Assembly (NCBI GenBank): GCA_016871275.1 | Contig: VFZG01000003.1 | Coordinates: 1 to 64,000, forward strand | Length of the DNA stretch: 64,000 nucleotides | Direction: 5' to 3' | Source: Acidimicrobiia bacterium | Lineage (GTDB): Bacteria; Acidobacteriota; Vicinamibacteria; Vicinamibacterales; UBA2999 | Shown: in pieces, positions 1-64,000 of the stretch | Position numbering within the stretch: position 1 is the stretch's first letter | Layout: every line of letters starts with the position of its first letter | Program-made: the position numbers and the translations under genes | The notes under the pieces: model-generated | Databases searched by the model: none | Seen by the model: only the letters and a program-made list of their open reading frames with translations | What the model was told of the DNA's origin: nothing

Positions 1-801
1 CAGCATCACGCTCTGGACGGTGCCCTCGGCGTAATCAGTGGTGATCTCGTCGCGGATCGGCACCAAGTCGGCCTGCACCACTTCGACCTTGTGCTCACGC
101 GTGTAGGCGTAGCTCTTGGTTGAGCCCTCGTGGTCGTTGAAGGTCACGCATGGCGAGATGATGTCGACAAACGCGAATCCCTTGTGCGTGATGGCGGCCT
201 TGAGAATCGGTACCAGCTGGTGCTTGTCGCCCGAGAAGCTGCGCGCGACGAAGGTGGCGCCGAGCGTCAGCGCCATCAGCACGCCGTCGATCGGCTCCAT
301 GGCGTTGGCTTCGCCCTTCTTGGCGGTCGAGCCGACATCCGCCGACGCCGAGAACTGGCCCTTGGTCAGGCCGTAGACGCCGTTGTTCTCAAGAATGTAG
401 GCCATGTTGACGTTGCGGCGAATCGCATGGCACAGCTGTCCCAGGCCTATGGACAATGAGTCGCCGTCGCCGGACACGCCAATCATGATCAGGTCGCCGT
501 TGGCGGCATTGGCGCCGGTGGCCACCGCCGGCATGCGGCCGTGGACGCTGTTGAACCCATGCGCCTCGAGCAGGAAGTAGGCCGGCGTCTTCGACGAGCA
601 GCCGATGCCCGACAGCTTCGCCACCTTGTGGGGCGGGATGCTCAGCTCCCAGAACGCCTGGATGATCGCGGCCGTGATCGAGTCGTGGCCGCATCCGGCG
701 CAGAGAGTAGTGATGGCGCCCTCATAATCACGCCGGGTCAGACCAATCGCGTTCGCCTTGAGCGACGGGTGGTGGACGTTCGGTTTCGCGATGTAGGTCA
801 T
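1..801 (-). CDS. korB: 2-oxoacid:ferredoxin oxidoreductase, beta subunit (partial)
   Basis: Thiamine-diphosphate subunit of a cytoplasmic 2-oxoacid:ferredoxin oxidoreductase, which oxidatively decarboxylates a 2-oxoacid to acyl-CoA and reduces ferredoxin. Reading from ATG at 801 the protein shows CAGCGHDS near residue 35, then GIGCSSKTP, the ThDP/Mg-type stretch GVSGDGDS and ENNGVYGLTKGQ, all typical of the KorB/PorB family. The C-terminus lies beyond base 1, so length cannot be compared. The start overlaps the stop of the alpha gene by four bases (798-801), so the two subunits are translationally coupled. The substrate (2-oxoglutarate, pyruvate or a branched 2-oxoacid) cannot be decided from what is visible; Kor is the commonest assignment for this two-subunit layout. 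Confidence 0.88.
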   Translation of the reverse strand, partial: MTYIAKPNVHHPSLKANAIGLTRRDYEGAITTLCAGCGHDSITAAIIQAFWELSIPPHKVAKLSGIGCSSKTPAYFLLEAHGFNSVHGRMPAVATGANAANGDLIMIGVSGDGDSLSIGLGQLCHAIRRNVNMAYILENNGVYGLTKGQFSASADVGSTAKKGEANAMEPIDGVLMALTLGATFVARSFSGDKHQLVPILKAAITHKGFAFVDIISPCVTFNDHEGSTKSYAYTREHKVEVVQADLVPIRDEITTDYAEGTVQSVML

Positions 802-2594
802 GCCACTTTCTCCAACTTCGCCTTCACGCCGCTGATCACGTGGTGCGCGCTCATCGGGAAGCCCGCGTAATAGCGCACCGAATGCAGCCGCTCGATGTGC
901 ACGCCGAGGTCGAGCATCAGCAGGCTGCGCAGTTGCGCATCGCGGTTCTGCTCGACGATGAAATTGACCTCGTGCTGCTCGAGGAACTGCCGCACCTCGT
1001 CACCGAACGGGAAACCGCGCACCCGCAGGTAGTTGACCTTGATGCCCTCCTGCGCGAGCAGGTCCATGGCTTCCACACACGCTGCGTGGCAGCCGCCGAC
1101 CGTGACCAGGCCCATGGTGGCGCCGGGCGTCTGTATGATGACCGGCCCGGGCACCGCCTTGGTGGCGCCCTGCACCTTGCGGGCAATGCGATCGAGCACT
1201 TCCTGGTACTCGGCGGCGTTCTCGGTGTAGGCGCCGTACTTGTTGTGGCCGGATCCGCGTGTGAAGAACGCGCCCTTCGGGTGCACGCCCGGCAACGAGC
1301 GCTGCGGGATGCCGTCGCCGTCGTGATCGTAGTAGCGCCAGAAGTTCTTCGCCTGCTCCAGCTCTTCGGCCGACAGGACCTTGCCGCGATCCGGCCGGTA
1401 GCTGTCGTCCCACTGGAGCTTCGGCACCATCCAGTCGTTCATGCCGATGTCGAGGTCGGTGACCAGGAACGTCGGCGTCTGGAAGCGCTCCGCCAGATCG
1501 AACGCCTTGGCGGCAAACTCGAACGCCTCCGTCGGATCGGCGGGATACAGGCAGATGTGACGCGTGTCGCCGTGCGACGCGTAGGCGCACAGCAGCAGGT
1601 CGCCCTGCTGGGTGCGCGTCGGCATGCCGGTTGACGGTCCGGTACGCTGCACGTCCACGATCACCGCGGGAATCTCAGCGTAATAGGCCAGGCCGATGAA
1701 CTCGCTCATCAGCGAAATGCCGGGCCCGGCCGTCGGCGTGAAGGCGCGGGCGCCGGCCCACGAGGCGCCGACCACCATGCCAAGTGCCGCCAGCTCGTCC
1801 TCGGCCTGCAGGATCGCGAACTTTTTCTGCTTCGTGACGGGGTCGCGCCGGAACTGCATGCAGAAGCTCTTGAACGCTTCCATCACCGACGTTGCCGGCG
1901 TGATCGGATACCAGGCACCAACGGTCGCGCCCGCGTAGACCGCACCCAGCGCCGCGGCGGTGTTGCCGTCGATCAGGATGCTGTCCCTGGTCGCATCCAT
2001 CTTCTCGAGGTGAATCGGCAGCGGGCACTCGAAGTGCGCCCTGGCGTAGTCGTAGCCAATGGCAATCGCCTTCGCGTTGGAATCGAGCAGCGCCTGCTTG
2101 GCCGCGTACTTTTCCCTGGTCAGCTGCGCGATGATTGCGGTGTCCATGCCGATCAGCGCCGCCAGCGCGCCGGCATAGGCAATGTTCTTCATCAGGATGC
2201 GCTCGCGCACCCCCTTGAACTGCGCGTTGCACATCTCCGCCAGCGGAACACCGAGGTAGGTGACGTCGGGGCGCTTCAGCTTGTCGTCGAGCGGCCACGA
2301 CGAATCGAACATCAGGTAGCCGCCCGGCCGGACCTCGGCCACGTCCTGCGGATACGTCGCCGCATTCAGCGCGACCATCAGGTCGAAGTGCGGCGTCCTG
2401 GCCGTGTAGCCGTTCTTGTTGACCCGGATTTCGTACCACGTCGGCAGGCCCTGGATGTTCGACGGGAACACGTTCTTGCCGGTCACCGGCACGCCCATGC
2501 GGAAGATGGCCTGCATGATCAGGCCGTTGGCGCTCGCCGAACCGGTACCGTTCGCCGTGGCTATCTTGAAAGCAAAGTCATTGACGCGGGACAA
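798..2594 (-). CDS. korA: 2-oxoacid:ferredoxin oxidoreductase, fused gamma-alpha subunit
   Basis: 598-residue catalytic partner of the beta subunit. Residues about 10-190 form the gamma domain (binding of CoA and the acyl intermediate), and the alpha (pyrimidine-binding) domain follows with the family signature YPITPATS at residues 229-236. This fused gamma-alpha architecture is usual for KorA-type enzymes and fits the total length. No 4Fe-4S delta domain is present; electrons are probably taken by a separate ferredoxin or by the Fe-S flavoprotein encoded immediately upstream (2643-4445). The gap to that gene is about 50 bases, so the three are probably one minus-strand operon. The 2-oxoacid specificity is inferred, not seen. 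Confidence 0.92.
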   Translation of the reverse strand: MSRVNDFAFKIATANGTGSASANGLIMQAIFRMGVPVTGKNVFPSNIQGLPTWYEIRVNKNGYTARTPHFDLMVALNAATYPQDVAEVRPGGYLMFDSSWPLDDKLKRPDVTYLGVPLAEMCNAQFKGVRERILMKNIAYAGALAALIGMDTAIIAQLTREKYAAKQALLDSNAKAIAIGYDYARAHFECPLPIHLEKMDATRDSILIDGNTAAALGAVYAGATVGAWYPITPATSVMEAFKSFCMQFRRDPVTKQKKFAILQAEDELAALGMVVGASWAGARAFTPTAGPGISLMSEFIGLAYYAEIPAVIVDVQRTGPSTGMPTRTQQGDLLLCAYASHGDTRHICLYPADPTEAFEFAAKAFDLAERFQTPTFLVTDLDIGMNDWMVPKLQWDDSYRPDRGKVLSAEELEQAKNFWRYYDHDGDGIPQRSLPGVHPKGAFFTRGSGHNKYGAYTENAAEYQEVLDRIARKVQGATKAVPGPVIIQTPGATMGLVTVGGCHAACVEAMDLLAQEGIKVNYLRVRGFPFGDEVRQFLEQHEVNFIVEQNRDAQLRSLLMLDLGVHIERLHSVRYYAGFPMSAHHVISGVKAKLEKVA

Positions 2595-2642
2595 ATGTAT
2601 TCCTCGTAAAAGTCGTGGCTCAGTGCTTCCGTGTATCCGTGG

Positions 2643-4445
2643 CTACCGTCCGACCGCTTCAAGCGGTATGAAGGCCGTAGCGGCGTAAGGCAACTCAACC
2701 ACGAACCGGCGCATATCCCAGGCATAGGTCGGGCAGCGCTCGGCGCACAGGCCGCAGTGCAGGCACACGTTCTCGTCCTTCACCATCACGCGGCCGGTCT
2801 GCTTGAGCGGGCTCGAATGAAACAGCGGCTGCTCGAGGTCGGTGGCCGGCGCCAGCGTGTGCAGACGCAGCGCCTCCTCGCTGCCGAGATCCGGGAGGAT
2901 CGTCAGGCAGTCCGTCGGGCAAATGTCGATGCACGCATCGCACTCGATGCACAGCGAGTCGGTGAAGTGCGTCTGCACGTCGCAGTTCAGGCAGCGCTCC
3001 ACCTCGTGCGCCGTCTGCTCCGCGGTAAAGCCCTCCTCCACTTCCACGGTCATCTTCGAGAAGCGGACCGGCAGATCGACGTGTTTCATCTTCTGCCGCT
3101 TCACCGGATCGTAGTCGTTGCTGTACGACCACTCGTGCAGGCCCATCTTGGTGCTGGTCAGCGTCATGCTGTGTGGCGGACGCTCCGTGACCGGCTTGCC
3201 CTGGCAGTAGCGATCGATCGAGATCGCCGCCTGGTGCCCGTGCTCGACGGCCCAGATGATGTTCGCGGGGCCGAACGCCGCGTCACCACCGAAGAAGATG
3301 CCGGGCCTGGTCGACATGAACGTCTGCTTGTCGACCACCGGCATGTCCCACTTCTTGTCGAACTCGAGGCCCATGTCGCGCTCGATCCAGGGGAAGGCGT
3401 TCTCCTGGCCGATGGCCAGCACCACCGAGTCGCACTCGAGAATCACCTTGCCGGCGGGATCCTGGATGAACTTGCCGTTCTCCTCGCGCGAGGTGAACTT
3501 GTCGAATTCCATCCCCGTCAGCTTGCCGCTCTCGACGATGAAGCGGACCGGCGAGAGGTTCTCGAGGATGTCGACCTGCTCTTCTTCCGCGTCTTCGAGC
3601 TCCCACGGCGACGCCTTGAAGTACTTGCGCGTCCGGCGCGAGATCACCTTCACGTCGGTGGCGCCGAAGCGCTTGGCCGAGCGGCAGCAGTCCATGGCGG
3701 TGTTGCCAACGCCGATGATCAGCACCCGCTTGCCGATTGAGTTGATGTGGCCGAAATGGATCGATTCGAGCCACTCGATGCCGATGAACACCTGATCGGT
3801 GTCGTGGCGGCCCGGCAAATCGAGCTCCTTGCCCTTGGGCGCGCCGGTGCCGACGAAGATGGCGTCGAACGCCTTCGAGTCTGCCAGCGCCTCGAGGCTC
3901 GTGACCGGCGAGTCGTAGTTCATCGTGACGCCCATGTTCACGATGTAGCCGATCTCCTCGTCGAGCACTTCTTCGGGGAGGCGGAAGGCGGGGATGTTGA
4001 CACGCATCAGGCCGCCGGGACGCGGCCCCTTCTCGAACACGGTGACCTGGTAGCCCAGCGGCATCAGGTCGTTCGCCACCGTCAGCGACGAAGGCCCCGC
4101 GCCGATCAGCGCCACCTTCTTGCCGTTCTTCACGGTTGGGATCTCCGGCAGCCGCGCGGTGATGTCGCTCTTGTGATCGGCGGCGACGCGCTTGAGGCGG
4201 CAGATCGCGACGGGCTTGCCGTCGACGCGGCCGCGCCGGCACGCCGGCTCGCACGGACGGTCGCAGGTCCGGCCCAGGATGCCGGGGAACACGTTCGACT
4301 CCCGGTTCAGGATGTAGGCATCGTCGAACCGGTCTTGCGCGATCATCCGGATGTATTCCGGGACATTGGTGTGGGCCGGGCACGCCCACTGGCAATCAAC
4401 TACCCGGTGGTAATAATTTGGGTCCGAGGTATCCGTCCGATTCAT
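2643..4445 (-). CDS. GltD/NfnB-like FAD oxidoreductase with C-terminal 4Fe-4S domains
   Basis: 600-residue NAD(P)-linked flavoprotein. The N-terminal helical Fe-S domain carries Cys18, Cys22, Cys61, Cys65, Cys69 and Cys82 (the glutamate synthase small-subunit/DPD type). A first dinucleotide-binding motif GAGPSS lies at 115-120 and a second, GVGNTAMD, in the middle. The last 120 residues hold two ferredoxin-like Cys clusters (CIECDACIDICP and CLHCGLCAERCP). It lies upstream of korAB in the same orientation, so it probably moves electrons between the Kor ferredoxin pool and NAD(P). That role is inferred from context. A TATAAT-like -10 (minus strand, 4462-4457) sits only about 12 bases before the ATG, which would give an almost leaderless transcript; no good -35 was found. 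Confidence 0.85.
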   Translation of the reverse strand: MNRTDTSDPNYYHRVVDCQWACPAHTNVPEYIRMIAQDRFDDAYILNRESNVFPGILGRTCDRPCEPACRRGRVDGKPVAICRLKRVAADHKSDITARLPEIPTVKNGKKVALIGAGPSSLTVANDLMPLGYQVTVFEKGPRPGGLMRVNIPAFRLPEEVLDEEIGYIVNMGVTMNYDSPVTSLEALADSKAFDAIFVGTGAPKGKELDLPGRHDTDQVFIGIEWLESIHFGHINSIGKRVLIIGVGNTAMDCCRSAKRFGATDVKVISRRTRKYFKASPWELEDAEEEQVDILENLSPVRFIVESGKLTGMEFDKFTSREENGKFIQDPAGKVILECDSVVLAIGQENAFPWIERDMGLEFDKKWDMPVVDKQTFMSTRPGIFFGGDAAFGPANIIWAVEHGHQAAISIDRYCQGKPVTERPPHSMTLTSTKMGLHEWSYSNDYDPVKRQKMKHVDLPVRFSKMTVEVEEGFTAEQTAHEVERCLNCDVQTHFTDSLCIECDACIDICPTDCLTILPDLGSEEALRLHTLAPATDLEQPLFHSSPLKQTGRVMVKDENVCLHCGLCAERCPTYAWDMRRFVVELPYAATAFIPLEAVGR

Positions 4446-4479
4446 GTTTTCTTCGCATTATATGCGGGTCATGCAGGGA

Positions 4480-6108
4480 TCAGGCGGGAGACGATGCTGA
4501 AATGAGATGGTTCCTTCCAGATTCGGTAATGAATCCCCGTTCGAATCGCTCCTGCGTTGAGCGCTCCTCGATCGTGTTCACCGCATAGTAGTCGGCCTGC
4601 AGGCGCTCTCGCGTGAGGTCGAGCGTGAAGTAGCCGCGATAGCGGCCGTCCACGTAGTGCAGATGCGGCCGGGCCGCCATCAGGTCGGCCAGTTGTTTCG
4701 GTCCTTCCGGTCCACGGCCCAGATTGCTCGGCGAGCTGACGGACGTGCCGGCAAACTCTACCCCGAGCGATCCTTTACCAGTGGCCTTGTCGTAGCCGCC
4801 AAATGGATCGCGCGGCAGATCGAACGCCCACGAGCTGTGCACGTCGCCGGTCAGCACCGCGAGGTTGCGGATCTTCGCGCGCTCGATCATGTCGAACACG
4901 CGGCCGCGGGCGCCGCGATAGCCGTCCCACGCGTCGGCGTTGCCGGCCCGGCGTCCGGTTGGCGTCTGAGGCGCGAAGATCACCTGCTGGCCGAACAGCG
5001 TCCAGGTGGAATTGTCGCGGGCCGAGGTGACGATCTGTTCGGCGAGCCACTGTTCCTGCTCGGGCCCCAGCAGGTGGCGCGACGGCGATTCAACGGCGGC
5101 GCTGTTGTCGGCCGTCGTTTGCTCATCGCGGCCGATCAGGCGCGTATCGAGCATCATCAGCGTCGCGAGGTTGCCGAAGCGGAACGATCGATAGATCTTC
5201 TCCTCCCGCGTCTGCGCGTCTTCGCGGATCGGCATCCACTCGTAGTACGCCTGCAGCGCCGCCTTGCGGCGTGCCGCCCACTCACCTTCAACCTGGCCGT
5301 CGTTGTTGTGGTTCTGGGCGCCCTCCTTCCAGGCGTTGTTCGTGAACTCGTGATCGTCCCAAACGACGATGAAGGGGTGCTGGCGGTGGATGGCCTGCGA
5401 ATCCGGATCGGCCTTGTACTGGGCGTGACGCTCGCGATATTCCTGCAGCGTCACCATTTCCTTGTTCGGGGACGGGACGCGGCCGAAGCGCGAGCCGTCG
5501 CCGTACTGTTGGTTGGCGTATTCGTAAAGATAGTCGCCCAGGTGCAGAATCGCGTCGAGGTCCAACCGGTTCGCCAGGCACGCATAGGCATTGAAGAACC
5601 CCTGTGGCAGGTTCGAGCACGACACCACGCCCAGGCGCACGCGGGCGACGTCCTGTCGCGGCAGCGTCCTGGTGCGGCCCACCACGGACCGCTCGCCGTT
5701 CGACTCGAAGCGATAATAGTAGGTGGTTCCCGGCTCGAGCCGGCCGGCGTCGACTTTCACCGTGAAGTCACGCGCGGCGCCGGTCTGCGCCACGCCCTTC
5801 GCGATTACCTGCGACATCTTCTCGTCGCGCGCCACCTGCCACGCCACGGTCTGCGCACCGGAGGCGCGCGGCGTCACCCGCGTCCAGATGATGACGCGAT
5901 CGGCGAGCGGATCGCCGCTGGCAACACCATGCCGGAATACCGGGTTGGCAACTTGCGCGAGCGCGTCGAGGGAGCGAACGAACGGCAGGCCGCCGAGGGC
6001 GGCGCTGCCTGACGCGATGAATCCGCGCCGGGAAATGTGACGCATATGGCGTGGAGTGTGCCACGAAGACACGGTGCCACGAAGCAAATCTTTTTTAGAC
6101 GACGACAC
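4480..6108 (-). CDS. phoD: Alkaline phosphatase D family phosphodiesterase/phosphatase, Tat-exported
   Basis: PhoD-family metallophosphoesterase, expected outside the cytoplasmic membrane, where it releases phosphate from phosphodiesters or monoesters. The twin-arginine signal SRRGFIASG is followed by a hydrophobic stretch and ALAQ. The internal ATG at 6045 (MRHISRRG) puts that motif right at the N-terminus and is a better start than 6108, giving 521 residues. Family landmarks are visible: GVASGDPLADRVIIWTR, SCSN, HLGDYLYEY, VVWDDHEFTNN and LTGDVHSSW, which supply metal ligands. The stop lies 34 bases before the next gene on the strand; co-transcription with it is possible but there is no functional link. 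Confidence 0.9.
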   Translation of the reverse strand: MSSSKKDLLRGTVSSWHTPRHMRHISRRGFIASGSAALGGLPFVRSLDALAQVANPVFRHGVASGDPLADRVIIWTRVTPRASGAQTVAWQVARDEKMSQVIAKGVAQTGAARDFTVKVDAGRLEPGTTYYYRFESNGERSVVGRTRTLPRQDVARVRLGVVSCSNLPQGFFNAYACLANRLDLDAILHLGDYLYEYANQQYGDGSRFGRVPSPNKEMVTLQEYRERHAQYKADPDSQAIHRQHPFIVVWDDHEFTNNAWKEGAQNHNNDGQVEGEWAARRKAALQAYYEWMPIREDAQTREEKIYRSFRFGNLATLMMLDTRLIGRDEQTTADNSAAVESPSRHLLGPEQEQWLAEQIVTSARDNSTWTLFGQQVIFAPQTPTGRRAGNADAWDGYRGARGRVFDMIERAKIRNLAVLTGDVHSSWAFDLPRDPFGGYDKATGKGSLGVEFAGTSVSSPSNLGRGPEGPKQLADLMAARPHLHYVDGRYRGYFTLDLTRERLQADYYAVNTIEERSTQERFERGFITESGRNHLISASSPA

Positions 6109-6132
6109 CGTGGCACGTCGGTGCCCTCGGGC

Positions 6133-6648
6133 TTACGTCCGGGACTCTCGGGACAGCTTCGTGCGCTCAATCTCGCGGGTGATGTAGGCGCTCATGTCCT
6201 GCAGAGCGCCTTGCCAGCCGCGGTCCATGATCGAGAAGTAGCGCTCCCAGCGCGGGCCTTCGCCGCCGCCGCTCTGCTTCACGGTCAGCATGGTCTGGCG
6301 GCCGTTGCCGTGCGGGCGGCACTGGACTTCCAGCGCCATCGGGCCAATCGGGTCGCCGTCGGGCGGCTGCCAGTAGGCATCCGCCAGGAAGAACGAAGCG
6401 CCGGGTCGGAAGTCGATCACCGTGCCGTGAAACGCGCCGCCGAGGCGGCCGAGGATCTCGTCCTTGAAGTCGGTCGACTCCCACTCAATCGCATACATGC
6501 CGAGCGGGCGGGGCACTGCGAACGCGCGCGACGCCTGCCACCAGCCCTTGAGATCGGCTTCGGTGAAAAACAGCTGCATCACCCGCGCCGGCGGCGCGGA
6601 GATGAGCTGCGTGCGCGTCACTTCGAGCACTTTGGTCGCGGCTGCCAT
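6133..6648 (-). CDS. SRPBCC/AHSA1 family protein
   Basis: 171-residue cytoplasmic protein of the START-like SRPBCC fold (activator-of-Hsp90 ATPase/polyketide cyclase group). It opens with the typical beta-strand TRTQLISAPPARVMQLF and the TEADLKGWWQ helix, and ends with MDRGWQGALQDMSAYIT, the long C-terminal helix that closes the hydrophobic cavity. Members bind small hydrophobic ligands or Hsp90; nothing in this sequence fixes the ligand. It lies about 20 bases downstream of the NamZ-like gene on the same strand and may share its transcript. Length is normal for the family. Confidence 0.75.
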   Translation of the reverse strand: MAAATKVLEVTRTQLISAPPARVMQLFFTEADLKGWWQASRAFAVPRPLGMYAIEWESTDFKDEILGRLGGAFHGTVIDFRPGASFFLADAYWQPPDGDPIGPMALEVQCRPHGNGRQTMLTVKQSGGGEGPRWERYFSIMDRGWQGALQDMSAYITREIERTKLSRESRT

Positions 6649-6670
6649 GGGGAATCAGGCCGCAGAAATT

Positions 6671-7837
6671 CTAGTGGTAGCTGAGAAACTCCGCACGAAT
6701 TTTCTCGAACGGCCGGCCTTCGGATTCCCAGATCGGCACCAGGTCCTCGGCCCTCTTTCCCATATCAATGGCCGTGCGCAGCGCCGGGGAACCGGCCAGG
6801 ATGTCGATGGGCTCTTTGTCGTGCTCGTACTCGTAGGGCGGCTGGCGCCACGCGAAGTCCTTCGGGCCGGCCGCCTTGATGGCGTCGATCAGCGCCACGC
6901 CGGTCAACACCGGCTTGAATGCCTGCCGGTCGAGCACGTGGATCTGGCAGCCGCCGCACGTCTGCTTCGCCTGCTTCTGGAACGTCGGCTCGAATACCGC
7001 GGGCCGGAAGTGCACGCCCGGCAACCGGCGGGCGTTCATCGACTGCGCGAACACCTCGGCATCGACCCACGGCGCCCCGACCAACTCGAACGGGCGCGTG
7101 GTGCCGCGTGCCTCGGACGCGTTGGTGCCTTCGAACAACACGGTACCTGGGTAGACGATCGCGCTGTCGAGCGTCGGGATGTTGGGCGACGGCATCACGA
7201 ACGGCAGCCCGGTCTGATCGAAATACATCGATCGTGACCAGCCTTCCATGTCCACCACTTCGAGCGGAGCCTTGATCTCGAAGTAGTCGTTGAAGAAGCG
7301 CGCCAGCTCGCCAATGGTCATGCCATGGCGCATCGGGATCGGAAACTGGCCGACAAACGACTCATTGCCGCGCACCAGCATCGGGCCTTCAACGTCGAGG
7401 CCGCCGATGGGATTCGGCCGATCGCACACAATGATGTCCACCCCATGCTTGGCGCAGGCGCGCAGGCAATTCGCCATCGTGTAGATATAGGTGTAGATGC
7501 GGGCGCCGATGTCCTGGAGATCGACCACCATCACGTCGACGTGGCGCAGCATGTCCCCAGTCGGCTGGCGCGTCTCGCTATAGAGCGAGAACACCGGCAC
7601 CTGGCGCCGGCCATCGTTGCCGTGTGGCGTCTCGATCATGTTGTCCTGGACGTCGGACCGGAACCCGTGCTGCGGCCCGAAGATCGCGCCGAGCGTGACG
7701 TGCGGTGTCTGCGTCAACATATCGGTGATGTGCGCAAACGTCGCGTCCACCGACGCCGGGTTGCTGACGATCCCGACCTTACGACCTTTCAGCTTTCCAG
7801 AAGCGAGCAAGCGAGTCGAACCGAGGGTGACTGGCAC
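6671..7837 (-). CDS. namZ: DUF1343 protein, NamZ-type exo-beta-N-acetylmuramidase
   Basis: 388-residue member of the DUF1343 family, whose characterised member NamZ removes non-reducing-end N-acetylmuramic acid during peptidoglycan turnover. Recognisable stretches are VGIVSNPASVD, FGPQHGFRSDVQDN, PVFSLYSETRQPT, DLQDIGARIYTYIYTM and CDRPNPIGG, covering the conserved N-terminal Rossmann-like half. No signal peptide is visible at this start, although many relatives are secreted, so either the start is misplaced or the protein acts on recovered wall fragments inside the cell. The enzymatic role is family knowledge, not shown here. Confidence 0.82.
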   Translation of the reverse strand: MPVTLGSTRLLASGKLKGRKVGIVSNPASVDATFAHITDMLTQTPHVTLGAIFGPQHGFRSDVQDNMIETPHGNDGRRQVPVFSLYSETRQPTGDMLRHVDVMVVDLQDIGARIYTYIYTMANCLRACAKHGVDIIVCDRPNPIGGLDVEGPMLVRGNESFVGQFPIPMRHGMTIGELARFFNDYFEIKAPLEVVDMEGWSRSMYFDQTGLPFVMPSPNIPTLDSAIVYPGTVLFEGTNASEARGTTRPFELVGAPWVDAEVFAQSMNARRLPGVHFRPAVFEPTFQKQAKQTCGGCQIHVLDRQAFKPVLTGVALIDAIKAAGPKDFAWRQPPYEYEHDKEPIDILAGSPALRTAIDMGKRAEDLVPIWESEGRPFEKIRAEFLSYH

Positions 7838-7852
7838 GCGTCAATTATAGGT

Positions 7853-7892
7853 GCCTGGACGCCTGGACGCCCGGAGGCCCGGAGGCCTGGAA
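7853..7892. repeat. Five tandem 8-bp GC-rich units
   Basis: Between the NamZ-like gene and ogt there are five consecutive 8-bp units of the form GCCYGGAS (two GCCTGGAC, two GCCCGGAG, one GCCTGGAA). Similar short tandem GC-rich runs recur at 38441-38480 and 57213-57254. No protein or promoter function is visible. Confidence 0.75.
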
Positions 7893-7946
7893 GCACTCGC
7901 AAACCGCGGATCGCGGCAGCGCAATCAATGCTCTACTGTGAGGAGC

Positions 7947-8444
7947 ATGAGCGCGCTCTTCTACTCCCACCTCGCCGACAGCCCGGTGGGCCCGTTGCTG
8001 CTGGCCGGCGATGCCGACGCGTTGCACGTGCTCTCGTTCGGGAACGGCATTCGCCCGAGGGAAATCGACGCGGACTGGGCGAGGGACACGAAGGGCGTGC
8101 TCGAGACTGTTCGCCGCGAGCTCAAGGAGTACTTTGCGGGCAGGCTGAAATCATTCACCGTGCCGCTCGCGTTCACCGGCACGCCGTTCCAGAACGCCGT
8201 CTGGAAACAGCTGACCCGCATCCCCTACGGCGAGACGATCAGCTACCTGGAGCTGGCCAACCGCATCGACAATCCGAAGGCGGTCCGCGCCGTCGGCATG
8301 GCCAACGGCGCCAATCCGATTGCCATCATCGTGCCCTGTCATCGCGTGATCGGATCGAACGGGTCGCTGACCGGTTTCGGGGGCGGCCTGCCGGCCAAGC
8401 GCGCCTTGCTGGAGCTGGAAAAAGGTCAGCGGACGCTGCTCTAA
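7947..8444 (+). CDS. ogt: Methylated-DNA--protein-cysteine S-methyltransferase
   Basis: 165-residue suicide alkyltransferase that removes methyl groups from O6-methylguanine (and O4-methylthymine) in DNA by transferring them to its own cysteine. The active site PCHRV has Cys131. The recognition helix region RIPYGETISYLELANRI precedes it, and AVGMANGANPIAIIVP leads into the active site. ATG at 7947 is chosen because it begins the conserved N-terminal strand. AGGAG at 7941-7945 is too close for an ideal Shine-Dalgarno, and an in-frame GTG at 7938 is possible. The N-terminal domain is short, as in Ogt rather than Ada fusions. Confidence 0.93.
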   Translation: MSALFYSHLADSPVGPLLLAGDADALHVLSFGNGIRPREIDADWARDTKGVLETVRRELKEYFAGRLKSFTVPLAFTGTPFQNAVWKQLTRIPYGETISYLELANRIDNPKAVRAVGMANGANPIAIIVPCHRVIGSNGSLTGFGGGLPAKRALLELEKGQRTLL

Positions 8445-8475
8445 CACATCAAGAAACCACTGCGGTCACGTCCTG

Positions 8476-9018
8476 ATGAGAATCCTCGAAGTCGGCACTG
8501 GCTCGGTAGCGGTCACGCTCGTGCTGGCACGCGGCCTCGGGGCGGACGGGCGGCTGCTGGCCATGGAGCCCAATCCGAAAGTCGCCGCCGAGATCCGCAC
8601 CCGACTCGCGCCGGCGGGATGTGCCGATCGTGTCAGCGTGATCGTGGGCGAGCCGCAGCGGTTCCTGCACAAGGTCAGGGGGCCGTTCGACGCGATCGTG
8701 CTGCACCCCGCGCACGACTTGCCGGCGACGCGACAGAAGCTCGCGCCGCTGCTCGCACCCGGCGGGCTGCTGCTTTCCGGCCGCACCAAATATAGTGAGG
8801 GAGATATGACCACCGCCGAATGGCTGGCACAGGCAAAGGCCGACGCCGAACAGCGCGGGCTCCCCGAGCTGATCCCCATGCTGGACGGTCTCGCCCAGGC
8901 CACCGAACGCCTGCGCGCCGCCGACTGGAACGACAACCCCGACCCTTCAACTCCGTCGTCGGCCGCTATCGCCGCCGCCAACGACGCTCACACGCGCACG
9001 CCCAATGACGACGATTAG
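8476..9018 (+). CDS. SAM-dependent methyltransferase-like protein, short N-terminus
   Basis: 180 residues beginning directly at methyltransferase motif I (MRILEVGTGSVAVTLVLARGLG), followed by an acidic motif II (LLAMEPNP), motif III-like VSVIVGEP and a motif IV region DAIVLHPAHD. This is the Rossmann core of class I methyltransferases of the O-methyltransferase type, but the usual 40-60 residues before motif I are absent. The reading frame stays open upstream into ogt, so an undetected alternative start or a 5' loss are both possible. The C-terminal 30 residues are low-complexity (A, N, D, T). It overlaps the amidase gene by 14 bases. Substrate unknown. Confidence 0.55.
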   Translation: MRILEVGTGSVAVTLVLARGLGADGRLLAMEPNPKVAAEIRTRLAPAGCADRVSVIVGEPQRFLHKVRGPFDAIVLHPAHDLPATRQKLAPLLAPGGLLLSGRTKYSEGDMTTAEWLAQAKADAEQRGLPELIPMLDGLAQATERLRAADWNDNPDPSTPSSAAIAAANDAHTRTPNDDD

Positions 9019-10345
9019 TGCGGTAACGTCACGCGTCGCGGCGGGCGCCGTCACGTCTGAGCAGCTCACGGAAAACTGCCTGTCGGTGATCCAGCAGCTC
9101 AATCCGAAGCTGAATGCGTTCATCACCGTCACGGCCGACACAGCGTTGCAGCAGGCGCGCGCCGCCGACAAGGAGATTGCCGCCGGACGCCGACTCGGAC
9201 CGCTGCACGGCATTCCGATCTCGCTCAAGGACCTGCTCGATCAGCAAGGCGTGCCCACGACCGCGGGCTCGCTGGTGCGGAAGGATCACGTCGCGATCGC
9301 AGATGCGGTGGTGACGAGGCGCCTTCGCGAATCAGGGGCCGTGTTTGTCGGCAAGACCAACCTGCACGAGTTCGCGTTTGGCACCACCAGCGAGGACTCC
9401 GGTTTCGGGGCGATTCGCAATCCGCACGACCCACTGCGATCGCCTGGTGGATCGAGCGGCGGCTCGGCCGTCGCCGTCGCCACCGGCATGTCGCTCGGGA
9501 CCGTGGGAACAGACACCGGCGGCTCGATCAGAATTCCGGCGGCAGCCTGCGGCATCGTCGGACTCAAACCGGAATGGGGCCATGTGTCGGCCTCCGGCGT
9601 CGTACCGCTCAGCCGCCAGCTCGATCACGTAGGTCCACTCGCCGCGTCGGTGGCGGACGCATGGCTGCTCTACAACGCCATGCAGTCTCCGTCGGATCGC
9701 ATCGGCGACGCCCTTGAAGCCACCCCGCTTAAGGGGCTGCGCGTCGGCACGCTGTCGGGCTACTTCTTCGATCGACTCGACGAGGACGTCGAGCGGGGCG
9801 TGCTGAACACCATCCAGCACTTGCAGCGGCTCGGTGCAACCGTCACCGATGTCAACGTGCCGCACGCGGCGGACATGGCCGCGATCTACCTGCATCTCGT
9901 ATTCGGCGACGCGGCGGAGTATCACGCGCCAACACTGGAGTCGCGGCCGAAGGATTACACCGAGCCGGTGCGGCTGCGCCTGGAGATGGCGCGATACGTC
10001 CTGGCCGAGGACTACATCCGTGCGCTGCGCGGCAAGGCGGTCATCGCCCGCGAAGTGGATCGCGCATTCGACGGCGTGGACGTGCTGGCGCTGCCGGCGC
10101 TGGCCATTCCCGCTCCGCCGATTGGCGCGGCCACCATGCCGGTCAAGGGCGGCTCCGACGCCGTGCGCACGCTGATGTTGCGCTGCACCCAGCCGTTCAA
10201 CCTGTCCGGTCATCCCGCCATTTCAATCCCCTGCGGCGTGACGCGCGACCGGATGCCGATCGGCTTGCAACTGGTCGGCCGGAAGGGCCGCACGCCGGCG
10301 CTGGTGCAGGCGGCCCTCGCGGTGGAGGCGGCGATCGCGGGGTGA
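9005..10345 (+). CDS. Amidase signature family hydrolase
   Basis: 446-residue amidase with the Ser-cisSer-Lys triad readable as Lys75 (ISLKD), Ser150 (PGGSSGGSA) and Ser174 (GTDTGGSIR). IPAAACGIVGLKP follows as in GatA and aliphatic/aryl amidases. No gatB or gatC is adjacent, so a stand-alone amide, ureido or nitrile-derived amide hydrolase is more likely than the tRNA amidotransferase subunit. It starts inside the end of the methyltransferase-like gene, and its TGA overlaps the GTG of the following hydrolase, indicating a tightly coupled three-gene unit. Confidence 0.88.
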   Translation: MTTISAVTSRVAAGAVTSEQLTENCLSVIQQLNPKLNAFITVTADTALQQARAADKEIAAGRRLGPLHGIPISLKDLLDQQGVPTTAGSLVRKDHVAIADAVVTRRLRESGAVFVGKTNLHEFAFGTTSEDSGFGAIRNPHDPLRSPGGSSGGSAVAVATGMSLGTVGTDTGGSIRIPAAACGIVGLKPEWGHVSASGVVPLSRQLDHVGPLAASVADAWLLYNAMQSPSDRIGDALEATPLKGLRVGTLSGYFFDRLDEDVERGVLNTIQHLQRLGATVTDVNVPHAADMAAIYLHLVFGDAAEYHAPTLESRPKDYTEPVRLRLEMARYVLAEDYIRALRGKAVIAREVDRAFDGVDVLALPALAIPAPPIGAATMPVKGGSDAVRTLMLRCTQPFNLSGHPAISIPCGVTRDRMPIGLQLVGRKGRTPALVQAALAVEAAIAG

Positions 10346-11400
10346 TTCGGAACTACTTTCACCGCTGGGAGCGCGAGCTGGCGGCGGTCAGCAAGCACGA
10401 TCGAAAGGTCCGCCCCTTCGAGTGGGGGCTGGAGTGGATCGGAGATCAGGGACCAGGGATTGGGGATCCCCGATCCCTGGTCTCCTCCTGGGTGGAGCGC
10501 GTCATGCAGGACACCGACGCGTTCTACACGCCGGCGCCTGTTCGCTACACGTTCACCAGGGCACCCGACACCATTCGTGCCGGCGGCGAGGAGGGGGTGC
10601 TGACCTTCCCGTCCGGCTACACCACGCCGCACTCCGAGAACAACACCGTCGTGTGCCGCTACTTCCCCGCGAACCCCGTTTTGAAGGGGAAGCCCGGCGC
10701 ACCGCGACGCGCCGTCGTGGTGCTGGCGCAGTGGAACTCGGATGCGGAAGGCCATGTCGGCCTCTGCAAGCTGCTCGCGAAGGTCGGCATCGCATCGTTG
10801 CGCATGAGCCTGCCGTATCACGACGCGCGCATGCCGCCGGAGCTGACGCGCGCCGACTACATCGTCAGCTCGAACGTCGTCAGAACGCTGCAGGTCTGCC
10901 GGCAGGCGGTGCGGGACATCCGGCTGGCGTTGTGGTGGCTGCGCGATCAGGGCTACGATCGGCTTGGGCTGCTGGGCACGAGCCTCGGCTCGTGCCTGTC
11001 GTACCTCGCAACCAGCCACGAGCCGCTGGTGAACGCGCAGGCGCTCAACCACGTGTCGCCGTACTTCAGCGACGTTGTCTGGCGCGGCTTGTCTACCGAG
11101 CACGTGCGGCAGGGATTTGACGGCCACGTCGATCAGGACCAGCTGCGGGAGTTGTGGCGGCCGATCAGCCCGTGGTCGTACCTCGATCGCGTCGAGAACC
11201 GCAAGACGCTGATGGTCTACGGCAGCTACGACCTGACGTTCCCGGTGGATCTCTCGCTGAAGTTGATCGATGAGCTCAAACGTCGGAAGGCGCCCCTGCA
11301 GGTTGCGGTCTTGCCGTGCGGCCATTACTCAACCGGCGCGGCACCCTTCAAGTACCTGGATGCCTGGTACCTCGGAAAGTTCCTGGCGACGAAGCTCTAG
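10342..11400 (+). CDS. Alpha/beta hydrolase family protein
   Basis: 352-residue alpha/beta hydrolase starting at GTG 10342, overlapping the amidase stop as GTGA. The nucleophile elbow GTSLGSC has Ser214; the acid is probably in YGSYDLTFPVD and the histidine in LPCGHYSTG near the end. A lid-like region covers about 130-200. Residues 34-48 (GDQGPGIGDPRSLV and neighbours) are encoded by an almost perfect palindrome at 10451-10482 and look like an in-frame insertion rather than part of the fold. No signal peptide. The substrate is unknown; cotranscription with the amidase suggests a shared catabolic job, which is inference. Confidence 0.78.
   Translation: MIRNYFHRWERELAAVSKHDRKVRPFEWGLEWIGDQGPGIGDPRSLVSSWVERVMQDTDAFYTPAPVRYTFTRAPDTIRAGGEEGVLTFPSGYTTPHSENNTVVCRYFPANPVLKGKPGAPRRAVVVLAQWNSDAEGHVGLCKLLAKVGIASLRMSLPYHDARMPPELTRADYIVSSNVVRTLQVCRQAVRDIRLALWWLRDQGYDRLGLLGTSLGSCLSYLATSHEPLVNAQALNHVSPYFSDVVWRGLSTEHVRQGFDGHVDQDQLRELWRPISPWSYLDRVENRKTLMVYGSYDLTFPVDLSLKLIDELKRRKAPLQVAVLPCGHYSTGAAPFKYLDAWYLGKFLATKL
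10451..10482. repeat. 32-bp near-perfect palindrome inside a coding region
   Basis: The left arm GACCAGGGATTGGGGA and right arm TCCCCGATCCCTGGTC are complementary except one T-G pair. It is built of AGGGAT-like units and lies in frame in the alpha/beta hydrolase gene, so it adds codons without breaking the frame. Confidence 0.8.
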
Positions 11401-11470
11401 CGAGGCTCGCCTCAGACCCGCGAGCATGTGCGATTCGGGACACCGCCTCACTAGCGGCAGTGTTGGCTTT

Positions 11471-11487
11471 GCCCGGCTCCGCCGGGC
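11471..11487. terminator. GC hairpin after the hydrolase gene
   Basis: Perfect 7-bp stem GCCCGGC/GCCGGGC with a 3-base loop, 71 bases after the hydrolase stop. No T-tract follows. A similar GCCCGG/CCGGGC hairpin, also preceded by GTGTTGGCT, occurs at 19040-19058, so it may be a dispersed repeat as well as a terminator. Confidence 0.45.
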
Positions 11488-11488
11488 G

Positions 11489-11553
11489 AGAGTCTTGAAG
11501 GGCCGGTTTGGAAACGTTGCTTATTCGGTGCGAATCCGGCCCTTCAAGACTCT
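11489..11553. terminator. 18-bp perfect inverted repeat between convergent genes
   Basis: Arms at 11489-11506 (AGAGTCTTGAAGGGCCGG) and 11536-11553 are exact reverse complements separated by 29 bases. The right arm runs into the stop codon of the convergent small membrane protein gene. The site can serve as a two-way terminator; lacking T-runs it is not a classical intrinsic one. Confidence 0.6.
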
Positions 11554-11782
11554 AGAGGTATTTCAGCAGCTGCACCAGTGCGTCGTAGATCGCTCCGACC
11601 AGCGACTGGACGAGCGGCGTCACTTCGCCGGAGTTAATCGACTCGGCAACCGTCACGGGATCGGTCAGCAGCAGCCAGACGGTGGCGCCGGCAATGACCA
11701 GCGCGAACAGGCCGACGAGGGCGGCGAGGCTGAATAACCGGGTCTCCACGCCGGATTCACGAGGTGGGCGTTTGATGTCCAT
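11552..11782 (-). CDS. Small single-pass membrane protein, unknown
   Basis: 76 residues: a charged N-terminus (MDIKRPPRESGVETRL), one strongly hydrophobic helix (about 17-41, LFSLAALVGLFALVIAGATVW), then a mostly uncharged amphipathic tail ending ALVQLLKYL. No known domain recognised. It faces the hydrolase gene across the inverted repeat at 11489-11553 and is about 65 bases downstream of the alcohol dehydrogenase gene on the same strand. The coding call rests on length, a clear membrane segment and lack of a competing frame. Confidence 0.5.
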   Translation of the reverse strand: MDIKRPPRESGVETRLFSLAALVGLFALVIAGATVWLLLTDPVTVAESINSGEVTPLVQSLVGAIYDALVQLLKYL

Positions 11783-11848
11783 ACTACGGACCAGCAGCGA
11801 TCATATCCGACCGCATTTCCGATTTGACGGCCGGATGCCCGTGGTTGT

Positions 11849-12871
11849 TCAGCAAACCAGCACGATCTTGCCGAACTGCTCGCGCGCTTCGAGACGGCGA
11901 TGGGCGGCGGCGGCTTCCGCCAGGGGGAACGTGCGGTCGACAATCGGCCGCAGGTCGCCGGCGAAAAAGAACCGCACCGCCCGCAGCAACTCCGCTTTCC
12001 GGCCCATGTACGACCCCAGCAACGAGATCTGACGCACGAACAGCACGCGGAGATCCAGTCCGGCTTCGTGGCCGGTGGTCGCGCCGCAGGTCACCAGGCG
12101 CCCGCCGCGCGTCAGGCTCTTCAGGCTCCGATCCCAGGTGGCGGTGCCGACATGCTCGAACACCACGTCCACACCGCGCCCGTGGGTGAACTCGCGGACC
12201 CTGGCGGGAAGATCCTCGGTGGTGTGATTGATGAGGTGGCAAGCGCCGAGTTGGCGGGCCTTGACAAGTTTCTCGTTGGTGCCGGCGGTCGCAATCACGC
12301 GCGCGCCGTGACGCCCCGCAATCTGGATCGCCGCCTGGCCGACGCCGCTGCCGGCGCCGAGGACCAGCACGTCTTCGCCGGCGCGCAGCTTGGCGCGGGT
12401 GATCAACATGTGCCATGCCGTGAGGAACGCCAGCGGAAACGCCGCCGCCTCGACCAACCCAATCGCATCCGGGATGGCGATCAGGTTCTGCACCGGCACC
12501 TTGACGATCTCCGCGTAGCCGCCGTCGCTGCGATGGCCGAGCACGTCGTAGTCCGGGCACTCGTTGTCGCACCCGTCGAGGCACGCCGCACAGTGTCCGC
12601 ACGACAGGCCGGGCTGCAGCATCACGCGACACCCGGCGCCGAACTCTCCGTTGGGCGTCGAGATCACTTCGCCGGCCACGTCGGCGCCGGAGATGTGCGG
12701 AAACGAAATCCGCACGCGTTCCATGCCGCGGCGCTGCCACAGATCCAGGTGGTTGAGCGCGCACGCGCGCACCCGCACCACGGCGTCGCCCGCGCCAGGA
12801 ACCGGATCGGGGGCGTCTTGGTAGCGGAGGACCTCCGGCCCGCCGTGGGCGTGAAAGCGAACGGCCTTCAT
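11849..12871 (-). CDS. Zinc-binding alcohol dehydrogenase/quinone oxidoreductase-like MDR enzyme
   Basis: 340-residue medium-chain dehydrogenase/reductase. The N-terminal GroES-like domain contains CALNHLDLWQRRG and GADVAGEV. A structural zinc lobe with four cysteines (CGHCAACLDGCDNEC) lies near residues 90-105. The NAD(P)-binding motif is VLGAGSGVGQAAIQIA at about 168-183. The presence of the four-Cys lobe places it with zinc alcohol dehydrogenases rather than zinc-free quinone reductases. It begins one base after the stop of the inactive M16 gene, so it is the last gene of the M16 pair's transcript. Substrate not predictable. Confidence 0.85.
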   Translation of the reverse strand: MKAVRFHAHGGPEVLRYQDAPDPVPGAGDAVVRVRACALNHLDLWQRRGMERVRISFPHISGADVAGEVISTPNGEFGAGCRVMLQPGLSCGHCAACLDGCDNECPDYDVLGHRSDGGYAEIVKVPVQNLIAIPDAIGLVEAAAFPLAFLTAWHMLITRAKLRAGEDVLVLGAGSGVGQAAIQIAGRHGARVIATAGTNEKLVKARQLGACHLINHTTEDLPARVREFTHGRGVDVVFEHVGTATWDRSLKSLTRGGRLVTCGATTGHEAGLDLRVLFVRQISLLGSYMGRKAELLRAVRFFFAGDLRPIVDRTFPLAEAAAAHRRLEAREQFGKIVLVC

Positions 12872-14248
12872 TCAGAGATCGGCCGGCAGGACTTGATGCG
12901 CGCCAAGTCCGAGGCCGGGCAGCGATTCGTGGATCTGATCGAGATCCCCGACGATCAGCGTCGTCATTTTCCCATGCTGCAGATGGCGCTGCGCTGCGGC
13001 GCTGACGTCATCGGTCGTGACTCGCGCCAATCGCGGCGCGAAGTCTTCGAAATACGAATCGGGCAGGTTGTGCAGGGCCAGTTGCGCAACCGAGCGTGCC
13101 ACCTGGCTTGCGGTCTCGAACCCGCGTGGATAGCCCTTGCTCATGCTGGCAATCGCTTCCGCCACTTCGTCCGCGGTCGCAGGCCGTGAAGCGGCGATGG
13201 CCCGAATTTCCTCGTGTGCTTCGTGAATCGCCGGAGCGGTGACGTCGGTGCCGACGCTGGTCTGCATGACGAACGGTCCCAGGCCGCGCCGCAGGTTGAA
13301 GCCGGTGCGCACACCGTAGGTGTAGCCCTTCCCCTCGCGCAGGTTGAGATTGAGCCGGCTCACGAATTCGCCGCCCACGATGGCGTTCAGGATCAACAGC
13401 ACCGGGTAGTCCGGCGTCGATCGTGGCGCGCACACATGACCGATGCGCAGCTCCGATTGCGCGGCGCCTGGCCGTGGCACGACCCCCAGCCGCGACTGGG
13501 GCATCTCCGGTGGATCGGCGAGCGCGGCCGACCGGTCAATCGTCATCGGCGATGCGGCGGCCCGCCACGAGTCGAAAGTGCGGGCCGCAAGGTCGAGGAG
13601 CGCCTCTTCGGGACGATTGCCGACGATCACCAGCGTCGATCCTGCCGGCGCAAACATCGCCGCATGCAGCGCGCGGATCTCGCTGACGGTCATCGGCGTG
13701 AGCCCGGCCTCGGCGCCAAGCGACAGGCGGCCGTAGGGATGCGCACCGTACAACACGCGCGCGAACACCCGCTCCGCCAGCGCCGGGGCGTGATCCTTCA
13801 GCTGCTTCAAACGCTCGAAGCGAAGGCTGCGGATGCGATTGAAGTCATCGTCGGCGAGATTCGGTTCGACAACCATCTCGTGCAGGAGCCCCAGCCCCTT
13901 CTCGAAGAAGCGGTCGAGGGTCGTCAGCCCGACGACAACGGCGTCCATGCCGGCCTCGATGTCGACCTCGCCGCCGATCCGAGCCAGCCGGTCCGAGATC
14001 TCCAGCGCCGACTGACCGCGGCTGCCCTCATCGAGCAGTCCCGCCGTCATCGACACCAGGCCCTGCCGATCGCACGGATCGACCGACGATCCCCCTGGCA
14101 CGAGCAACACGATCGACGCCACCGGCACCGACTGGTGGCGGACCGCGCGGACCTCCAGACCGTTGGTCAGCGTCCGTTTGACGATGCGTGGGAAGCGGAA
14201 GGGACGATCGGGCCCGGGCACGGGCAAGCGGCTGCGATCGATGGTCAC
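12872..14248 (-). CDS. M16 family peptidase-like protein, non-catalytic partner
   Basis: 458 residues of the insulinase/processing-peptidase fold, with LTNGLEVRAVRHQSVPVASIVLLVPGGS at the start and GKGYTYGVRTGF in the second half. At the position of the zinc motif HxxEH it reads VSMTAGLLDEGSRG, so the metal ligands are missing. Such subunits pair with an active M16 subunit to build the closed chamber, and the active one (14245-15549) is directly upstream with a GTGA overlap. The start is GTG at 14248. No clear signal peptide, so the complex may be cytoplasmic or exported by an unrecognised route. Confidence 0.85.
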   Translation of the reverse strand: MTIDRSRLPVPGPDRPFRFPRIVKRTLTNGLEVRAVRHQSVPVASIVLLVPGGSSVDPCDRQGLVSMTAGLLDEGSRGQSALEISDRLARIGGEVDIEAGMDAVVVGLTTLDRFFEKGLGLLHEMVVEPNLADDDFNRIRSLRFERLKQLKDHAPALAERVFARVLYGAHPYGRLSLGAEAGLTPMTVSEIRALHAAMFAPAGSTLVIVGNRPEEALLDLAARTFDSWRAAASPMTIDRSAALADPPEMPQSRLGVVPRPGAAQSELRIGHVCAPRSTPDYPVLLILNAIVGGEFVSRLNLNLREGKGYTYGVRTGFNLRRGLGPFVMQTSVGTDVTAPAIHEAHEEIRAIAASRPATADEVAEAIASMSKGYPRGFETASQVARSVAQLALHNLPDSYFEDFAPRLARVTTDDVSAAAQRHLQHGKMTTLIVGDLDQIHESLPGLGLGAHQVLPADL

Positions 14249-15549
14249 GAGACTTGCACCTCCGCCGCGCCGGTCAGCGCGAGATCGCGCCGGCCTTTCG
14301 GCACCACGCTGAGTGACACCGACCTCGCCGCTGCGACCCAGCGCGACACGGCCGAAGCCACGCCGCGGCCGGTCACGTCGAAATAGCGCTGGCGGTCCCG
14401 ACCGAAGTATCCGGGGTCGCCGACGAACGTGTTGTAGGCATTGAGCTGATCGCCCTTGCCGCCAAAGCCGCCAATGGTCTGCAGGCGGTAGACAAACTGC
14501 GCGTCGGTCTGGGCGACACCGCGTTCAAGCTCGTCGGCGGTCGGCCCCTGCGCCGCCAGCTCCTCGATCGCCGTTCGAATCGCGGTGTTCAGCTCCGCCA
14601 GCGTCACGCCCGCGGCCGCCGTGCAGACGATTTGAAACTGCCCGCCCATCTCCCGTGAATGGTGGTAAGCGGACACGTCAGCGGCGACGCGCCGCTCATA
14701 CACCAGGGTCTTGTGCAGCCGCGACGTCTTGCCGTGGGTCAACACATCGGCCGCGATATCGAGCTCCGCATCGTCGCTCGCAAACATCGCCGGCGAATGC
14801 CAGCTGATGTAGAGGCGCGGCAGCTCGACGCGATCTTCCAGGACCAGGCTCACGCTGTCGTCCAGTGAGGCGCCGCGCTCGACGCGCGCAACCTGCGGGC
14901 CGGCGGGGAGATCGCCGAAATACCGCTCGGCGAGATCGAAGGCCCGATCGGCCTCGACGTCGCCGGCCAGCGACAGCGAGGCGTTGGCCGGGTGGTAGTA
15001 GGTTTCAAAGAACTCGCGGACCATCGCCAGCGACGCGGCGCGAATGTCGTCGGCCGATCCGATCGTCGGCCAGTGATAGGGATGGTCCGGGGCAAACATC
15101 GCGGCCGACAGCGCAATGCCGGCCAGTCCGTACGGCCGGTTCTCGTAGTTCTGTCGGCGCTCGTTCAGCACCACATCCCGCTGGTTGTTGAACTTGGCAT
15201 CGCTGAGGGCCGGCAGCAGGAAGCCCATGCGATCCGACTCCATCCACAACGCCAGATCGAGCGCGCCGGTGGGGACCACTTCCCAGTAGTTCGTGCGATC
15301 GGCATTGGTCGACCCGTTGAGCTGTCCGCCCGCGCGCTGCAGCGGCGGGAAGTAGCCGTGATCGTGGTGTTGCGATCCCTCGAACATCAGGTGCTCGAAC
15401 AGGTGCGCGAAGCCGGTCCGCCCTGGCACTTCGTTCTTGGATCCGACGTGATACCAGAGGTTCACGGCCACCATGGGAAGTTGATGGTCCTCGTGCACGA
15501 TGACATCGAGGCCGTTTCCGAGCGTCTTCTTCTTGAAGGGAATCTGCAT
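14245..15549 (-). CDS. M16 family zinc metallopeptidase, catalytic subunit
   Basis: 434-residue pitrilysin/insulinase-type protease. The inverted zinc motif HLFEH is at residues 49-53 (FAHLFEHLMFEGS) and the distal glutamate is expected in the helix about 75 residues later. NADRTNYWEVVP is a family hallmark. It degrades peptides within a clamshell formed with its inactive partner encoded next (stop/start GTGA overlap at 14245-14248). The gene begins 19 bases after the MFS gene stop on the same strand. Active/inactive M16 pairs of this kind are common in bacteria; peptide targets are unknown. Confidence 0.9.
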   Translation of the reverse strand: MQIPFKKKTLGNGLDVIVHEDHQLPMVAVNLWYHVGSKNEVPGRTGFAHLFEHLMFEGSQHHDHGYFPPLQRAGGQLNGSTNADRTNYWEVVPTGALDLALWMESDRMGFLLPALSDAKFNNQRDVVLNERRQNYENRPYGLAGIALSAAMFAPDHPYHWPTIGSADDIRAASLAMVREFFETYYHPANASLSLAGDVEADRAFDLAERYFGDLPAGPQVARVERGASLDDSVSLVLEDRVELPRLYISWHSPAMFASDDAELDIAADVLTHGKTSRLHKTLVYERRVAADVSAYHHSREMGGQFQIVCTAAAGVTLAELNTAIRTAIEELAAQGPTADELERGVAQTDAQFVYRLQTIGGFGGKGDQLNAYNTFVGDPGYFGRDRQRYFDVTGRGVASAVSRWVAAARSVSLSVVPKGRRDLALTGAAEVQVS

Positions 15550-15567
15550 CAGGACCGTCAGTCAATT

Positions 15568-16728
15568 CTAGCGTTGCATGCGGAACATCGCCCAGGCGCC
15601 GAGCAGCGGGCCGGGCACGAGCAGCAACGACGCATACCGCCAGCTCGTGTAGCCGGCCACCCGCGGCAGCAACTCAATCGTCACCATCGTCAGCAGGAAC
15701 CCCAGGCACACCTGCAGGGTCAGTGCCGTGCCGACATGCTCACGGGGCGCGTGCTCGCTGACCAGCGCCGAAAACTGCGCCGAGTCAGCCACCACGGAGA
15801 ATCCCCACACGATGATCAGCAAATACAGCAGCGCCGGCGGGCCGCCGTGTACGACGGTGGTCAGCGCCGCGCAGGACGCGCTGACGATCATGGCCCACAT
15901 CGCGACGCGGGCCTTGCCGACACGGTCGGCCACCACACCAGCCAGCACACAACCGGCCGCGCCGCTGCCAATCGCCAGGAACGCGGCCAGGGAGCCGGCG
16001 GCCGCCACATCGCCCACGCCTGAGTCGTTCAGGCTGGTCCACGCAAACACCGCCACCCAGGTCCACATCGCGTAGAGCTCCCACATGTGACCGAGGTATC
16101 CCAGCGTCGCCAGACGCGCGCCGCGGCTGGAGAACACCCGCCTGATGGCGTGCGGATCGAACGGCGATGTCGGCGCGACGAATGGACCGTCACGGACGAA
16201 CAGGACGACCAGCGTGCCGCCCGCCACCGCCAGCGCGGATGCGAGCAGCATCGGCGCCCGCCAATCGGCGCCGAACACGGCCGAGAGCAGATGCGGGAAC
16301 GCCTTGCCGAGCGTGAGCGCGCCGATCAGCAACCCGAGCGCGAAGCCGCGGCCGTCACGAAACCACCCCGCCGCGATCTTCATCGCCGGCGGATACACCA
16401 ACGCCAGCGAGGCTCCGGTGAGGAACCGGAGAGCGATGACAGTCGAACCGCTCGGCGCGATCAGCACGCCGGCGTTCGCACAAGCGCCGACCAGCGCGCC
16501 GACAAACATCAGCACCCGGGCGTTCAGCAGGTCGGCCAGATTGGTGAGCGCGCTCAGCAGGGTGCCCGCCACGAAGCCGCCCTGCACGGCCATGGTCAGC
16601 CACGGCGCCTGGTCCGGAGCGATCTGGAAATGGTCGATCAGCAGCGGCGTAACGGCGGTGGCGGAAAACCAAAGCGTCATGCCAAGGAACTGGGCCACCG
16701 CGATGACGCCCAGCATCCGCCACGCCAT
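15568..16728 (-). CDS. Major facilitator superfamily transporter
   Basis: 386-residue polytopic inner-membrane protein with about 12 hydrophobic helices. The N-terminal segment MLGVIAVAQFLGMTLWFSATAV resembles MFS permeases of the cyanate/nitrate-nitrite type, and the loop after helix 2 reads LADLLNARV. ATG at 16728 is used because it overlaps the upstream apbC stop as TGATG; GTG at 16731 is also possible. The frame stays open further upstream inside apbC but that part is not membrane-like. The substrate cannot be inferred. Confidence 0.82.
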   Translation of the reverse strand: MAWRMLGVIAVAQFLGMTLWFSATAVTPLLIDHFQIAPDQAPWLTMAVQGGFVAGTLLSALTNLADLLNARVLMFVGALVGACANAGVLIAPSGSTVIALRFLTGASLALVYPPAMKIAAGWFRDGRGFALGLLIGALTLGKAFPHLLSAVFGADWRAPMLLASALAVAGGTLVVLFVRDGPFVAPTSPFDPHAIRRVFSSRGARLATLGYLGHMWELYAMWTWVAVFAWTSLNDSGVGDVAAAGSLAAFLAIGSGAAGCVLAGVVADRVGKARVAMWAMIVSASCAALTTVVHGGPPALLYLLIIVWGFSVVADSAQFSALVSEHAPREHVGTALTLQVCLGFLLTMVTIELLPRVAGYTSWRYASLLLVPGPLLGAWAMFRMQR

Positions 16729-17825
16729 CACTTCACCTGGATCAGCGGGATCTTTCCTTTGTTGGCGAGCGCGGCGCGGTGCGCGTTGACCGACAGTTGT
16801 GCCATGACGGCTTCGGCCAGGTCCATGAACGCGCGCGTGCCGGCGGAATCGGGCTCGGCAATGACGAGCGGAATGCCGCGATCGCCGCCGACGCGAATCG
16901 GTTGATACAGCGGCAGCCGTCCCAGGAACGGAATCTCCATCTGGTGCGCCGCCTGCTCGCCGCCGCCATGTCCGAAGATGTCGGCCTGGTGATGGCAGTT
17001 GGTGCATTCGTAGAAGCTCATGTTCTCGACGAGGCCCAACGTCGGAATCTTGAGCTTCTGATACATCCGCACCGCGCGGCGGCTGTCGGCGAGCGACACC
17101 TGCTGCGGCGTGGTCACGACAATGGCGCCCGCAGCCGGCACGGTCTGGCTGAGTGACAGCGCCACGTCGCCGGTGCCCGGCGGCATATCGACCACGAGAT
17201 AGTCGAGGTCCTTCCAGCCGACGTCGCGGCAGAACTGCTGGATGGCGCTGTGCAGCATCGGGCCGCGCCAGATCACCGGCGCCTCTTCCTGCGTCAGAAA
17301 GCCCATCGACACGATCTGGATGCCGTATTTCTCCGCCGGCCGGATGCGTTTGTGCTCGTCAGACCCGAGCTGCGCCTGCAGGCCGAACATGATCGGCACG
17401 TTGGGGCCGTAGATGTCGCCGTCGAGCACGCCGACGCGCGCGCCGCTCCGTGCCAGCGCGACCGCCAGATTCACCGACACCGTTGTCTTGCCGACGCCGC
17501 CCTTGCCGGCGCCGACCGCGATCACGTTCTTGACGCCAGGCAGCGGTGGTTTGCCGTGCTCAGGCGCCGATACCGACTTCACCACGAAGCTGGTGGTGAC
17601 CGCGACGTGTTGGACGCCGGGCAGGACGCCGACCGTGTTGCGCACTTGCGCGGCGACCCCCTCGCGCTTGGCTGGTGACGGCGTTGCCAGCTCCACGGCT
17701 ATCGACACGCGGCCGCCGTCAATCGTGATGTCCTGGTCCCTGACGAACTTGAGCGAGACGATGTCGACACCCAGGTCCGGGTCCGTGACGCGCTTCAGCG
17801 CCTCCAGGACCATCTTGGTGGTCAT
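16728..17825 (-). CDS. apbC: Mrp/NBP35 family ATP-binding Fe-S cluster carrier
   Basis: 365-residue cytoplasmic P-loop protein that carries and inserts 4Fe-4S clusters. The N-terminal MIP18/DUF59 domain (about 1-85, LKRVTDPDLGVDIVSL) is followed by a deviant Walker A GAGKGGVGKTT at 105-115, the DMPPGTGD motif, and the ENMSFYECTNCHHQ region that has the CxxC pair bridging a cluster between two subunits. A full-length, intact member. It is the first gene of the minus-strand group and is coupled to the MFS gene by a one-base overlap, which has no obvious functional reason. Confidence 0.93.
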   Translation of the reverse strand: MTTKMVLEALKRVTDPDLGVDIVSLKFVRDQDITIDGGRVSIAVELATPSPAKREGVAAQVRNTVGVLPGVQHVAVTTSFVVKSVSAPEHGKPPLPGVKNVIAVGAGKGGVGKTTVSVNLAVALARSGARVGVLDGDIYGPNVPIMFGLQAQLGSDEHKRIRPAEKYGIQIVSMGFLTQEEAPVIWRGPMLHSAIQQFCRDVGWKDLDYLVVDMPPGTGDVALSLSQTVPAAGAIVVTTPQQVSLADSRRAVRMYQKLKIPTLGLVENMSFYECTNCHHQADIFGHGGGEQAAHQMEIPFLGRLPLYQPIRVGGDRGIPLVIAEPDSAGTRAFMDLAEAVMAQLSVNAHRAALANKGKIPLIQVK

Positions 17826-17918
17826 GAGAAAATCAGCTTACCACGCGCGTGAAATTGGTAAACTGCTCCGCGACAGCTGCCGTCTTCAACCCAGCTCACC
17901 CTCTGAAGGAGAGATCGA

Positions 17919-18266
17919 ATGGCCGATGCGACACCTGGTAGCGCTCCTTCCAGCAATCGCAATGTCATGATCGTGTTGTCGTACCTCTGGTTGCTGGCGC
18001 TCGTGCCGCTGCTGACGGAGAAGGACGACAAGGAAGTGCAATGGCATGCGAAGCACGGGCTGGTGCTGATGGTCGCCGAGCTGTTTCTGTGGATCGTCAT
18101 CAGCATCGTCATCGGGCCGCTCGGCATCTTTGGCTGCCTGGCCGCGCTGTTCACGCCGCTGCTCACGCTGGGCCAGCTGGTGTTGCACCTGATGGCCGCG
18201 ATCAAGGGCATCAACGGCCAGCGCCTGATCATTCCCGGACTCAGCGAATTTGCGGACAAGTTCTAA
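17919..18266 (+). CDS. DUF4870 (Tic20-like) membrane protein
   Basis: 115-residue membrane protein with three hydrophobic segments. The family pattern is VMIVLSYLWLLALVPLL, then EVQWHAKHGLVLM (conserved FHAkQ-like motif), and a closing NGQ..IPG segment. The family is related by sequence to plastid Tic20 but its bacterial role is unknown. GAAGGAGAG a few bases before ATG 17919 is a strong ribosome binding site. Its 3' end overlaps the TTG start of yidD, making a small operon of two membrane-related genes. Confidence 0.8.
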   Translation: MADATPGSAPSSNRNVMIVLSYLWLLALVPLLTEKDDKEVQWHAKHGLVLMVAELFLWIVISIVIGPLGIFGCLAALFTPLLTLGQLVLHLMAAIKGINGQRLIIPGLSEFADKF

Positions 18267-18567
18267 GGTCCGGCTCGGCGCGATCGCGATGCTGGTGCTG
18301 CTCGCGGTCGCGCTGGATCTCCGCCGCGCACCGTCGGCGCAATGGACCACCGCGGCCGCGGTCGGCGGCATCAACCTCTACCAATCAACCCTGTCGCCGG
18401 TCTACGAATGGCTGGGCGTGCGCTGCCGATTCACACCCACCTGCAGTCACTATGGCAAACACGCGATCCAGAAACACGGCATCGTCCGCGGCGGGTATCT
18501 GGCGTCGACCAGAGTGCTTCGATGCGGGCCGTGGACGGCGATGGGGACCGTCGATCAGGTTCCGTAG
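18250..18567 (+). CDS. yidD: Membrane protein insertion efficiency factor YidD
   Basis: About 105 residues with the YidD signature CRFTPTCSHYGKHAIQKHG and RVLRCGPW, containing three of the conserved cysteines. An N-terminal hydrophobic stretch (about 8-22) precedes it. The family aids YidC-dependent membrane insertion. The usual neighbourhood is rpmH-rnpA-yidD-yidC, but here it stands apart, following a DUF4870 gene with 17 bases of overlap. The start codon is TTG at 18250; an ATG at 18289 is an alternative that would shorten the hydrophobic segment. Confidence 0.85.
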   Translation: MRTSSKVRLGAIAMLVLLAVALDLRRAPSAQWTTAAAVGGINLYQSTLSPVYEWLGVRCRFTPTCSHYGKHAIQKHGIVRGGYLASTRVLRCGPWTAMGTVDQVP

Positions 18568-18597
18568 GTTGCCGAGGTTCCTGGAACCGTTGCAGCG

Positions 18598-18978
18598 CTA
18601 GGACTCGAACAGCCCTCTCCCCTCGTCCTTGAGCAAGACCCACAACGAGTAGGCGCCAAGCGCGGTGCCGAACGGCAGCAGGATCAGATTGCCGATGGCG
18701 AGGCCAAGGCTCATCAGCCGCGCCGATGGTCGAAGCTTCTTCAGTTGGCGCCCGACCACGAGGTGCAGCACCGCCCACACCAGGGCGATCAGCGAAATGA
18801 CCGTGATCGTCACGCCGGTCAGCCGCGCGGCCATTTCCGATCCGAAGCGGACCGGGCCGGTGGATTCGGCGATCGCAAACGCGCCGCCCGCCAGGGCCAA
18901 GCCAGCCACCGCCACCAGCGCGAAGATGGCGCCCCAGGCCAGATACAACGTCGAGAGCAAATCGACGTGCCGCTTCAC
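18598..18978 (-). CDS. Membrane protein of unknown function
   Basis: 126 residues with three predicted membrane helices (about 10-34, 52-74, 87-113) and short charged loops (GRQLKKLRPSAR between the second and third). It ends KDEGRGLFES. No family recognised with confidence. It converges on yidD with a 30-base gap and lies downstream of the zinc-motif protein at 19061. Composition and the regular spacing of helices support that it is coding. Confidence 0.6.
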   Translation of the reverse strand: MKRHVDLLSTLYLAWGAIFALVAVAGLALAGGAFAIAESTGPVRFGSEMAARLTGVTITVISLIALVWAVLHLVVGRQLKKLRPSARLMSLGLAIGNLILLPFGTALGAYSLWVLLKDEGRGLFES

Positions 18979-19039
18979 GAGCAGAACTCCGCCACTGAGA
19001 TTGGGTGTTGGCTCCGCCTCGCTCGGGCAGTCTCTCGTG

Positions 19040-19058
19040 GCCCGGTCTCCGGCCGGGC
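19040..19058. terminator. GC hairpin beside the zinc-motif gene
   Basis: GCCCGG/CCGGGC stem with a 7-base loop, immediately after (minus strand) the stop at 19061. Preceded at 19003 by GTGTTGGCT, as is the hairpin at 11471-11487. No T-tract. Confidence 0.45.
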
Positions 19059-19060
19059 GT

Positions 19061-19591
19061 TCATGAGACGGCGACGCGAACGTCCACGCGGGTGCGCGGG
19101 CCGCGGGGCAGCCACAACGTGAAGCTGAACCGATCGCCGTCAGCGACGCCGGCCGGCACGCTCACGGTCAAACGCTGGGCCTGCAGCGCCTGGCCCCGGC
19201 CGCCGCACGGCTCGCACGGCTCGCTCCACACTTCACCGCGGCCGCCGCAGCAGGCGCAGGTGCGCGGCACTTCGACGTCGAGCGGCACCAGCGTGCCGGC
19301 AAAGGCCTGGTGTCTCGAAATGGTGATCTGCGCCTGCGCGATCGAATTCGCCGCTTCAGGCTCGCCGTGATCGCGGCGGAACCATTCAATCGCCGCGCGT
19401 GACGATGGAAAGTCGATCGCCACTTCGTCGGCGAGCGAGCGGCGATATGCGCGCTCGTGAGGCACAAGCGTTGCGAGCGCGACTCGCGAGGTGTCGAAGG
19501 GTCGACGATCGTGAAACACCGTGATGCCACGATAAAAGCGGTGCTCCGGGTTGTCAAGAACAGGAACACGACGCCGCCTGCGCCGGAGCAG
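19061..19591 (-). CDS. DnaJ-like zinc-motif protein (CxxCxGxG x2), start uncertain
   Basis: About 175 residues. The C-terminal half carries two CxxCxGxG motifs (CACCGGRG and CEPCGGRG), as in the zinc-binding centre of DnaJ, then a beta-rich stretch LTVSVPAGVADGDRFSFTL, which matches the start of the DnaJ substrate-binding domain. The N-terminal half (NPEHRFYRGITVFHDRRPF...) does not show an HPD J-domain. Two CxxCxGxG motifs instead of four suggests a reduced DnaJ-type zinc hook. The frame is open further upstream, but no ATG/GTG/TTG lies near a ribosome site and the divergent gene begins at 19625; CTG at 19591 or GTG further inside are possible starts. Confidence 0.6.
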   Translation of the reverse strand: MLRRRRRRVPVLDNPEHRFYRGITVFHDRRPFDTSRVALATLVPHERAYRRSLADEVAIDFPSSRAAIEWFRRDHGEPEAANSIAQAQITISRHQAFAGTLVPLDVEVPRTCACCGGRGEVWSEPCEPCGGRGQALQAQRLTVSVPAGVADGDRFSFTLWLPRGPRTRVDVRVAVS

Positions 19592-19624
19592 GTGCGAAGG
19601 CGGGACCTGCGTTAGGATGCAGGC

Positions 19625-19789
19625 ATGCCGAAAGAATGCCCGATGTGCGGCGAGTTCATGCGGCTGGTCACCCGCGAAATCGTCTCGCGGGTGCCGGGCT
19701 CCTCGCAGGACGTGACAACGCTGGTCCGCGAGTGGATCTGTCGGGAGTGTGATTACTTCGAAGACGACGACAGCGGCGGGTCGTCTTAA
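19625..19789 (+). CDS. Small zinc-ribbon protein
   Basis: 54 residues: MPKECPMCGEFMRL..., ending in WICRECDYFEDDDSGGSS. Two CxxC pairs (CPMC near residue 5 and CREC near 39) about 33 residues apart make a single zinc ribbon with an acidic tail. Small proteins of this pattern are frequent in Acidobacteriota but uncharacterised. Its TAA shares the palindromic TTAA with the stop of the convergent zinc-ribbon gene at 19786. Too short for most automatic gene calls; the cysteine pattern is the reason for calling it. Confidence 0.72.
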   Translation: MPKECPMCGEFMRLVTREIVSRVPGSSQDVTTLVREWICRECDYFEDDDSGGSS

Positions 19790-20007
19790 CGCGCGCCCAG
19801 CGTCAACAGCACTTCTTTGCGGATGGCGTCTTCCGCATCTTCGAAGTTCAGCGCCGTTTCGCACTCGTCACACAGCACTTCAATCACGCCAGGCTTGCTC
19901 TCTTCAGACACTTCGACCCGGCTGTCGTCGAGCTGGACGACGTGCATTTGCAGCGTTTTCACCAGGAAGTTGCGGGCATTCCCGCAGTTCGGACACGTCA
20001 ATGGCAC
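19786..20007 (-). CDS. Small two-CxxC zinc-ribbon protein
   Basis: 73 residues starting VPLTCPNCGNARNFLVKT and containing a second pair CDEC, then FEDAEDAIRKEVLLTLGAR. GTG at 20007 is chosen because AAGGAG lies nine bases before it; a longer form from ATG 20112 would overlap the end of addA by 58 bases and adds residues without zinc ligands. The middle (VQLDDSRVEVSEES) looks like a beta ribbon. Function unknown; it is the third small zinc protein in under 1 kb and lies directly downstream of addA on the same strand. Confidence 0.65.
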   Translation of the reverse strand: MPLTCPNCGNARNFLVKTLQMHVVQLDDSRVEVSEESKPGVIEVLCDECETALNFEDAEDAIRKEVLLTLGAR

Positions 20008-20054
20008 GTAGCGCGGCTCCTTGAACCCAGCAAATTGTATGGGATGGCCAGAGG

Positions 20055-22841
20055 CTAAGGCAAAGAAATTCGCACCCGCCGCAACGCGTGCGTCGTCGAC
20101 ATGCCGGGCCACGTGACGTGCTCGCCCTCGCCGGGAGCACCCAGCGCCGCGGTCAGCGACGCCGGCAGCACGCGGCCGAGTGAGCCGCGCTGCAACTGCA
20201 GCTTGTCCGCCGACACGGTTCCCGCGAGATACAGGCGATCACGGGCCCTCGTCAGGGCCACGTAGAGCAGCCGCTTGGTCTCTTCCTGCTCCTGCTCGTC
20301 GTCATCGCGATCGGCGGGATGGTCGTGATCGGTGATCGTGACGCTCGGCTCGTCCCTCGACGCTGCTCGGGACGACCCTGAGCGTGTCGCAGGGTCGCCG
20401 TCGACAGCTTCGTCATCGACGAATGGGGCCGGCGCGACCCGGATGTCGTCGCGAGTGACGCCACTGCCCTTGCCGATGTTGACGACGAACACGACGGGGA
20501 ACTCGAGTCCCTTGGCGGCGTGCACGGTCATCAGGTTCACGGCATCCGCCGCATCGATGATCGCGTTCGACTCGTCGCCGCCGGCGGCGAGCCCGTCGAA
20601 GTAGTCGGTGAGGCGCGTCAGCGTCGCATACCCGCGGTTCTGGATGCGGCGAATGAGTCCGCGGATCTTCTTCAGGTTCTCGCGCGCCTGACGGAAGCCG
20701 GTGCCGCCAATCTCCACGGCGTACGCGGATTCGGCCAGCACACGATCGACGATCTCCGCCGGCGGCACCTGATCGGCATCGTCAATCCAGCCGGGAATCG
20801 ATTCGCGGACCAGCCGCAGGCGCTCGCGATCGTCGGCGGCCAGCAACTCGGCTGAGGATGGCAGCTCCCCGATCAGTGCCAACGCCAGGCCCGGCGCCAG
20901 CCGCTTCAGCCCTTCGTCGGAAATCCGCACGATCCGCGAGCGCAGCAAAGCCGCGGCTCGCAAATCCGACGCGGGATCGGCAAGGTAGGCCACCAGCGCG
21001 AGCACGTCTTTCACTTCGTCGGTATCGAAGAAGCCGAGGCCTTTGTAGACGTAGTACGCAATCTTGCGTTTCGCCAGCGCCGCTTCGAACAGGGTGTGGC
21101 TGGCACGCGTGCGAAACAGCACGCCGACGTCCCCCGCTTCGATTGTGCGTCGCTCGCCGGTGTCGCGGTCGCGAATCGTCGCGCCCTGGGTGAGCAACCG
21201 CGCGATTTCCGCGGCTGCCGCTTCCGCCTGCTGCGCATCGGAGTCGGCGGCAATGAAGCCCAGCGCAGCGCTGTCGCTCGGCAGGTCCACCGTCGGGTCG
21301 GCGATCGGGAACGCATCCCGCTCGGAATACCGGAAGGCGTCGGGACGGTCCGGCGCCTTGTCGATGGCTTCGCAGACGTCGTTCACGAACGACTGCAACT
21401 CACGCACCGATCGAAAACTTCGCGTGATCGCGGCCCGCGCCGGCCTGTCCGGCCGCAACGCCTCAATGAAACCCGCGGCGGCGTCCAGCACGGTGACCTC
21501 GGCATCGCGGAAGCCGTAGATCGACTGCTTGCGGTCGCCGACGATGAAGATTGACGGGGGGATGGGCCCGTGACCGACACCGCCGCCAGCGCCCCACGCG
21601 CGCACCAGCTCGCGCACCAGCCGCCACTGCGCGCGGCTGGTGTCCTGAAATTCATCCACCAGCACGTGCTCGTACCGCGACTCCAGCCGGTAGCGGCTGC
21701 GTGAGAACTCGTCCATCTGTCCGAGCAGTCCGAGCGTGCGCTCCAGCAGGTCCGGGAAATCCAGGACACCGTGCTTGTCGAGCGTGCGCCGGTATTCGTC
21801 GACCGCGATCGCGAACAGCCTGCGGACACCGCGAGCCAGCACCAGGTTGATGTCCCGTTTGAAGGTGGCGATCGCCGCCTGCACGTGCGGACCGAGGCCG
21901 GACACCATCACCTTGTGCCGCTCGTAGTCGGCCGGCGACCTGAACTGCGCCTTGAGGTGCGCCGGCCGCTTGCGCGGCTCGCCCGACTTCGTGAGCACCA
22001 GATCGCTCAGCCGATCGAACACCGCCCGCAGCCGCGGCGGCGGCAGGGGCGGATCGGCCATCAGCTGCTGCATTTCATGCGCCAGCAACTCGAAATCCGC
22101 CGCCACCGGCCCGGTGGAGACGAACAGGTGGATGGCAGGTTCCCCACCGCCGGCAATCGACGACACCGCTCCACGCAGCGTCGTCAGCAGCCGCGCGCAC
22201 GCATCATCGACGTGCATGTCGCGCCCGCGCAGGAAGCGGTTCAGGGCGTCGCGCGCGACCAGGCGTCGATCGAGCAGCGCCGTGAGCGCCTTTCGCAGCC
22301 GTGGCTCACCCAGTTCGGTGAACAGCAGCGCGACATCGGCATCGGCCAGGGAGATGGCTCGGCCAATCGCCAGCGCGCTATCGAGCGCGGCCTCGACGAA
22401 TCGTGGCGTTTCGGTCTCGTCGGCGAGATCGAATCCGGGATCGACGCCGGCTTCGAGCGGGAACTCGTGCAGCAGCGACAGGCAGAACGCATCGACGGTA
22501 CTGATGCCGATGTCGCCGAACGCATCGCGAATCTCACGCCATCGGGCCGGGCTGATCCCGCCCTCGCGATGCCGTTGCCGCAGCGTCGCCATGACGCGCT
22601 GGCGCATTTCTGCCGCCGCCTTGCGCGTAAAGGTGATCGCCAGGATGTTGCGAGGCGAAACGCCCACTTCCAGCAGGCGGACGTAGCGATCGACGAGGAC
22701 CCGCGTCTTGCCGGTGCCCGCCGACGCTTCAAGGGCGACGTTGTGCAGCGGATCGACCGCCAGGCGACGCGCCCGCGCATCGGCGGTTTCGTGAGCCTCC
22801 GGCGAAGGCCGATCGAAGCTGAAGCTCGATTGCTCAGCCAT
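20055..22841 (-). CDS. addA: UvrD/RecB-type helicase, AddA-like, without nuclease domain
   Basis: 928-residue superfamily 1A helicase of the AddA/RecB type, the motor of the double-strand-break resection complex. ATG at 22841 (MAEQSSFSFD) is used; the longer open frame is the reverse of addB coding. Walker A is ASAGTGKT (about 39-46), with LAITFTRKAAAEMR following; later motifs are LVDEFQDTSRAQW, GDRKQSIYGFRDAEV, MTVHAAKGLEFPVVFV and LLYVALTRARDRLYL. The chain stops about 70 residues after the last motif, so the RecB-type nuclease domain of classical AddA (about 1200 residues) is absent. It overlaps addB by eight bases. A 47-bp repeat is carried in frame near residues 815-830. Confidence 0.88.
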   Translation of the reverse strand: MAEQSSFSFDRPSPEAHETADARARRLAVDPLHNVALEASAGTGKTRVLVDRYVRLLEVGVSPRNILAITFTRKAAAEMRQRVMATLRQRHREGGISPARWREIRDAFGDIGISTVDAFCLSLLHEFPLEAGVDPGFDLADETETPRFVEAALDSALAIGRAISLADADVALLFTELGEPRLRKALTALLDRRLVARDALNRFLRGRDMHVDDACARLLTTLRGAVSSIAGGGEPAIHLFVSTGPVAADFELLAHEMQQLMADPPLPPPRLRAVFDRLSDLVLTKSGEPRKRPAHLKAQFRSPADYERHKVMVSGLGPHVQAAIATFKRDINLVLARGVRRLFAIAVDEYRRTLDKHGVLDFPDLLERTLGLLGQMDEFSRSRYRLESRYEHVLVDEFQDTSRAQWRLVRELVRAWGAGGGVGHGPIPPSIFIVGDRKQSIYGFRDAEVTVLDAAAGFIEALRPDRPARAAITRSFRSVRELQSFVNDVCEAIDKAPDRPDAFRYSERDAFPIADPTVDLPSDSAALGFIAADSDAQQAEAAAAEIARLLTQGATIRDRDTGERRTIEAGDVGVLFRTRASHTLFEAALAKRKIAYYVYKGLGFFDTDEVKDVLALVAYLADPASDLRAAALLRSRIVRISDEGLKRLAPGLALALIGELPSSAELLAADDRERLRLVRESIPGWIDDADQVPPAEIVDRVLAESAYAVEIGGTGFRQARENLKKIRGLIRRIQNRGYATLTRLTDYFDGLAAGGDESNAIIDAADAVNLMTVHAAKGLEFPVVFVVNIGKGSGVTRDDIRVAPAPFVDDEAVDGDPATRSGSSRAASRDEPSVTITDHDHPADRDDDEQEQEETKRLLYVALTRARDRLYLAGTVSADKLQLQRGSLGRVLPASLTAALGAPGEGEHVTWPGMSTTHALRRVRISLP
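20351..20397 (-). repeat. In-frame dispersed palindromic repeat, copy A (in addA)
   Basis: 47-bp GC-rich imperfect palindrome matching the copy at 23013-23059 at 38 of 47 positions. On the coding strand it gives DPATRSGSSRAASRDE. Both copies are read in the same frame and orientation. Confidence 0.75.
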
Positions 22842-25785
22842 GTTCGGGAGCGCCCCCAACATTCCTGCAGACCGCGGTGAAGGCACACATCGTGCAGAGG
22901 TTCTTGGTTTCGGGCCGGGCCGGAAAATGGCCGGCGGCGATGTTGTCGAGTGCCGCCACCAGCCGGTGCCCCGCCGCCGCGACCAGGTCGTCGAAGTGAT
23001 GGCCGCGCTCTTCGCCCTTCGACGTCGCTCGGGGCGGCCCTGAGCGCGTCGACGGGTCGAGCGGCACCACGGCGCGCGGTCCCTCGAACGACAGGTACAT
23101 CGCCTCGCTGGCTGGGATGTCGCGCCCATGACTCGACCTCAACGAACTCCGCACGCACGCGCTGTAGATCGGCAGTTGCAGCGCCTCGCGCCGGTCGGGC
23201 ACGTACTTCGTCTTGTAGTCAATCAACCGGAACGTGCCGTCCTCAAGGAGGTCGACGCGGTCGATCTTGGCACGCAGGCGGACGTCGCGGCTCGAGCCGT
23301 CTTCGCCGGTAAAGCTGAACACGCCGTCGAGCTCGTACTCCATGAGCCGTTGCCGAATGCCGTCGCCGCGCTCCGCCTCCATGGCAAACACGCGATCGGC
23401 AATGCCGGAGCCGACCGCGGAGCCAAACAGCCTCGCCCGCTCCAGGGCGGCTTCCTCCGGCGGCAGCGATCGCAACGCCGGCCCGGCGATCTCTTCGAAC
23501 AGCGCGCGCGCGTCGCCCATCGACGCGGCCGTGATGCGGCCCTGTCCGCGCCCCTGCCATTCGTGAAAGAACGCCTCGAACAGCTCGTGCAGGAAGCGTC
23601 CGCGCTCGAGGGGCGATCGTGACATCTCGTCTTCAGGCTCTTCGCCGACCTGCAGCACGTTGGCCACGTAGAACTGGAACGGGCATTTCATGTACCGCTC
23701 GAGGCGGCTGACGCTGACCCGCGGCAGGGTCCAGGCTCCGGCTTCCCCTTCGAACCGCCGTCGATCGCGCGCCGCGCCGTTTGCCCGGAGGCGCGCCCAC
23801 GCAGAGTCGCTGCCGAGCGGATCCGTGGCCAGGGTCTCGTATGCGAACGCCGGCCGCTGCCGATCCTCTGTCGCCTTCTGCGTCGGCAACGCGAACGACC
23901 CCACCTCCTCGAGGAACGATGAGGGTTCGACCACCGCGTCGGATTCGAGGGCGAAGGTCGACAGCCGCACGGTGACTCGAGGCAGGCCGAGCAGGTCGCG
24001 GAATGCGGCGCGCGCGGATCGCACCTGATCGCGCTCGTCATTGATCGTCACGCGCTCGGGGCGCGAGGGTTCGAGCTGCGCAAGCAGCGCACGCGGGTAG
24101 AACACGTTGCGCCGGGGCCGTTCGGGCCACTCGCCTTCGACCAGCCCGAGGATCTGCGCCTCGTCGAGGTCGGCGAACCGGGCCGCCTGCGCATCGAGAA
24201 TGCGAAGGCCGTGGTCTCCGGTGTCGCTGGCGAACGTCTCGGCGCCGATCCAGCGGCGGACCGCCGCCGAGAGCTCGACCACGCTGCCGGCCATCGACGG
24301 ATCGTGGCGGCGATACGACTCCGACAGGCCGGCGAGGGCGGCATCGACCGCCGCGCGCGCGCGGCGGCGCCGCTCACGGTGATCGCGGTCGTGCGACGAC
24401 AGGAATGCGCGCAGCCGCTCGATCTGGTCCACCATCGGCCGCGGCTGCTGGAGCGGCTCGAGCGTGTCGGCGACCGTCACGGCAGCCTCCGCCGCCGCCC
24501 GTTCGACGCCCGTCCACTGTGTCACCAGCGATCGCAGCCGGTCGAGGCCGCCGAGGTAGCGCTGCTCGGCCATCACCCTGTTCAGCGCCGCGACGCTCGC
24601 GCCAAACGCCGTCTCGTCGTCCGTGAACTGAAAGTGCGGCGATCGCAGCAGGGCGATCGTCGCGCGGCGAGTGAAGTTGGCGGCGGCGCATTCAAGCACC
24701 AGATCCACCGCGGCGGCGTACGGCTCGGCCGCGAGCGGCAACGTATCGACCGCCAAGAATGGCAGGCCGGCGCCGGCAAACACTTCCCGCGCCAGGTAGA
24801 GGTACGGCAGCGGCCGCGCGACAATCAACCCCACCTTGTCGAGTTCAGCCACCGGGGCGGCCTGTTCGTCGGGGTGGCGCAGTCGTCTCGCCACCCCTTC
24901 CAGTTCATCCTCGCGGTCGCGATAGCAATACGCGACGCCTTCGTCCGGCACCATCAGCGTGGGTCCATGACCCTGGGCGCCGCCGCCGGCCTCGACCTCC
25001 TCGAGCTCCACGAAGGACAGCCGCAGGCGGTCCAGGTAACCCCCTTCGAGCGATCCGTTGGTGGCGAGCAGATCGAGGTGCTCGAGTCCTGGCATCGCCG
25101 TCCACAGCGTCACGTCGGCCGGCCAGTAACCGTCGGCATCGAACGGCCGGTCGCCAATCGCGACGATCAATCGGCGCAGCGGCGTGGGTGGCGCGGCGGC
25201 CATCAGCAGCGCGCGCGCGGCGTGCTCGTCGGCCGCGCCACCGTCGCGCAGGCGCTGCTCATACGCGCTGAACGCGCACGCCAGGAAGCGCGTTTGTTCG
25301 AGCAGCTGCGCGGCGCCGCGATCGGACTCGGCAGCGGGTTCGAGCTCGCCGCTCAGCAGCCGATCGAAATCGTCGATGCTGCGGCCGGCGCGCCGCACCT
25401 GGTCGTACAGCGACAGCATGTCGGCGACCAGCGCCGGGCGAACGTGAAACGGGGGCGGTGCGCCGGCCTCCTCCGCCTCGCGTCCGCCGGCGGCGAGCAT
25501 GGCTTCGCGCTCGAAGCTGCTGAGCAGGCGTGGCGGCGACGGCAGGCGATCGATCAGCAGCGCGTACAGGTCCGCCCGCATGCCAATGGGCGGCCACGCC
25601 GTTCGATCGCCAAGCCGCTCACCGATCGTTCGGCGCAGCTGCTTAGCGGCAGCGGTTGTTGGCACCAGGATGAACGTGTCGGGCGCGGTCGATGCGTCGA
25701 GGCTGCGCACCGCATCTACCAGCGCGCTCCGGTAGCCGGCCAGGTCTGGCGTCCGCAGCAGCCGGATGCGGCGGGACGTGATCAC
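22834..25785 (-). CDS. addB: PD-(D/E)XK nuclease/inactivated helicase subunit, AddB-like
   Basis: 983-residue partner of AddA. The N-terminal half has a helicase-like fold with no usable Walker A (FILVPTTAAAKQLRR in its place). The C-terminal nuclease has AKIDRVDLLEDG, LIDYKT and QLPIY, the RecB-family motifs. An Fe-S cluster clamp is indicated by CPFQFY near residue 700 and CTMCAFTAVC near 960. AddAB resects DNA ends for RecA-dependent repair. Since AddA here lacks its nuclease, this is the only nuclease of the pair. A 47-bp repeat is inserted in frame near residue 910. Its ATG overlaps the upstream secreted protein's stop (25782-25785). Confidence 0.88.
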   Translation of the reverse strand: MITSRRIRLLRTPDLAGYRSALVDAVRSLDASTAPDTFILVPTTAAAKQLRRTIGERLGDRTAWPPIGMRADLYALLIDRLPSPPRLLSSFEREAMLAAGGREAEEAGAPPPFHVRPALVADMLSLYDQVRRAGRSIDDFDRLLSGELEPAAESDRGAAQLLEQTRFLACAFSAYEQRLRDGGAADEHAARALLMAAAPPTPLRRLIVAIGDRPFDADGYWPADVTLWTAMPGLEHLDLLATNGSLEGGYLDRLRLSFVELEEVEAGGGAQGHGPTLMVPDEGVAYCYRDREDELEGVARRLRHPDEQAAPVAELDKVGLIVARPLPYLYLAREVFAGAGLPFLAVDTLPLAAEPYAAAVDLVLECAAANFTRRATIALLRSPHFQFTDDETAFGASVAALNRVMAEQRYLGGLDRLRSLVTQWTGVERAAAEAAVTVADTLEPLQQPRPMVDQIERLRAFLSSHDRDHRERRRRARAAVDAALAGLSESYRRHDPSMAGSVVELSAAVRRWIGAETFASDTGDHGLRILDAQAARFADLDEAQILGLVEGEWPERPRRNVFYPRALLAQLEPSRPERVTINDERDQVRSARAAFRDLLGLPRVTVRLSTFALESDAVVEPSSFLEEVGSFALPTQKATEDRQRPAFAYETLATDPLGSDSAWARLRANGAARDRRRFEGEAGAWTLPRVSVSRLERYMKCPFQFYVANVLQVGEEPEDEMSRSPLERGRFLHELFEAFFHEWQGRGQGRITAASMGDARALFEEIAGPALRSLPPEEAALERARLFGSAVGSGIADRVFAMEAERGDGIRQRLMEYELDGVFSFTGEDGSSRDVRLRAKIDRVDLLEDGTFRLIDYKTKYVPDRREALQLPIYSACVRSSLRSSHGRDIPASEAMYLSFEGPRAVVPLDPSTRSGPPRATSKGEERGHHFDDLVAAAGHRLVAALDNIAAGHFPARPETKNLCTMCAFTAVCRNVGGAPEHG
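23013..23059 (-). repeat. In-frame dispersed palindromic repeat, copy B (in addB)
   Basis: 47-bp imperfect palindrome, 38 of 47 identical to copy A at 20351-20397, encoding DPSTRSGPPRATSKGE on the gene's strand. It lies just before the Fe-S cysteines of AddB, apparently in a surface loop. Confidence 0.75.
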
Positions 25786-27203
25786 TTCGCGGGTTGGGCG
25801 TCCAAGCCCGACGAGCGACGGCGGCCAGGCGGCTCCATCGCCGTCAGCTGCTCGGCGCGCGCCTGCTGGTACAGGAGGAGCGCGCCGGCCGCTGCAGACG
25901 AGGCGCGCTGGGCGGTGTCGATGTTATTGGCCTGAATCGCCTGGAGGCGCAGCCGGAAGGCGTTGTCGGCCAGCTGCCAGGCACTGACAATCACCGCGTG
26001 CGCCGGGGCGAGTTCATCCGGCGCCGTCACCTTCACGAATCCCTGGTTCGCCCGGGCCAGCCGCTTCGAAAGCGGCTCGATCACGTGGGCGGGCGGGCCG
26101 TTCATGGATCGAACCTGGGCGAGCGCGGTGGCGGCGTCTTCGAAGACCTTGAAGGCGCTGTTGGTGGAACGCCGATACCGGCGAAACGCGGGAGCGCGGC
26201 GCTCGAACGCTTCTTTCGTCTCGCGGGTCTCGATCGCCGTCGCGGCAACGAGATCGATCGTCGACAGCAGCGCGGCGATTTCTCCGGCACGCTGGCCGCC
26301 GAGCCGCTGATCCTCGAGCGTCACGCTATGGCGGAGCTTCTCGACATCCGACAGCCGGCCGCGGGCCGCCAGCTTGGCGGTTTCAGTCAATGTCCGCGTG
26401 CGCAAATCCGCATAAGCCTGTTCCGTGCGGCGTTCGCGTTCCAGATCGCCACCCACCACGCTGCGCATCCGCGTCGCCCAGGCCGCGGGCATCAGGCCAA
26501 TGGCGCGATCGATCAGCCGCATCACCGTCTGCAGCAGGCTGACCCTCTGGGCGGGGTCTTCGGAGATGGACGCGGCGGCCACAAACTGCTCGACCAGCTC
26601 CGCATCGGTTGGCGGCGGCAGGGGCGGCGGCGGCGGTTCGGGCAGCGGCGTATTGGCGCTCAACGACAGATCGAAACGGGTGATGCCGACCGACACCCGC
26701 AACTGGGCGATGACCTCGTCGAGCGTATCGAGCGCGTCTCGGACCTCGGCGACGCGATAGCCGTAATGCAAGGCGGGCCAGTCCGCCAGCTTCTGCCGGG
26801 CGCGTTGGGCGGTGGCCAGCCGGGCGGCGGGGTCCCTGGTACTCGCCACGTCATTGAGCGCCTTGGCAACATCCCGGCTGAACGCCGAAAAGTCAGCGTC
26901 GCCACGGGTCGCCGCGTAGGCGGCGGCGCGCACCGATTCGGCGTACTGCTCCGTACGCGGCCAGTCGATGCGCTGCGCCGGGATGGTGACCAGGTGCAGC
27001 TCGATGGGCTCGCGCGTCAATTGCGTCGGCATGGAGAAGACCACGTGATCGTCGAGCCGGGCCCACTCGCCGTAGCTGGACAATACGCGGCCGTCGGCGA
27101 AAAACACGCGGAACAGCAACCGGCTGGCGGCGCTTTGCGCATGGGCGTTGCCGCCCGACACCGTCAAAACGGCGATGCACCCGACCAGGAAGAATCGATA
27201 CAT
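25782..27203 (-). CDS. Secreted helical protein of unknown function
   Basis: 473 residues from ATG 27203, which gives a clean signal peptide (MYRFFLVGCIAVLTVSGGNAHAQS). A beta-like N-terminal part (LLFRVFFADGRVLSSYGEW) is followed by mostly alpha-helical sequence and a proline-rich linker LPEPPPPPLPPP near residue 200. It is acidic/basic balanced with many Ala and Arg. No family recognised. It is the first gene of the addBA operon (ATGA overlap with addB), which is odd for an exported protein. The promoter region holds the 11-bp repeat array at 27224-27267. The same protein is often seen as 'hypothetical' in related genomes, which I cannot verify here. Confidence 0.72.
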   Translation of the reverse strand: MYRFFLVGCIAVLTVSGGNAHAQSAASRLLFRVFFADGRVLSSYGEWARLDDHVVFSMPTQLTREPIELHLVTIPAQRIDWPRTEQYAESVRAAAYAATRGDADFSAFSRDVAKALNDVASTRDPAARLATAQRARQKLADWPALHYGYRVAEVRDALDTLDEVIAQLRVSVGITRFDLSLSANTPLPEPPPPPLPPPTDAELVEQFVAAASISEDPAQRVSLLQTVMRLIDRAIGLMPAAWATRMRSVVGGDLERERRTEQAYADLRTRTLTETAKLAARGRLSDVEKLRHSVTLEDQRLGGQRAGEIAALLSTIDLVAATAIETRETKEAFERRAPAFRRYRRSTNSAFKVFEDAATALAQVRSMNGPPAHVIEPLSKRLARANQGFVKVTAPDELAPAHAVIVSAWQLADNAFRLRLQAIQANNIDTAQRASSAAAGALLLYQQARAEQLTAMEPPGRRRSSGLDAQPAK

Positions 27204-27223
27204 TCGTGAACGTCCAAGCTTAC

Positions 27224-27267
27224 CTGTGGAAAAGCTGTGGATGAACCGTGAATAAACTGTGGATGGC
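27224..27267 (-). promoter_or_regulatory. Four tandem 11-bp DnaA-box-like repeats
   Basis: Consecutive 11-mers CTGTGGAAAAG, CTGTGGATGAA, CCGTGAATAAA and CTGTGGATGGC begin at 27224, 27235, 27246 and 27257. The core TGTGGATNA is the complement of the DnaA box TTATCCACA with one or two changes. The exact one-helical-turn spacing puts all sites on one face of the DNA. The array is 21 bases upstream of the secreted-protein/addBA operon start and may bind DnaA or another repressor/activator. Confidence 0.6.
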
Positions 27268-27397
27268 GTGCTAGGAAGAAAAATCTTCCGGCCAAACTCA
27301 CTCTGATCGAGACGCCCGAGACCGCTGTACGGCCGGTTTCGCGCCGCGCTTCGCTTGATCCGGCGCGGCGAACCCGTAAAATCAGTGCCTCTCAATC

Positions 27398-27613
27398 GTG
27401 ACCGTCCATCGCTACGAAGAGCAGATCGCCGGGCGTACGTATTACATCGAGGTCTCGCCCATCACCGCCACCCGCTGGCGCGCGCAAATCGCCCGCAGGC
27501 CGGGCATGCCCACGTCCTTGATGCCGTTCTACGGTCAGACGCCCGATGAGGCCGCGCGAGAGCTGAGCAAATGGCTCTCCCTCGTGGCCACTCCGCCCAG
27601 AGCCAATACATAA
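27398..27613 (+). CDS. Small protein, unknown
   Basis: 71 residues from GTG 27398: MTVHRYEEQIAGRTYYIEVSPI... ending LSLVATPPRANT. It has a beta-strand-rich first half (YYIEVSPITATRWRAQI) and an amphipathic helix (TPDEAARELSKWLSLV), a pattern like small DUF-type regulators, but no family is recognised. It is divergent from the addBA operon and shares the 194-base intergenic region containing the 11-bp array, so it may be controlled by it. No strong ribosome binding site. Confidence 0.5.
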   Translation: MTVHRYEEQIAGRTYYIEVSPITATRWRAQIARRPGMPTSLMPFYGQTPDEAARELSKWLSLVATPPRANT

Positions 27614-27648
27614 TCGGGGGGCGTATGTGCGCCCTCTATACCGACCCG

Positions 27649-28773
27649 ATGTCTTCTTCCTGGAATTGGCGCCGTTGCTGGCCGGTTGCGCTGGTGCTGG
27701 CGATGCTGGCCTTCGGGCAACCCCTGCTGGCACAGCGGCCACAGGATCCCCTGCCTCGCGTCCACTTCGTCGCCACCGGCGGGACCATCTCCAACCGCGA
27801 GGGCGGGCGCCTCAGTGCCGAAGAGCTCGTCAAATCCATGCCGGGCGTGGAGCGATTTGCGCGGCTGACACACGAGCAGTTCGCCAACGTCGCCAGCAGC
27901 GAGCTCTCGCTCGCGCAGTGGCTCGCCTTGTCGAAACGCATCAACGAGCTGTTTGCCACCGACCAGGAGCTGGCCGGCATTGTCGTGACCAGCGGTACCG
28001 ACACGCTCGAGGAGACGTCGTTCTTCCTTCACCTGACCGTCCGCGACCCGCGACCCGTGGTCGTGGTCGGTTCCATGCGTAATCCCAGCACGGTCGGCTA
28101 CGAAGGCGCCGCCAACCTGCTGCAGGGCGTTCGCGTGGCGGCCGATCCGTTGTCGCGCAACAAGGGCACGCTGGTCGTGCTGAACGACGAGATCAACTCC
28201 GCGCGCAACGTCACCAAGACCGACGCGCTGCGCCTGCAGACGTTCCGCAGCCGCGAGCTCGGCATGCTCGGCGTGGTCGATCGCGACCGCGTGGTGTATT
28301 TCAACCAGATCACCCAGCGCACCAATGAGCGGCTGGAATTCGACATCACCAAGGTGACGCAGCTGCCGCGCGTCGACGTGATCATGGTGTACCAGGGGGC
28401 ACCGGCTGATCTGATCAAGGCCGCGGTCGACAACGGCGCCAGGGGAATCGTGATAGCCGTCGCGGGCGCCGGCGCCACCAGCGGCGACCAGAGTGAAGGA
28501 CTGACCTACGCCGCGTCCAAGGGCGTGTTCATCGTCACCAGCACCCGGAGCGGCAGCGGCCGCATTGCGCCCCCCCAGCAGCGGCCGCGCGACGGCGGCG
28601 CGACTGACGGCGGCGGTGGCGGGTTCCAGCTGTCACCGGAACAGCAACGCCGCCGGCAGTTCACGATCGCCGGCGAGGATCACACTCCCATCAAGGCGCG
28701 GGTGCTGCTGATGGTGGCCCTCACCAAGACCACCGAGCGCGCGGAGTTGCAGCGAATCTTTTCTGAATACTGA
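27649..28773 (+). CDS. Type II (exported) L-asparaginase
   Basis: 374 residues. ATG 27649 starts an obvious signal peptide (MSSSWNWRRCWPVALVLAML, cleaved near PLLAQ). First threonine motif VATGGTISN at about 41-49; second motif TSGTDTLEETSFF carries the catalytic Thr-Asp pair; the Lys motif follows (TKTDALRLQTF region). A Gly/Pro/Gln-rich insertion near residues 305-345 (PPQQRPRDGG, GGGGGFQLSPEQQRRR) is not usual for the family. Periplasmic hydrolysis of asparagine to aspartate and ammonia is expected. Frame is open upstream to 27571 but without a signal sequence. Confidence 0.88.
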   Translation: MSSSWNWRRCWPVALVLAMLAFGQPLLAQRPQDPLPRVHFVATGGTISNREGGRLSAEELVKSMPGVERFARLTHEQFANVASSELSLAQWLALSKRINELFATDQELAGIVVTSGTDTLEETSFFLHLTVRDPRPVVVVGSMRNPSTVGYEGAANLLQGVRVAADPLSRNKGTLVVLNDEINSARNVTKTDALRLQTFRSRELGMLGVVDRDRVVYFNQITQRTNERLEFDITKVTQLPRVDVIMVYQGAPADLIKAAVDNGARGIVIAVAGAGATSGDQSEGLTYAASKGVFIVTSTRSGSGRIAPPQQRPRDGGATDGGGGGFQLSPEQQRRRQFTIAGEDHTPIKARVLLMVALTKTTERAELQRIFSEY

Positions 28774-28781
28774 AGGCCTCG

Positions 28782-29630
28782 CTAAAACACGGGTGCCGAA
28801 TCAAGCCGCTGCTTGATGGCCTGGAATTCCTTCCGCGGCCCGTGCCATTCGAGCTGATCGACCGAATCGAACACCGGAATGTTGGTGCGCAGGGTGGCGA
28901 GATCGCGGAACAGCATCGCCAGCTGGCGGTTCTTCTCCAGCGTGATCGACAGCGCGCCGGGCCGGCCGACGTTCACACCCCACGTCCGGTAGTCCGCAGG
29001 AATCCGATCGATGTGCCTGAACTTGGCCAGCACCGCCGCGGCCGACTTCGCGCCCCAGCCCTGCAGACCGGGATAGCCGTCCGATGCATCACCGACCAGC
29101 GCCAGGTAATCGGGCACCGATGCCGGCGGCACGCCGAACCTGGCGATCACGCCCGCTTCATCCCGGATGGTGCGGCGCATGCGGTCCTCCTGCACGATGC
29201 GGGTGCCGCTGACGCACTGCGCGAGGTCCTTGTCGGGTGTGCAGATGCGCACCTGTGTCACGCGCGGATCGGCGGCCGCCTGCACCGCCGCGGCCGCCAG
29301 CGCGTCGTCCGCCTCGTACTCGACCATGGGCCACACCATCACGCCGCAGGCGGCGAGCGCTTCCTCGAGCAGCGGGAACTGCGACAGCAGCGCCGGATCG
29401 ATGCCGTCGCCGGTCTTGTATCCCGGCCACAAGTCGTTGCGAAACGACTCGATCACCTTGTCGGTGGCGACGCCAATGTGGGTGGCGACGCGGCTGTTGA
29501 GCATGCCGCGCAGCGATGCAATCACGCCGCGCACCGCCGCCACCTCGGCGCCGTCGCTGGCCTGGGCCTGCGGCACCGCGTAGAAGTGACGAAACAGCTC
29601 GAAGGTACCGTCGATCAGGTGGACGATCAC
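28782..29630 (-). CDS. Stand-alone 5'-3' exonuclease/flap endonuclease domain protein
   Basis: 282 residues from GTG 29630. It is the 5' nuclease domain found at the N-terminus of DNA polymerase I, here without polymerase. Acidic metal ligands are visible in HLIDGTFELFRHF, EYEADDALAA and CTPDKDLAQ; the helix-hairpin-helix region reads ALVGDASDGYPGLQGWGAKSA (slightly rearranged H3TH), which binds downstream duplex. Such proteins process flaps or RNA primers. It converges with the asparaginase gene (8-base gap) and is divergent from the cupredoxin lipoprotein gene, with only about 33 bases between starts. Confidence 0.85.
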   Translation of the reverse strand: MIVHLIDGTFELFRHFYAVPQAQASDGAEVAAVRGVIASLRGMLNSRVATHIGVATDKVIESFRNDLWPGYKTGDGIDPALLSQFPLLEEALAACGVMVWPMVEYEADDALAAAAVQAAADPRVTQVRICTPDKDLAQCVSGTRIVQEDRMRRTIRDEAGVIARFGVPPASVPDYLALVGDASDGYPGLQGWGAKSAAAVLAKFRHIDRIPADYRTWGVNVGRPGALSITLEKNRQLAMLFRDLATLRTNIPVFDSVDQLEWHGPRKEFQAIKQRLDSAPVF

Positions 29631-29663
29631 GCTAGAGCGCCATGCTACCATCCGGGTTTGTCG

Positions 29664-30269
29664 ATGCGCACACTCGTCGCGATCGCAGCCACAGCCGTTG
29701 TTGTTCTCGCGGCGTGCGGACCCTCCGAACCGGTGGCGCCGGCGCCAGCGGCGGTGGCCGCTCCCGTCACGAGCTCTGAAGTCAGCGGCGTCGTCCCTCG
29801 CAACGCCATCGTCACCTTGCTCCCCGCGACCGGCGCGGCGCCGATGCCGGAGGGCCCGGCGGTGATGGATCAGTACGCCAAGCGCTTCGTGCCCGATGCG
29901 TTGTACGTGCGCGTCGGCCAGCTGGTTGAGTTCCGGAACAGCGAAGACATGCCGCACAACGTCATCGTGGCGCGGCGCGGTAGCGGCGCGCAGGTCTTCA
30001 ACGTCGGCACCGAACCGCAGCAGAAGTACGTGCACACCTTCGATCGCGTGGGACAATTCGACGTGTCGTGCGATATCCATCCGGGCATGCAGGCAACGGT
30101 GATCGCGGTGGAGAGCTCGCTGGCGACCATCGCCGATGACAACGGCAGATTCACGCTGGCCAACGTTCCAGTGGGACGCTACCGGCTCAGCATCACCTTC
30201 GAGGGCCGCACGCAGGAGGAGGACCTCGAGGTCAAGGCCGCAAGAACCGACGTCAAGGTCGCGCCGTAG
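29664..30269 (+). CDS. Cupredoxin-domain lipoprotein with C-terminal carboxypeptidase-regulatory-like domain
   Basis: 201 residues. Lipobox VVVLAAC with Cys18 as lipidation site, then a Pro/Ala linker (18-38). The middle is a type 1 copper (plastocyanin-like) domain: ligands His98 (DMPHNV), Cys136, His139 and Met142 (SCDIHPGM). The tail (DNGRFTLANVPVGRYRLSITFEGRTQEEDLEV) is a carboxypeptidase-regulatory-like beta-sandwich. Likely a periplasmic, membrane-anchored electron carrier or copper-binding protein. No cytochrome or oxidase gene is adjacent in the window, so its redox partner is unknown. Confidence 0.85.
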   Translation: MRTLVAIAATAVVVLAACGPSEPVAPAPAAVAAPVTSSEVSGVVPRNAIVTLLPATGAAPMPEGPAVMDQYAKRFVPDALYVRVGQLVEFRNSEDMPHNVIVARRGSGAQVFNVGTEPQQKYVHTFDRVGQFDVSCDIHPGMQATVIAVESSLATIADDNGRFTLANVPVGRYRLSITFEGRTQEEDLEVKAARTDVKVAP

Positions 30270-30289
30270 CCCGGCCCGGCCCGGCTGCG

Positions 30290-30709
30290 CTACGCGGTGG
30301 ATGCGGGGCGCTGCAGTTTCAGCAGCGTGATCAGATCGCGGTGGGCCAACACTGCATCCGGCAGTTCCTGGAGCGCGGCATGATACCGCTGTGCGTACGG
30401 CGATCCGGCTTCAGGCGCGACCAGATCGCGCGCGGCCGCGACCAGCGGACCGGTTGCGATCTCCGATCGCGGCGGGTCCGTGAGCGTGACGTTCGTGTCG
30501 AGCGCTTCATCCATGCGCACGATCAGCCCGGACATCAATCGCAGCCACGCGAATTCCGTGTCGTTGAACATCACGTTGAGCAGCTGCGTCGTCTGGAGCC
30601 GCCCGTGCACGCGCTCGTAGTCGGCGCGCTGCCAGTCGATCAGTGTCTTGTGAAGCTGCAGCAACAGCCGGCGAAGCTCGGCCAGCAGCGCGCGATCCTG
30701 ATCCGTCAT
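30290..30709 (-). CDS. Conserved helical protein of unknown function
   Basis: 139 residues, almost entirely alpha-helical (MTDQDRALLAELRRLLLQLHKTLIDWQRADYERVHG...). ATG 30709 overlaps the stop of the DUF1835 gene (ATGA), so it is made together with that protein. It has a FNDTEFAWLRLMSGLIVRMDEAL core that looks like a conserved helical bundle. A longer frame from 30748 would lie inside the DUF1835 gene. No family name can be given with confidence. Confidence 0.62.
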   Translation of the reverse strand: MTDQDRALLAELRRLLLQLHKTLIDWQRADYERVHGRLQTTQLLNVMFNDTEFAWLRLMSGLIVRMDEALDTNVTLTDPPRSEIATGPLVAAARDLVAPEAGSPYAQRYHAALQELPDAVLAHRDLITLLKLQRPASTA

Positions 30710-31677
30710 AGTAGGACGATCGTGCCCGCCTTGTCGCTCCAGCGCCACGCCGGACCGTGTCCCGTCACCCGCACGCCGCCAATCCAGCGATCGATCCCGC
30801 AGAGCGCGAGGCGGTCGGCCCGGCCGTTCAGCACGTCACGCCCGGCGTCTGTCAATGCGATGGTGCCGGCGGGCAGGGTGTGCGCCCGGCCGGGCGTCAC
30901 GTGGAGCGTCAACAGCGGCGGCGTGGATTCCGACAGCGAACGGGCGCGACTAAGGAACGTCGACTCGGTGATGTAGAACGCGCGCTCGCCTTCGTGCATG
31001 GCCGGAAAGGCGCGTTGCAGGTCGGCGGGCGCCTGGCTGGCCAGCTGCATCAGGCGGCGCTCGCTGCGCGACAGCCCGTCGATCGCAGACGGGAACTCCT
31101 CGAGGTGCCGGGCCAGCGCCGGCGCCAAATACGGCAACGCGGATGTGTCGCCGTTGATCAAGGTCTCAATCGTCCGCGGGTCGGCCGACCGAAACGCGGC
31201 CCACGCGCGCGTCGCCAAGTCGAACTGAGCCGCAATCACCGGGCGGCGCGTCGGAAACAGCGCCGCGATGTCCGCGGGTTCGAGCTCGCCGAGGCCCTTG
31301 AAGTTCGAGTGCCCCGGGTAGGCGTTGATGCAGATCAGGCTGAGCGGCTTGCTGGCGCCACCCTGCCGGTCGATGTGCGCCAGCAGTTGAATCAGGTTGA
31401 GCTGGTCGAACAGATCGTGCTCGAACCACAGCACCAGCTCGTCGTACTGCGCGTGATCGTCAACGGCCTTGCGCCACCCGGCAAGATCGGCCAACACCGC
31501 TCCGGCCGCAGAGTCCGACGCGGCCAGGAAGCGCGCTCGAATGCGTAACAACTCCTCGTCCGGCACATCGGGGACGGGGCCGTCGTAGAGCGGATCGCAC
31601 CACACCATTGTGCGCCCGCTCGCGCCCGACCGTTCGATCAGCCTGGTCGTGTGGTGCCCGTTCGCAACGTGGAGCAC
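30706..31677 (-). CDS. DUF1835 domain-containing protein
   Basis: 323 residues from GTG 31677. The N-terminal 180 residues match the DUF1835 pattern: HVANGHHTTRLIERSG, VWCDPLYDGPVP, LVLWFEHDLFDQLNLIQLL and a YPGHSNFKGLGEL segment. The C-terminal part includes RSERRLMQLASQ, a winged-helix-like stretch followed by LTLHVTPGRAHTLPAGTIALTDAGRDVL, similar to the associated DUF3658 type. No function is established. It is coupled to the helical protein downstream and begins seven bases before the LolA-like gene's stop region, on the same strand. Confidence 0.75.
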   Translation of the reverse strand: MLHVANGHHTTRLIERSGASGRTMVWCDPLYDGPVPDVPDEELLRIRARFLAASDSAAGAVLADLAGWRKAVDDHAQYDELVLWFEHDLFDQLNLIQLLAHIDRQGGASKPLSLICINAYPGHSNFKGLGELEPADIAALFPTRRPVIAAQFDLATRAWAAFRSADPRTIETLINGDTSALPYLAPALARHLEEFPSAIDGLSRSERRLMQLASQAPADLQRAFPAMHEGERAFYITESTFLSRARSLSESTPPLLTLHVTPGRAHTLPAGTIALTDAGRDVLNGRADRLALCGIDRWIGGVRVTGHGPAWRWSDKAGTIVLL

Positions 31678-31684
31678 GAGCAGC

Positions 31685-32428
31685 TTATTGCGGCTTGACG
31701 AACAGCTTTTCGTCCACCGCCCCGTTGTGGATGACCGTGGCGTAGGTAATGGTCAACGACTGCATCGCGTTGGTCATCGTCAGCACGTACGGCACCTTGA
31801 CGCCGTCGACATCGCGAATGTCCGAGGCGTCGATGTGCTGCTCCAGCTTCCCCATCTGCGGCACGTCGGCCATCACCGTGGTCCGCAGCGGCATGAACGT
31901 CTCAGCATCGACGTACTGCTTGATCGGCGAACCGGTGGCGGGCTCGAAGACCAGCAGTAGCGCCGGGCGTGCGCCGATCGTTTCCTTGCCGCTCACTTTC
32001 ACCGCCATGCCCCTCGCCTGGTAGTTGAGGAACGGGTGCGGGAACGCGTTGGCCTTCATCCCCTCGAGCTGTGCGCCGTCCATGTCCCGGTTGCCCTGCA
32101 TGGCGTCCATCACGTAGCCGGCGGTGCCGTCGAACCGTTGATCGATCGCCATCTCGCCCATGCCGAACTGGGAGAGGTCGAGTTTGATCAACGTCCGCGA
32201 CTTGTTTGGCGCGGCAATCAGCTGTTCGATGGTGCCGGGAAGGTCGCCCTGGGGCGTCGTGACCGACACCTTGCCGGTCAACTGTCTCGACTGGAGTTTG
32301 TCGAACGCCGCGCGCCCGCCCATTGCGGCGATGCTTTTCTCGATGATTTCGTCCGCCGTCTGAGCGGCGGCAGACTGGGCCCACGTGAGGGCGACGACGA
32401 TGACAAGGCGCTGGAGCAGGTGTCTCAT
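31685..32428 (-). CDS. Outer membrane lipoprotein-sorting (LolA-like) protein
   Basis: 247 residues with signal peptide MRHLLQRLVIVVALTWAQSAAAQ. The mature part starts TADEIIEKSIAAMGGRAAFDKLQSRQLTGKV, the standard opening of the LolA/LolB-like exported family abundant in Acidobacteriota, then alternating strands to KLFVKPQ. Predicted periplasmic half-barrel that binds lipid or lipoprotein acyl chains; an alternative is a non-specific 'outer membrane lipoprotein-sorting' paralogue without Lol function, since no lolB or lolCDE is nearby. Last known gene before the tRNA-Ala on the opposite strand. Confidence 0.78.
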   Translation of the reverse strand: MRHLLQRLVIVVALTWAQSAAAQTADEIIEKSIAAMGGRAAFDKLQSRQLTGKVSVTTPQGDLPGTIEQLIAAPNKSRTLIKLDLSQFGMGEMAIDQRFDGTAGYVMDAMQGNRDMDGAQLEGMKANAFPHPFLNYQARGMAVKVSGKETIGARPALLLVFEPATGSPIKQYVDAETFMPLRTTVMADVPQMGKLEQHIDASDIRDVDGVKVPYVLTMTNAMQSLTITYATVIHNGAVDEKLFVKPQ

Positions 32429-32548
32429 AGCTCATCCTGTGACGGCTTGGAAACGGCGAACGTCCACTGGCCTTCCAATTATCGCCGCAATCGTGGGTGG
32501 CGGGGCGCTGGACGTGCTGCCCGACGTTTTTCCCGCGTCCCGCGAAAG

Positions 32549-32578
32549 TTGATCGCATCGCCCCGGGCGGATTACAAT
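32549..32578 (+). promoter_or_regulatory. Promoter for tRNA-Ala
   Basis: -35 TTGATC at 32549-32554 and -10 TACAAT at 32573-32578 with an 18-base spacer. Transcription would begin near 32585, about 56 bases before the tRNA. Confidence 0.6.
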
Positions 32579-32640
32579 GACTTTCTTCCCAGCCCGGGCT
32601 CGCAGGTCACCTTGCGAGCGTCGGCTCGGCACACCTGAGT

Positions 32641-32716
32641 GGGCCAGTAGCGCAGTTGGGAGCGCGCATGAATGGCATTCATGAGGTCACCGGTTCGATC
32701 CCGGTCTGGTCCACCA
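32641..32716 (+). tRNA. tRNA-Ala (anticodon GGC)
   Basis: 76 nt with encoded CCA. Acceptor GGGCCAG/CTGGTCC (one G-U pair), D arm with GCGC stems, anticodon stem CATGA/TCATG with loop ATGGCAT giving GGC, variable AGGTC, and T arm ACCGG/CCGGT with TTCGATC loop. Confidence 0.95.
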
Positions 32717-32971
32717 TCCTTTGCTCGCCTCCGGGAAGCTTCGGATGGCAAGCCGCTCGCTGATTGTCGCTTGTAGCCACGCGTTCGAACACTCAACGCC
32801 ATACCCCGCCAGTTCCCTGAGCGACTCTTCAGGGCAGGCCGGCAACTACCTCGCGTTGCAGTTATTGCGATTGATCCGACCAATCGATCGCTCAGATTCT
32901 GCGCAGTCGACGGAGGTCACCTGCCGTTTCACGCCGATTCCCTTCCATCTCGTCATGGCCGCCGCGTTGCT

Positions 32972-33070
32972 TCACGCAAGATCCAGAGGGGCCACGCCGT
33001 AGAGCATCGCAGCCACGAATCGCGTCAACACCGCCGCCGCGAAGGCCCCGACCGCGATGCCCAGCAACGT
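32972..33070 (-). pseudogene. Relic of an ADOP/MacB-type permease C-terminus
   Basis: On the minus strand the sequence reads LLGIAVGAFAAAVLTRFVAA then MLYGVAPLDLA and a stop. This matches the last membrane helix and following loop of FtsX/MacB-like permeases of the acidobacterial ADOP group (pattern GLAxGxxxAxxLTRxxxxLLYGVxPxDP). Nothing upstream on the strand extends the similarity, and a full protein is about 800 residues, so only about 4% remains. It is a decayed fragment next to a tRNA gene. Confidence 0.5.
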
Positions 33071-33215
33071 GGGCCGACGAAACGTGGAGGGCGCGTAGCT
33101 GGCCCTCGAGACGCCGGTCACGGGCCTCGCGGTCATGGGTGATCGCCAACGACTGGCTGGGCTGTATCCCCTCACCCTCGCGTACGTTCAGACCGGTTCC
33201 AGCAGTGAGGCGTGC

Positions 33216-33251
33216 CTCGCCTCCGGGATGACCGGCATCACCGGAGGCGAG
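33216..33251. terminator. 11-bp perfect stem behind the TonB receptor gene
   Basis: CTCGCCTCCGG (33216-33226) and CCGGAGGCGAG (33241-33251) flank a 14-base loop, 19 bases downstream (minus strand) of the receptor stop. No T-tract. Confidence 0.5.
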
Positions 33252-33269
33252 TCCGCTGAGACAACCTGG

Positions 33270-36194
33270 CTACAGACTGATCCGCACGCCGACGCGGAAG
33301 ATGCGTGGCGGCACGATGGCCGTGGGACGCAGGAAGCCCTGCACCTGCACGCGGCTGCCATCCTTGAGCGTGACCGTCGGGCGGCCGACGGTGGTGGTCT
33401 GTGAACCAACGTTGGCCACGTTGGTGTTCAGGATGTTGAAGGCGTCGGCAAACGCCGACACGGTGCGGCCGCGCAGCCGGAACCGACGCTCCACTTTCGC
33501 ATCGAGCACGCTGACGTTGTCGGTGCGATACGACGTGTTCGGCTCGAGCTCGTAGGTGCCGGTGATGTTCTGGCCGCTCTGGCCCGACACCGTCAGGTCG
33601 CGGGAGATCTGATTGCCGGATTGGTGTCGGAGCGACGAGGTGACCATCAGGTTCCAGGGCGCCTGATAGGTGCCAAACACCTTGAAGTTCCAGTTCGTCA
33701 GCGTCTCGTCATTGAACCGCTCTTGATTCGGGTTCTGCGGACGCCCGCGATCGCGGTCCCAGTTGTAGTAGAAGCTCGTCACCAACGACCAGCGGTTCGA
33801 CATGCGCTTGCTCACCGTCAGATCGACCGCCTTGTCGGTGGCAAGGATGGCGTCGATATTGCGAGTCTCGGTGCGGCTCGCCGGCGCCGTGCCGGGAATA
33901 TCCCACCAGGTGATCGAGGGCCCGTCGTCGGCATTACCCACGATGCCGTCAATGCCCGGATCGGCGAACGTCCTCGCCAACGAGTACAGGCCGTAGAGCC
34001 GCGCGAGTTCCACGGCTTGGAGGCTGTTGCCATCGCTGCGGTAGGTGTAGCCCGCGCGCAGCCCGACACCCTGAGCCAGCTCGCGTTCGAACCACACGCT
34101 GGCGGCATCCGTATACGGGTTCTTCAGATTCGGATCGATCCGTGTCGCGCTGCCGCCGATGCCGGCCACCGCGCGGTTCTGTCCAAGCTCGTTCAGCTGA
34201 AACAGCCGGTCGCCGTTGAGGTCCAGCCAGTCAAACGTCGCCGTAGCCGACGACAGCGGATTGAGCGTGCCTCCGGCGTTGCCGGTGTTGTGATAGAAGC
34301 GGCCCCAGTTGCCCTTGACGACCGTCTTGCCGTCACCACCCAGGTCAAACGAGAAGCCGAGCCTGGCGACGAACAGATCGGGATGACGTCGAATGCCGCT
34401 CACGCCTGGCGCCTTGAAGCCGTTGTCGGCGAAGGTGGTCCGCGCCAGTGCATAAGGGCCGACGGAGGTCTGCACGGGAACGCCGGCATAGAAGAAGTCG
34501 CGGAAGCGGCTCGGCCGGATCTCCTGATCGGGAAAGAACGACTCGTAGAAGTCCCACCGCACGCCCATACTCAGCATGAGCCGCTTCGACACCTGCCAGT
34601 TGTCGTGCACGTAAGCGCCGTGATGCCAGTTGGCGTTGTAGGTGTCGCGCGGGGTATTGCGCAGCGTGACGCGATACGGCGTGGTGAACGGCGCCAGGCC
34701 AGCGGCCGTGGTCCGGAAGGCGAGCGTAATTTCGTCGAGGAACCCTTCGTCGGTGAACTCGTTCGACTCGCGCTCCGACAGGAATCCGAACTTGATCGCG
34801 TGATCGCCAAAGAATCCATCGTGGAACGTCGTCGCGTCCCAATTGAACTGCCACCGCCGGCGATCCTGCCGGTCAGCCGACTCCGACCCTTTGGTGAAAG
34901 TAGTGCCGGAGCCGTCGTCGGTGATCCGGTGATCGAGGTTGTCGTTGAACTCGCCGTTGGGTCCGTACGGCAGGTTCGGCCAGTTGTAGCCAAAGGTGGA
35001 AACGGCCCCGCGAAAGATGAACTTCGGCGTGACGATGGAATTCCACTCAACGTTGGCCGCGTACGAACCGCTGTCCTGCTTGAAAGTCGTCCAGCGGTAT
35101 CGCGTGGACGAGCCGCCGCGGAACGGCATCAACTTGCGTCCGTACTGGATGTAGTGGCTGAACCGATTGTTCCTGTTCAACTGATACGACAGCTTGTAAG
35201 TGGCGTTCTGCAGGCTCGTCAGCTGTCCGAAACTGCCCGGATTCTCGACCGGGAACCCGGTGACGGTGACGGTGCTGTCCTGCCGGCGTAAGGAAAGGAA
35301 GTACCAGAGTTTGTCGGTCCTGATCGGGCCGCCAATGTCACCGTTCAAGTCGCGATAACTCAAAGTTCGCGTGCCGCGCCCGATGCCCAGTCCTTCGAGC
35401 CGCGCATCGAGATTCGTGCCCTGCATGTTCTCGTTTTCGTAGTCGGCGTAGAAGGTGCCGCGCAGTTTGTTGCTGCCGGACTTGATCACCGCGTTCAACT
35501 GCACGCCCGGCGTTGCGGATTGCGCGTCCATCCCGTCGCCACCCAGCTGAATCTCTTCGAACGACCCATAGTCGTAATAGAAGCCGGCGGCGCCGGTCCC
35601 CTCGGTGGTATTCACGCCATCCACCTGCACCCGCACCTGGCCTGAGTAACCAAAGGCTTCGAATCCGGTCTGGGTGCCGGCGCGGCTGCCGCCCACGTCG
35701 ATCTGCCCGACCCGGACGCCCGGCGACTGCCCCATCACGGACCAGATGTCGCGAGCGTTCGGCAGTGATTCGAGCATCTGCGAGGTCACGTTGAAGGTGC
35801 TGGTGGTGCTCGTCACGTCCACGACAGGCGATGCGCCGGACACCGTGACGGTCTCGGTCAGCGCCGCCAGCGACAACTGCACGTTGACGGTGGCGGTAAA
35901 CCCGAGATTGACGATGATGCCGTCGCGACGCACGGTGGAAAAGCCGGACAGGTCGTAGCTGACCGTGTAGGTGCCCGGCACCAGCGATGGGAACCGGTAG
36001 ACTCCCTGAGGATTCGTCACGGCCGTCTGCACGCCCATTTGCGCCGGGCTGGTGGCTGTGACCGTGACCCCGGGCAGCACGGCGCCGGTGTGATCGGTCA
36101 CCGTTCCATTGATACTGCCGGTGGTTTGGGCGTTGGCAGGCGACCCAGCGAGCAGCACCCCAAGTAGGACGGCAGCCGCACGGACTACAGTCAT
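33270..36194 (-). CDS. Oar-like TonB-dependent receptor with N-terminal carboxypeptidase-regulatory domain
   Basis: 974 residues from ATG 36194, which has GGAGGA seven bases upstream. Signal peptide MTVVRAAAVLLGVLLAGSPANAQ, then a carboxypeptidase-regulatory domain (about 24-105, INGTVTDHTGAVLPGVTVTATS), a plug domain (about 110-230, LTETVTVSGASPVVDVTSTT) and a 22-stranded-type barrel ending RIFRVGVRISL with the C-terminal aromatic/hydrophobic outer-membrane signal. This SusC/Oar-like class imports oligosaccharides, peptides or other large substrates in Bacteroidota and Acidobacteriota. No SusD-like gene is present. The upstream DUF3500 fragment ends 10 bases before the start. Confidence 0.9.
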   Translation of the reverse strand: MTVVRAAAVLLGVLLAGSPANAQTTGSINGTVTDHTGAVLPGVTVTATSPAQMGVQTAVTNPQGVYRFPSLVPGTYTVSYDLSGFSTVRRDGIIVNLGFTATVNVQLSLAALTETVTVSGASPVVDVTSTTSTFNVTSQMLESLPNARDIWSVMGQSPGVRVGQIDVGGSRAGTQTGFEAFGYSGQVRVQVDGVNTTEGTGAAGFYYDYGSFEEIQLGGDGMDAQSATPGVQLNAVIKSGSNKLRGTFYADYENENMQGTNLDARLEGLGIGRGTRTLSYRDLNGDIGGPIRTDKLWYFLSLRRQDSTVTVTGFPVENPGSFGQLTSLQNATYKLSYQLNRNNRFSHYIQYGRKLMPFRGGSSTRYRWTTFKQDSGSYAANVEWNSIVTPKFIFRGAVSTFGYNWPNLPYGPNGEFNDNLDHRITDDGSGTTFTKGSESADRQDRRRWQFNWDATTFHDGFFGDHAIKFGFLSERESNEFTDEGFLDEITLAFRTTAAGLAPFTTPYRVTLRNTPRDTYNANWHHGAYVHDNWQVSKRLMLSMGVRWDFYESFFPDQEIRPSRFRDFFYAGVPVQTSVGPYALARTTFADNGFKAPGVSGIRRHPDLFVARLGFSFDLGGDGKTVVKGNWGRFYHNTGNAGGTLNPLSSATATFDWLDLNGDRLFQLNELGQNRAVAGIGGSATRIDPNLKNPYTDAASVWFERELAQGVGLRAGYTYRSDGNSLQAVELARLYGLYSLARTFADPGIDGIVGNADDGPSITWWDIPGTAPASRTETRNIDAILATDKAVDLTVSKRMSNRWSLVTSFYYNWDRDRGRPQNPNQERFNDETLTNWNFKVFGTYQAPWNLMVTSSLRHQSGNQISRDLTVSGQSGQNITGTYELEPNTSYRTDNVSVLDAKVERRFRLRGRTVSAFADAFNILNTNVANVGSQTTTVGRPTVTLKDGSRVQVQGFLRPTAIVPPRIFRVGVRISL

Positions 36195-36204
36195 ATTTCC
36201 TCCT

Positions 36205-36873
36205 TCAAGGCCGGACACGGCGGAAGCGGAAAGGCAAAGACGGACCAAGCCGTCCAAAATGCTGGAGGGAGACTACCTCAAAGTACGAGGCCTCGCCAAC
36301 AGCAGCCTGCAGTGCTTGCCGCGCTGCCACGTGCGGATGCTGCTGGTAATGCCGCCGCAATAAATCCTCGCCGTAGTCATTGCCGTTCGGGCTACGCATC
36401 ACGGCATGAATGTGCTCCCTGAACGGCACACCCGGCCGATACAGGTGACGCAGGCCCACCGGCGTCTGGTGATCGAACTCGATCAACAGCACGGGGCTGT
36501 GCACGCGGTAGTAGAACACGGCATCGGCGTCCGTCTTGCCGATCCACGCAAAATAGGTGCGATCGAGATGCGCCTTGACCTCCGCCATACGCACCGCCGC
36601 ATGGCCTTCGCGCATGTTGCCCGCGTATTGCTCGATCAGAGCCAGCAGCGCTTGCCGTTGTGATCCGTTCAGCTCGCTCGCCCTGACCCCGGCATAGTCG
36701 AGCACGACGTTGTCCTGCCGCGCCTGCGTCAGGATGTTGTTGCCGGTCTTCGCGACGTTCAGCACCGCACTGCTGCGCTGTGCCTCGGTGAGCGCCTTCA
36801 CCAGCACCAGGCCCTTGCGCGCTTCGTCTTTCAGGATCTCCAGACCCGCATACTTCCCGCCCTTCGCCGCCAC
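36205..36873 (-). pseudogene. 5'-truncated DUF3500 protein
   Basis: The open frame (222 codons from GTG 36873) covers only the C-terminal half of DUF3500: ALTEAQRSSAVL, then DYAGVRASELNGSQRQALLAL, FAWIGKTDADAVFYYRVHSP, LLIEFDHQ and the closing HIHAVMRSPNGNDYGEDLLRRHY. Full members are about 350-400 residues with an N-terminal half and often a signal peptide, both lacking here; the frame continues upstream for about 40 codons of unrelated sequence. The remaining part has no frameshift, so loss may be recent, or a short form may still be translated and coupled to the TonB receptor. Confidence 0.65.
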
Positions 36874-37306
36874 CGGCTGCCCGACACGTGATCGGAAGCC
36901 GGTATCAGTAGAGCGATTTAGAAGCAGGTGAGCGTCAAGGTGGGCGTCAAACCCGCGTGTCGCTTAAAGCGCGACGTCAACTTGTGTCGTTTTGTTCGGA
37001 AATCTTGGCGAGCCAGGAAGGAATCGAACCCTTTCAGCTCCGTTTCGGTAACTTATAGATGGCGTGGCGGTTCTGGTCCTAAGCGCCTCGGCTAGCGCGC
37101 ATATCCCCCGCGGCGCAGCGGGCGTGGTGGGCGTCGGGTCTGCGAACCGCCGTTCGGTGAACCGCGGCCGCAAGTCTACACCCCAGGTCGTGGCCGGATG
37201 CGGGCTCGCACGGGAGGTCGCCGCGAGGCTGACTTCTGGGCCAGCCATCCTATCGCTTGACACCGCTGCTCAAGCCCGATAGAAACGCAGTCGCCAAGGA
37301 GTGGCC
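36874..37306. other. Intergenic stretch with tRNA 3'-end-like scar and hairpins
   Basis: No gene is recognisable. Several GC-rich self-complementary runs are present (CCCGC/GCGGG near 37108-37121; GAGGCTGACTTCTGG/CCAGCC near 37226-37247). The tRNA-like piece at 37006-37040 is listed separately. Confidence 0.6.
37006..37040 (-). other. Degenerate tRNA 3'-end-like sequence
   Basis: On the minus strand: a T-arm-like GGGTTCGATTCC, then CTGGCTC and GCCA. The T stem pairs with one mismatch and no complementary 5' acceptor (GAGCCAG) exists within 400 bases, so it is a fragment, not a tRNA. Such 3' ends are duplicated at integration sites; it lies about 135 bases from the truncated DUF3500 gene. Confidence 0.45.
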
Positions 37307-38440
37307 ATGCGACTAATCAGCGCAATCGTCCTCGTTCTCACGCTGGCAATGCCAGCCGGTGTCGCCCAGACACCGAGCAAGCCCGCCGAGCCGTACAAGG
37401 TCGGCACGTTTGAAATCAACAAGGCCCCGGCCGTGGGCCTGGTGCTGCGCGACAGCCTGATCGTCGACATCAACGCGGCCAACACCGCGGTGCCGGCCGG
37501 CACCAAGGTGGCGACGCCGCGCGACATGATCGATCTGATCGAACGCTACGACGCCGGGCTTCGCACCCGGTTCGTGGAGATCGTCAATTACCTGGCTGCC
37601 AACAACCGGCTGACCACCGCCAGGCCGGCGTTCGTGCACGACGTGAAGTCGGTCAAGACCATGGCGCCGATCCTGTATCCCAGCAAGATCCTGAACGCCG
37701 CGGTGAACTTCTACAGCCACGTCAACGAAGCCGGCACGCCCGAAGAACAGGCGGCCGCGCGGCGCCAGCGCCGCGAGCAACGCGGCGTGCCGTACCTGTT
37801 CCTGAAGCCCGGGCGCGGCGCGGTGGTCGGCAACGGCGACAACGTGGTGATCCCGTGGGGCCGCGATCGCATCGACTGGGAGGTCGAACTGGGCGCCGTC
37901 ATCGGCAGGACCGCCAAGTACGTCGACGCGAAGAGCGCCCAGGACTTCGTGTTCGGCTACACCGTGACGATTGACGTGTCGGACCGCGGCGGCCGTCCGC
38001 CGGGCGGCTATGGCTCGGGCTCGGACTGGTTCGTCGGCAAGGGCCATGACACCTTCGCGCCGCAGGGACCGTGGATCGTGCCGAAGGAGTTCTACGGCGA
38101 TCCCATGCAGAACCTCCGCCAGACGCTGAGCGTCGGCGGCAAGCTGCTGCAGGAAGCCCGCGCCGGCGACATGATTCACTCGCTCTGGGAGCTGATCGAA
38201 TACGGCTCGTCGATCGTCACGCTGTTCCCCGGCGACGTGATCAACAACGGCACCTCTGGCGGCACCGCCGCCGGTTCCGCGCAGACGCGGACCGGCAGCC
38301 GGTTCCTCAAGCCCGGCGAAGTGCTCGAAGCCAGCATCGACGGCATCGGCACGCTGCGCATGCCGGTGGTCGGCGAGGCGCAGCCGCCAGGCGGCACCGG
38401 TGCCCGGCTGCCGCCGGTGGCGAGCTACCGGAAGCCGTAG
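37307..38440 (+). CDS. Exported fumarylacetoacetate hydrolase (FAH) family protein
   Basis: 377 residues. ATG 37307 follows AAGGAG by five bases; the signal peptide is MRLISAIVLVLTLAMPAGVAQ. The FAH fold (residues about 120-360) has the metal-site motif DWEVELGAVIG, then VFGYTVTIDVSDR and GHDTFAPQGPWIV, plus the closing FPGDVINNGTSGG. The family hydrolyses or decarboxylates 2-oxo-diacids and acylpyruvates and is normally cytoplasmic; export is unusual, though FAH-like proteins with signal peptides occur in Acidobacteriota. No pathway genes adjoin. A GTG at 37301 is also in frame. Confidence 0.85.
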   Translation: MRLISAIVLVLTLAMPAGVAQTPSKPAEPYKVGTFEINKAPAVGLVLRDSLIVDINAANTAVPAGTKVATPRDMIDLIERYDAGLRTRFVEIVNYLAANNRLTTARPAFVHDVKSVKTMAPILYPSKILNAAVNFYSHVNEAGTPEEQAAARRQRREQRGVPYLFLKPGRGAVVGNGDNVVIPWGRDRIDWEVELGAVIGRTAKYVDAKSAQDFVFGYTVTIDVSDRGGRPPGGYGSGSDWFVGKGHDTFAPQGPWIVPKEFYGDPMQNLRQTLSVGGKLLQEARAGDMIHSLWELIEYGSSIVTLFPGDVINNGTSGGTAAGSAQTRTGSRFLKPGEVLEASIDGIGTLRMPVVGEAQPPGGTGARLPPVASYRKP

Positions 38441-38480
38441 CTGCGGGCTGACGGGCCAACGGGCCAACAGGCTGCGGGCT
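38441..38480. repeat. Short GC-rich tandem/direct repeats
   Basis: Two 8-bp GGGCCAAC copies (38453-38468) between two copies of CTGCGGGCT (38441-38449, 38472-38480), filling the gap between two convergent genes. Same style as 7853-7892 and 57213-57254. Confidence 0.6.
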
Positions 38481-39012
38481 ACGGGAATTTCTTGCACGGC
38501 GTCGGCCACTTCTCACAGGGGCCGACGTCCGTGATCTTCGTGTAGACCAGGCTGCTCGAGACCTTCTCGGTTTGACCGACCGGGGTCGTCGTCACGTCCA
38601 TCGTCAACGACTTGCCGTCGGCACCAATCGCTACGACCTCTCGAATCGTCGTGGTATCGCCGTTGGGCGCCTTCATGGCGCCCTCGCTCACCAGCGATCG
38701 CCCAGCCCACTTCGACGTCATCGTCACGGCGCCGCCCTGTCCGGCGGGCGTCGAGGTTTCGCGGCCGGGCTTGTAGATCCGCACGTGCGCCTCGTTGACC
38801 TGGCTTTCGATCACGACCGTGCCGTTGGCGGGCTGGGTGATGTGCAGCGTCTTCGGCGCGCCGGCGGGGATCAAGCCGATGATGCCGGCGGTGGCCGCCA
38901 CCTGGCTCCGGGCTTCGTCCAGTTGCCAGGTGCCGGACAGGCTCGGTGCCGGCGCCTGCGCCGACAACGTGGCGCACGAGGCGAGCAGAACAGTCAGCAG
39001 GCCGTTCTTCAT
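38479..39012 (-). CDS. Secreted lipocalin-like protein, unknown function
   Basis: 177 residues from ATG 39012, which overlaps the propeller gene stop as TGATG. Signal peptide MKNGLLTVLLASCATLSAQ. The mature chain begins PAPSLSGTWQLDEARSQVA, typical of exported calycin/lipocalin-like barrels (a 'GxW' start), and runs through alternating strands (TLHITQPANGTVVIE, VTMTSKWAGRSLVSEG, SLTMDVTTTPVG) to a Cys-containing tail CEKWPTPCKKFP. Such proteins are frequent in Acidobacteriota next to PQQ-like propellers; ligand unknown. Confidence 0.65.
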   Translation of the reverse strand: MKNGLLTVLLASCATLSAQAPAPSLSGTWQLDEARSQVAATAGIIGLIPAGAPKTLHITQPANGTVVIESQVNEAHVRIYKPGRETSTPAGQGGAVTMTSKWAGRSLVSEGAMKAPNGDTTTIREVVAIGADGKSLTMDVTTTPVGQTEKVSSSLVYTKITDVGPCEKWPTPCKKFP

Positions 39013-40367
39013 CACTGCACTCCCAGATTGAGAGCGACGATCTTCTCGCGATCGCGCGCATACAAGGTCCGGCCGGCGAGCGTCGGCACCGTCCACGACA
39101 CGGTGTCGAACACCTTCTTGGCCTCGGAGAGGATGGTGACGCCCTCGGGCGCGAACGTCGCCAGGGCGAGATCGCCGTCCTCGTCCATGATGATGGCCTT
39201 GTCTTGCGCGGCGCCGGCTGAAGGGTTGTCGGCATACACGATGCTCGCCCGTCCGAAGCCGCGGTGCTGCCAGGCGGGCTGGCCGGTCTTGATATTGAGC
39301 GCCGTCAGGAACGCCGGGCCGAAATCGCCGGTCGTGCCGTAGACGAAATCGCCGACGCGAATCGCGTTCAGGAACATGAACCGCACGCGATTGGTGAACC
39401 ACAGCTCCTCGGCAAAGGTGACGTCGCGATCCGGCTTGAGCTGAATCGCGCGGCTGCCGGCGCGGTACGCCGACGACACGAACAGGATGTTGTCGGGGCC
39501 GAACAGCGGCGTGCCGCAGTTCAAGTCGTTGCCCGGGTCGTGCACGTGCGACCAGAGGATCTGGCCGTTCATCGGGTCCATGCCGTTGACCGTGCCGCCG
39601 CCGAAGACCACGAGCTGATCGCGGCCGCCGATGTTGATCATGATCGGCGGCGCCTCGGATGTCAGGAAGTCGCCGCTCTTCCACACCACGCTGCCGTCGC
39701 TCTGACGGAATGCCATCACCGACTGGCCGGGGCCGCCCACGCTGCAGATGACCAGGTCGCGATAGGCAATCGGGCTGCAGCCGTAGCCGGTCTTGACCAC
39801 CGGACGAATCAGCAATTCGTGCGAATTGAAGTCCTTGATGAAGTCGCGCGACCAGAGCACCTTGCCGCTCCGCTTGTCGAACGCGAACATCTGCTTGTTG
39901 GTGCCGATCGTAAACAGCCGATCGCCGACGATGATCGGCGTGGAATGCGGTCCAGCGCCGAAGCTGAAGTCTTCGCGCCGCGACGGATATTTGTGCTCCC
40001 ACAGCGTCTTGCCCGTGGCGGCGTCCATGGCGATGACGGTCTCTTCGGCGTCCCACGGCCCCTGCTTTGCGCCTCCGTTGCCGACGCGATACATCGTGTA
40101 GAGCCGGCCGTCATCCGCCAGAATCGCGGAGTGTCCAGGCCCGAGCGGTCGCGACCAGAGCACCGGCGGCCCGGTCTCGGGCCACTTCTCCGCCAGACCG
40201 GTGCTGTTGACGATGAAGTTTCGGTTAGGGCCGCCCCACTGCCGCCACGACTCGGCGGCGGCGGATGACCCGCCCTGAGCGTCGAACGGCTCGACGGCTT
40301 CGACGGTCCGGCCGGTGTGCGCCGCGAGGATCGCGCCGAGCGCAACAATCGCCACGAGGATTCTCAT
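39012..40367 (-). CDS. PQQ-like beta-propeller repeat protein, exported
   Basis: 451 residues from ATG 40367 (a TTG at 40376 is in frame). Signal peptide MRILVAIVALGAILAAHTG. Repeats with W at blade ends are visible: VLWSRPLG, TLWEHKYPSRRED, VLWSRDFIKDF, VVWKSGDF, ILWSHVHDP and PAWQHRGFG, about 50-60 residues apart, making a 7-8 bladed propeller of the PQQ-enzyme/BamB type. PQQ ligands cannot be confirmed. It is coupled to the lipocalin-like protein. A FDAQGGSS stretch near residue 30 may be a decayed dispersed repeat. Confidence 0.8.
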   Translation of the reverse strand: MRILVAIVALGAILAAHTGRTVEAVEPFDAQGGSSAAAESWRQWGGPNRNFIVNSTGLAEKWPETGPPVLWSRPLGPGHSAILADDGRLYTMYRVGNGGAKQGPWDAEETVIAMDAATGKTLWEHKYPSRREDFSFGAGPHSTPIIVGDRLFTIGTNKQMFAFDKRSGKVLWSRDFIKDFNSHELLIRPVVKTGYGCSPIAYRDLVICSVGGPGQSVMAFRQSDGSVVWKSGDFLTSEAPPIMINIGGRDQLVVFGGGTVNGMDPMNGQILWSHVHDPGNDLNCGTPLFGPDNILFVSSAYRAGSRAIQLKPDRDVTFAEELWFTNRVRFMFLNAIRVGDFVYGTTGDFGPAFLTALNIKTGQPAWQHRGFGRASIVYADNPSAGAAQDKAIIMDEDGDLALATFAPEGVTILSEAKKVFDTVSWTVPTLAGRTLYARDREKIVALNLGVQ

Positions 40368-40730
40368 GGCCGGCAACTATGCCACACAAACACGCGGCCG
40401 GTGACAAGCCAGCCAAAGCCGGACGCTGCCAGGTCAGCGATGTGGCGGCGACGATCGCGCGTACCGGCGGCGACGTCGGTCTGCAACGTGGAGACGACGT
40501 CGGTCAGCGCCCTGCCGCGATAGTCAATTGACGGGTGCTGATCGAGCGTGCCCGGAAACGCCATCCCGGGCGCTGTTGTGCAACAGCGGCGGCAAATGCA
40601 GCGAGCCAGCGCACGGTCGAGAGGACGAACGTCATGCCCGAAAAGCCTGCCGCAGCCCAGCACCCCTGGAATGGCGGCATCCATCACCTCCCGGCATTCG
40701 TCCCAATGCCCCGTTATCCCCCATAATGCG
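40368..40730. other. 363-base divergent intergenic region
   Basis: Lies between the divergent propeller gene and TonB receptor gene. The receptor frame is open back to 40548 but that part is not protein-like. No riboswitch, tRNA or clear promoter was recognised. Confidence 0.5.
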
Positions 40731-42848
40731 GTGGTGGTTGGAACCCGTGCTGCGTGGCTCTTCGTGATTGTCCTGACTCCGACGGCGGTCGTCGCGCAAT
40801 CGAATCAGTCTCCAAGCGTCGTGCTCCCGACAGTGATCGTGACGGCGCAGAAGAACGCGTCGGACGTAAGGGAGGTGCCGGCAAGCGTGACGCCAGTGAC
40901 CGCCCAGACCATTCGCGACGCCGGATTACTCAACCTGACCGAGACGGGCGTGTTTGCGCCGAATACCGTGTTTACGGAATTTACCGCGCGCAAGATCAGC
41001 AACGCGCGGTTCCGCGGCATCGGGTCGAGCCCGGCCAACCCGGCGATTACGACCTACATTGACGGGGTGCCGCAGCTGAACAGCATCACGTCGAACGTCG
41101 AGTTGATCGACGTCGACCAGATCGAGTTCGTGCGCGGGCCGCAGAGTCCGTTGTTCGGCCGCAACACCCTCGGCGGCATCGTCAACGTGACCTCGGCGCG
41201 GCCCAACATGTCGCGCTGGACCGGATCGGTGATGGCGCCAATCGGCAGCCACGGCCTGTTCGACGTGCGCGGCAACATTTCCGGACCGCTCGGCGACAAG
41301 GCGGCGATTGGTTTGGCCGCCGGCAAGCAGCAGCGCGACGGCTACACGCAGAACTCGGTCACCGGCAACGACGTGGATTTCCGCGACGGCACTTTTGCGA
41401 AAGCGCAGGTGATGTTGCTGCCCAATGCGAACTGGGAAGGCCGGCTGATCTACGCGCACGAGCGCAACCGCGACGGCGACTACGCGCTCGGCGACCTGAA
41501 TGCGATTCGCCGGGCGCCGTTCCGGGTGCAGCGCAACCTCGAGGGCTTCACGAACCGCGACATCAACAATACGACCTTCAACCTGCGCGGCACCGGCCTC
41601 AACCTGGCGATTGACAGCACCACCGGCTTCATCTCCTGGAACACCGAAGACCGGACCGACCTCGACTACTCGCCGGTGCCGCTGGCCGTCCGCAACAATG
41701 TCGAGGACGCCACCCAGTTCACCCAGCAGATCCGTATCTCCTCGCCCGACAACGCGCCGTTACGGCTCGGGTCGGCGATGCTCGAGTGGCAGGCCGGCAT
41801 CGAGTACTTCAACCAGCAGTACCACCAGGACGCGGTCAATACGCTGAGTGCCTTCGTGCTGTCGCCACAGATCAACTTCCCGGTGGCGTTGCATTCGCCG
41901 CAGTCCGATATCGAGACCGGCGGCATCGGGCTGTTCGGCCGTGCGACGATCAGCCTGAACGACAGGGCCGATGTCACCGCCGGCTTGCGCTTCGACCACG
42001 AATCCTCGGACGCGCACCTCAACACCTTCATGGTGCCGGCGATTGCGCCCGCCAATGTCGTCGCCGCCGGGCAGCGCTTCAACGACATCTCGCCGCAGTT
42101 CGCGTTCAGCTACACGTTCCGGCCGGATCAAATGGCCTATGTGTCGGCGGCACGCGGCTACAAGGCCGGCGGCTTCAACCCGGCGGCGCCGCCCCGCAGC
42201 GAAGCCTACGGCGAAGAGCACGCGTGGCACATCGAAGGCGGTGTGAAGGCCCGCGCCGCTGGCGGCCGCGTCGCCGCCAGCGCCGCGGTCTTCTACATCA
42301 ACTGGGACGATCTGCAGTTGAACGTGCCGAACCGGTTCGCGCCGGGACAGTTCTACATTTCGAACGTCGGTCGCGCGCGCAGCCGGGGCATCGAGCTCGA
42401 TGTGACGGCCCGGCCGCAGCCAAACTTTGACGTGTTCGCGTCGGTGGGATTGACCAGCGCGCGATTTGCCGGCGGCACCATGTCGGGCGGCGTCGCGGTC
42501 GGCGGTAACGAGCTGCCGTTCACGCCCGACTACACCGCCACGCTTGGCGCGCAGTTCACGCGCAGCGTGACGTCGGCAATCAGCGGCTTCCTTCGCGGCG
42601 AGGTCGTGATGAGCGGCGCCTTCCCTTACGACGACGCCAACTCGCAGAGCCAGGATGCCTACTCGCTGGTCAACATCCGCGCCGGCGCGCGCCACAAGCG
42701 GCTGTTCGGCGAACTGTGGATCCGCAACGCGTTCGACACGCGCTACGTGCCAATCGCCATTCCGTATCCGGGGTTTGCGCCGTCGGGCTTCATCGGCGAA
42801 AATGGCCGGCCGCGCACGTTCGGCATCAGTATCGGTACGAGCTTTTAG
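40731..42848 (+). CDS. TonB-dependent outer membrane receptor
   Basis: About 705 residues from GTG 40731; the start is uncertain (GTG 40734 or ATG 40671 are possible) and was chosen so that a signal peptide (GTRAAWLFVIVLTPTAVVAQ) leads. The plug domain follows (LPTVIVTAQKNASDVREVPASV, RFRGIGSSPANPAITTYIDG, VEFVRGPQSPLFGRNTLGG-like), then the beta-barrel ending PRTFGISIGTSF. This is the classical FecA/CirA-like type without a carboxypeptidase-regulatory domain. The YeeE/TsuA-type transporter starts 36 bases later on the same strand, so the pair may import a sulfur compound or a metal complex; that is inference. No TonB box can be placed with certainty. Confidence 0.85.
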   Translation: MVVGTRAAWLFVIVLTPTAVVAQSNQSPSVVLPTVIVTAQKNASDVREVPASVTPVTAQTIRDAGLLNLTETGVFAPNTVFTEFTARKISNARFRGIGSSPANPAITTYIDGVPQLNSITSNVELIDVDQIEFVRGPQSPLFGRNTLGGIVNVTSARPNMSRWTGSVMAPIGSHGLFDVRGNISGPLGDKAAIGLAAGKQQRDGYTQNSVTGNDVDFRDGTFAKAQVMLLPNANWEGRLIYAHERNRDGDYALGDLNAIRRAPFRVQRNLEGFTNRDINNTTFNLRGTGLNLAIDSTTGFISWNTEDRTDLDYSPVPLAVRNNVEDATQFTQQIRISSPDNAPLRLGSAMLEWQAGIEYFNQQYHQDAVNTLSAFVLSPQINFPVALHSPQSDIETGGIGLFGRATISLNDRADVTAGLRFDHESSDAHLNTFMVPAIAPANVVAAGQRFNDISPQFAFSYTFRPDQMAYVSAARGYKAGGFNPAAPPRSEAYGEEHAWHIEGGVKARAAGGRVAASAAVFYINWDDLQLNVPNRFAPGQFYISNVGRARSRGIELDVTARPQPNFDVFASVGLTSARFAGGTMSGGVAVGGNELPFTPDYTATLGAQFTRSVTSAISGFLRGEVVMSGAFPYDDANSQSQDAYSLVNIRAGARHKRLFGELWIRNAFDTRYVPIAIPYPGFAPSGFIGENGRPRTFGISIGTSF

Positions 42849-42884
42849 GCGGGCGGTCTGGCCATCAGGCCATCGGGAAACGCC

Positions 42885-44141
42885 ATGACGACACGAGCAA
42901 TCAATCCGGCCGGACCGATAGCGCTCGAATCGCGGGCGTTGATTCCGGGGCCTGCCGCGGTCACGGCCATCGCGATCGTGCTGGCGGCGTGCTACCTCAA
43001 CCTCGTCATCAGCTGGCGCCAGGCGGCGCTGTTCCTGGTCGGCGCCGGCGCCGGCGTGGTGCTCTATCACGCGGCATTCGGTTTCACCTCGTCGTGGCGC
43101 GTGTTCATCTCCGATCGCCGAGGCGCAGGCCTGCGGGCGCAAATGCTGATGCTGGCGCTCACCTGCCTCGTCTTCTTCCCGCTGCTCGCGTCGGGATCGA
43201 TCTTCGGGCAACCGGTGCGCGGATCGATCTCGCCGGTCGGCGTCGGCGTCGCCGCCGGCGCGTTCATCTTCGGCGTCGGCATGCAGTTGGGCGGCGGGTG
43301 CGCGTCGGGCACGCTGTTCTCGGTCGGCGGCGGCAGCACACGCATGCTGATCACGCTGTTCTTCTTCATCATCGGCTCGGTGATTGGCACCGCGCACATG
43401 GGGTGGTGGGCGGCACAGCCGGCGTTCGCACCAACATCGATCGTCAACACCTTGGGACCGTGGGTGGCGCTGGGGGCGAGCCTGGCGCTGCTGGGCGGCA
43501 TCGCGTGGTTCACGACGGTCGCGGAAAAGAAGCGTCATGGACGCCTTCTCGGAGGACAGCCTGGCCTGAGCGAGCCGGCGCGCACCGCCGGTGTGCGGCG
43601 ACGAGTCGAAGGGTGGTTGACAGGACCGTGGCCGCTGGTGGCCGGCGCCATCGGACTCGCCGTGGTCAACGTCGCCACGCTCACGATCGGCGGGCGTCCG
43701 TGGGGCGTCACCTCGGCGTTTGCCCTGTGGGGCGCCAAGTGGTTTGCGGCACTTGGTGTCGACGTGGCGTCGTGGTCCTACTGGCAAGCGCCGGCGCAGG
43801 CCACCGCATTGAGGTCGGGCGTGCTGATGGACATCACCTCGGTGATGGACTTCGGCATCATTCTCGGCGCGCTGCTGGCCGCGATTCTCGCCGGCAGGTT
43901 CGCGCCGGTCTGGACGATCTCGGGCCCGTCACTCGCGGCCGCCGTGATCGGCGGCATCCTGCTCGGCTACGGCGCCCGCATCGCTTACGGCTGCAACATC
44001 GGCGCGTATTTCAGCGGCATCGCCTCCGGCAGCCTGCACGGCTGGCTGTGGCTGGTCGCGGCGTTTCTTGGCAACATCGCCGGCACCCGGCTGCGGCCGA
44101 TGTTCGAACTCCCCGTCGAGAAGACGCGAACCGCCTGCTAG
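42885..44141 (+). CDS. YeeE/YedE family (TsuA-like) sulfur-compound transporter
   Basis: 418 residues, about 12 hydrophobic helices in two halves. Each half has the family's cysteine motif: GVGMQLGGGCASG and ARIAYGCNIGAYFSG. In TsuA these conserved cysteines relay thiosulfate across the membrane, so thiosulfate or a related sulfur anion is the likely substrate. Between the halves is a soluble basic linker (EKKRHGRLLGGQPGLSEPARTAGVRRRVEG). Intact length. Coupled to the TonB receptor upstream; immediately followed by the decayed antiporter gene at 44142. Confidence 0.82.
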   Translation: MTTRAINPAGPIALESRALIPGPAAVTAIAIVLAACYLNLVISWRQAALFLVGAGAGVVLYHAAFGFTSSWRVFISDRRGAGLRAQMLMLALTCLVFFPLLASGSIFGQPVRGSISPVGVGVAAGAFIFGVGMQLGGGCASGTLFSVGGGSTRMLITLFFFIIGSVIGTAHMGWWAAQPAFAPTSIVNTLGPWVALGASLALLGGIAWFTTVAEKKRHGRLLGGQPGLSEPARTAGVRRRVEGWLTGPWPLVAGAIGLAVVNVATLTIGGRPWGVTSAFALWGAKWFAALGVDVASWSYWQAPAQATALRSGVLMDITSVMDFGIILGALLAAILAGRFAPVWTISGPSLAAAVIGGILLGYGARIAYGCNIGAYFSGIASGSLHGWLWLVAAFLGNIAGTRLRPMFELPVEKTRTAC

Positions 44142-44463
44142 CACGCTGCTGGGTGTCCTGCTGGCGCTCACCGTCATCACGGTGACCGCGCGAGCCGGCG
44201 GATTCCTCTTCGCCCGGATCAACCAACCGGCCGTGATCGGCGAGGTCATCGGCGGCATCCTGCTCGGGCCGTGGCGACGGAACCGATTGGCATCCACGCC
44301 CTGTTTGGCGCGTTCCTGATTGGCGCAATCCCCGATGAACACCTGCGGCCTCGTGGAGCTGATCGTCCTCAACATCGGCCTCGATCCCGGCGTCCTCACG
44401 CCGCGGCTCTTCACCATGCTGGTGATCATGGCCGTCGTCACGACGATGATGAGGTCGCCAAGC
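44142..44463 (+). pseudogene. Decayed cation:proton antiporter (CPA2/KefB-like)
   Basis: Three pieces of one antiporter remain. Piece 1 (about 44145-44265): TLLGVLLALTVITVTARAGG to QPAVIGEVIGGILLGP, the N-terminal helix. Piece 2 (about 44271-44325): [14 protein letters not shown], normally about 270 residues later, in another frame. Piece 3 (about 44337-44463): [17 protein letters not shown] then [15 protein letters not shown], the C-terminal membrane part, back in the first frame. At least two deletions and frame changes have occurred, so it is not functional. Confidence 0.75.
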
Positions 44464-44475
44464 CTGTCGAAGATC

Positions 44476-44523
44476 GTTCGGACGAGCGTCCGGACGGACG
44501 TTCGGACGAACGTTCGGTAGGTC
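44476..44523. repeat. Four 12-bp tandem repeats
   Basis: Units GTTCGGACGAGC, GTCCGGACGGAC, GTTCGGACGAAC and GTTCGGTAGGTC follow directly on the end of the antiporter relic. They encode repeating V-R-T/S in the relic frame. Each unit is partly self-complementary. Confidence 0.7.
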
Positions 44524-44645
44524 GTTCCACACCGCCGACCGCACGCTCCTGTTCTCGTCGGCGTACGGCACCGGCAGCTGCGCCCTCGAGTTGCGCCTGG
44601 ACGAGGACGGCACGCTCGGCATCGCCAGCCTGTCACCGCAAGGGT
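44524..44645 (+). pseudogene. Possible relic of a PQQ-like/propeller protein
   Basis: In one frame the bases read FHTADRTLLFSSAYGTGSCA then LELRLDEDGTLGIASLSPQG, close in style to propeller blades of PQQ-like proteins (SSAYGTG..LL.L..DG). No start or stop defines a gene and the similarity ends at both sides, so it is listed as a probable fragment only. Confidence 0.3.
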
Positions 44646-44805
44646 TGAAGAGGCCGCCGCGCCGTACGGGCAGACGACACACCCTTCGCGGAAACCGAGG
44701 CCTCCCCTCGAACAAGTCGAATTCCCGGGGATGCTCAAGAGGACTACGATAGGCAGGTCGTGCGGTGTCGGCAGGCTGAGCCGCATGTGTCAAAAGGAGA
44801 AACTG
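44646..44805. other. Remaining intergenic bases before DUF2911 gene
   Basis: No coding signal. The ribosome site AAAAGGAG for the DUF2911 gene ends the stretch. Confidence 0.5.
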
Positions 44806-45354
44806 ATGAAGCGATCAATACTGGCTGTTGCCCTGGCGGCGACCGTACTCACCTTCGGCGTGTCGCTGCAGGCGCAGAAGACCACGCCTATGCACCCTGG
44901 CAAGGCCGGCAGCCCCCACGAGCGCACGGAATGGACGGTTGACGGCGCCAGCGTCGCGATCGAGTACGGGCGTCCCTACCTGAAGGGCCGCACCCCGGGC
45001 AAGGACGTCGACCCGTACGAAGGCCGCGAATGGCGCACCGGCGCCGACGAGGCCACCACCCTGAAGACCGACAAGGCGTTGAAGTTCGGCACGCTGTCGG
45101 TACCGGCGGGCACCTACACGATTTATACGATCCCGACCGGCGGTACCTGGCACTTGATTGTCAGCAAGAAGACCGGCCAGTGGGGCGTGCCGTACCCGAA
45201 GGGTGAGGATCTCGGCCGCGTCCCGATGACCGTGGGCAAGGCGCCGGCCGCGGCCGAGCAGCTCACGATCTCGGTGCAGGACACGCCTGCGGGCGCGACG
45301 CTCCACATCGATTGGGGCACGACGCGCGCCAGCGTTCCCTTCACGATCGGGTAA
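44806..45354 (+). CDS. DUF2911 domain-containing secreted protein
   Basis: 182 residues. AAAGGAG seven bases before ATG 44806 and the signal peptide MKRSILAVALAATVLTFGVSLQAQ decide the start. The DUF2911 core is visible: ASVAIEYGRPYLKGR, WRTGADEATTL, VPAGTYTIYTIPTGGTWHLIV, KTGQWGVPY and LTISVQDTPAGATLHIDWGTTRASVPF. A predicted exported beta-sandwich of unknown function, widespread in Bacteroidota and Acidobacteriota. A hairpin about 40 bases after the stop ends the transcript. Confidence 0.88.
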   Translation: MKRSILAVALAATVLTFGVSLQAQKTTPMHPGKAGSPHERTEWTVDGASVAIEYGRPYLKGRTPGKDVDPYEGREWRTGADEATTLKTDKALKFGTLSVPAGTYTIYTIPTGGTWHLIVSKKTGQWGVPYPKGEDLGRVPMTVGKAPAAAEQLTISVQDTPAGATLHIDWGTTRASVPFTIG

Positions 45355-45392
45355 TCGCTCGACCACCCAACCGTCAGTCCGCAATTACCGAG

Positions 45393-45430
45393 ACCCCTCG
45401 GGATCGATCGCATCTTCGATCCTGAGGAGT
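45393..45430. terminator. Hairpin after DUF2911 gene
   Basis: Arms 45393-45407 (ACCCCTCGGGATCGA) and 45416-45430 pair over 15 positions with two G-U pairs and an 8-base loop. No T-tract. Confidence 0.5.
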
Positions 45431-45510
45431 CCCGGTGTCACTTCGTATTCACGCTCCTTCAGCTGGGCGTGCTGACATAACCTTGCTACCTCTCTCTGGA
45501 GGTTCCAGCT

Positions 45511-46086
45511 ATGCGGCGACTGTTACCGCTGTGCCTGGCAGGCACGTTGTTGTTGGGGGGCGTCGCCGGTTCGAGTACCGTCGTTGCTCCCACGTTCGAT
45601 GCGCTGGTCACGCGCGCAGGATCGATTTTCGTCGGCGAGGTCATGGACGTCCGCGGCCAATGGCGCAACACCCGCGAGGGCCGCGCGATCTTCACCGTCG
45701 TGACCTTCCGGGTCTTTGATGTCTGGAAGGGCAACCTCGGAGCGGTGACGCAGCTCGAGTTCCTCGGCGGCGCGGTTGGCGACGACGAGCTGGTGATTGC
45801 CGGCATGCCGAAGTTCGTGGTCGGCCAGCGCGACGTCCTCTTCACCACCTCTGAAGTGCGGGTCATCAGCCCGCTGGTCGGCTTCATGCACGGCCGCATG
45901 CGGGTCGAGCGCGATATCTCCGGTGTCGATCGGGTTCGCACGTTCGACGGCCGGCCGCTCGTCAACCCGGCGGAGCTCGGCCCGGCGCGCGCGGCCGGGG
46001 GGCCGACTGGCGTGATCACGCCGATGCGCCTCTCGGAATTCGGCGCCGCCGTGCGTGCGCACATGAACGCGGCGAGGCAGCGATGA
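45511..46086 (+). CDS. Secreted protein of unknown function, paired with matrixin
   Basis: 191 residues from ATG 45511 with TGGAGG nine bases before it. Signal peptide MRRLLPLCLAGTLLLGGVAG. The mature part begins FDALVTRAGSIFVGEVMDVRGQW and continues as a small beta domain (IFTVVTFRVFDVWKGNLGAVTQLEFLGG in two parts, FVVGQRDVLFTT), a pattern seen in exported proteins found next to secreted metalloproteases. Its stop overlaps the matrixin start by four bases, so the two are made in fixed proportion; it could be an inhibitor, chaperone or partner of the protease. That role is inference. Confidence 0.7.
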   Translation: MRRLLPLCLAGTLLLGGVAGSSTVVAPTFDALVTRAGSIFVGEVMDVRGQWRNTREGRAIFTVVTFRVFDVWKGNLGAVTQLEFLGGAVGDDELVIAGMPKFVVGQRDVLFTTSEVRVISPLVGFMHGRMRVERDISGVDRVRTFDGRPLVNPAELGPARAAGGPTGVITPMRLSEFGAAVRAHMNAARQR

Positions 46087-47204
46087 GCCTCCGCCAGACG
46101 CTCGCGCGCATCGCCGCCGCCGCCGCATTCGTGATGTTCGTGTCACTCGAGCAGCCCGGCGGCTATGCGACCTTCCCGGACCAGTGGCCCAACGGCACAA
46201 CCGTCACGATGCACATGCAGCTGGGCGGCGGATCGGGCACGTTGATTGACGGCTCGACCAGCTGGAACCAGGCGGCCACCACCGCGCTGTCGACGTGGAA
46301 CAATCACATCGACCTGGTGAAGTTCGGCGCCGTGCAGGACTCGACCTCGCCGATCGGCGATCGCAACGGCGTCAATAACGTGGTGTTCGACAGCACCATC
46401 TTCGGCGAAGCGTTCCCGTCAGACACCGTGGCTCTGGCCAACTGGTGGATCTCCCGCGGCACGCTGGTGGAGGCCAACATCACCTTCAATACCGCATTCT
46501 CATGGAACTCGTATCGGGGCCCGCTGCGCCGCTCCGGCGGCCGGACGGTCTACGACATCGTCAGGGTGACGCTGCACGAGGCCGGACACGTGCTCGGGTT
46601 GGATCATCCGGACGAGAACCGGCAGTCGGTGTCGGCGCTCATGAACTCCACCATCTCCGACCTCGACGCGCTGACCGCGGACGACATTGCCGGCGGCCGC
46701 GCGCTCTATGGCGGCGGCGTGGCGTCGAACATCACCTTCCCGCCGCGCAACGAGCCGAACGATTTCTTCAACCAGTTGATCGCCCTGTACCGCGATCGGC
46801 TGGGCGAGGGGCAGGTCACCACCTACGTCGATCCGGAAGGCGCCGTGGTGTGGCTGTCGGAGTACGCGCGCTACCGGGTCGGGCTGTGCGACCACGCCAC
46901 GGCGCAGACGCGCGTGTTCTCGCAAATCGACAACACCGGCACGTATGGCGTGTGCGCGCTCACGCCCGCGGGAACAATCCCGTTCCCGCCACGTGATGAA
47001 GGACTGCAATTCATGCTCGCACTGGATGCCAAGTATCGCGACGACCTGCGCCGCACGGCGACGACGTCCTTTGTGAACAATGAAGGCGCGGTCGTGTGGG
47101 TGCTCGAGTACTTCAGGTACCGCTTGAACCGCTGCAACCACGCGGACGCAACGACGCGCGTGTTCCAGCAGATTCTCGGCCAGGGCATTCAGCCGACGTG
47201 CTAG
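46083..47204 (+). CDS. Secreted matrixin-type metzincin metalloprotease
   Basis: 373 residues. A hydrophobic N-terminus (about 10-21, AAAAAFVMFVSL) suggests export. The protease domain (about 25-225) has the metzincin zinc motif HEAGHVLGLDH with His165, Glu166, His169 and His175, followed by a Met-turn (SALMNST). The C-terminal 140 residues are two tandem copies of an unnamed 70-residue unit, each with PPR-E, YRD-L, EGAVVW, EY-RYR and TRVF-QI. ATGA overlap with the upstream secreted protein. Its TAG shares CTAG with the convergent MocA-like gene. Confidence 0.85.
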   Translation: MSLRQTLARIAAAAAFVMFVSLEQPGGYATFPDQWPNGTTVTMHMQLGGGSGTLIDGSTSWNQAATTALSTWNNHIDLVKFGAVQDSTSPIGDRNGVNNVVFDSTIFGEAFPSDTVALANWWISRGTLVEANITFNTAFSWNSYRGPLRRSGGRTVYDIVRVTLHEAGHVLGLDHPDENRQSVSALMNSTISDLDALTADDIAGGRALYGGGVASNITFPPRNEPNDFFNQLIALYRDRLGEGQVTTYVDPEGAVVWLSEYARYRVGLCDHATAQTRVFSQIDNTGTYGVCALTPAGTIPFPPRDEGLQFMLALDAKYRDDLRRTATTSFVNNEGAVVWVLEYFRYRLNRCNHADATTRVFQQILGQGIQPTC

Positions 47205-47800
47205 CCCCGGCCAATCAGCCGCTGATAATCCGCCGGCGTGTCGATATCCTCGAACGCGCCGGCGTCACTCACCTCGACGTTCAGCACGTGGTCCCGGTGC
47301 GTGGCGAACACGGCCTTCGCGCCCACGCCCGGGTCGGCCGTGCGCAGGTCGCCAAACACCGCTGCATCGAAGATCACCGGGTGACCGTGCCGGTCGCGAT
47401 CGACCGGCCGCACGATGGGCGCCCGCGTGCGGCGCCACGCCTCGATCAGCGCCGCGACCGTCGACGGGGCGACGAGCGGCACGTCAACCGGCGTCACAAT
47501 CACCGCTTCGAGCCGCGGATCATCCACGGCGCGCAACCCGGCGAGCAGCGACGACAACTGCCCCTGTGCCCACCCCGGATGCTCAATCAGCCGGGCGCGC
47601 GGCTCGTGCGGCATGGCGGCACGCACGGCGTCGACGTGCGCGCCGGCCACCACCACGACGCCGCCCGTCGTGCCACCTTCCACGAGCGTCTTGATCACCC
47701 GCCCGACTACGGTTTCGCCCGTTCGATCGAGCGGCAGAGCGGCCTTGGCGCGACCCATCCGTGACGAGGCGCCGGCCGCCAGGACTATGCCCGAGACCAT
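47201..47800 (-). CDS. MocA/MobA-like nucleotidyltransferase
   Basis: 199-residue NTP transferase. N-terminal signature GIVLAAGASSRMGRAKAALPL binds nucleotide; later GWAQGQLSSLLAGL, VTPVDVPLVAP and HPVIFDAAVF are those of MocA (molybdenum cofactor cytidylyltransferase) and related enzymes. It would attach CMP to molybdopterin for xanthine-dehydrogenase-type enzymes, but no such enzyme or XdhC is adjacent, so other nucleotidyl transfers are possible. moaE and moaD elsewhere in the window support a Moco pathway. Convergent with the matrixin gene, stop codons overlapping. Confidence 0.78.
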   Translation of the reverse strand: MVSGIVLAAGASSRMGRAKAALPLDRTGETVVGRVIKTLVEGGTTGGVVVVAGAHVDAVRAAMPHEPRARLIEHPGWAQGQLSSLLAGLRAVDDPRLEAVIVTPVDVPLVAPSTVAALIEAWRRTRAPIVRPVDRDRHGHPVIFDAAVFGDLRTADPGVGAKAVFATHRDHVLNVEVSDAGAFEDIDTPADYQRLIGRG

Positions 47801-47880
47801 GTGATTTGCGCCTGAAATCGTCGATTCATCGTATCAACGGAACGCCCAGTGTAAACGCCCGCAGTGCCGGGTTGGTATGC

Positions 47881-47910
47881 TTGACTTCCCTTTGTTGACC
47901 TGCCTACACT
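47881..47910 (+). promoter_or_regulatory. Promoter of cold-shock gene
   Basis: -35 TTGACT at 47881-47886 and -10 TACACT at 47905-47910 with 18 bases between. Transcription would start near 47917, giving a leader of about 70 bases. Confidence 0.55.
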
Positions 47911-47929
47911 GGCCGCGTTTTCCGCGGCC
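47911..47929 (+). promoter_or_regulatory. Hairpin at the 5' end of the csp leader
   Basis: GGCCGCG/CGCGGCC stem with a TTTTC loop, at or just upstream of the predicted transcription start. It may affect initiation, mRNA stability or temperature response. Confidence 0.4.
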
Positions 47930-47989
47930 CTAACGCTTCCAGTCCAGACGGCGGCTCCTTCGGGTCTCGGGGACATCGGAGGATAGGTT

Positions 47990-48196
47990 ATGCCGACCGG
48001 TACTATCGCACGGCTCCTCATCGACAAGGGCTTCGGATTCATTCGTGATGAGTCCGGCCTGGAGCACTTCTTTCATCGCAGCGCGGTGCGCGGTGCGGTG
48101 TTCGAGCTGCTTCGGGAAGGCCAGCGCGTCGAATTTGCGATCGAGGAATCCCAGAAGGGTCCTCGTGCAGGAGACGTTCGACTGATTGAAGGGTAA
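47990..48196 (+). CDS. Cold-shock-domain protein (CspA family)
   Basis: 68 residues, one cold-shock OB domain. RNP1 KGFGFIRD (about 13-20) and RNP2-like HFFHRSAV (about 26-33) are present, followed by VEFAIEESQKGPRAGDVRLIEG. Binds single-stranded nucleic acid and opens RNA structures. GGAGG lies eight bases before the ATG. Start of the chain MPTGTIARLL differs from the usual MxxGTVKWFN, placing it with divergent CSD proteins. The transcript probably ends at the hairpin 48245-48268. Confidence 0.9.
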   Translation: MPTGTIARLLIDKGFGFIRDESGLEHFFHRSAVRGAVFELLREGQRVEFAIEESQKGPRAGDVRLIEG

Positions 48197-48244
48197 GTCT
48201 TGCAAGCCACGTTTTGAAATCTGAACTTCCTTTCGCTTCCTCTG

Positions 48245-48268
48245 TCCGGCCCTGGCTGTGGGGCCGGA
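48245..48268 (+). terminator. Perfect 8-bp hairpin after csp
   Basis: TCCGGCCC/GGGCCGGA with an 8-base loop, 49 bases after the csp stop, preceded by a pyrimidine-rich run. It covers the GTG at 48258, arguing that the next gene starts later. Confidence 0.55.
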
Positions 48269-48281
48269 TGCTCGTCACTGC

Positions 48282-48902
48282 TTGAAACGCGTCCTGATTC
48301 GCGCCGCGCTCGTCGCGGCGCCGCTGCTCCTGCTCGCCGGCCTCGGAACTTCGAGGCTCGGCCGGTGGCTCGTGGTCGAGGATCCGCTGCAGAAGTCGGA
48401 CGCGATTGTCGTGCTCGGCGGCACCATGTACGAGCGGCCGCTCGAGGCGATCGATCTCTACAACGCCGGCTGGGCGCCGCGCATCTACCTGGTTGGCGAG
48501 GTCGCCGACTGGGGTGAAGCGGAACTGGCGCGGCGCGGCGTGGATTATCTGCAGATCATCGATCTGCAGATCGCTACGCTCGTGAAGCTCGGTGTGCCGA
48601 GGGACGCGATTCGCGCGATCAACCCGTCAGGCAGCACCGCCGAGGAAGCCCTCAACGTCCGCAGACTGGTGGCGCAGGAACGGTTTTCACGGATCATCGT
48701 GGTGACCTCGCTGCAGCATACGCGGCGGGCACGACTGGTGATGAACCGGAGGATCCGGGACGCCGGCGCCGAGGTCGTCATCCGCGCCAGCAGGTACGAT
48801 CGCTCCAACGTCCGGCAATGGTGGCGGGACCGCAGCACGCTGCGCTTCACACTGTTCGAAACGCAACGGCTGCTTGCCTATTGGATAGGGGCAGTGGATT
48901 AG
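48282..48902 (+). CDS. YdcF/SanA-like DUF218 membrane-anchored protein
   Basis: About 206 residues from TTG 48282 (the open frame begins at 48258, within the terminator hairpin). An N-terminal membrane helix (VLIRAALVAAPLLLLAGLG) anchors a DUF218 domain: SDAIVVLGGTMYERPLEAIDLYNAG, RIYLVGE, GVPRDAIRAI with SGSTAEEALNVRRL, and VVTSLQHTRRARLV. Family members (YdcF, SanA, ElyC) act in envelope maintenance; the biochemical activity is not settled. Intact length. It converges on the tRNA-Sec gene (20-base gap). Confidence 0.82.
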   Translation: MKRVLIRAALVAAPLLLLAGLGTSRLGRWLVVEDPLQKSDAIVVLGGTMYERPLEAIDLYNAGWAPRIYLVGEVADWGEAELARRGVDYLQIIDLQIATLVKLGVPRDAIRAINPSGSTAEEALNVRRLVAQERFSRIIVVTSLQHTRRARLVMNRRIRDAGAEVVIRASRYDRSNVRQWWRDRSTLRFTLFETQRLLAYWIGAVD

Positions 48903-48922
48903 GAGGGGGGAGCGACGCGAGG

Positions 48923-49018
48923 TGGCGGAAGCGCCTGGGAGTCGAACCCAGCCTGCCCCGCAAGGAGGCAGCGACCGATTTTGAAGACCGGGGGGGCCAC
49001 CGGGCCCCGTTCACTTCC
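48923..49018 (-). tRNA. selC: tRNA-Sec (selenocysteine, anticodon TCA)
   Basis: 96 nt with encoded CCA. Acceptor GGAAGTG/CGCTTCC (plus one mismatch as eighth pair), a long D stem GGGGCC/GGCCCC closed by CGGT, anticodon stem CCGGT/ATCGG with loop CTTCAAA reading TCA, an extended variable arm, and T arm CTGGG/CCCAG with TTCGACT. The 6-bp D stem with a 4-base loop and the long variable arm are specific to selenocysteine tRNA and exclude serine or a suppressor. Confidence 0.93.
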
Positions 49019-49063
49019 GTTCGGCAGCCGTACGCCCCCACGCCTGCCAGCCTGCACCGTGCA

Positions 49064-49753
49064 TCATATCAACAGGTCGATCACCGCCTGTGTGTCCGAC
49101 AGGTCCTGCAACACGTCGTCGGCGCCGAATCCCCGCAGCTGCTCTACCGTGAATCCGCCCGTCGCCACCGCCAGGCTCCGTGCCCCTGCCACCCTGGCGC
49201 ATTCGATGTCGTGCGGCGTGTCGCCGATCACGATGATGCGCTCGACGGCCGCGGGCGGAATGTCGTAGGTTGCCGCTCTCCGGCACGCGATCGGCACCAG
49301 GGCGTTTCGATCGGCCGCATCCTCGCTGAACGCGCCCCACTCGAAGAAACCGCCGATCTCGAAATGCCGGAGCTTGATCTCGGCCGCTTCGCGGAAGTTG
49401 CCGGTCAACAGCGCGAGGTGAAGATGATGGTGATCGTCGAGCGCTTCAAGCAGCTCGCGCGCGCCCGGCATCAGGCCCTTGTGGCCGGTACCCGGATGCT
49501 GAATCTCCTCCTCGAGAATCGGAATGTAGTTCTCGCGGAACCGATGATGGCTGTCGGCGGTGTCCGGCAGGCCCGCGGCCATCAGCGCCTTGGATACCAG
49601 GTATGAGTCGGTGCGGCCGCCGAAATGCTCGCCGGCAAACGCGTCGTGGACGCCGAACGTGTGCTCGAACGCGCGAGTCATCGCGCGGAGGCCGGCCCGG
49701 CCGCTCAGCAGCAGCGTGCCGTCGATATCGAACAGGATCAGCGCTGGTTTCAT
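49064..49753 (-). CDS. HAD superfamily hydrolase
   Basis: 229 residues from ATG 49753. HAD motif I FDIDGTLL (about 8-15), motif II ALLTGNF, and motif IV VIGDTPHDIECARVAGA. A cap inserted after motif I (RAMTRAFEHTFG..) makes it a C1-cap phosphatase of the phosphoglycolate phosphatase/beta-phosphoglucomutase sort. The substrate is not determinable. The ATG overlaps the stop of the degenerate ABC ATPase (49750-49753), and tRNA-Sec lies 45 bases downstream on the same strand, so the tRNA may share the transcript. Confidence 0.85.
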   Translation of the reverse strand: MKPALILFDIDGTLLLSGRAGLRAMTRAFEHTFGVHDAFAGEHFGGRTDSYLVSKALMAAGLPDTADSHHRFRENYIPILEEEIQHPGTGHKGLMPGARELLEALDDHHHLHLALLTGNFREAAEIKLRHFEIGGFFEWGAFSEDAADRNALVPIACRRAATYDIPPAAVERIIVIGDTPHDIECARVAGARSLAVATGGFTVEQLRGFGADDVLQDLSDTQAVIDLLI

Positions 49754-50454
49754 GAGCCGAACAGTTTCCTGAGCAGGCCCGGCGCCCTGACGTCGCCGGT
49801 CGCTGCGTTGAGCTCGAGCCGCTGCCCACCGATCGCCTTCGACAGGGCCTCGTCGGCGGTGATGGCGAGCAGCGCGAGGCCCCGAGACTGCGCGGCGCGG
49901 GCCAGATCCGCGCCAAATGCCGCCACTGCTTCGCGCGGGAGGCCCGCCGATGGATGCTCGGCGATCAGCAGCTTCGGCCCGAGCGCCAGCGAACGCGCCA
50001 GCTGCACCCGCATGCCGACGTCCGGCGCCACCGTGCCGGCGGGGAGATCGAACAACGATTCGCTGATGCCAACACTCCGCGCCAGCGCTCCCGCCTGTGG
50101 CACGACGCGCGGATCGATGGGATCGACGTGGAGCGTGAACGACAGCGCGATGTTCTGCAGCACGGAGAACGACCCGACGACAGTCCCTCGCGCGCTGACC
50201 ATGCCGACGCCGTCCAGTGATTGCAGCCACGACTCCACGTCGGCGATCTCGCGCGTGTTCTGTCCAAACAGGGTCACGGTCCCCTCGTCCGGCAGCGTGG
50301 CGCCGGTGATCAGATGCGTCAGCTTCTCAGCCGCCGGCCCGTCGATGCCTCCGACGGCCAGCACCTGCCCGGCGGTGACGCGCAACTGGGCGATCCGCAG
50401 CGGCCGCAGTGCCTGGTAGTCCTTCTTCAGGCCGCTAATCTCAAGCAGGATCAC
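49750..50454 (-). CDS. ABC-type ATPase domain protein with lost catalytic motifs
   Basis: 234 residues from GTG 50454 (GTGA overlap with the PHP gene). The overall ABC layout is clear: MILLEISGLKKDYQALRPL, GQVLAVGG, LPDEGTVTLFGQNT, VLQNIALSF, GMRVQLARSLALGPKLLIAE and a closing LAITADEA. But Walker A reads GGIDGPAAEKLT without the GKS/T, the Walker B Asp and catalytic Glu positions read AEHP, and the H-loop His is absent (ITADEA). ATP hydrolysis is therefore unlikely. No permease gene is in the operon. It may be a regulatory or structural relative of a MlaF/LolD-like ATPase. Confidence 0.7.
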   Translation of the reverse strand: MILLEISGLKKDYQALRPLRIAQLRVTAGQVLAVGGIDGPAAEKLTHLITGATLPDEGTVTLFGQNTREIADVESWLQSLDGVGMVSARGTVVGSFSVLQNIALSFTLHVDPIDPRVVPQAGALARSVGISESLFDLPAGTVAPDVGMRVQLARSLALGPKLLIAEHPSAGLPREAVAAFGADLARAAQSRGLALLAITADEALSKAIGGQRLELNAATGDVRAPGLLRKLFGS

Positions 50455-51287
50455 GAGCCGGCCCGCCGCTCGAGACGAGCGAAATCCTCGGCCGGCAACG
50501 CCACTCTGCCAAAGACGGCGCGATGCGCGCGCTGCGGTTTGGTGTCGTCGCCGTGAAAATCCGAGCCGCCAGTGACCAGCACGCCAAGGCGCGTGGCCAT
50601 TTGCCGATACAACGCCACCTGATCGGGCGCGTGATCCGAGTGATAGACCTCGATGGCATCGAGACCGCGTTCGGCCAGCGGGCCAATGAGAGCGTCCCGC
50701 CTGGTCACGCCGGGATGGGCGAACGACGCCACGCCGCGGGCGTCGTGCACGATCTCGATGACCGCCGCCACGCTCGGTCCCGAGCGAGGCACGAAGGCAG
50801 GGCGACCAATCGCCAGCCATTCATCGAACGCCTCCTGCACGCTGCCCACGTGGCCGGCACGCACCATGGCGCGCGCGATCTGCGGGCGCCCAATCGACGA
50901 CCCTGGACGGGCCGCTGCCGAGCGCAGCAGCGCTTCGGCGTCCACCGCGATGTTCGCTGCCGCCAGCCGCGCGGTAATGTCCGCGGCTCTCGAGACCCGC
51001 AGCTCTCGCTGCTTCACCAGGAACGCCGAGAGCCGTTCGCTCTGTGCGTCCACGAAATAGCCGAGCACGTGCACGTCCCGACCATCTTCGACGGCGGTGA
51101 TCTCGATGCCGGGCACCACGCGAATGCCGGCCGCGCCGGCCAGCGCCGTCACCTCGGCGACCGACGCCACCGTGTCGTGATCGGTCACGCTGATCGTCGT
51201 CAAGCCGGCGGCCTGCGCACGGACGACGAGCTCGGCGGGCGTGAGCCGCCCGTCGGACGCCGTCGTATGCATGTGCAAGTCGATCAC
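50451..51287 (-). CDS. PHP-domain phosphoesterase (RNase AM/YciV-like)
   Basis: 278 residues from GTG 51287. PHP motifs: DLHMHTTASDG at 3-13, ISVTDHDTVASV, VVPGIEIT, SFAHPGVTR and the final GSDFHGDD, which together bind three metals. Characterised members are 3',5'-nucleoside bisphosphate phosphatases or 5'-3' exoribonucleases (RNase AM) that trim rRNA ends. Intact length. First gene of the coupled PHP / ABC-like / HAD unit, with no clear regulatory element in the 57 bases before it. Confidence 0.88.
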   Translation of the reverse strand: MIDLHMHTTASDGRLTPAELVVRAQAAGLTTISVTDHDTVASVAEVTALAGAAGIRVVPGIEITAVEDGRDVHVLGYFVDAQSERLSAFLVKQRELRVSRAADITARLAAANIAVDAEALLRSAAARPGSSIGRPQIARAMVRAGHVGSVQEAFDEWLAIGRPAFVPRSGPSVAAVIEIVHDARGVASFAHPGVTRRDALIGPLAERGLDAIEVYHSDHAPDQVALYRQMATRLGVLVTGGSDFHGDDTKPQRAHRAVFGRVALPAEDFARLERRAGS

Positions 51288-51344
51288 GCTGGGTGATGAT
51301 CCGTCCGGCAGTGCGGCGGCGTCGGGCGTCAGCCGGACCGGCGC

Positions 51345-52334
51345 CTACGCCGAGTGTCTCCGCGGCTTGCTCCTGGCCCGCGACTTGCCGGCCTTCTGCG
51401 GCCTGTGCTTCTTGACCAGCAGGCGGTACTCGCGGATCAGCAACTCGAGGTGCTCGCGCTCCTCTCCGGCGAACTCGAGGAAGATGCGCTTGCCTTCGGA
51501 GTCCTCGAACTTCTCGCCGTAGCGCTTGAAGAAGCGGTGCGAGCCGCGCTCGCAGCGAATGCCGATGCGGTAGGCCTCGAGATCGTCCACGCCGTTGCGG
51601 CGCAACTGCTCGGTGCCGGCCGAGAACAACCCGTTCGCGGCGCCCTTGAAGAACAGGAAGGTCGGCCGCGATTCGAGCCGCGCATCCTGCTTGAGCAGCT
51701 CCTGATAGCGCTTCTCGAGCGTCTTCAGGTGTTGCACTTCCTCGGTGGCGAGCTTGCGGAAGATCTCTCGCGCGCGCGGGTCCGTCACCAGCTTGACGCC
51801 GCGCCCATAGAACTCCATGCCGCTGCGCTCGGTCGCGATCGCGATACGGAGCGCATCCCGGGCGAACAGCAGCTCGGAGTTGACGGGATCCTCAGCGGCC
51901 GTGCCCGACGTGCACGCGTCACAGCTACCGTAGATCTGCACCACCGTCTGCCGGGCCGTGAAGGCGCGGGCCACCGCGACCTCTTCGACCAGCACCTCGA
52001 TGTCGGAACTGAGGAACTCGTACGAGCGGTTGCAGGTCTTGCAGATCAGGTGAAAGTGCCGCGGGTGGCGATAGGAATGCTCGAAGCGGAAGCGGCCATC
52101 GCCGAAGTCCACTTTGCGGGCGATGCCGGCTTCTTCCATCCACTGCAGCGACCGATAGACCGTCGCACGGCTGATGCGGTGGTCTTCGCGCTTGGTGAGC
52201 ACGACCAGATCGTCGGCGCTGAGGTGTCCCTCCTGCTTGAGGAACACGTTGACGATCAGATCGCGCTTGCTGGAGCGCTTCGTGCCTGGCGGCCGGAGCC
52301 GATCGAGATCTGGGATGGCCGCGCTGGAGGCCAT
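51345..52334 (-). CDS. Fusion of a Fur-family repressor with a rubrerythrin/ferritin-like diiron domain
   Basis: 329 residues. Residues about 15-145 are a Fur-type regulator: wing-helix DHRISRATVYRSLQWMEEAG (recognition helix) and HFHLICKTCN with Cys98/Cys101 and Cys138/Cys141 as the structural zinc site; HPRHFHL supplies regulatory ligands. Residues about 150-310 are a ferritin-like four-helix bundle: Glu169, Glu199-xx-His202 (ATEEVQH) and Glu262, Glu292-xx-His295 (GEEREH), the rubrerythrin diiron pattern, without a rubredoxin tail. So one chain joins an iron/peroxide-sensing repressor to a diiron centre. ATG 52334 is the start; the longer frame lies in the next gene's region. The next gene is an A-type Fe-S carrier, then Fe-S fumarase. 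Confidence 0.82.
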   Translation of the reverse strand: MASSAAIPDLDRLRPPGTKRSSKRDLIVNVFLKQEGHLSADDLVVLTKREDHRISRATVYRSLQWMEEAGIARKVDFGDGRFRFEHSYRHPRHFHLICKTCNRSYEFLSSDIEVLVEEVAVARAFTARQTVVQIYGSCDACTSGTAAEDPVNSELLFARDALRIAIATERSGMEFYGRGVKLVTDPRAREIFRKLATEEVQHLKTLEKRYQELLKQDARLESRPTFLFFKGAANGLFSAGTEQLRRNGVDDLEAYRIGIRCERGSHRFFKRYGEKFEDSEGKRIFLEFAGEEREHLELLIREYRLLVKKHRPQKAGKSRARSKPRRHSA

Positions 52335-52356
52335 GTCCGTGCCCGTGCTTTCCTGG

Positions 52357-52728
52357 CTACGCCGAGAAGGATGAACCGCAGCCGCAGGTGGACGTGGCGT
52401 TGGGATTCTTGATGGTGAATCCGCCGCCGGTAATCGTGTCCACGAAGTCGACTTCCGCGCCGCGCAGGTAGCTGATGCTGACCGGGTCCACGAACAACCG
52501 CACGCCATTCGACTCGAACAACTGGTCGCCGACGCCGCCCGATTCCTCGATCATCAGGCCGTACTGAAAGCCCGAGCAACCGCCACCCTGCACGAACACA
52601 CGCAGGCCGCTCTCGGTCTTGCCCTCTTCCGCGAGCAGCTCACGAATCTTGCCCGCGGCGGCCTCGGTCACGTTGATGAAGCTTTCGGCCACAGCCGGCG
52701 CATCCGGCGTCATCGTTTGAGTTTCCAT
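52357..52728 (-). CDS. erpA: A-type iron-sulfur carrier (ErpA/IscA/HesB family)
   Basis: 123 residues. The three cluster-binding cysteines are Cys51 (GGGCSGFQY), Cys115 and Cys117 (STCGCGSSF), all in place; [17 protein letters not shown] and [10 protein letters not shown] are family hallmarks. Cytoplasmic; passes 2Fe-2S or 4Fe-4S clusters to apoproteins. It lies 39 bases downstream of the Fe-S fumarase and 22 bases before the Fur-ferritin gene, all on one strand, suggesting one iron-controlled operon with fumarase as first gene. Whether it is ErpA or IscA/SufA cannot be told from the sequence. Confidence 0.9.
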
Positions 52729-52767
52729 AGTTTCCTATTTTACTGCCAAAGCCTGCTCTTCGAAGCT

Positions 52768-54282
<1,515 letters not shown>

Positions 54283-54369
54283 AGCCCATCAGTGTAGCCC
54301 GTCGAGTTGTTTATCGATCGGACTCAGCCCGATCCGCTGATTTGCGGCGCGGACATGCAGACACGCTGC

Positions 54370-55080
54370 CTACCTCCCGAATATCAGGAAATACTGATAC
54401 TGCAGGAAGGGCTCCTGGCGAATCAGCCGGAGCCCGGCTTTCTTCGCGTCGTTGACGACGACGTCGGGGCTGACGCGTTCTTCGGGCGCGGGACCGGGAC
54501 CGGTGCCCTCGAGCCGGAAGTCGACGATGCCGAGGCGGCCCTGCGGCTTCAACGCCTTCGCCAGGTTCGCGAGCATCGACACGCGATCCTCGACCTCGAC
54601 CTCGTGATATGCATCGACCATCAACGCCGCATCGATGGAGCCCGCCGGCAGGCGTGGATCGTTTGTCAACCCGAGCACTGGTTTGACGTTGGTGAAGCCC
54701 TCGCGGCCGACCCGGCGGGAGATGGCGTTGATCATCTCCTTCTGCACGTCCTGGGCGTAGACCAGGCCCTGGGGTCCGACGCGGCGTGCGAGGCGGATGG
54801 TGAACCAGCCGCTGCCGGCGCCGATGTCGGCAACCACCGACGCGTCGGCAATGCCCATCGCGTCCATGATCTGATCGGGCCGCTGCCACAGGTCGCGATC
54901 GGGCGCGTCGAGCAGGCCGAGATCGGAGGGCGGGAACAGGCGGGCCACGTGCCCGCCCTGCTGTTGAGATTGCGCGTGAGGTAATGCGACGAGGATCGTG
55001 ACGACAAGGCCGACCCCCACAAGAGCCTGCCTCGCCGAAGCGCTGGCCCGAAGGCGGGTCAGTGCCTCAGGAACTTCCAT
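54370..55080 (-). CDS. Methyltransferase domain protein with N-terminal signal/membrane segment
   Basis: About 237 residues (ATG 55080; 55098 also in frame). Residues about 15-38 are a signal peptide or anchor (LVGVGLVVTILVALPHAQSQ). Then a class I SAM methyltransferase domain: motif I VVADIGAGSGWFTIRLA, ARRVGPQGLVYAQDV (motif II), DAALMVDAYHEV (motif IV) and LKPQGRLGIVDF. Exported methyltransferase-like proteins are peculiar because SAM is not available outside the cytoplasm; an N-terminally anchored, cytoplasm-facing enzyme is the alternative. It overlaps the bioY end by about 20 bases. Confidence 0.75.
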   Translation of the reverse strand: MEVPEALTRLRASASARQALVGVGLVVTILVALPHAQSQQQGGHVARLFPPSDLGLLDAPDRDLWQRPDQIMDAMGIADASVVADIGAGSGWFTIRLARRVGPQGLVYAQDVQKEMINAISRRVGREGFTNVKPVLGLTNDPRLPAGSIDAALMVDAYHEVEVEDRVSMLANLAKALKPQGRLGIVDFRLEGTGPGPAPEERVSPDVVVNDAKKAGLRLIRQEPFLQYQYFLIFGR

Positions 55081-55667
55081 GCGGTCGGCAGTACGCATCC
55101 CGCCGCGACGACCTTGATGATGTCAATCACGACGAACGGATAAAATCCCGCGGCGAGCGCCGCCGGCACGCCGATGGCACGCGAGATCCACGCCACGCCG
55201 CCACACAGGATGATCGCCAGGCCTGCCGTCATTGCCAGGATCGACGTGAGATAGCGGCGATCCATGCCACGCTCGGCGAGCCAGCCGGTCACCAATGCCG
55301 CCACCGGATACGCCATCAGGTAGCCGCCGGTCGGTCCGAACAGCCGGCCGAGGCCCTGCGGCAGCTCGGGCGCATGCGCAAACACCGGCAGCCCGGCAAT
55401 GCCGGCCATAAGATACAGCAGCTGGCTGGTCGCGCCGAGGCGCGAGCCGAGTGCCGCGCCGCCAATCAACACGGTGATGTCGGCGGTGCTGAAGGGCACG
55501 GGCGTGAACGGCAGCGGAAAGCTGATCTGCGCTGCCGCGGCGGTCGCCACGGTCACAAACAGCACCGACAGCAGTTGCACGCCGGTCCAGGCGGTGGCGG
55601 ACGCAGCCCGCATGCTGACCTGATCGAGAATCGTGGATGCATGCGACACGAAGGGTCGAGATGTCAT
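55059..55667 (-). CDS. bioY: Biotin transporter S-component BioY
   Basis: 202 residues with about six membrane helices. BioY features are LPFTPVPFSTADITVLIGGAALG (the conserved P-V-P-x-T/S loop), GPTGGYLMAYPVAALVTG and the C-terminal GFYPFVVIDIIKVVAAG. As the S-component of an ECF system it binds biotin and uses an EcfAAT module, not seen in this window. The ATG chosen (55667) would overlap the ThiD start on the other strand (CATG); an internal start is possible. No biotin-repressor site was recognised. Confidence 0.88.
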   Translation of the reverse strand: MTSRPFVSHASTILDQVSMRAASATAWTGVQLLSVLFVTVATAAAAQISFPLPFTPVPFSTADITVLIGGAALGSRLGATSQLLYLMAGIAGLPVFAHAPELPQGLGRLFGPTGGYLMAYPVAALVTGWLAERGMDRRYLTSILAMTAGLAIILCGGVAWISRAIGVPAALAAGFYPFVVIDIIKVVAAGCVLPTAWKFLRH

Positions 55668-56499
55668 GGGTGAGAATTCTACCGGCCTGCCCGGAGCAAA
55701 GTCGAGGGGCTTGGCCACCGCGCTGACCATCGCAGGGTCCGACTCAGGCGGCGGCGCCGGGATTCAGGCCGATCTCAAGACCTTCGCCGCGCACGGTGTC
55801 TACGGCACCTCGGCCATCACGGCGCTGACCGCGCAGAACACCGTCGGCGTCAGCGGCGTGCATACCGCGCCGGACGAGTTCGTGGCGGCGCAGATTGACA
55901 CGGTGGTCTCCGACCTCGGGTGCGATGCGGTCAAGACCGGCATGCTCGCCAACGCGATGATCGTCGAAGCGGTCGCGGCCGCCGTTGAATCGTTGGACCT
56001 GCCCAACCTGGTCGTCGATCCGGTGATGGTGGCGAAGAGCGGCGATCACCTGCTCGATGAACAGGCCGTTCACGCACTGCGCTGGGTCCTGCTGCGGCTG
56101 GCGCGGGTCGTCACGCCCAACATCCCCGAAGCGGAAGTGCTGGCGAAGATGTCGATTGCCTCGCGCGGCGACATGAAGGAAGCGGCGCGGCGCATTGCGA
56201 TGCTGAAGCCGGCGGCGGTGGTGATCAAGGGGGGCCACCTCGCGGGTCCCGAGGTGATCGACGTACTCTACGAGGGCGGGGAATTTCACGAATGGGTCGG
56301 CCCGCGCATCGAAGGTCCCAACACGCATGGCACCGGCTGCACGTTCGCCGCCGCGATCGCGGCGCAGCTGGCGAAGGGCGCGTCGTTGACGGAAGCGGTG
56401 CCGGCGGCCAAAGCGTACGTCGAGGGTGCCATGCGGCACGGTCTACCCCTTGGCCAGGGGCATCGTCCGCTCAATCACTTCTGGCGCGGCATATACTGA
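55666..56499 (+). CDS. thiD: Hydroxymethylpyrimidine kinase/phosphomethylpyrimidine kinase
   Basis: 277 residues. ThiD signature TIAGSDSGGGAGIQADLKTF (about 25-44), GTSAITALTAQNTVGVSGVH, VVDPVMVAKSG, TPNIPEAE and the late GTGCTFAAAIAAQLAKG with the catalytic Asp/Gly-Thr-Gly region. Phosphorylates hydroxymethylpyrimidine twice for thiamine. Start ATG 55666 overlaps that of divergent bioY; TTG at 55711 (LATALTIAG) is an alternative that avoids the overlap. moaE follows after 6 bases. Confidence 0.88.
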   Translation: MGENSTGLPGAKSRGLATALTIAGSDSGGGAGIQADLKTFAAHGVYGTSAITALTAQNTVGVSGVHTAPDEFVAAQIDTVVSDLGCDAVKTGMLANAMIVEAVAAAVESLDLPNLVVDPVMVAKSGDHLLDEQAVHALRWVLLRLARVVTPNIPEAEVLAKMSIASRGDMKEAARRIAMLKPAAVVIKGGHLAGPEVIDVLYEGGEFHEWVGPRIEGPNTHGTGCTFAAAIAAQLAKGASLTEAVPAAKAYVEGAMRHGLPLGQGHRPLNHFWRGIY

Positions 56500-56505
56500 G
56501 GTGTT

Positions 56506-56976
56506 GTGAACCTCACGGCCATCACCACCGCGCCGCTCAATCAGCAAGCGGTTGCCGCGTCACTCGACACCGCCGGCATTGGCGCGGTGTCGGTGTTCCT
56601 GGGCCTGGTGCGCGATCGCAACCAGGGCCGCAGGGTGCTGCATCTCGAATACGAGGCCTACGAGCCACTGGCGCTCCGCGGCCTCGATCTCATCGTCGCC
56701 GAGGCGCGCGAGCAGTGGCCGGCCGTTCGGCTGGCGATTCACCATCGCATTGGCCGGATGGCAATCGGCGACGCGAGCGTGGTGATTGCTGCGGCCTCGC
56801 CGCATCGCGCCGATGCGTTCGCGGCCAGCCGGTACGCCATCGAGCGCATCAAGCAGATCGTGCCGATCTGGAAGCGTGAATATTTCGAAGGCGGCGACGT
56901 GTGGATCGAAGGCGCCACCGCCGATCCCGACAACGCCGGGGCGCGCGAACAGGCGCTGCGCATCGCATGCGCGTGA
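56506..56976 (+). CDS. moaE: Molybdopterin synthase catalytic subunit MoaE
   Basis: 156 residues from GTG 56506. Hallmarks are GAVSVFLGLVRD, LEYEAYEPLALR, IHHRIGRMAIGDASVVIAA and the active-site lysines in KQIVPIWKREYFEGGDVW. Transfers sulfur from MoaD thiocarboxylate to precursor Z (cPMP) to make molybdopterin. moaD overlaps its end by 10 bases, in the reverse of the common moaD-moaE order. Confidence 0.92.
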   Translation: MNLTAITTAPLNQQAVAASLDTAGIGAVSVFLGLVRDRNQGRRVLHLEYEAYEPLALRGLDLIVAEAREQWPAVRLAIHHRIGRMAIGDASVVIAAASPHRADAFAASRYAIERIKQIVPIWKREYFEGGDVWIEGATADPDNAGAREQALRIACA

Positions 56977-57212
56977 CCGTGCGGCTGTTCGCCCGGCTGC
57001 GCGACATCGCCGGCGCCGGCGAGTTGCAGCGCGACCTGCCGGCCGGCGCCAGCGTCCACACGGTGTGGCGGTCGATGGTGTCCGACTTCCCCGAGTTGTC
57101 GGCCTACGAGTCATCGATCTCGTGCGCCGTCAACGCCGATTACTCGCGATTCACCGCCGCCGTCGCCGACGGCGACGAGATCGCCTTTCTCCCGCCGGTC
57201 TCCGGCGGTTAA
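56967..57212 (+). CDS. moaD: Molybdopterin synthase sulfur-carrier subunit MoaD
   Basis: 81 residues from ATG 56967: beta-grasp fold with VTVRLFARLRDIAGAGELQRDLPAGAS, AVNADYSRFTAAVADGDEIAFLPPVSGG. The C-terminal Gly-Gly is the thiocarboxylated end that inserts into MoaE. It begins inside moaE. The stop is followed directly by six 7-bp repeats and prfA. Confidence 0.92.
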   Translation: MRVTVRLFARLRDIAGAGELQRDLPAGASVHTVWRSMVSDFPELSAYESSISCAVNADYSRFTAAVADGDEIAFLPPVSGG

Positions 57213-57254
57213 GCCCGCAGCGCGCAGCCCGCAGCCCGTAGCCCGTAGCCCGAT
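57213..57254. repeat. Six 7-bp tandem repeats before prfA
   Basis: Units GCCCGCA, GCGCGCA, GCCCGCA, GCCCGTA, GCCCGTA, GCCCGAT occupy every base between the moaD stop and the prfA ATG, leaving no Shine-Dalgarno sequence. Confidence 0.8.
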
Positions 57255-58328
57255 ATGTTTGACAAGCTCGCATCCATCGAAGGCAAGTACGAAGAACTGA
57301 TGGCCTCGCTCGGCACCTCCCAGGTGCAAAGCGATCCGAGTGAGTTTCGTAAGCAGTCGAAAGCGCTCGCGGAACTCGAGGCGCTGGTACAGACATACCG
57401 CGCCTTCAAGGGTGTCCAGGGCGAGATTGCCAGCGCCGAGGAATTGATCAAGGGCGGCGACCCCGAAATGCGCGATCTCGCGCTCGAGGAGCTCAACGAT
57501 CTCAACATCCGCAGGGAGCGCCTCGCGGACGAGCTCAAGCTGTTGCTGGTCCCAAAGGATCCCAACGACGAGCGCAACGTGATGCTCGAAATCCGCGCCG
57601 GCACCGGCGGCGAAGAAGCGGCGCTGTTTGCATCGGACCTGTTCCGCTGCTACACGCGATTCGCGGAGCGGCAGCGCTGGAAGGTCGACGTCATGTCGCT
57701 CAGCGAAGCCGGCCAGGGCGGCGTCAAGGACGTGGTCGTGAGCATCGAGGGCCGCGGCGCATACAGCCGGTTGAAGTACGAAAGCGGCGTGCACCGCGTG
57801 CAGCGCGTGCCGGCCACCGAAGCGAGCGGGCGCATTCACACCTCTGCCGCCACGGTTGCGGTGCTGCCGGAAGCCGACGAAATCGACATCCAGGTCCACG
57901 ACAAGGACATTCGCATCGACACGTTCTGCTCCAGCGGTCCGGGCGGCCAGAGCGTCAACACCACCTACTCCGCCGTGCGCATCACCCACATCCCCACCGG
58001 CATCGTCGTCTCGCAACAGGACGAGAAGTCGCAGGTCAAAAACCGCGCCAAGGCGATGAAGGTCCTGCGCACCCGGCTGTACGAAGCCGAATTGCAGAAA
58101 CAGAACGAGGCCATCGCCCGGGAGCGCAAGGGCCAGGTCGGCACCGGGGACCGCTCGGAAAAGATTCGCACCTACAATTTTCCGCAGAGCCGGGTCACCG
58201 ATCACCGCATCAACTTCACGACGCACCAGCTGCAGAGCGTGCTGGACGGCAACCTGGACGAGTTGGTTGGGGCCTTGACGACCTACTACACAGCAGAGAA
58301 ACTGCGCGAGGTCACCGAAGCCAAGTGA
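57255..58328 (+). CDS. prfA: Peptide chain release factor 1
   Basis: 357 residues. The peptidyl-hydrolysis motif GGQ is near residue 231 (SSGPGGQSVNTTYSAVR); the anticodon-mimic tripeptide PAT is in VQRVPATEAS, which recognises UAA and UAG. TGGEEAALFASDL is a further RF1 hallmark. Its stop overlaps prmC as GTGA, the usual RF1-methylase arrangement. The start lacks a Shine-Dalgarno because of the 7-bp repeats immediately before it; reinitiation from moaD is unlikely at a 42-base distance. Confidence 0.95.
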   Translation: MFDKLASIEGKYEELMASLGTSQVQSDPSEFRKQSKALAELEALVQTYRAFKGVQGEIASAEELIKGGDPEMRDLALEELNDLNIRRERLADELKLLLVPKDPNDERNVMLEIRAGTGGEEAALFASDLFRCYTRFAERQRWKVDVMSLSEAGQGGVKDVVVSIEGRGAYSRLKYESGVHRVQRVPATEASGRIHTSAATVAVLPEADEIDIQVHDKDIRIDTFCSSGPGGQSVNTTYSAVRITHIPTGIVVSQQDEKSQVKNRAKAMKVLRTRLYEAELQKQNEAIARERKGQVGTGDRSEKIRTYNFPQSRVTDHRINFTTHQLQSVLDGNLDELVGALTTYYTAEKLREVTEAK

Positions 58329-59194
58329 ACCTGCGCCAGAAGATCAACGCGGCCCGGACCCGCCTGGTGGCGGCCGGCATCGAGAACGGTGAAGCCGGCC
58401 GGGATGCGAACCTGCTCGCCCGTCACCTGCTCGGCTGGGATCGCGCCCGGCTGATGACCCGCGAAACGGACGACGCCACCGACCCGTTCATTGCCGGCTA
58501 CGACCGGCTGATCGAGCGCCGCGCGCGGCGCGAGCCGGTTGGCTACATCCGCGGCGAGCAGGAATTCTGGAGTCACGACTACGCGGTGAACCGCTCGGTG
58601 CTGATCCCGCGGCCGGAAACGGAGCTGATCGTCGAAGAGCTCCTGTCGTTCATGCCCGACAACCTGCCGGCCCGCAAGGCCCGGGTGGCGGACATCGGCA
58701 CCGGCAGCGGATGCCTTGCGATCGCGGCGGCCGCGGAGTGTCCGCTGATCGAGGTCATCGCGACGGATGTTTCGAAGGCCGCGCTCGACGTGGCGCGCGG
58801 CAACGCCAGGCGCTACGGCGTCGAGCATCGCATTACGTTCGTGGAGGCGGCCTACGTGCCGACCTCAATGGGGCCGTTCGACTTCATCCTGTCGAACCCG
58901 CCCTACGTCACCACCTCCGAGTACCAGGACCTCGCACCGGAAGTGCGCGACTACGAGCCCGCCCACGCGTTGGTTGCCGGCGACGACGGCCTGCGCGACA
59001 TCCGGCAGATTATCGACATCGCATCGACCAGCCTGGCGCCGGGTGGCATCGCGCTGATCGAAATTGGGCACCACCATGCAGAGCCGGTCACCGCACTGGT
59101 AAAAGGCGTCCGGCAGCTGACGCTGAAGCGCATCAGCCTCGACTTGCAGCGCATCCCGCGCGTCGCCGTCATTGAGCGGAAGATCGTCGAGTGA
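58325..59194 (+). CDS. prmC: Release factor glutamine methyltransferase
   Basis: 289 residues from GTG 58325. N-terminal helical recognition domain to about 75 (ARHLLGWDRARLMTRE), then YIRGEQEFW and LIPRPETELIVEE, motif I VADIGTGSGCLAIAAA and the catalytic NPPYV near residue 191. Methylates the glutamine of the GGQ motif in release factors. Coupled to prfA; the HIT gene follows with a one-base overlap. Confidence 0.95.
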   Translation: MNLRQKINAARTRLVAAGIENGEAGRDANLLARHLLGWDRARLMTRETDDATDPFIAGYDRLIERRARREPVGYIRGEQEFWSHDYAVNRSVLIPRPETELIVEELLSFMPDNLPARKARVADIGTGSGCLAIAAAAECPLIEVIATDVSKAALDVARGNARRYGVEHRITFVEAAYVPTSMGPFDFILSNPPYVTTSEYQDLAPEVRDYEPAHALVAGDDGLRDIRQIIDIASTSLAPGGIALIEIGHHHAEPVTALVKGVRQLTLKRISLDLQRIPRVAVIERKIVE

Positions 59195-59538
59195 TGAGCA
59201 ACTGCCTGTTCTGCAAGATCATCGCTGGCGAGATTCCCGCGGCGAAGGTCTACGAAGACGACCGCGTGATCGCGTTCAACGACATCAACCCGCAGGCGCC
59301 GATGCATGTGCTGGTGGTGCCGAGACGGCACATCGCGACGCTCAACGACCTGTCGGCGGCAGACGACGGGCTCGTGGGATCGATGGTTCGCGCCGGCGCG
59401 CAGATTGCCAGAGCGCACGGCTTCGATGGCCCCGGGTTCCGGACGGTGTTCAACTGCAACGCGCAGGCGGGTCAGACGGTGTTTCACATTCACCTGCACG
59501 TCCTCGGCGGCCGGACGCTCGCCTGGCCGCCGGGCTAA
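59194..59538 (+). CDS. HIT family protein (HinT-like)
   Basis: 114 residues (ATG 59194; GTG 59191 also in frame). CLFCKIIAGEIPAAKVYEDD with two cysteines, then NPQAPMHVLVVPRRHI and the histidine triad HIHLHVLGGR. HinT-type enzymes hydrolyse adenosine phosphoramidates. It ends the prfA-prmC unit; its TAA overlaps the TAG of the convergent GNAT gene in CTAA. Confidence 0.92.
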   Translation: MSNCLFCKIIAGEIPAAKVYEDDRVIAFNDINPQAPMHVLVVPRRHIATLNDLSAADDGLVGSMVRAGAQIARAHGFDGPGFRTVFNCNAQAGQTVFHIHLHVLGGRTLAWPPG

Positions 59539-60362
59539 TCCCTGGCCAGCAGATACCTTCCGAAGCCCGCGTCTCGTTGCAGCACGAAATCCACCGCGCG
59601 ATAGTGCTTCGCCAGGTAGGTCTCGAACAGCTCGCGTAGCTCCAGCCGCCACTCGAGCGCCAGTTCCGGCGCGTTGCGCTGCATCTCGGTGAATCCCGTC
59701 GGGATCTCAATCCACAAGCGGCGCTCGGTGATGTCGAGATTGGTGTGTTGGTTGCGCAGCCACTCGCCGTCGATCGCCGTCCGGTTGGCAACCGGCGCCT
59801 TGGCCACGTCGTGCGCCCGCGCACCGAGACCCGTCGCCTCAAGCCGCCGGACGACGTGCGGCGCACCGATGTGCCAGCTCAGCACGACCCGATCGGTCGG
59901 CGTGCCGCGATGGAGCGCGCTGGTCGACTCGCCGTAGAAGTTGGCGGCGTATTCGGTCACCACGCCGCCGAGCTTGGCGAAGTTGAAGTGCGCGTTCATG
60001 GCCTGCATGGGATCGAACGTCCATTCGATCAGCTCGTATCCCTGCGCCAGCGCCCGATCGCGCTGCGCACGTTTCAGCCGATAGCCCAGGCCGCCGCGGT
60101 GTTCGGGCAGGACGCCGGTCATGTGCGACCACAGCAACCGCTGTCCGCCCTTCATGCCGACCACCGCGTAGGCGAAGCCGACCATGCGGTCGGCGGCGTC
60201 AAACGCGCCCAGCAGCACGGCGCCGCGATGCACGGTGAAGATGAACACCGGCACGCCCACCATATCGGCGTTGTCGGTGTAGCCCCAAATGGCGCGCTCG
60301 AGGTCCACCACCTGGCGGAACTCCTCGATCGTCGTGAGATCTCGAATCGGTGTGTCGGCCAT
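59535..60362 (-). CDS. GNAT-superfamily acetyltransferase-like protein
   Basis: 275 residues resembling the COG3375 group. N-terminal half is GNAT-like: EEFRQVVDLERAIWGY, VLLGAFDAADRMVGFAYAVVGM, SHMTGVLPEHRGGLGYRLKRAQRDRAL (acetyl-CoA loop region) and EWTFDPMQAMNAHFNFAKLGGVV. The C-terminal half holds a separate conserved part (VLSWHIGAPHV, WIEIPTGFTEM). Substrate unknown; relatives sit near menaquinone genes in some genomes, which is not the case here. Starts one base inside the HAD gene's stop. Confidence 0.78.
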   Translation of the reverse strand: MADTPIRDLTTIEEFRQVVDLERAIWGYTDNADMVGVPVFIFTVHRGAVLLGAFDAADRMVGFAYAVVGMKGGQRLLWSHMTGVLPEHRGGLGYRLKRAQRDRALAQGYELIEWTFDPMQAMNAHFNFAKLGGVVTEYAANFYGESTSALHRGTPTDRVVLSWHIGAPHVVRRLEATGLGARAHDVAKAPVANRTAIDGEWLRNQHTNLDITERRLWIEIPTGFTEMQRNAPELALEWRLELRELFETYLAKHYRAVDFVLQRDAGFGRYLLARD

Positions 60363-61057
60363 CAGTCGAGATGCGGCGTCAGTTCGGCCAGGGTGCGAAT
60401 CACCGGCAATCCGGGCGGCAGGGTGTTCGGCACGTCACCTGAGCGCCGCAGCAGCACCGCCCGCCACCCGGCGTTGAGCGCCCCTTCGATGTCGTGCTTG
60501 ACGCTGTCGCCCACCATCACCGCTTCGTCGGGGTCCACGCCGGCCTTCTCGAGCGCACGCTCGAAGATGCTGCGATGCGGCTTCATGTAGCCGTGTGCGG
60601 CGCCGGACACCGAGACGGTGATGACGTTGCCCAACGAAAAATGATCGCAGAAGGCATCGAGGCTCCGATGGGAGTTCGAAATCGCGCCGACGATCAACTG
60701 CCGCTGCTGGAGCTCCGCCAGCGCCGGCGCCACGTCGTCGTACAGCTCGAAATGATGGTTGACCGACCACTGGTCGTAGATCTCCCTGGCGACCTCGACG
60801 ACTTTCGGACCACGCCCGCCCATGTGCTCGATGATCGAGGCGGTGTAGTGGACGAACAGGTCATGGTTGTAGATCTGCTCCTCGACCTCGTCCAGGATGA
60901 ACGACGAGGCCGCCGTCGCCGCCTCGAACCGGGCCGGATCGACGATGATGCCGTGGGCCGCGCAGGCGCGCCGGTAGCCTTCTGCCTGGAAGGTCGGTCC
61001 AGGGAAGATCAGCGTGAAATCGACATCGAAGAAGATCGCTTTGATCACCAACAGCAC
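60362..61057 (-). CDS. HAD superfamily (subfamily IA) phosphatase
   Basis: 231 residues; the start is GTG 61057 or, more compactly, GTG 61048 (VIKAIFFDVDFTL). Motif I FDVDFTL, motif II AISNSH, motif III YMKPHRSIFERAL and motif IV VMVGDSVKHDIEGALNAG. Similar to YjjG/pyrimidine-nucleotidase and haloacid-dehalogenase-like enzymes. Metal-dependent phosphoester hydrolysis is expected. TGATG overlap with the GNAT gene makes a two-gene unit. Confidence 0.85.
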   Translation of the reverse strand: MLLVIKAIFFDVDFTLIFPGPTFQAEGYRRACAAHGIIVDPARFEAATAASSFILDEVEEQIYNHDLFVHYTASIIEHMGGRGPKVVEVAREIYDQWSVNHHFELYDDVAPALAELQQRQLIVGAISNSHRSLDAFCDHFSLGNVITVSVSGAAHGYMKPHRSIFERALEKAGVDPDEAVMVGDSVKHDIEGALNAGWRAVLLRRSGDVPNTLPPGLPVIRTLAELTPHLD

Positions 61058-61175
61058 CGGATGTGGGTGCCGTCAGGCGTGCTTCCGGCGGCGGACCTTG
61101 CACACTCTGCCACTGTAGCGTATGGCTTCGCTCCGGTTCAATAAGCGCATCGACATCGGCGACCGCGGCTGAGCG

Positions 61176-62438
61176 TCAGGCGCGCTCCCAGGGCCCGGCC
61201 ACCGCAATCGTGGCGCGATTGATATCGATCAACCGCTGCGCGGCGGCGTTGGCGCCCTGGCGGGTCACGGCGCCGATCAATCCGGGCAGCCGCCGATCGT
61301 AGTCGAGGCCAAGGCTGAAGGATTCCACCGACAGCAGGAACGATGCAATCGCCGCGTTGGTCTCGAGCTGGCGCGGGAGGGCGCCAATCATGTAGCTCTT
61401 CGACTCGTCGATTTCCTGGTCGGTGAAGCCGTTCTCCAGGACCGCCGTGAGCTCGGTGTCGATCGACGCGATGGTCTTTTCGACGTTCGCGGCATTCACC
61501 CCGGCACGAATCGCGAACGGCCCCCGTCCGAACGTGGCGTCGAGCGAGCTGTAGACGTAGTACGCCATGCCTTGCCGCTCCCTGATGCTGTCGCCCAGCT
61601 TGCCGCCGATGGCGTACTGCCCCAGTGCGTTGTTCATCACCGACATCGCGTGGTAGTCGGGGTCGGCGCGGCGAATGCCGGTGAACCCGTACACCACATC
61701 GGCCTGCGACTTGTTCATCATCGGTATTGAAACCAGCCGGCGCTCCGACGGTTCCGGCACCACCGGCACGTCCAGCGGCGATGACCCCCTGGCCGCTGAA
61801 GTCCAGTCGCCAAACAGCGCCGCCACCGACGCGACCGCCGCATCCTCGTCGATGTCGCCGACCATCACGACCGTGATGGCCGCCGGATCGAAGCCCTGCT
61901 GGTGAAAGTGGACCAGGTCCTGCCGGCGGATCGCCGCCACCGAGGCCACCGTGCCGCGGACGTTCCGGCCGTAAGGGTGATCGCCGTAGAGCGCCCTCAT
62001 GAACGCATCGCCGGCGACCGAGGCCGGGCTGTCTTCTTCCTGGCGAATCGAGGTGATCAGCGTCTCACGCCGGGTCGCAATTTCCTGATCCGCGAAGCAC
62101 GGGTGCCGCGCCGCATCGGCCGCCAGCGCCAGCACCGCCTGGAAGTCATCGGCAAGACAGGTCGCCGCGATGGCCATCTGGTGGCGGCCGGCGATGACCG
62201 AAAGGGATGCGCCGCGGCCGTCGAGCTCGTCGGCAATCGCGTCGGCGGACCGCGTCACCGTGCCGCGATCGAGCACGCGGGCGCACAGCGCCGCCGTGCC
62301 TTCGCGGTCCGGCGCGTCGTTGAAGGCGCCGGTGCGCACGCCTACCAGCGTGCTCACCGTTGGATTGGTGTGATTGGCCTTGGTGACGACGGTGACGCCG
62401 TTGGCGAGCGTCACGCTCGTGGCTTGCAGTCCCGGCAC
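61176..62438 (-). CDS. M16 peptidase-like protein without zinc motif (orphan)
   Basis: 420 residues from GTG 62438. M16 fold is clear: VTLANGVTVVTKANHTNPTVSTLVGVRTGAF at the start, FYQQ-like LVHFHQQGFDPAAITVVMVGDID, and RERQGMAYYVYSSLDATFGRG in the second half. The HxxEH position reads LCARVLDRG, so it is non-catalytic. Unlike the pair at 12872-15549 it has no active partner beside it. It could complement the other pair or act alone as a chaperone-like chamber. It is divergent from the gene at 62486 with a 47-base gap. Confidence 0.8.
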   Translation of the reverse strand: MPGLQATSVTLANGVTVVTKANHTNPTVSTLVGVRTGAFNDAPDREGTAALCARVLDRGTVTRSADAIADELDGRGASLSVIAGRHQMAIAATCLADDFQAVLALAADAARHPCFADQEIATRRETLITSIRQEEDSPASVAGDAFMRALYGDHPYGRNVRGTVASVAAIRRQDLVHFHQQGFDPAAITVVMVGDIDEDAAVASVAALFGDWTSAARGSSPLDVPVVPEPSERRLVSIPMMNKSQADVVYGFTGIRRADPDYHAMSVMNNALGQYAIGGKLGDSIRERQGMAYYVYSSLDATFGRGPFAIRAGVNAANVEKTIASIDTELTAVLENGFTDQEIDESKSYMIGALPRQLETNAAIASFLLSVESFSLGLDYDRRLPGLIGAVTRQGANAAAQRLIDINRATIAVAGPWERA

Positions 62439-62485
62439 GCCTCGAATCTTAGTGCACGCCGGAGTAGAATCGCCGCGGATACCCT

Positions 62486-62971
62486 GTGGCAACCAGGAAG
62501 CAGATCGCAGGTCTTGCCGGCATCGCGGTGCTCGTCGTTGCCGCGGCCACCTACACGTTCGTCACGCCGTACAACCGTATCGCCGGGATCAGGATAGGCG
62601 GCACCCTTACGGCGCCGCCGGCTGACTTTACAGCGGCCTTCAAGCGGTCGGTCGGGCAGATCAAGACCGGTGGGTTTCCACCATTCGTCGTCAATGTGTC
62701 GCTTGTCCCCTACAAGGACGGTTTCATCACCTCCACGCGGCCCGATGGTGGCTATTGGTCGGCTCGAGCCAGGCGCGCCCCGAACGGCTACGTGCGCAGC
62801 GGAGACTCGACGTTTGCCATGAAAGCCACCGAGGTGGTGGGCGAGGCCAAGATCCCGTATCTGACGGCGATGTTCGGGCCCGACATGAATCGGCGGCTGT
62901 CGGGCGGTGTCATCATCGGCGAATCCGAGCCGGTCGGGGAATGGCAGCTCTTCCTGTGGACGGCGCGCTAG
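62486..62971 (+). CDS. Membrane-anchored protein of unknown function, paralogue A
   Basis: 161 residues from GTG 62486. One N-terminal helix (IAGLAGIAVLVVAAATYTFV) anchors a small exported domain: RIAGIRIGGTLTAPPADF, TGGFPPFVVNV, GFITSTRPDGGYWSARARRAPNGYV, TEVVGEAKIPYL and the closing GEWQLFLWTAR. The next gene, in opposite direction, encodes a clear paralogue with the same ending. No known domain. The shared GFPPFV, TRPD-GYW and EVVGEA-IPYL motifs define a small family. Confidence 0.78.
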   Translation: MATRKQIAGLAGIAVLVVAAATYTFVTPYNRIAGIRIGGTLTAPPADFTAAFKRSVGQIKTGGFPPFVVNVSLVPYKDGFITSTRPDGGYWSARARRAPNGYVRSGDSTFAMKATEVVGEAKIPYLTAMFGPDMNRRLSGGVIIGESEPVGEWQLFLWTAR

Positions 62972-62986
62972 CTAGCGCGCCGTCCA
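62957..62986. repeat. 30-bp perfect palindrome joining two convergent paralogues
   Basis: The arms TGGACGGCGCGCTAG and CTAGCGCGCCGTCCA are exact complements with no loop, centred between 62971 and 62972. Both genes end with identical codons for WTAR and TAG, so each arm is one gene's 3' end. Confidence 0.9.
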
Positions 62987-63463
62987 GTAGAACACTTCCC
63001 AGGTGTGGAGCGGCTCGTTCACGCCGGGAATGATCTCGCCGTTGAAGTCGTAGCGCATCGGCATCTTGTACTTGGCGCCGTACTTTTCCAGATACGGAAT
63101 GCGGGCCTCGCCGACGACTTCCTTGCCGCTCAACGCATACGTGCGATCACCGATCCGCAGCCACCCGTTCGGACGGGTCCGCACGCGCCGGGCCCAATAG
63201 CCGTTGTCGGGCCTCGTGGCGGTGATGATCCCGCCGCCTTCGGCGACGTACCACACGTGAATGACGAACGGAGGAAAGCCGTCCAGCTTGAGCAGTGCCA
63301 CCCGCCCGCCGTTGACCGAGCCCCAGTCGCCGGGGGCCGCCGTCAACTCGCCGCCGATCCGTACGCCTGGAAATCTGGTGTACGGGGCGCTGAACACGTA
63401 GTAGACCAATCCCAGTGCCACTGCCGAGCCAACCACGATCGCGGCCCATTTGACCTTTGACAT
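62972..63463 (-). CDS. Membrane-anchored protein of unknown function, paralogue B
   Basis: 163 residues from ATG 63463 (a start at 63481 is also open). N-terminal helix (VKWAAIVVGSAVALGLVYYVF), then the same domain as its neighbour: PYTRFPGVRIGGELTAAPGDW, DGFPPFVIHVWYV, GIITATRPDNGYWARRVRTRPNG, GKEVVGEARIPYL and VFYWTAR. It is a tail-to-tail duplicate of the gene at 62486, diverged by roughly half of its residues. The phosphatidyltransferase gene starts 24 bases upstream on the same strand. Confidence 0.78.
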   Translation of the reverse strand: MSKVKWAAIVVGSAVALGLVYYVFSAPYTRFPGVRIGGELTAAPGDWGSVNGGRVALLKLDGFPPFVIHVWYVAEGGGIITATRPDNGYWARRVRTRPNGWLRIGDRTYALSGKEVVGEARIPYLEKYGAKYKMPMRYDFNGEIIPGVNEPLHTWEVFYWTAR

Positions 63464-63487
63464 CGGAGTCTTCCTCAACAAGTCGGA

Positions 63488-64000
63488 TCATCCAACACTG
63501 GCGTTGGTTTGCAGCGGCGCCACGGCCCGATCGGCGATCGACGCCGTGGTCGTCAACACCAGCAGGACCGCACACGGGCGCACGAGCTGGCGCGCCAGCT
63601 CGCTCAGGGCCGGCACGCCGAGCGCGGCGATGGCGACCATCACGAGCGGCACGAAATAGCCGATGCCATTCCACCGCCCCAGCACACTCATACGCAGTTG
63701 TCGTTGCCGGTGCAGAAAGTACGAATCGAGCGCGTACTGGCTGAAGGCGACAACGACCAGCACCGGCAGCACCGCCGGCAGCAGGCCCGCCAGCGCCGCC
63801 CCCGCAAGTCCCGACGTCACGAACAGACAGTCGGTGGTGTGATCGAACAGCATCCCCCGCGGCGACGCCGATCCGCGGCGACGCGCCACCCGGCCATCCA
63901 GCAGATCGCTGGCGATCGCCACGGTCATCAGCGCCACCAGCAGCCAGGCCGGCACGGCGTCTGGCCGGGAAAACGCCCACGCGGCCGGCACCACCGCGAC
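63488..64000 (-). CDS. CDP-alcohol phosphatidyltransferase family protein (partial)
   Basis: At least 171 residues; the 5' end lies beyond base 64000 (the frame continues through the edge). The catalytic motif D-G-x2-A-R-x8-G-x3-D-x3-D is present as SDLLDGRVARRRGSASPRGMLFDHTTD (in two pieces: LLDGRVARRRG and GMLFDHTTD). Four to five hydrophobic helices follow. It transfers a phosphatidyl group from CDP-diacylglycerol to an alcohol (glycerol-phosphate, inositol, choline or similar) in the inner membrane; the alcohol is not predictable. Confidence 0.85.
   Translation of the reverse strand, partial: VAVVPAAWAFSRPDAVPAWLLVALMTVAIASDLLDGRVARRRGSASPRGMLFDHTTDCLFVTSGLAGAALAGLLPAVLPVLVVVAFSQYALDSYFLHRQRQLRMSVLGRWNGIGYFVPLVMVAIAALGVPALSELARQLVRPCAVLLVLTTTASIADRAVAPLQTNASVG

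Follow-up and report, generated by a model that had tools for sequence, protein, structure and literature searches.

A one-chain fusion of a Fur-type regulator and a rubrerythrin-like domain, adjacent to an A-type Fe-S carrier gene across an acidobacterial order

Fur-family proteins are the textbook iron switches of bacteria, in which one domain pair normally does all the sensing. Diiron sites of the rubrerythrin-like kind, by comparison, react with O2 and peroxide. A described system in which a Fur-family repressor and a rubrerythrin are encoded together is a pair of separate genes: PMC545781 places a PerR-like repressor gene and a rubrerythrin gene in a single operon, as predicted for both Desulfovibrio vulgaris and Desulfuromonas. 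Rubrerythrins, other ferritin-like proteins of COG1633 (2oh3, 2fzf and TM1526) and ferriperoxin share a bundle of four helices that carries two ExxH motifs and six ligands. Ferritin-like domains are also found as add-on modules in a DJ-1/PfpI-ferritin protein (3fse), at the C-terminus of PRK12775 and in the hydrogenase-rubrerythrin CperHydR, where the partners are enzymes or other domains and not a DNA-binding metal sensor. Here we describe a gene of Acidobacteriota in which the two kinds of domain meet in a single chain. It differs from the perR-rbr operons, which comprise separate genes, involve a PerR-like repressor and belong to another phylum (PMC545781), and it differs from rubrerythrins, COG1633 proteins and ferriperoxin in that the bundle sits behind a repressor and comes without a rubredoxin part.

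The window analyzed here is a stretch of 64,000 nucleotides from contig VFZG01000003.1. Its minus strand carries the fusion gene (51345..52334), whose frame runs unbroken from 52334 to 51345 through 329 residues and then meets a stop. A preliminary description of this DNA had read the frame as a Fur protein joined to a rubrerythrin-like diiron domain, and Pfam bears this out, with both families above their cut-offs. The FUR family matches residues 17-135 at 85.6 bits (E 3.7e-24; curated cut-off 23.1), while the Rubrerythrin family scores 40.5 bits over the whole protein (E 4.3e-10; curated cut-off 22.8), its best stretch being residues 160-222. The order of parts is a winged-helix Fur domain with Arg61 (residues 17-135; 51930..52286), a variable linker (residues 144-155; 51870..51905) and a rubredoxin-less, rubrerythrin-like four-helix domain (residues 156-310; 51405..51869), all on the minus strand. 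The only cysteine beyond residue 141 is Cys261 and Pfam gives no rubredoxin match, so a rubredoxin-like domain is absent. In a separate comparison, the Fur half (residues 25-150 of the protein, P0001) matches phrog_13084, a viral family without a named function, at 79 bits.

The survey for the same domain order that the preliminary description had proposed was rewarded both among close relatives and across the order. A scan of close relatives with one genome per species returned 76 loci, of which 75 contain the fusion, whole or truncated. The record titles nearly all bear Acidobacteriota names (Acidobacteria, Vicinamibacterales, Luteitalea, Sulfopaludibacter and similar); one that reads Cyanobacteria and two that read Acidimicrobiia are taken as binning labels. 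A complete frame (>290 aa) is present in 66 of the 75; eight of the other nine are open at one end, with no stop inside the locus, and the ninth, L071, is described below. The 76th locus, from Desulfobacteraceae (L077, 5914-6870), encodes a Fur domain with two FeoA domains in one 318-aa frame; it too is a Fur with an iron-related C-terminal extension, but that extension is FeoA and not a diiron bundle. Across 396 genomes of the phylum, a full-length match was found in at least 41 of 42 genomes of the organism's own order (the exception among the matches listed being G341), in none of four genomes of its class outside the order, among the matches listed, and in at least 27 of 350 genomes in the rest of the phylum, at 31-41% identity. 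Two further matches in the rest of the phylum are partial, one beginning at a contig end (G172) and one covering residues 124-302 only (G156). No match spanning both halves occurs among those listed for 297 genomes of the phylum of the Desulfobacteraceae genome G455, and none of 37 matching plasmid records covers 80% of the query. Other phyla were reached through the close-relative scan only, a search that missed the divergent set within the phylum and would equally miss divergent fusions elsewhere.

These counts also bear on whether an assembly or frame error has joined two genes. The preliminary description had pointed to residues 140-155 as the place where a missed frameshift or stop could hide; there is none. 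We found no point in favor of such an error, and the complete frame in 66 of 75 related loci, along with the full-length matches across the order, rules it out and leaves it a negligible probability.

The fusion appears to be the sole Fur-family regulator in most sampled genomes of the order. The FUR family model has a match in 94 of 100 of these genomes and exactly one match in 65. The single match lies in a frame of at least 300 residues in 61 of those 65, and 88 of the 94 have at least one FUR-match frame of that length, both counts being defined by frame length without regard to the ferritin half. In the genome under study, the fusion is the single FUR match, and the profile of its ferritin half finds no other protein.

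To compare metal sites, we aligned the protein from the window with the 66 complete relatives (67 rows). Fifteen ligand positions do not vary across the 67 rows: five regulatory positions of the Fur domain (His37, Glu85, His93, His95 and Glu106), four structural cysteines arranged as two CxxC pairs (Cys98/Cys101 and Cys138/Cys141, the latter at 51912..51923 on the minus strand) and six predicted diiron ligands within the four-helix domain (Glu169, Glu199, His202, Glu262, Glu292 and His295). The cysteine pairs, like the ExxH motifs (199-202 and 292-295), thus lie where the preliminary description had put them, and Glu169 and Glu262 complete the six-ligand set. From these ligand sets, both halves are predicted to bind metal. 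In an alignment with E. coli Fur and B. subtilis PerR, the regulatory metal ligands His33, Glu81, His88, His90 and Glu101 of E. coli Fur align with the five Fur positions of the fusion in the order given above. E. coli Fur His87 and Asp89, residues of a further metal site, align with Arg92 and Phe94 of the fusion. Passages of PMC8638851 are consistent with the regulatory roles assumed here.

Conservation is spread over both halves. Mean pairwise identity in the 67 rows is 79% for residues 15-143 and 75% for residues 156-309, separated by the linker at 36%, and each half has 43 invariant positions. A stretch that connects the helix pairs, PTFLFFKGAANGLFS (residues 224-238; 51621..51665, minus strand), is almost invariant, with 11 of its 15 residues unchanged in all rows. 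Because its identity and invariance approach those of the Fur half, the ferritin half is being maintained and is not decaying. In L071 (5941-6786) it is instead the Fur half that is affected: the 281-aa frame is about 48 residues short, an in-frame loss that takes out most of the Fur metal region, including the first cysteine pair along with metal histidines 93 and 95, and leaves the diiron domain intact. This may be an assembly error or a real loss.

Twenty divergent relatives from elsewhere in the phylum extend this picture. The nine Fur positions are kept in all 20, as is the second CxxC pair among them, and the six diiron ligands in 17. The three exceptions, L101, L102 and L103, belong to one family (f37) and have lost one, three and two diiron ligands, respectively, with the Fur site intact; a fourth member, L100, keeps them all. 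These are the four members fetched of a family with a full-length match in at least 11 genomes. Such losses are what would be expected if the C-terminal domain were a structural or degenerate appendage that aids only dimerization or stability and in which any metal is incidental. We regard this as quite improbable, given six ligands that are invariant in 67 rows and complete in 17 of 20 divergent ones and the 43 invariant positions of the ferritin half.

An AlphaFold2 model of the fusion, built from the 67 aligned rows, has a mean pLDDT of 84.6 and a pTM of 0.68. It displays Fur-type helices and strands followed by four long helices (residues 153-182, 186-216, 251-275 and 280-310). All 50 matches listed by Foldseek are Fur-family structures, including Magnetospirillum Fur (4rb1) with a TM-score of 0.83 by target length. 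VIA-align matches residues 156-309 to the COG1633 protein 2oh3 (Z 15.9, rmsd 2.9, 139 residues aligned), followed by other ferritin-like, Dps and bacterioferritin structures (Z 13.4 to 15.4), although Z values of this size in helical bundles may reflect a common arrangement only. The sequence profile of the ferritin half also finds 2fzf, TM1526 and 2oh3.

PerR has the same family and fold as the Fur half, and PMC8638851 gives a rule that separates the two types: Asn61 and Asp104 (B. subtilis numbering) mark PerR, while Arg and Glu at those positions mark Fur. The fusion has Arg61 and Glu106 in all 76 rows of a wider set, nine of which (L079-L087) come from the genome search and largely repeat the same species as near-copies, and in all 20 divergent rows. 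A PerR identity is rejected on this rule, and PerR-like oxidation by peroxide at the regulatory site is therefore not expected; by the same rule, the Fur half should recognize a Fur-type box. The likeness is to Fe2+-type Fur such as Magnetospirillum Fur (4rb1), with which the fusion shares the winged helix, the five-residue site with a glutamate, the two CxxC pairs and Arg61, and which lacks the roughly 180 extra residues that hold the ferritin-like domain.

The origin of the fusion was examined in trees of the separate halves. Ferritin halves of the fusions fall on one side against 14 proteins from the phylum of the Desulfobacteraceae, with an SH-aLRT of 97. Because this tree draws on the 14 of 15 fetched loci that gave a sequence and includes no unfused acidobacterial ferritin, it speaks only weakly for a single origin. 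In the Fur-half tree, a single fusion clade is narrowly rejected with all 62 rows (p-AU 0.045) and is not rejected (p-AU 0.678) when four rows are left out, these having been dropped after the first result: L104, L107 and L135 for their long branches, and L125, which stops at the edge of its contig and may be a truncated fusion itself.

The fusion lies in a row of genes on the minus strand. Twenty-two bases upstream is erpA (52357..52728), encoding an A-type Fe-S carrier that scores 138.2 bits to NF010147 (cut-off 117); further upstream lies a class I (Fe-S) fumarase gene (52768..54282; Pfam), and downstream a gene with a PHP domain (50451..51287; Pfam), which the preliminary description did not name, belongs to the same row. 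The two Fe-S neighbors named in the preliminary description are therefore what it took them for. Their ties to the fusion differ. Of the 75 loci, we counted those whose flanking sequence is long enough. All 68 loci testable for ErpA have a match to it on the same strand, ending no more than 400 bases before the fusion gene. The fumarase, by contrast, ends no more than 800 bases before it in only 33 of the 60 testable loci, which weakens the earlier suggestion that fumarase is a target. Downstream, a PHP match starts within 300 bases in 58 of the 68 loci that can be tested, and in 33 it overlaps the fusion. By eye, a -10-like hexamer, TAAAAT, precedes erpA (52737..52742, minus strand), at a place where a general promoter scan of the window gave no promoter. 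In relatives, the 70 bases before the erpA start contain an exact TATAAT in 24 of 67 loci, where shuffling gives 0.4 on average, and a match of five in six letters in 42 of 67, where shuffling gives 6.6. Given this enrichment, erpA and the fusion probably start a transcript of their own and would be co-transcribed.

The strongest hint of function is this order-wide linkage to an A-type Fe-S carrier. It raises the possibility that the Fur half receives iron or an Fe-S cluster from the diiron domain and ErpA, in which case the repressor would report the status of Fe-S or iron supply. E. coli Fur is reported (PMC11001641) to be activated by a [2Fe-2S] cluster in a manner that needs IscU, which makes the ErpA link worth testing. 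The linkage does not extend to the divergent fusions: an ErpA-like match occurs in only one of the 20 loci (L101; 39%, 3.5 kb away), and immediate neighbors are common only within close families. The genome under study also holds a second A-type carrier gene. Set against adjacency in every testable locus of the close relatives, these observations leave delivery of iron or clusters by the diiron domain and ErpA an improbable account.

Searches for an operator covered the feo loci of the order, the regions before erpA and fumarase, the organism's own genome and 149 genomes of the order, and established none. The intergenic region 52729-52767 holds a 6-base palindrome (52758-52765), and the region 54283-54369 holds a 9-1-9 inverted repeat with eight of nine pairs (54316-54334), 52 bases before the fumarase start. 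The latter is not conserved: in 4 of 43 loci the 150 bases before the fumarase hold any 9-1-9 repeat as good, with different letters. No Fur box was seen by eye before erpA, and none was found by score before the 20 divergent fusion genes, giving no sign of autoregulation there. At 30 feo loci of the order, the best match to the canonical 19-base Fur box is 10 to 13 of 19, which does not stand out from shuffled sequence (20 simple shuffles of each locus, with maxima of 11 to 14); L153, L155 and L173 exceed their own shuffle maximum, each by one. Palindromes resembling GAATGAGACTCATTC reach 12 to 14 of 15 in 4 of the 30 loci (14 in L173, 13 in L180, 12 in L175 and L179) against maxima of 11 to 13 in 30 block shuffles per locus, scores that are circular because the 15-mer was drawn from the same loci.

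Two of these palindromes lie near feoB starts in other families of the order (L173:2294-2308 and L180:1373-1387), and they are possibly a variant of the Fur box. In the organism's own genome, the palindrome core occurs 13 times when up to two mismatches are allowed, compared with 7 times for the reversed control; the best of these 13 sites overlaps the probable start of a gene without a known role. The exact core AATGAGNCTCATT occurs in 5 of 149 genomes of the order, against none for the control. One of these sites stands just before a TonB-receptor gene and another at the 5' end of a frame that matches carboxymuconolactone decarboxylase; the other three adjoin an NHL-repeat frame, an IS1595 transposase and a frame of no family (nine frames scanned). 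As a candidate operator, the core is suggestive at most.

The organism's own feo locus has regulators of another kind. There, feoB stands in a row with a gene that fuses a DtxR-type metal-binding and dimerization domain to FeoA (L158:2046-3062, minus strand), and a divergent DtxR-family gene adjoins the locus. Iron uptake may therefore be the task of DtxR, which argues against a role for the fusion as master regulator of iron uptake; its task may instead lie in Fe-S metabolism or oxidative stress.

The reading we prefer is that the fusion is an iron-responsive repressor of Fur type with a C-terminal diiron input domain, tied to Fe-S supply. We put its probability at roughly 0.45; gating by the diiron domain is the part that we infer. 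Fe2+ at His37, Glu85, His93, His95 and Glu106 would let the dimer bind DNA as in an ordinary Fur. The diiron site would be a second input, set by iron loading or by oxidation with O2 or peroxide, and its state would alter how stable the Fur half is, how it is loaded with metal or how tightly it binds DNA. A signal from peroxide or oxygen would in this manner reach the promoter through the diiron domain, and Fe-S supply, by way of the neighboring erpA product, would be adjusted along with it. As a Fur of the glutamate type is not expected to read oxidant itself, by the rule in PMC8638851, the attached diiron site would be the part to carry that signal. The suggestion of the preliminary description, that the bundle could inform the DNA-binding part about iron or peroxide, is plausible.

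At the level of sequence, the fusion itself, the two ligand sets, the conservation across the order and the linkage to ErpA are shown and speak for a repressor with a diiron input, and both halves match solved folds, Fur and ferritin-like; iron is the presumed effector, the two halves would be coupled, and the target genes are putative. Also in its favor are the Fur-type residues Arg61 and Glu106, the lack of any second FUR or ferritin-half match in the genome, and the precedent of ferriperoxin (PMC3317640), a relative of rubrerythrin that works as a peroxidase although it has no rubredoxin. Counting against it are the operator searches, which established no binding site, the DtxR-type regulators at the organism's own feo locus, the loss of diiron ligands in three of the four f37 members fetched and the loss of most of the Fur metal region in L071. 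The perR-rbr pair (PMC545781) cuts both ways: it speaks for a link to peroxide, yet the rubrerythrin partner known there is PerR-like, and the present Fur half is not.

The complete set of diiron ligands would equally suit a tethered enzyme or iron buffer that sends no signal to the repressor, removing peroxide or oxidizing Fe2+ beside the Fur site and the DNA and protecting them in the manner of Dps or ferriperoxin. Precedents come from ferriperoxin (Fpx), a rubrerythrin relative without rubredoxin that reduces peroxides with NADPH and FNR (PMC3317640), and from the hydrogenase-rubrerythrin chimera that reduces H2O2 (PMC11926857). The chain of the fusion, as judged by Pfam, has neither a rubredoxin nor another recognized electron donor. 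Regulators are presumably present in few copies, and a fixed one-to-one fusion would be odd for a bulk scavenger. We consider a tethered enzyme unlikely. Returning to the repressor with a diiron input, a further step would be that a Fur not open to PerR-like oxidation by peroxide has outsourced peroxide or oxygen sensing to the diiron domain, such that iron and oxidant are computed in one protein that is the only Fur-family regulator in most sampled members of the order; we offer this two-site form as tentative.

The preliminary description knew of no characterized protein with this architecture. That part stands, in that titles and the opening parts of abstracts in the full-text literature gave no Fur-rubrerythrin fusion, within a scope that excluded most subscription papers and all preprints, and passages of PMC5114695, PMC545781 and PMC11202242 name none; domain databases may carry the architecture. 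Within one order, the fusion is common. As far as that literature reaches, the fusion adds to the Fur family an apparently undescribed variant: in most of the order's sampled members, what seems to be the only Fur bears an additional iron site that looks intact. If the two sites communicate, this would be a diiron sensor wired directly to DNA, and the division of Fur-like and PerR-like functions would become addressable in one chain through one ligand pair.
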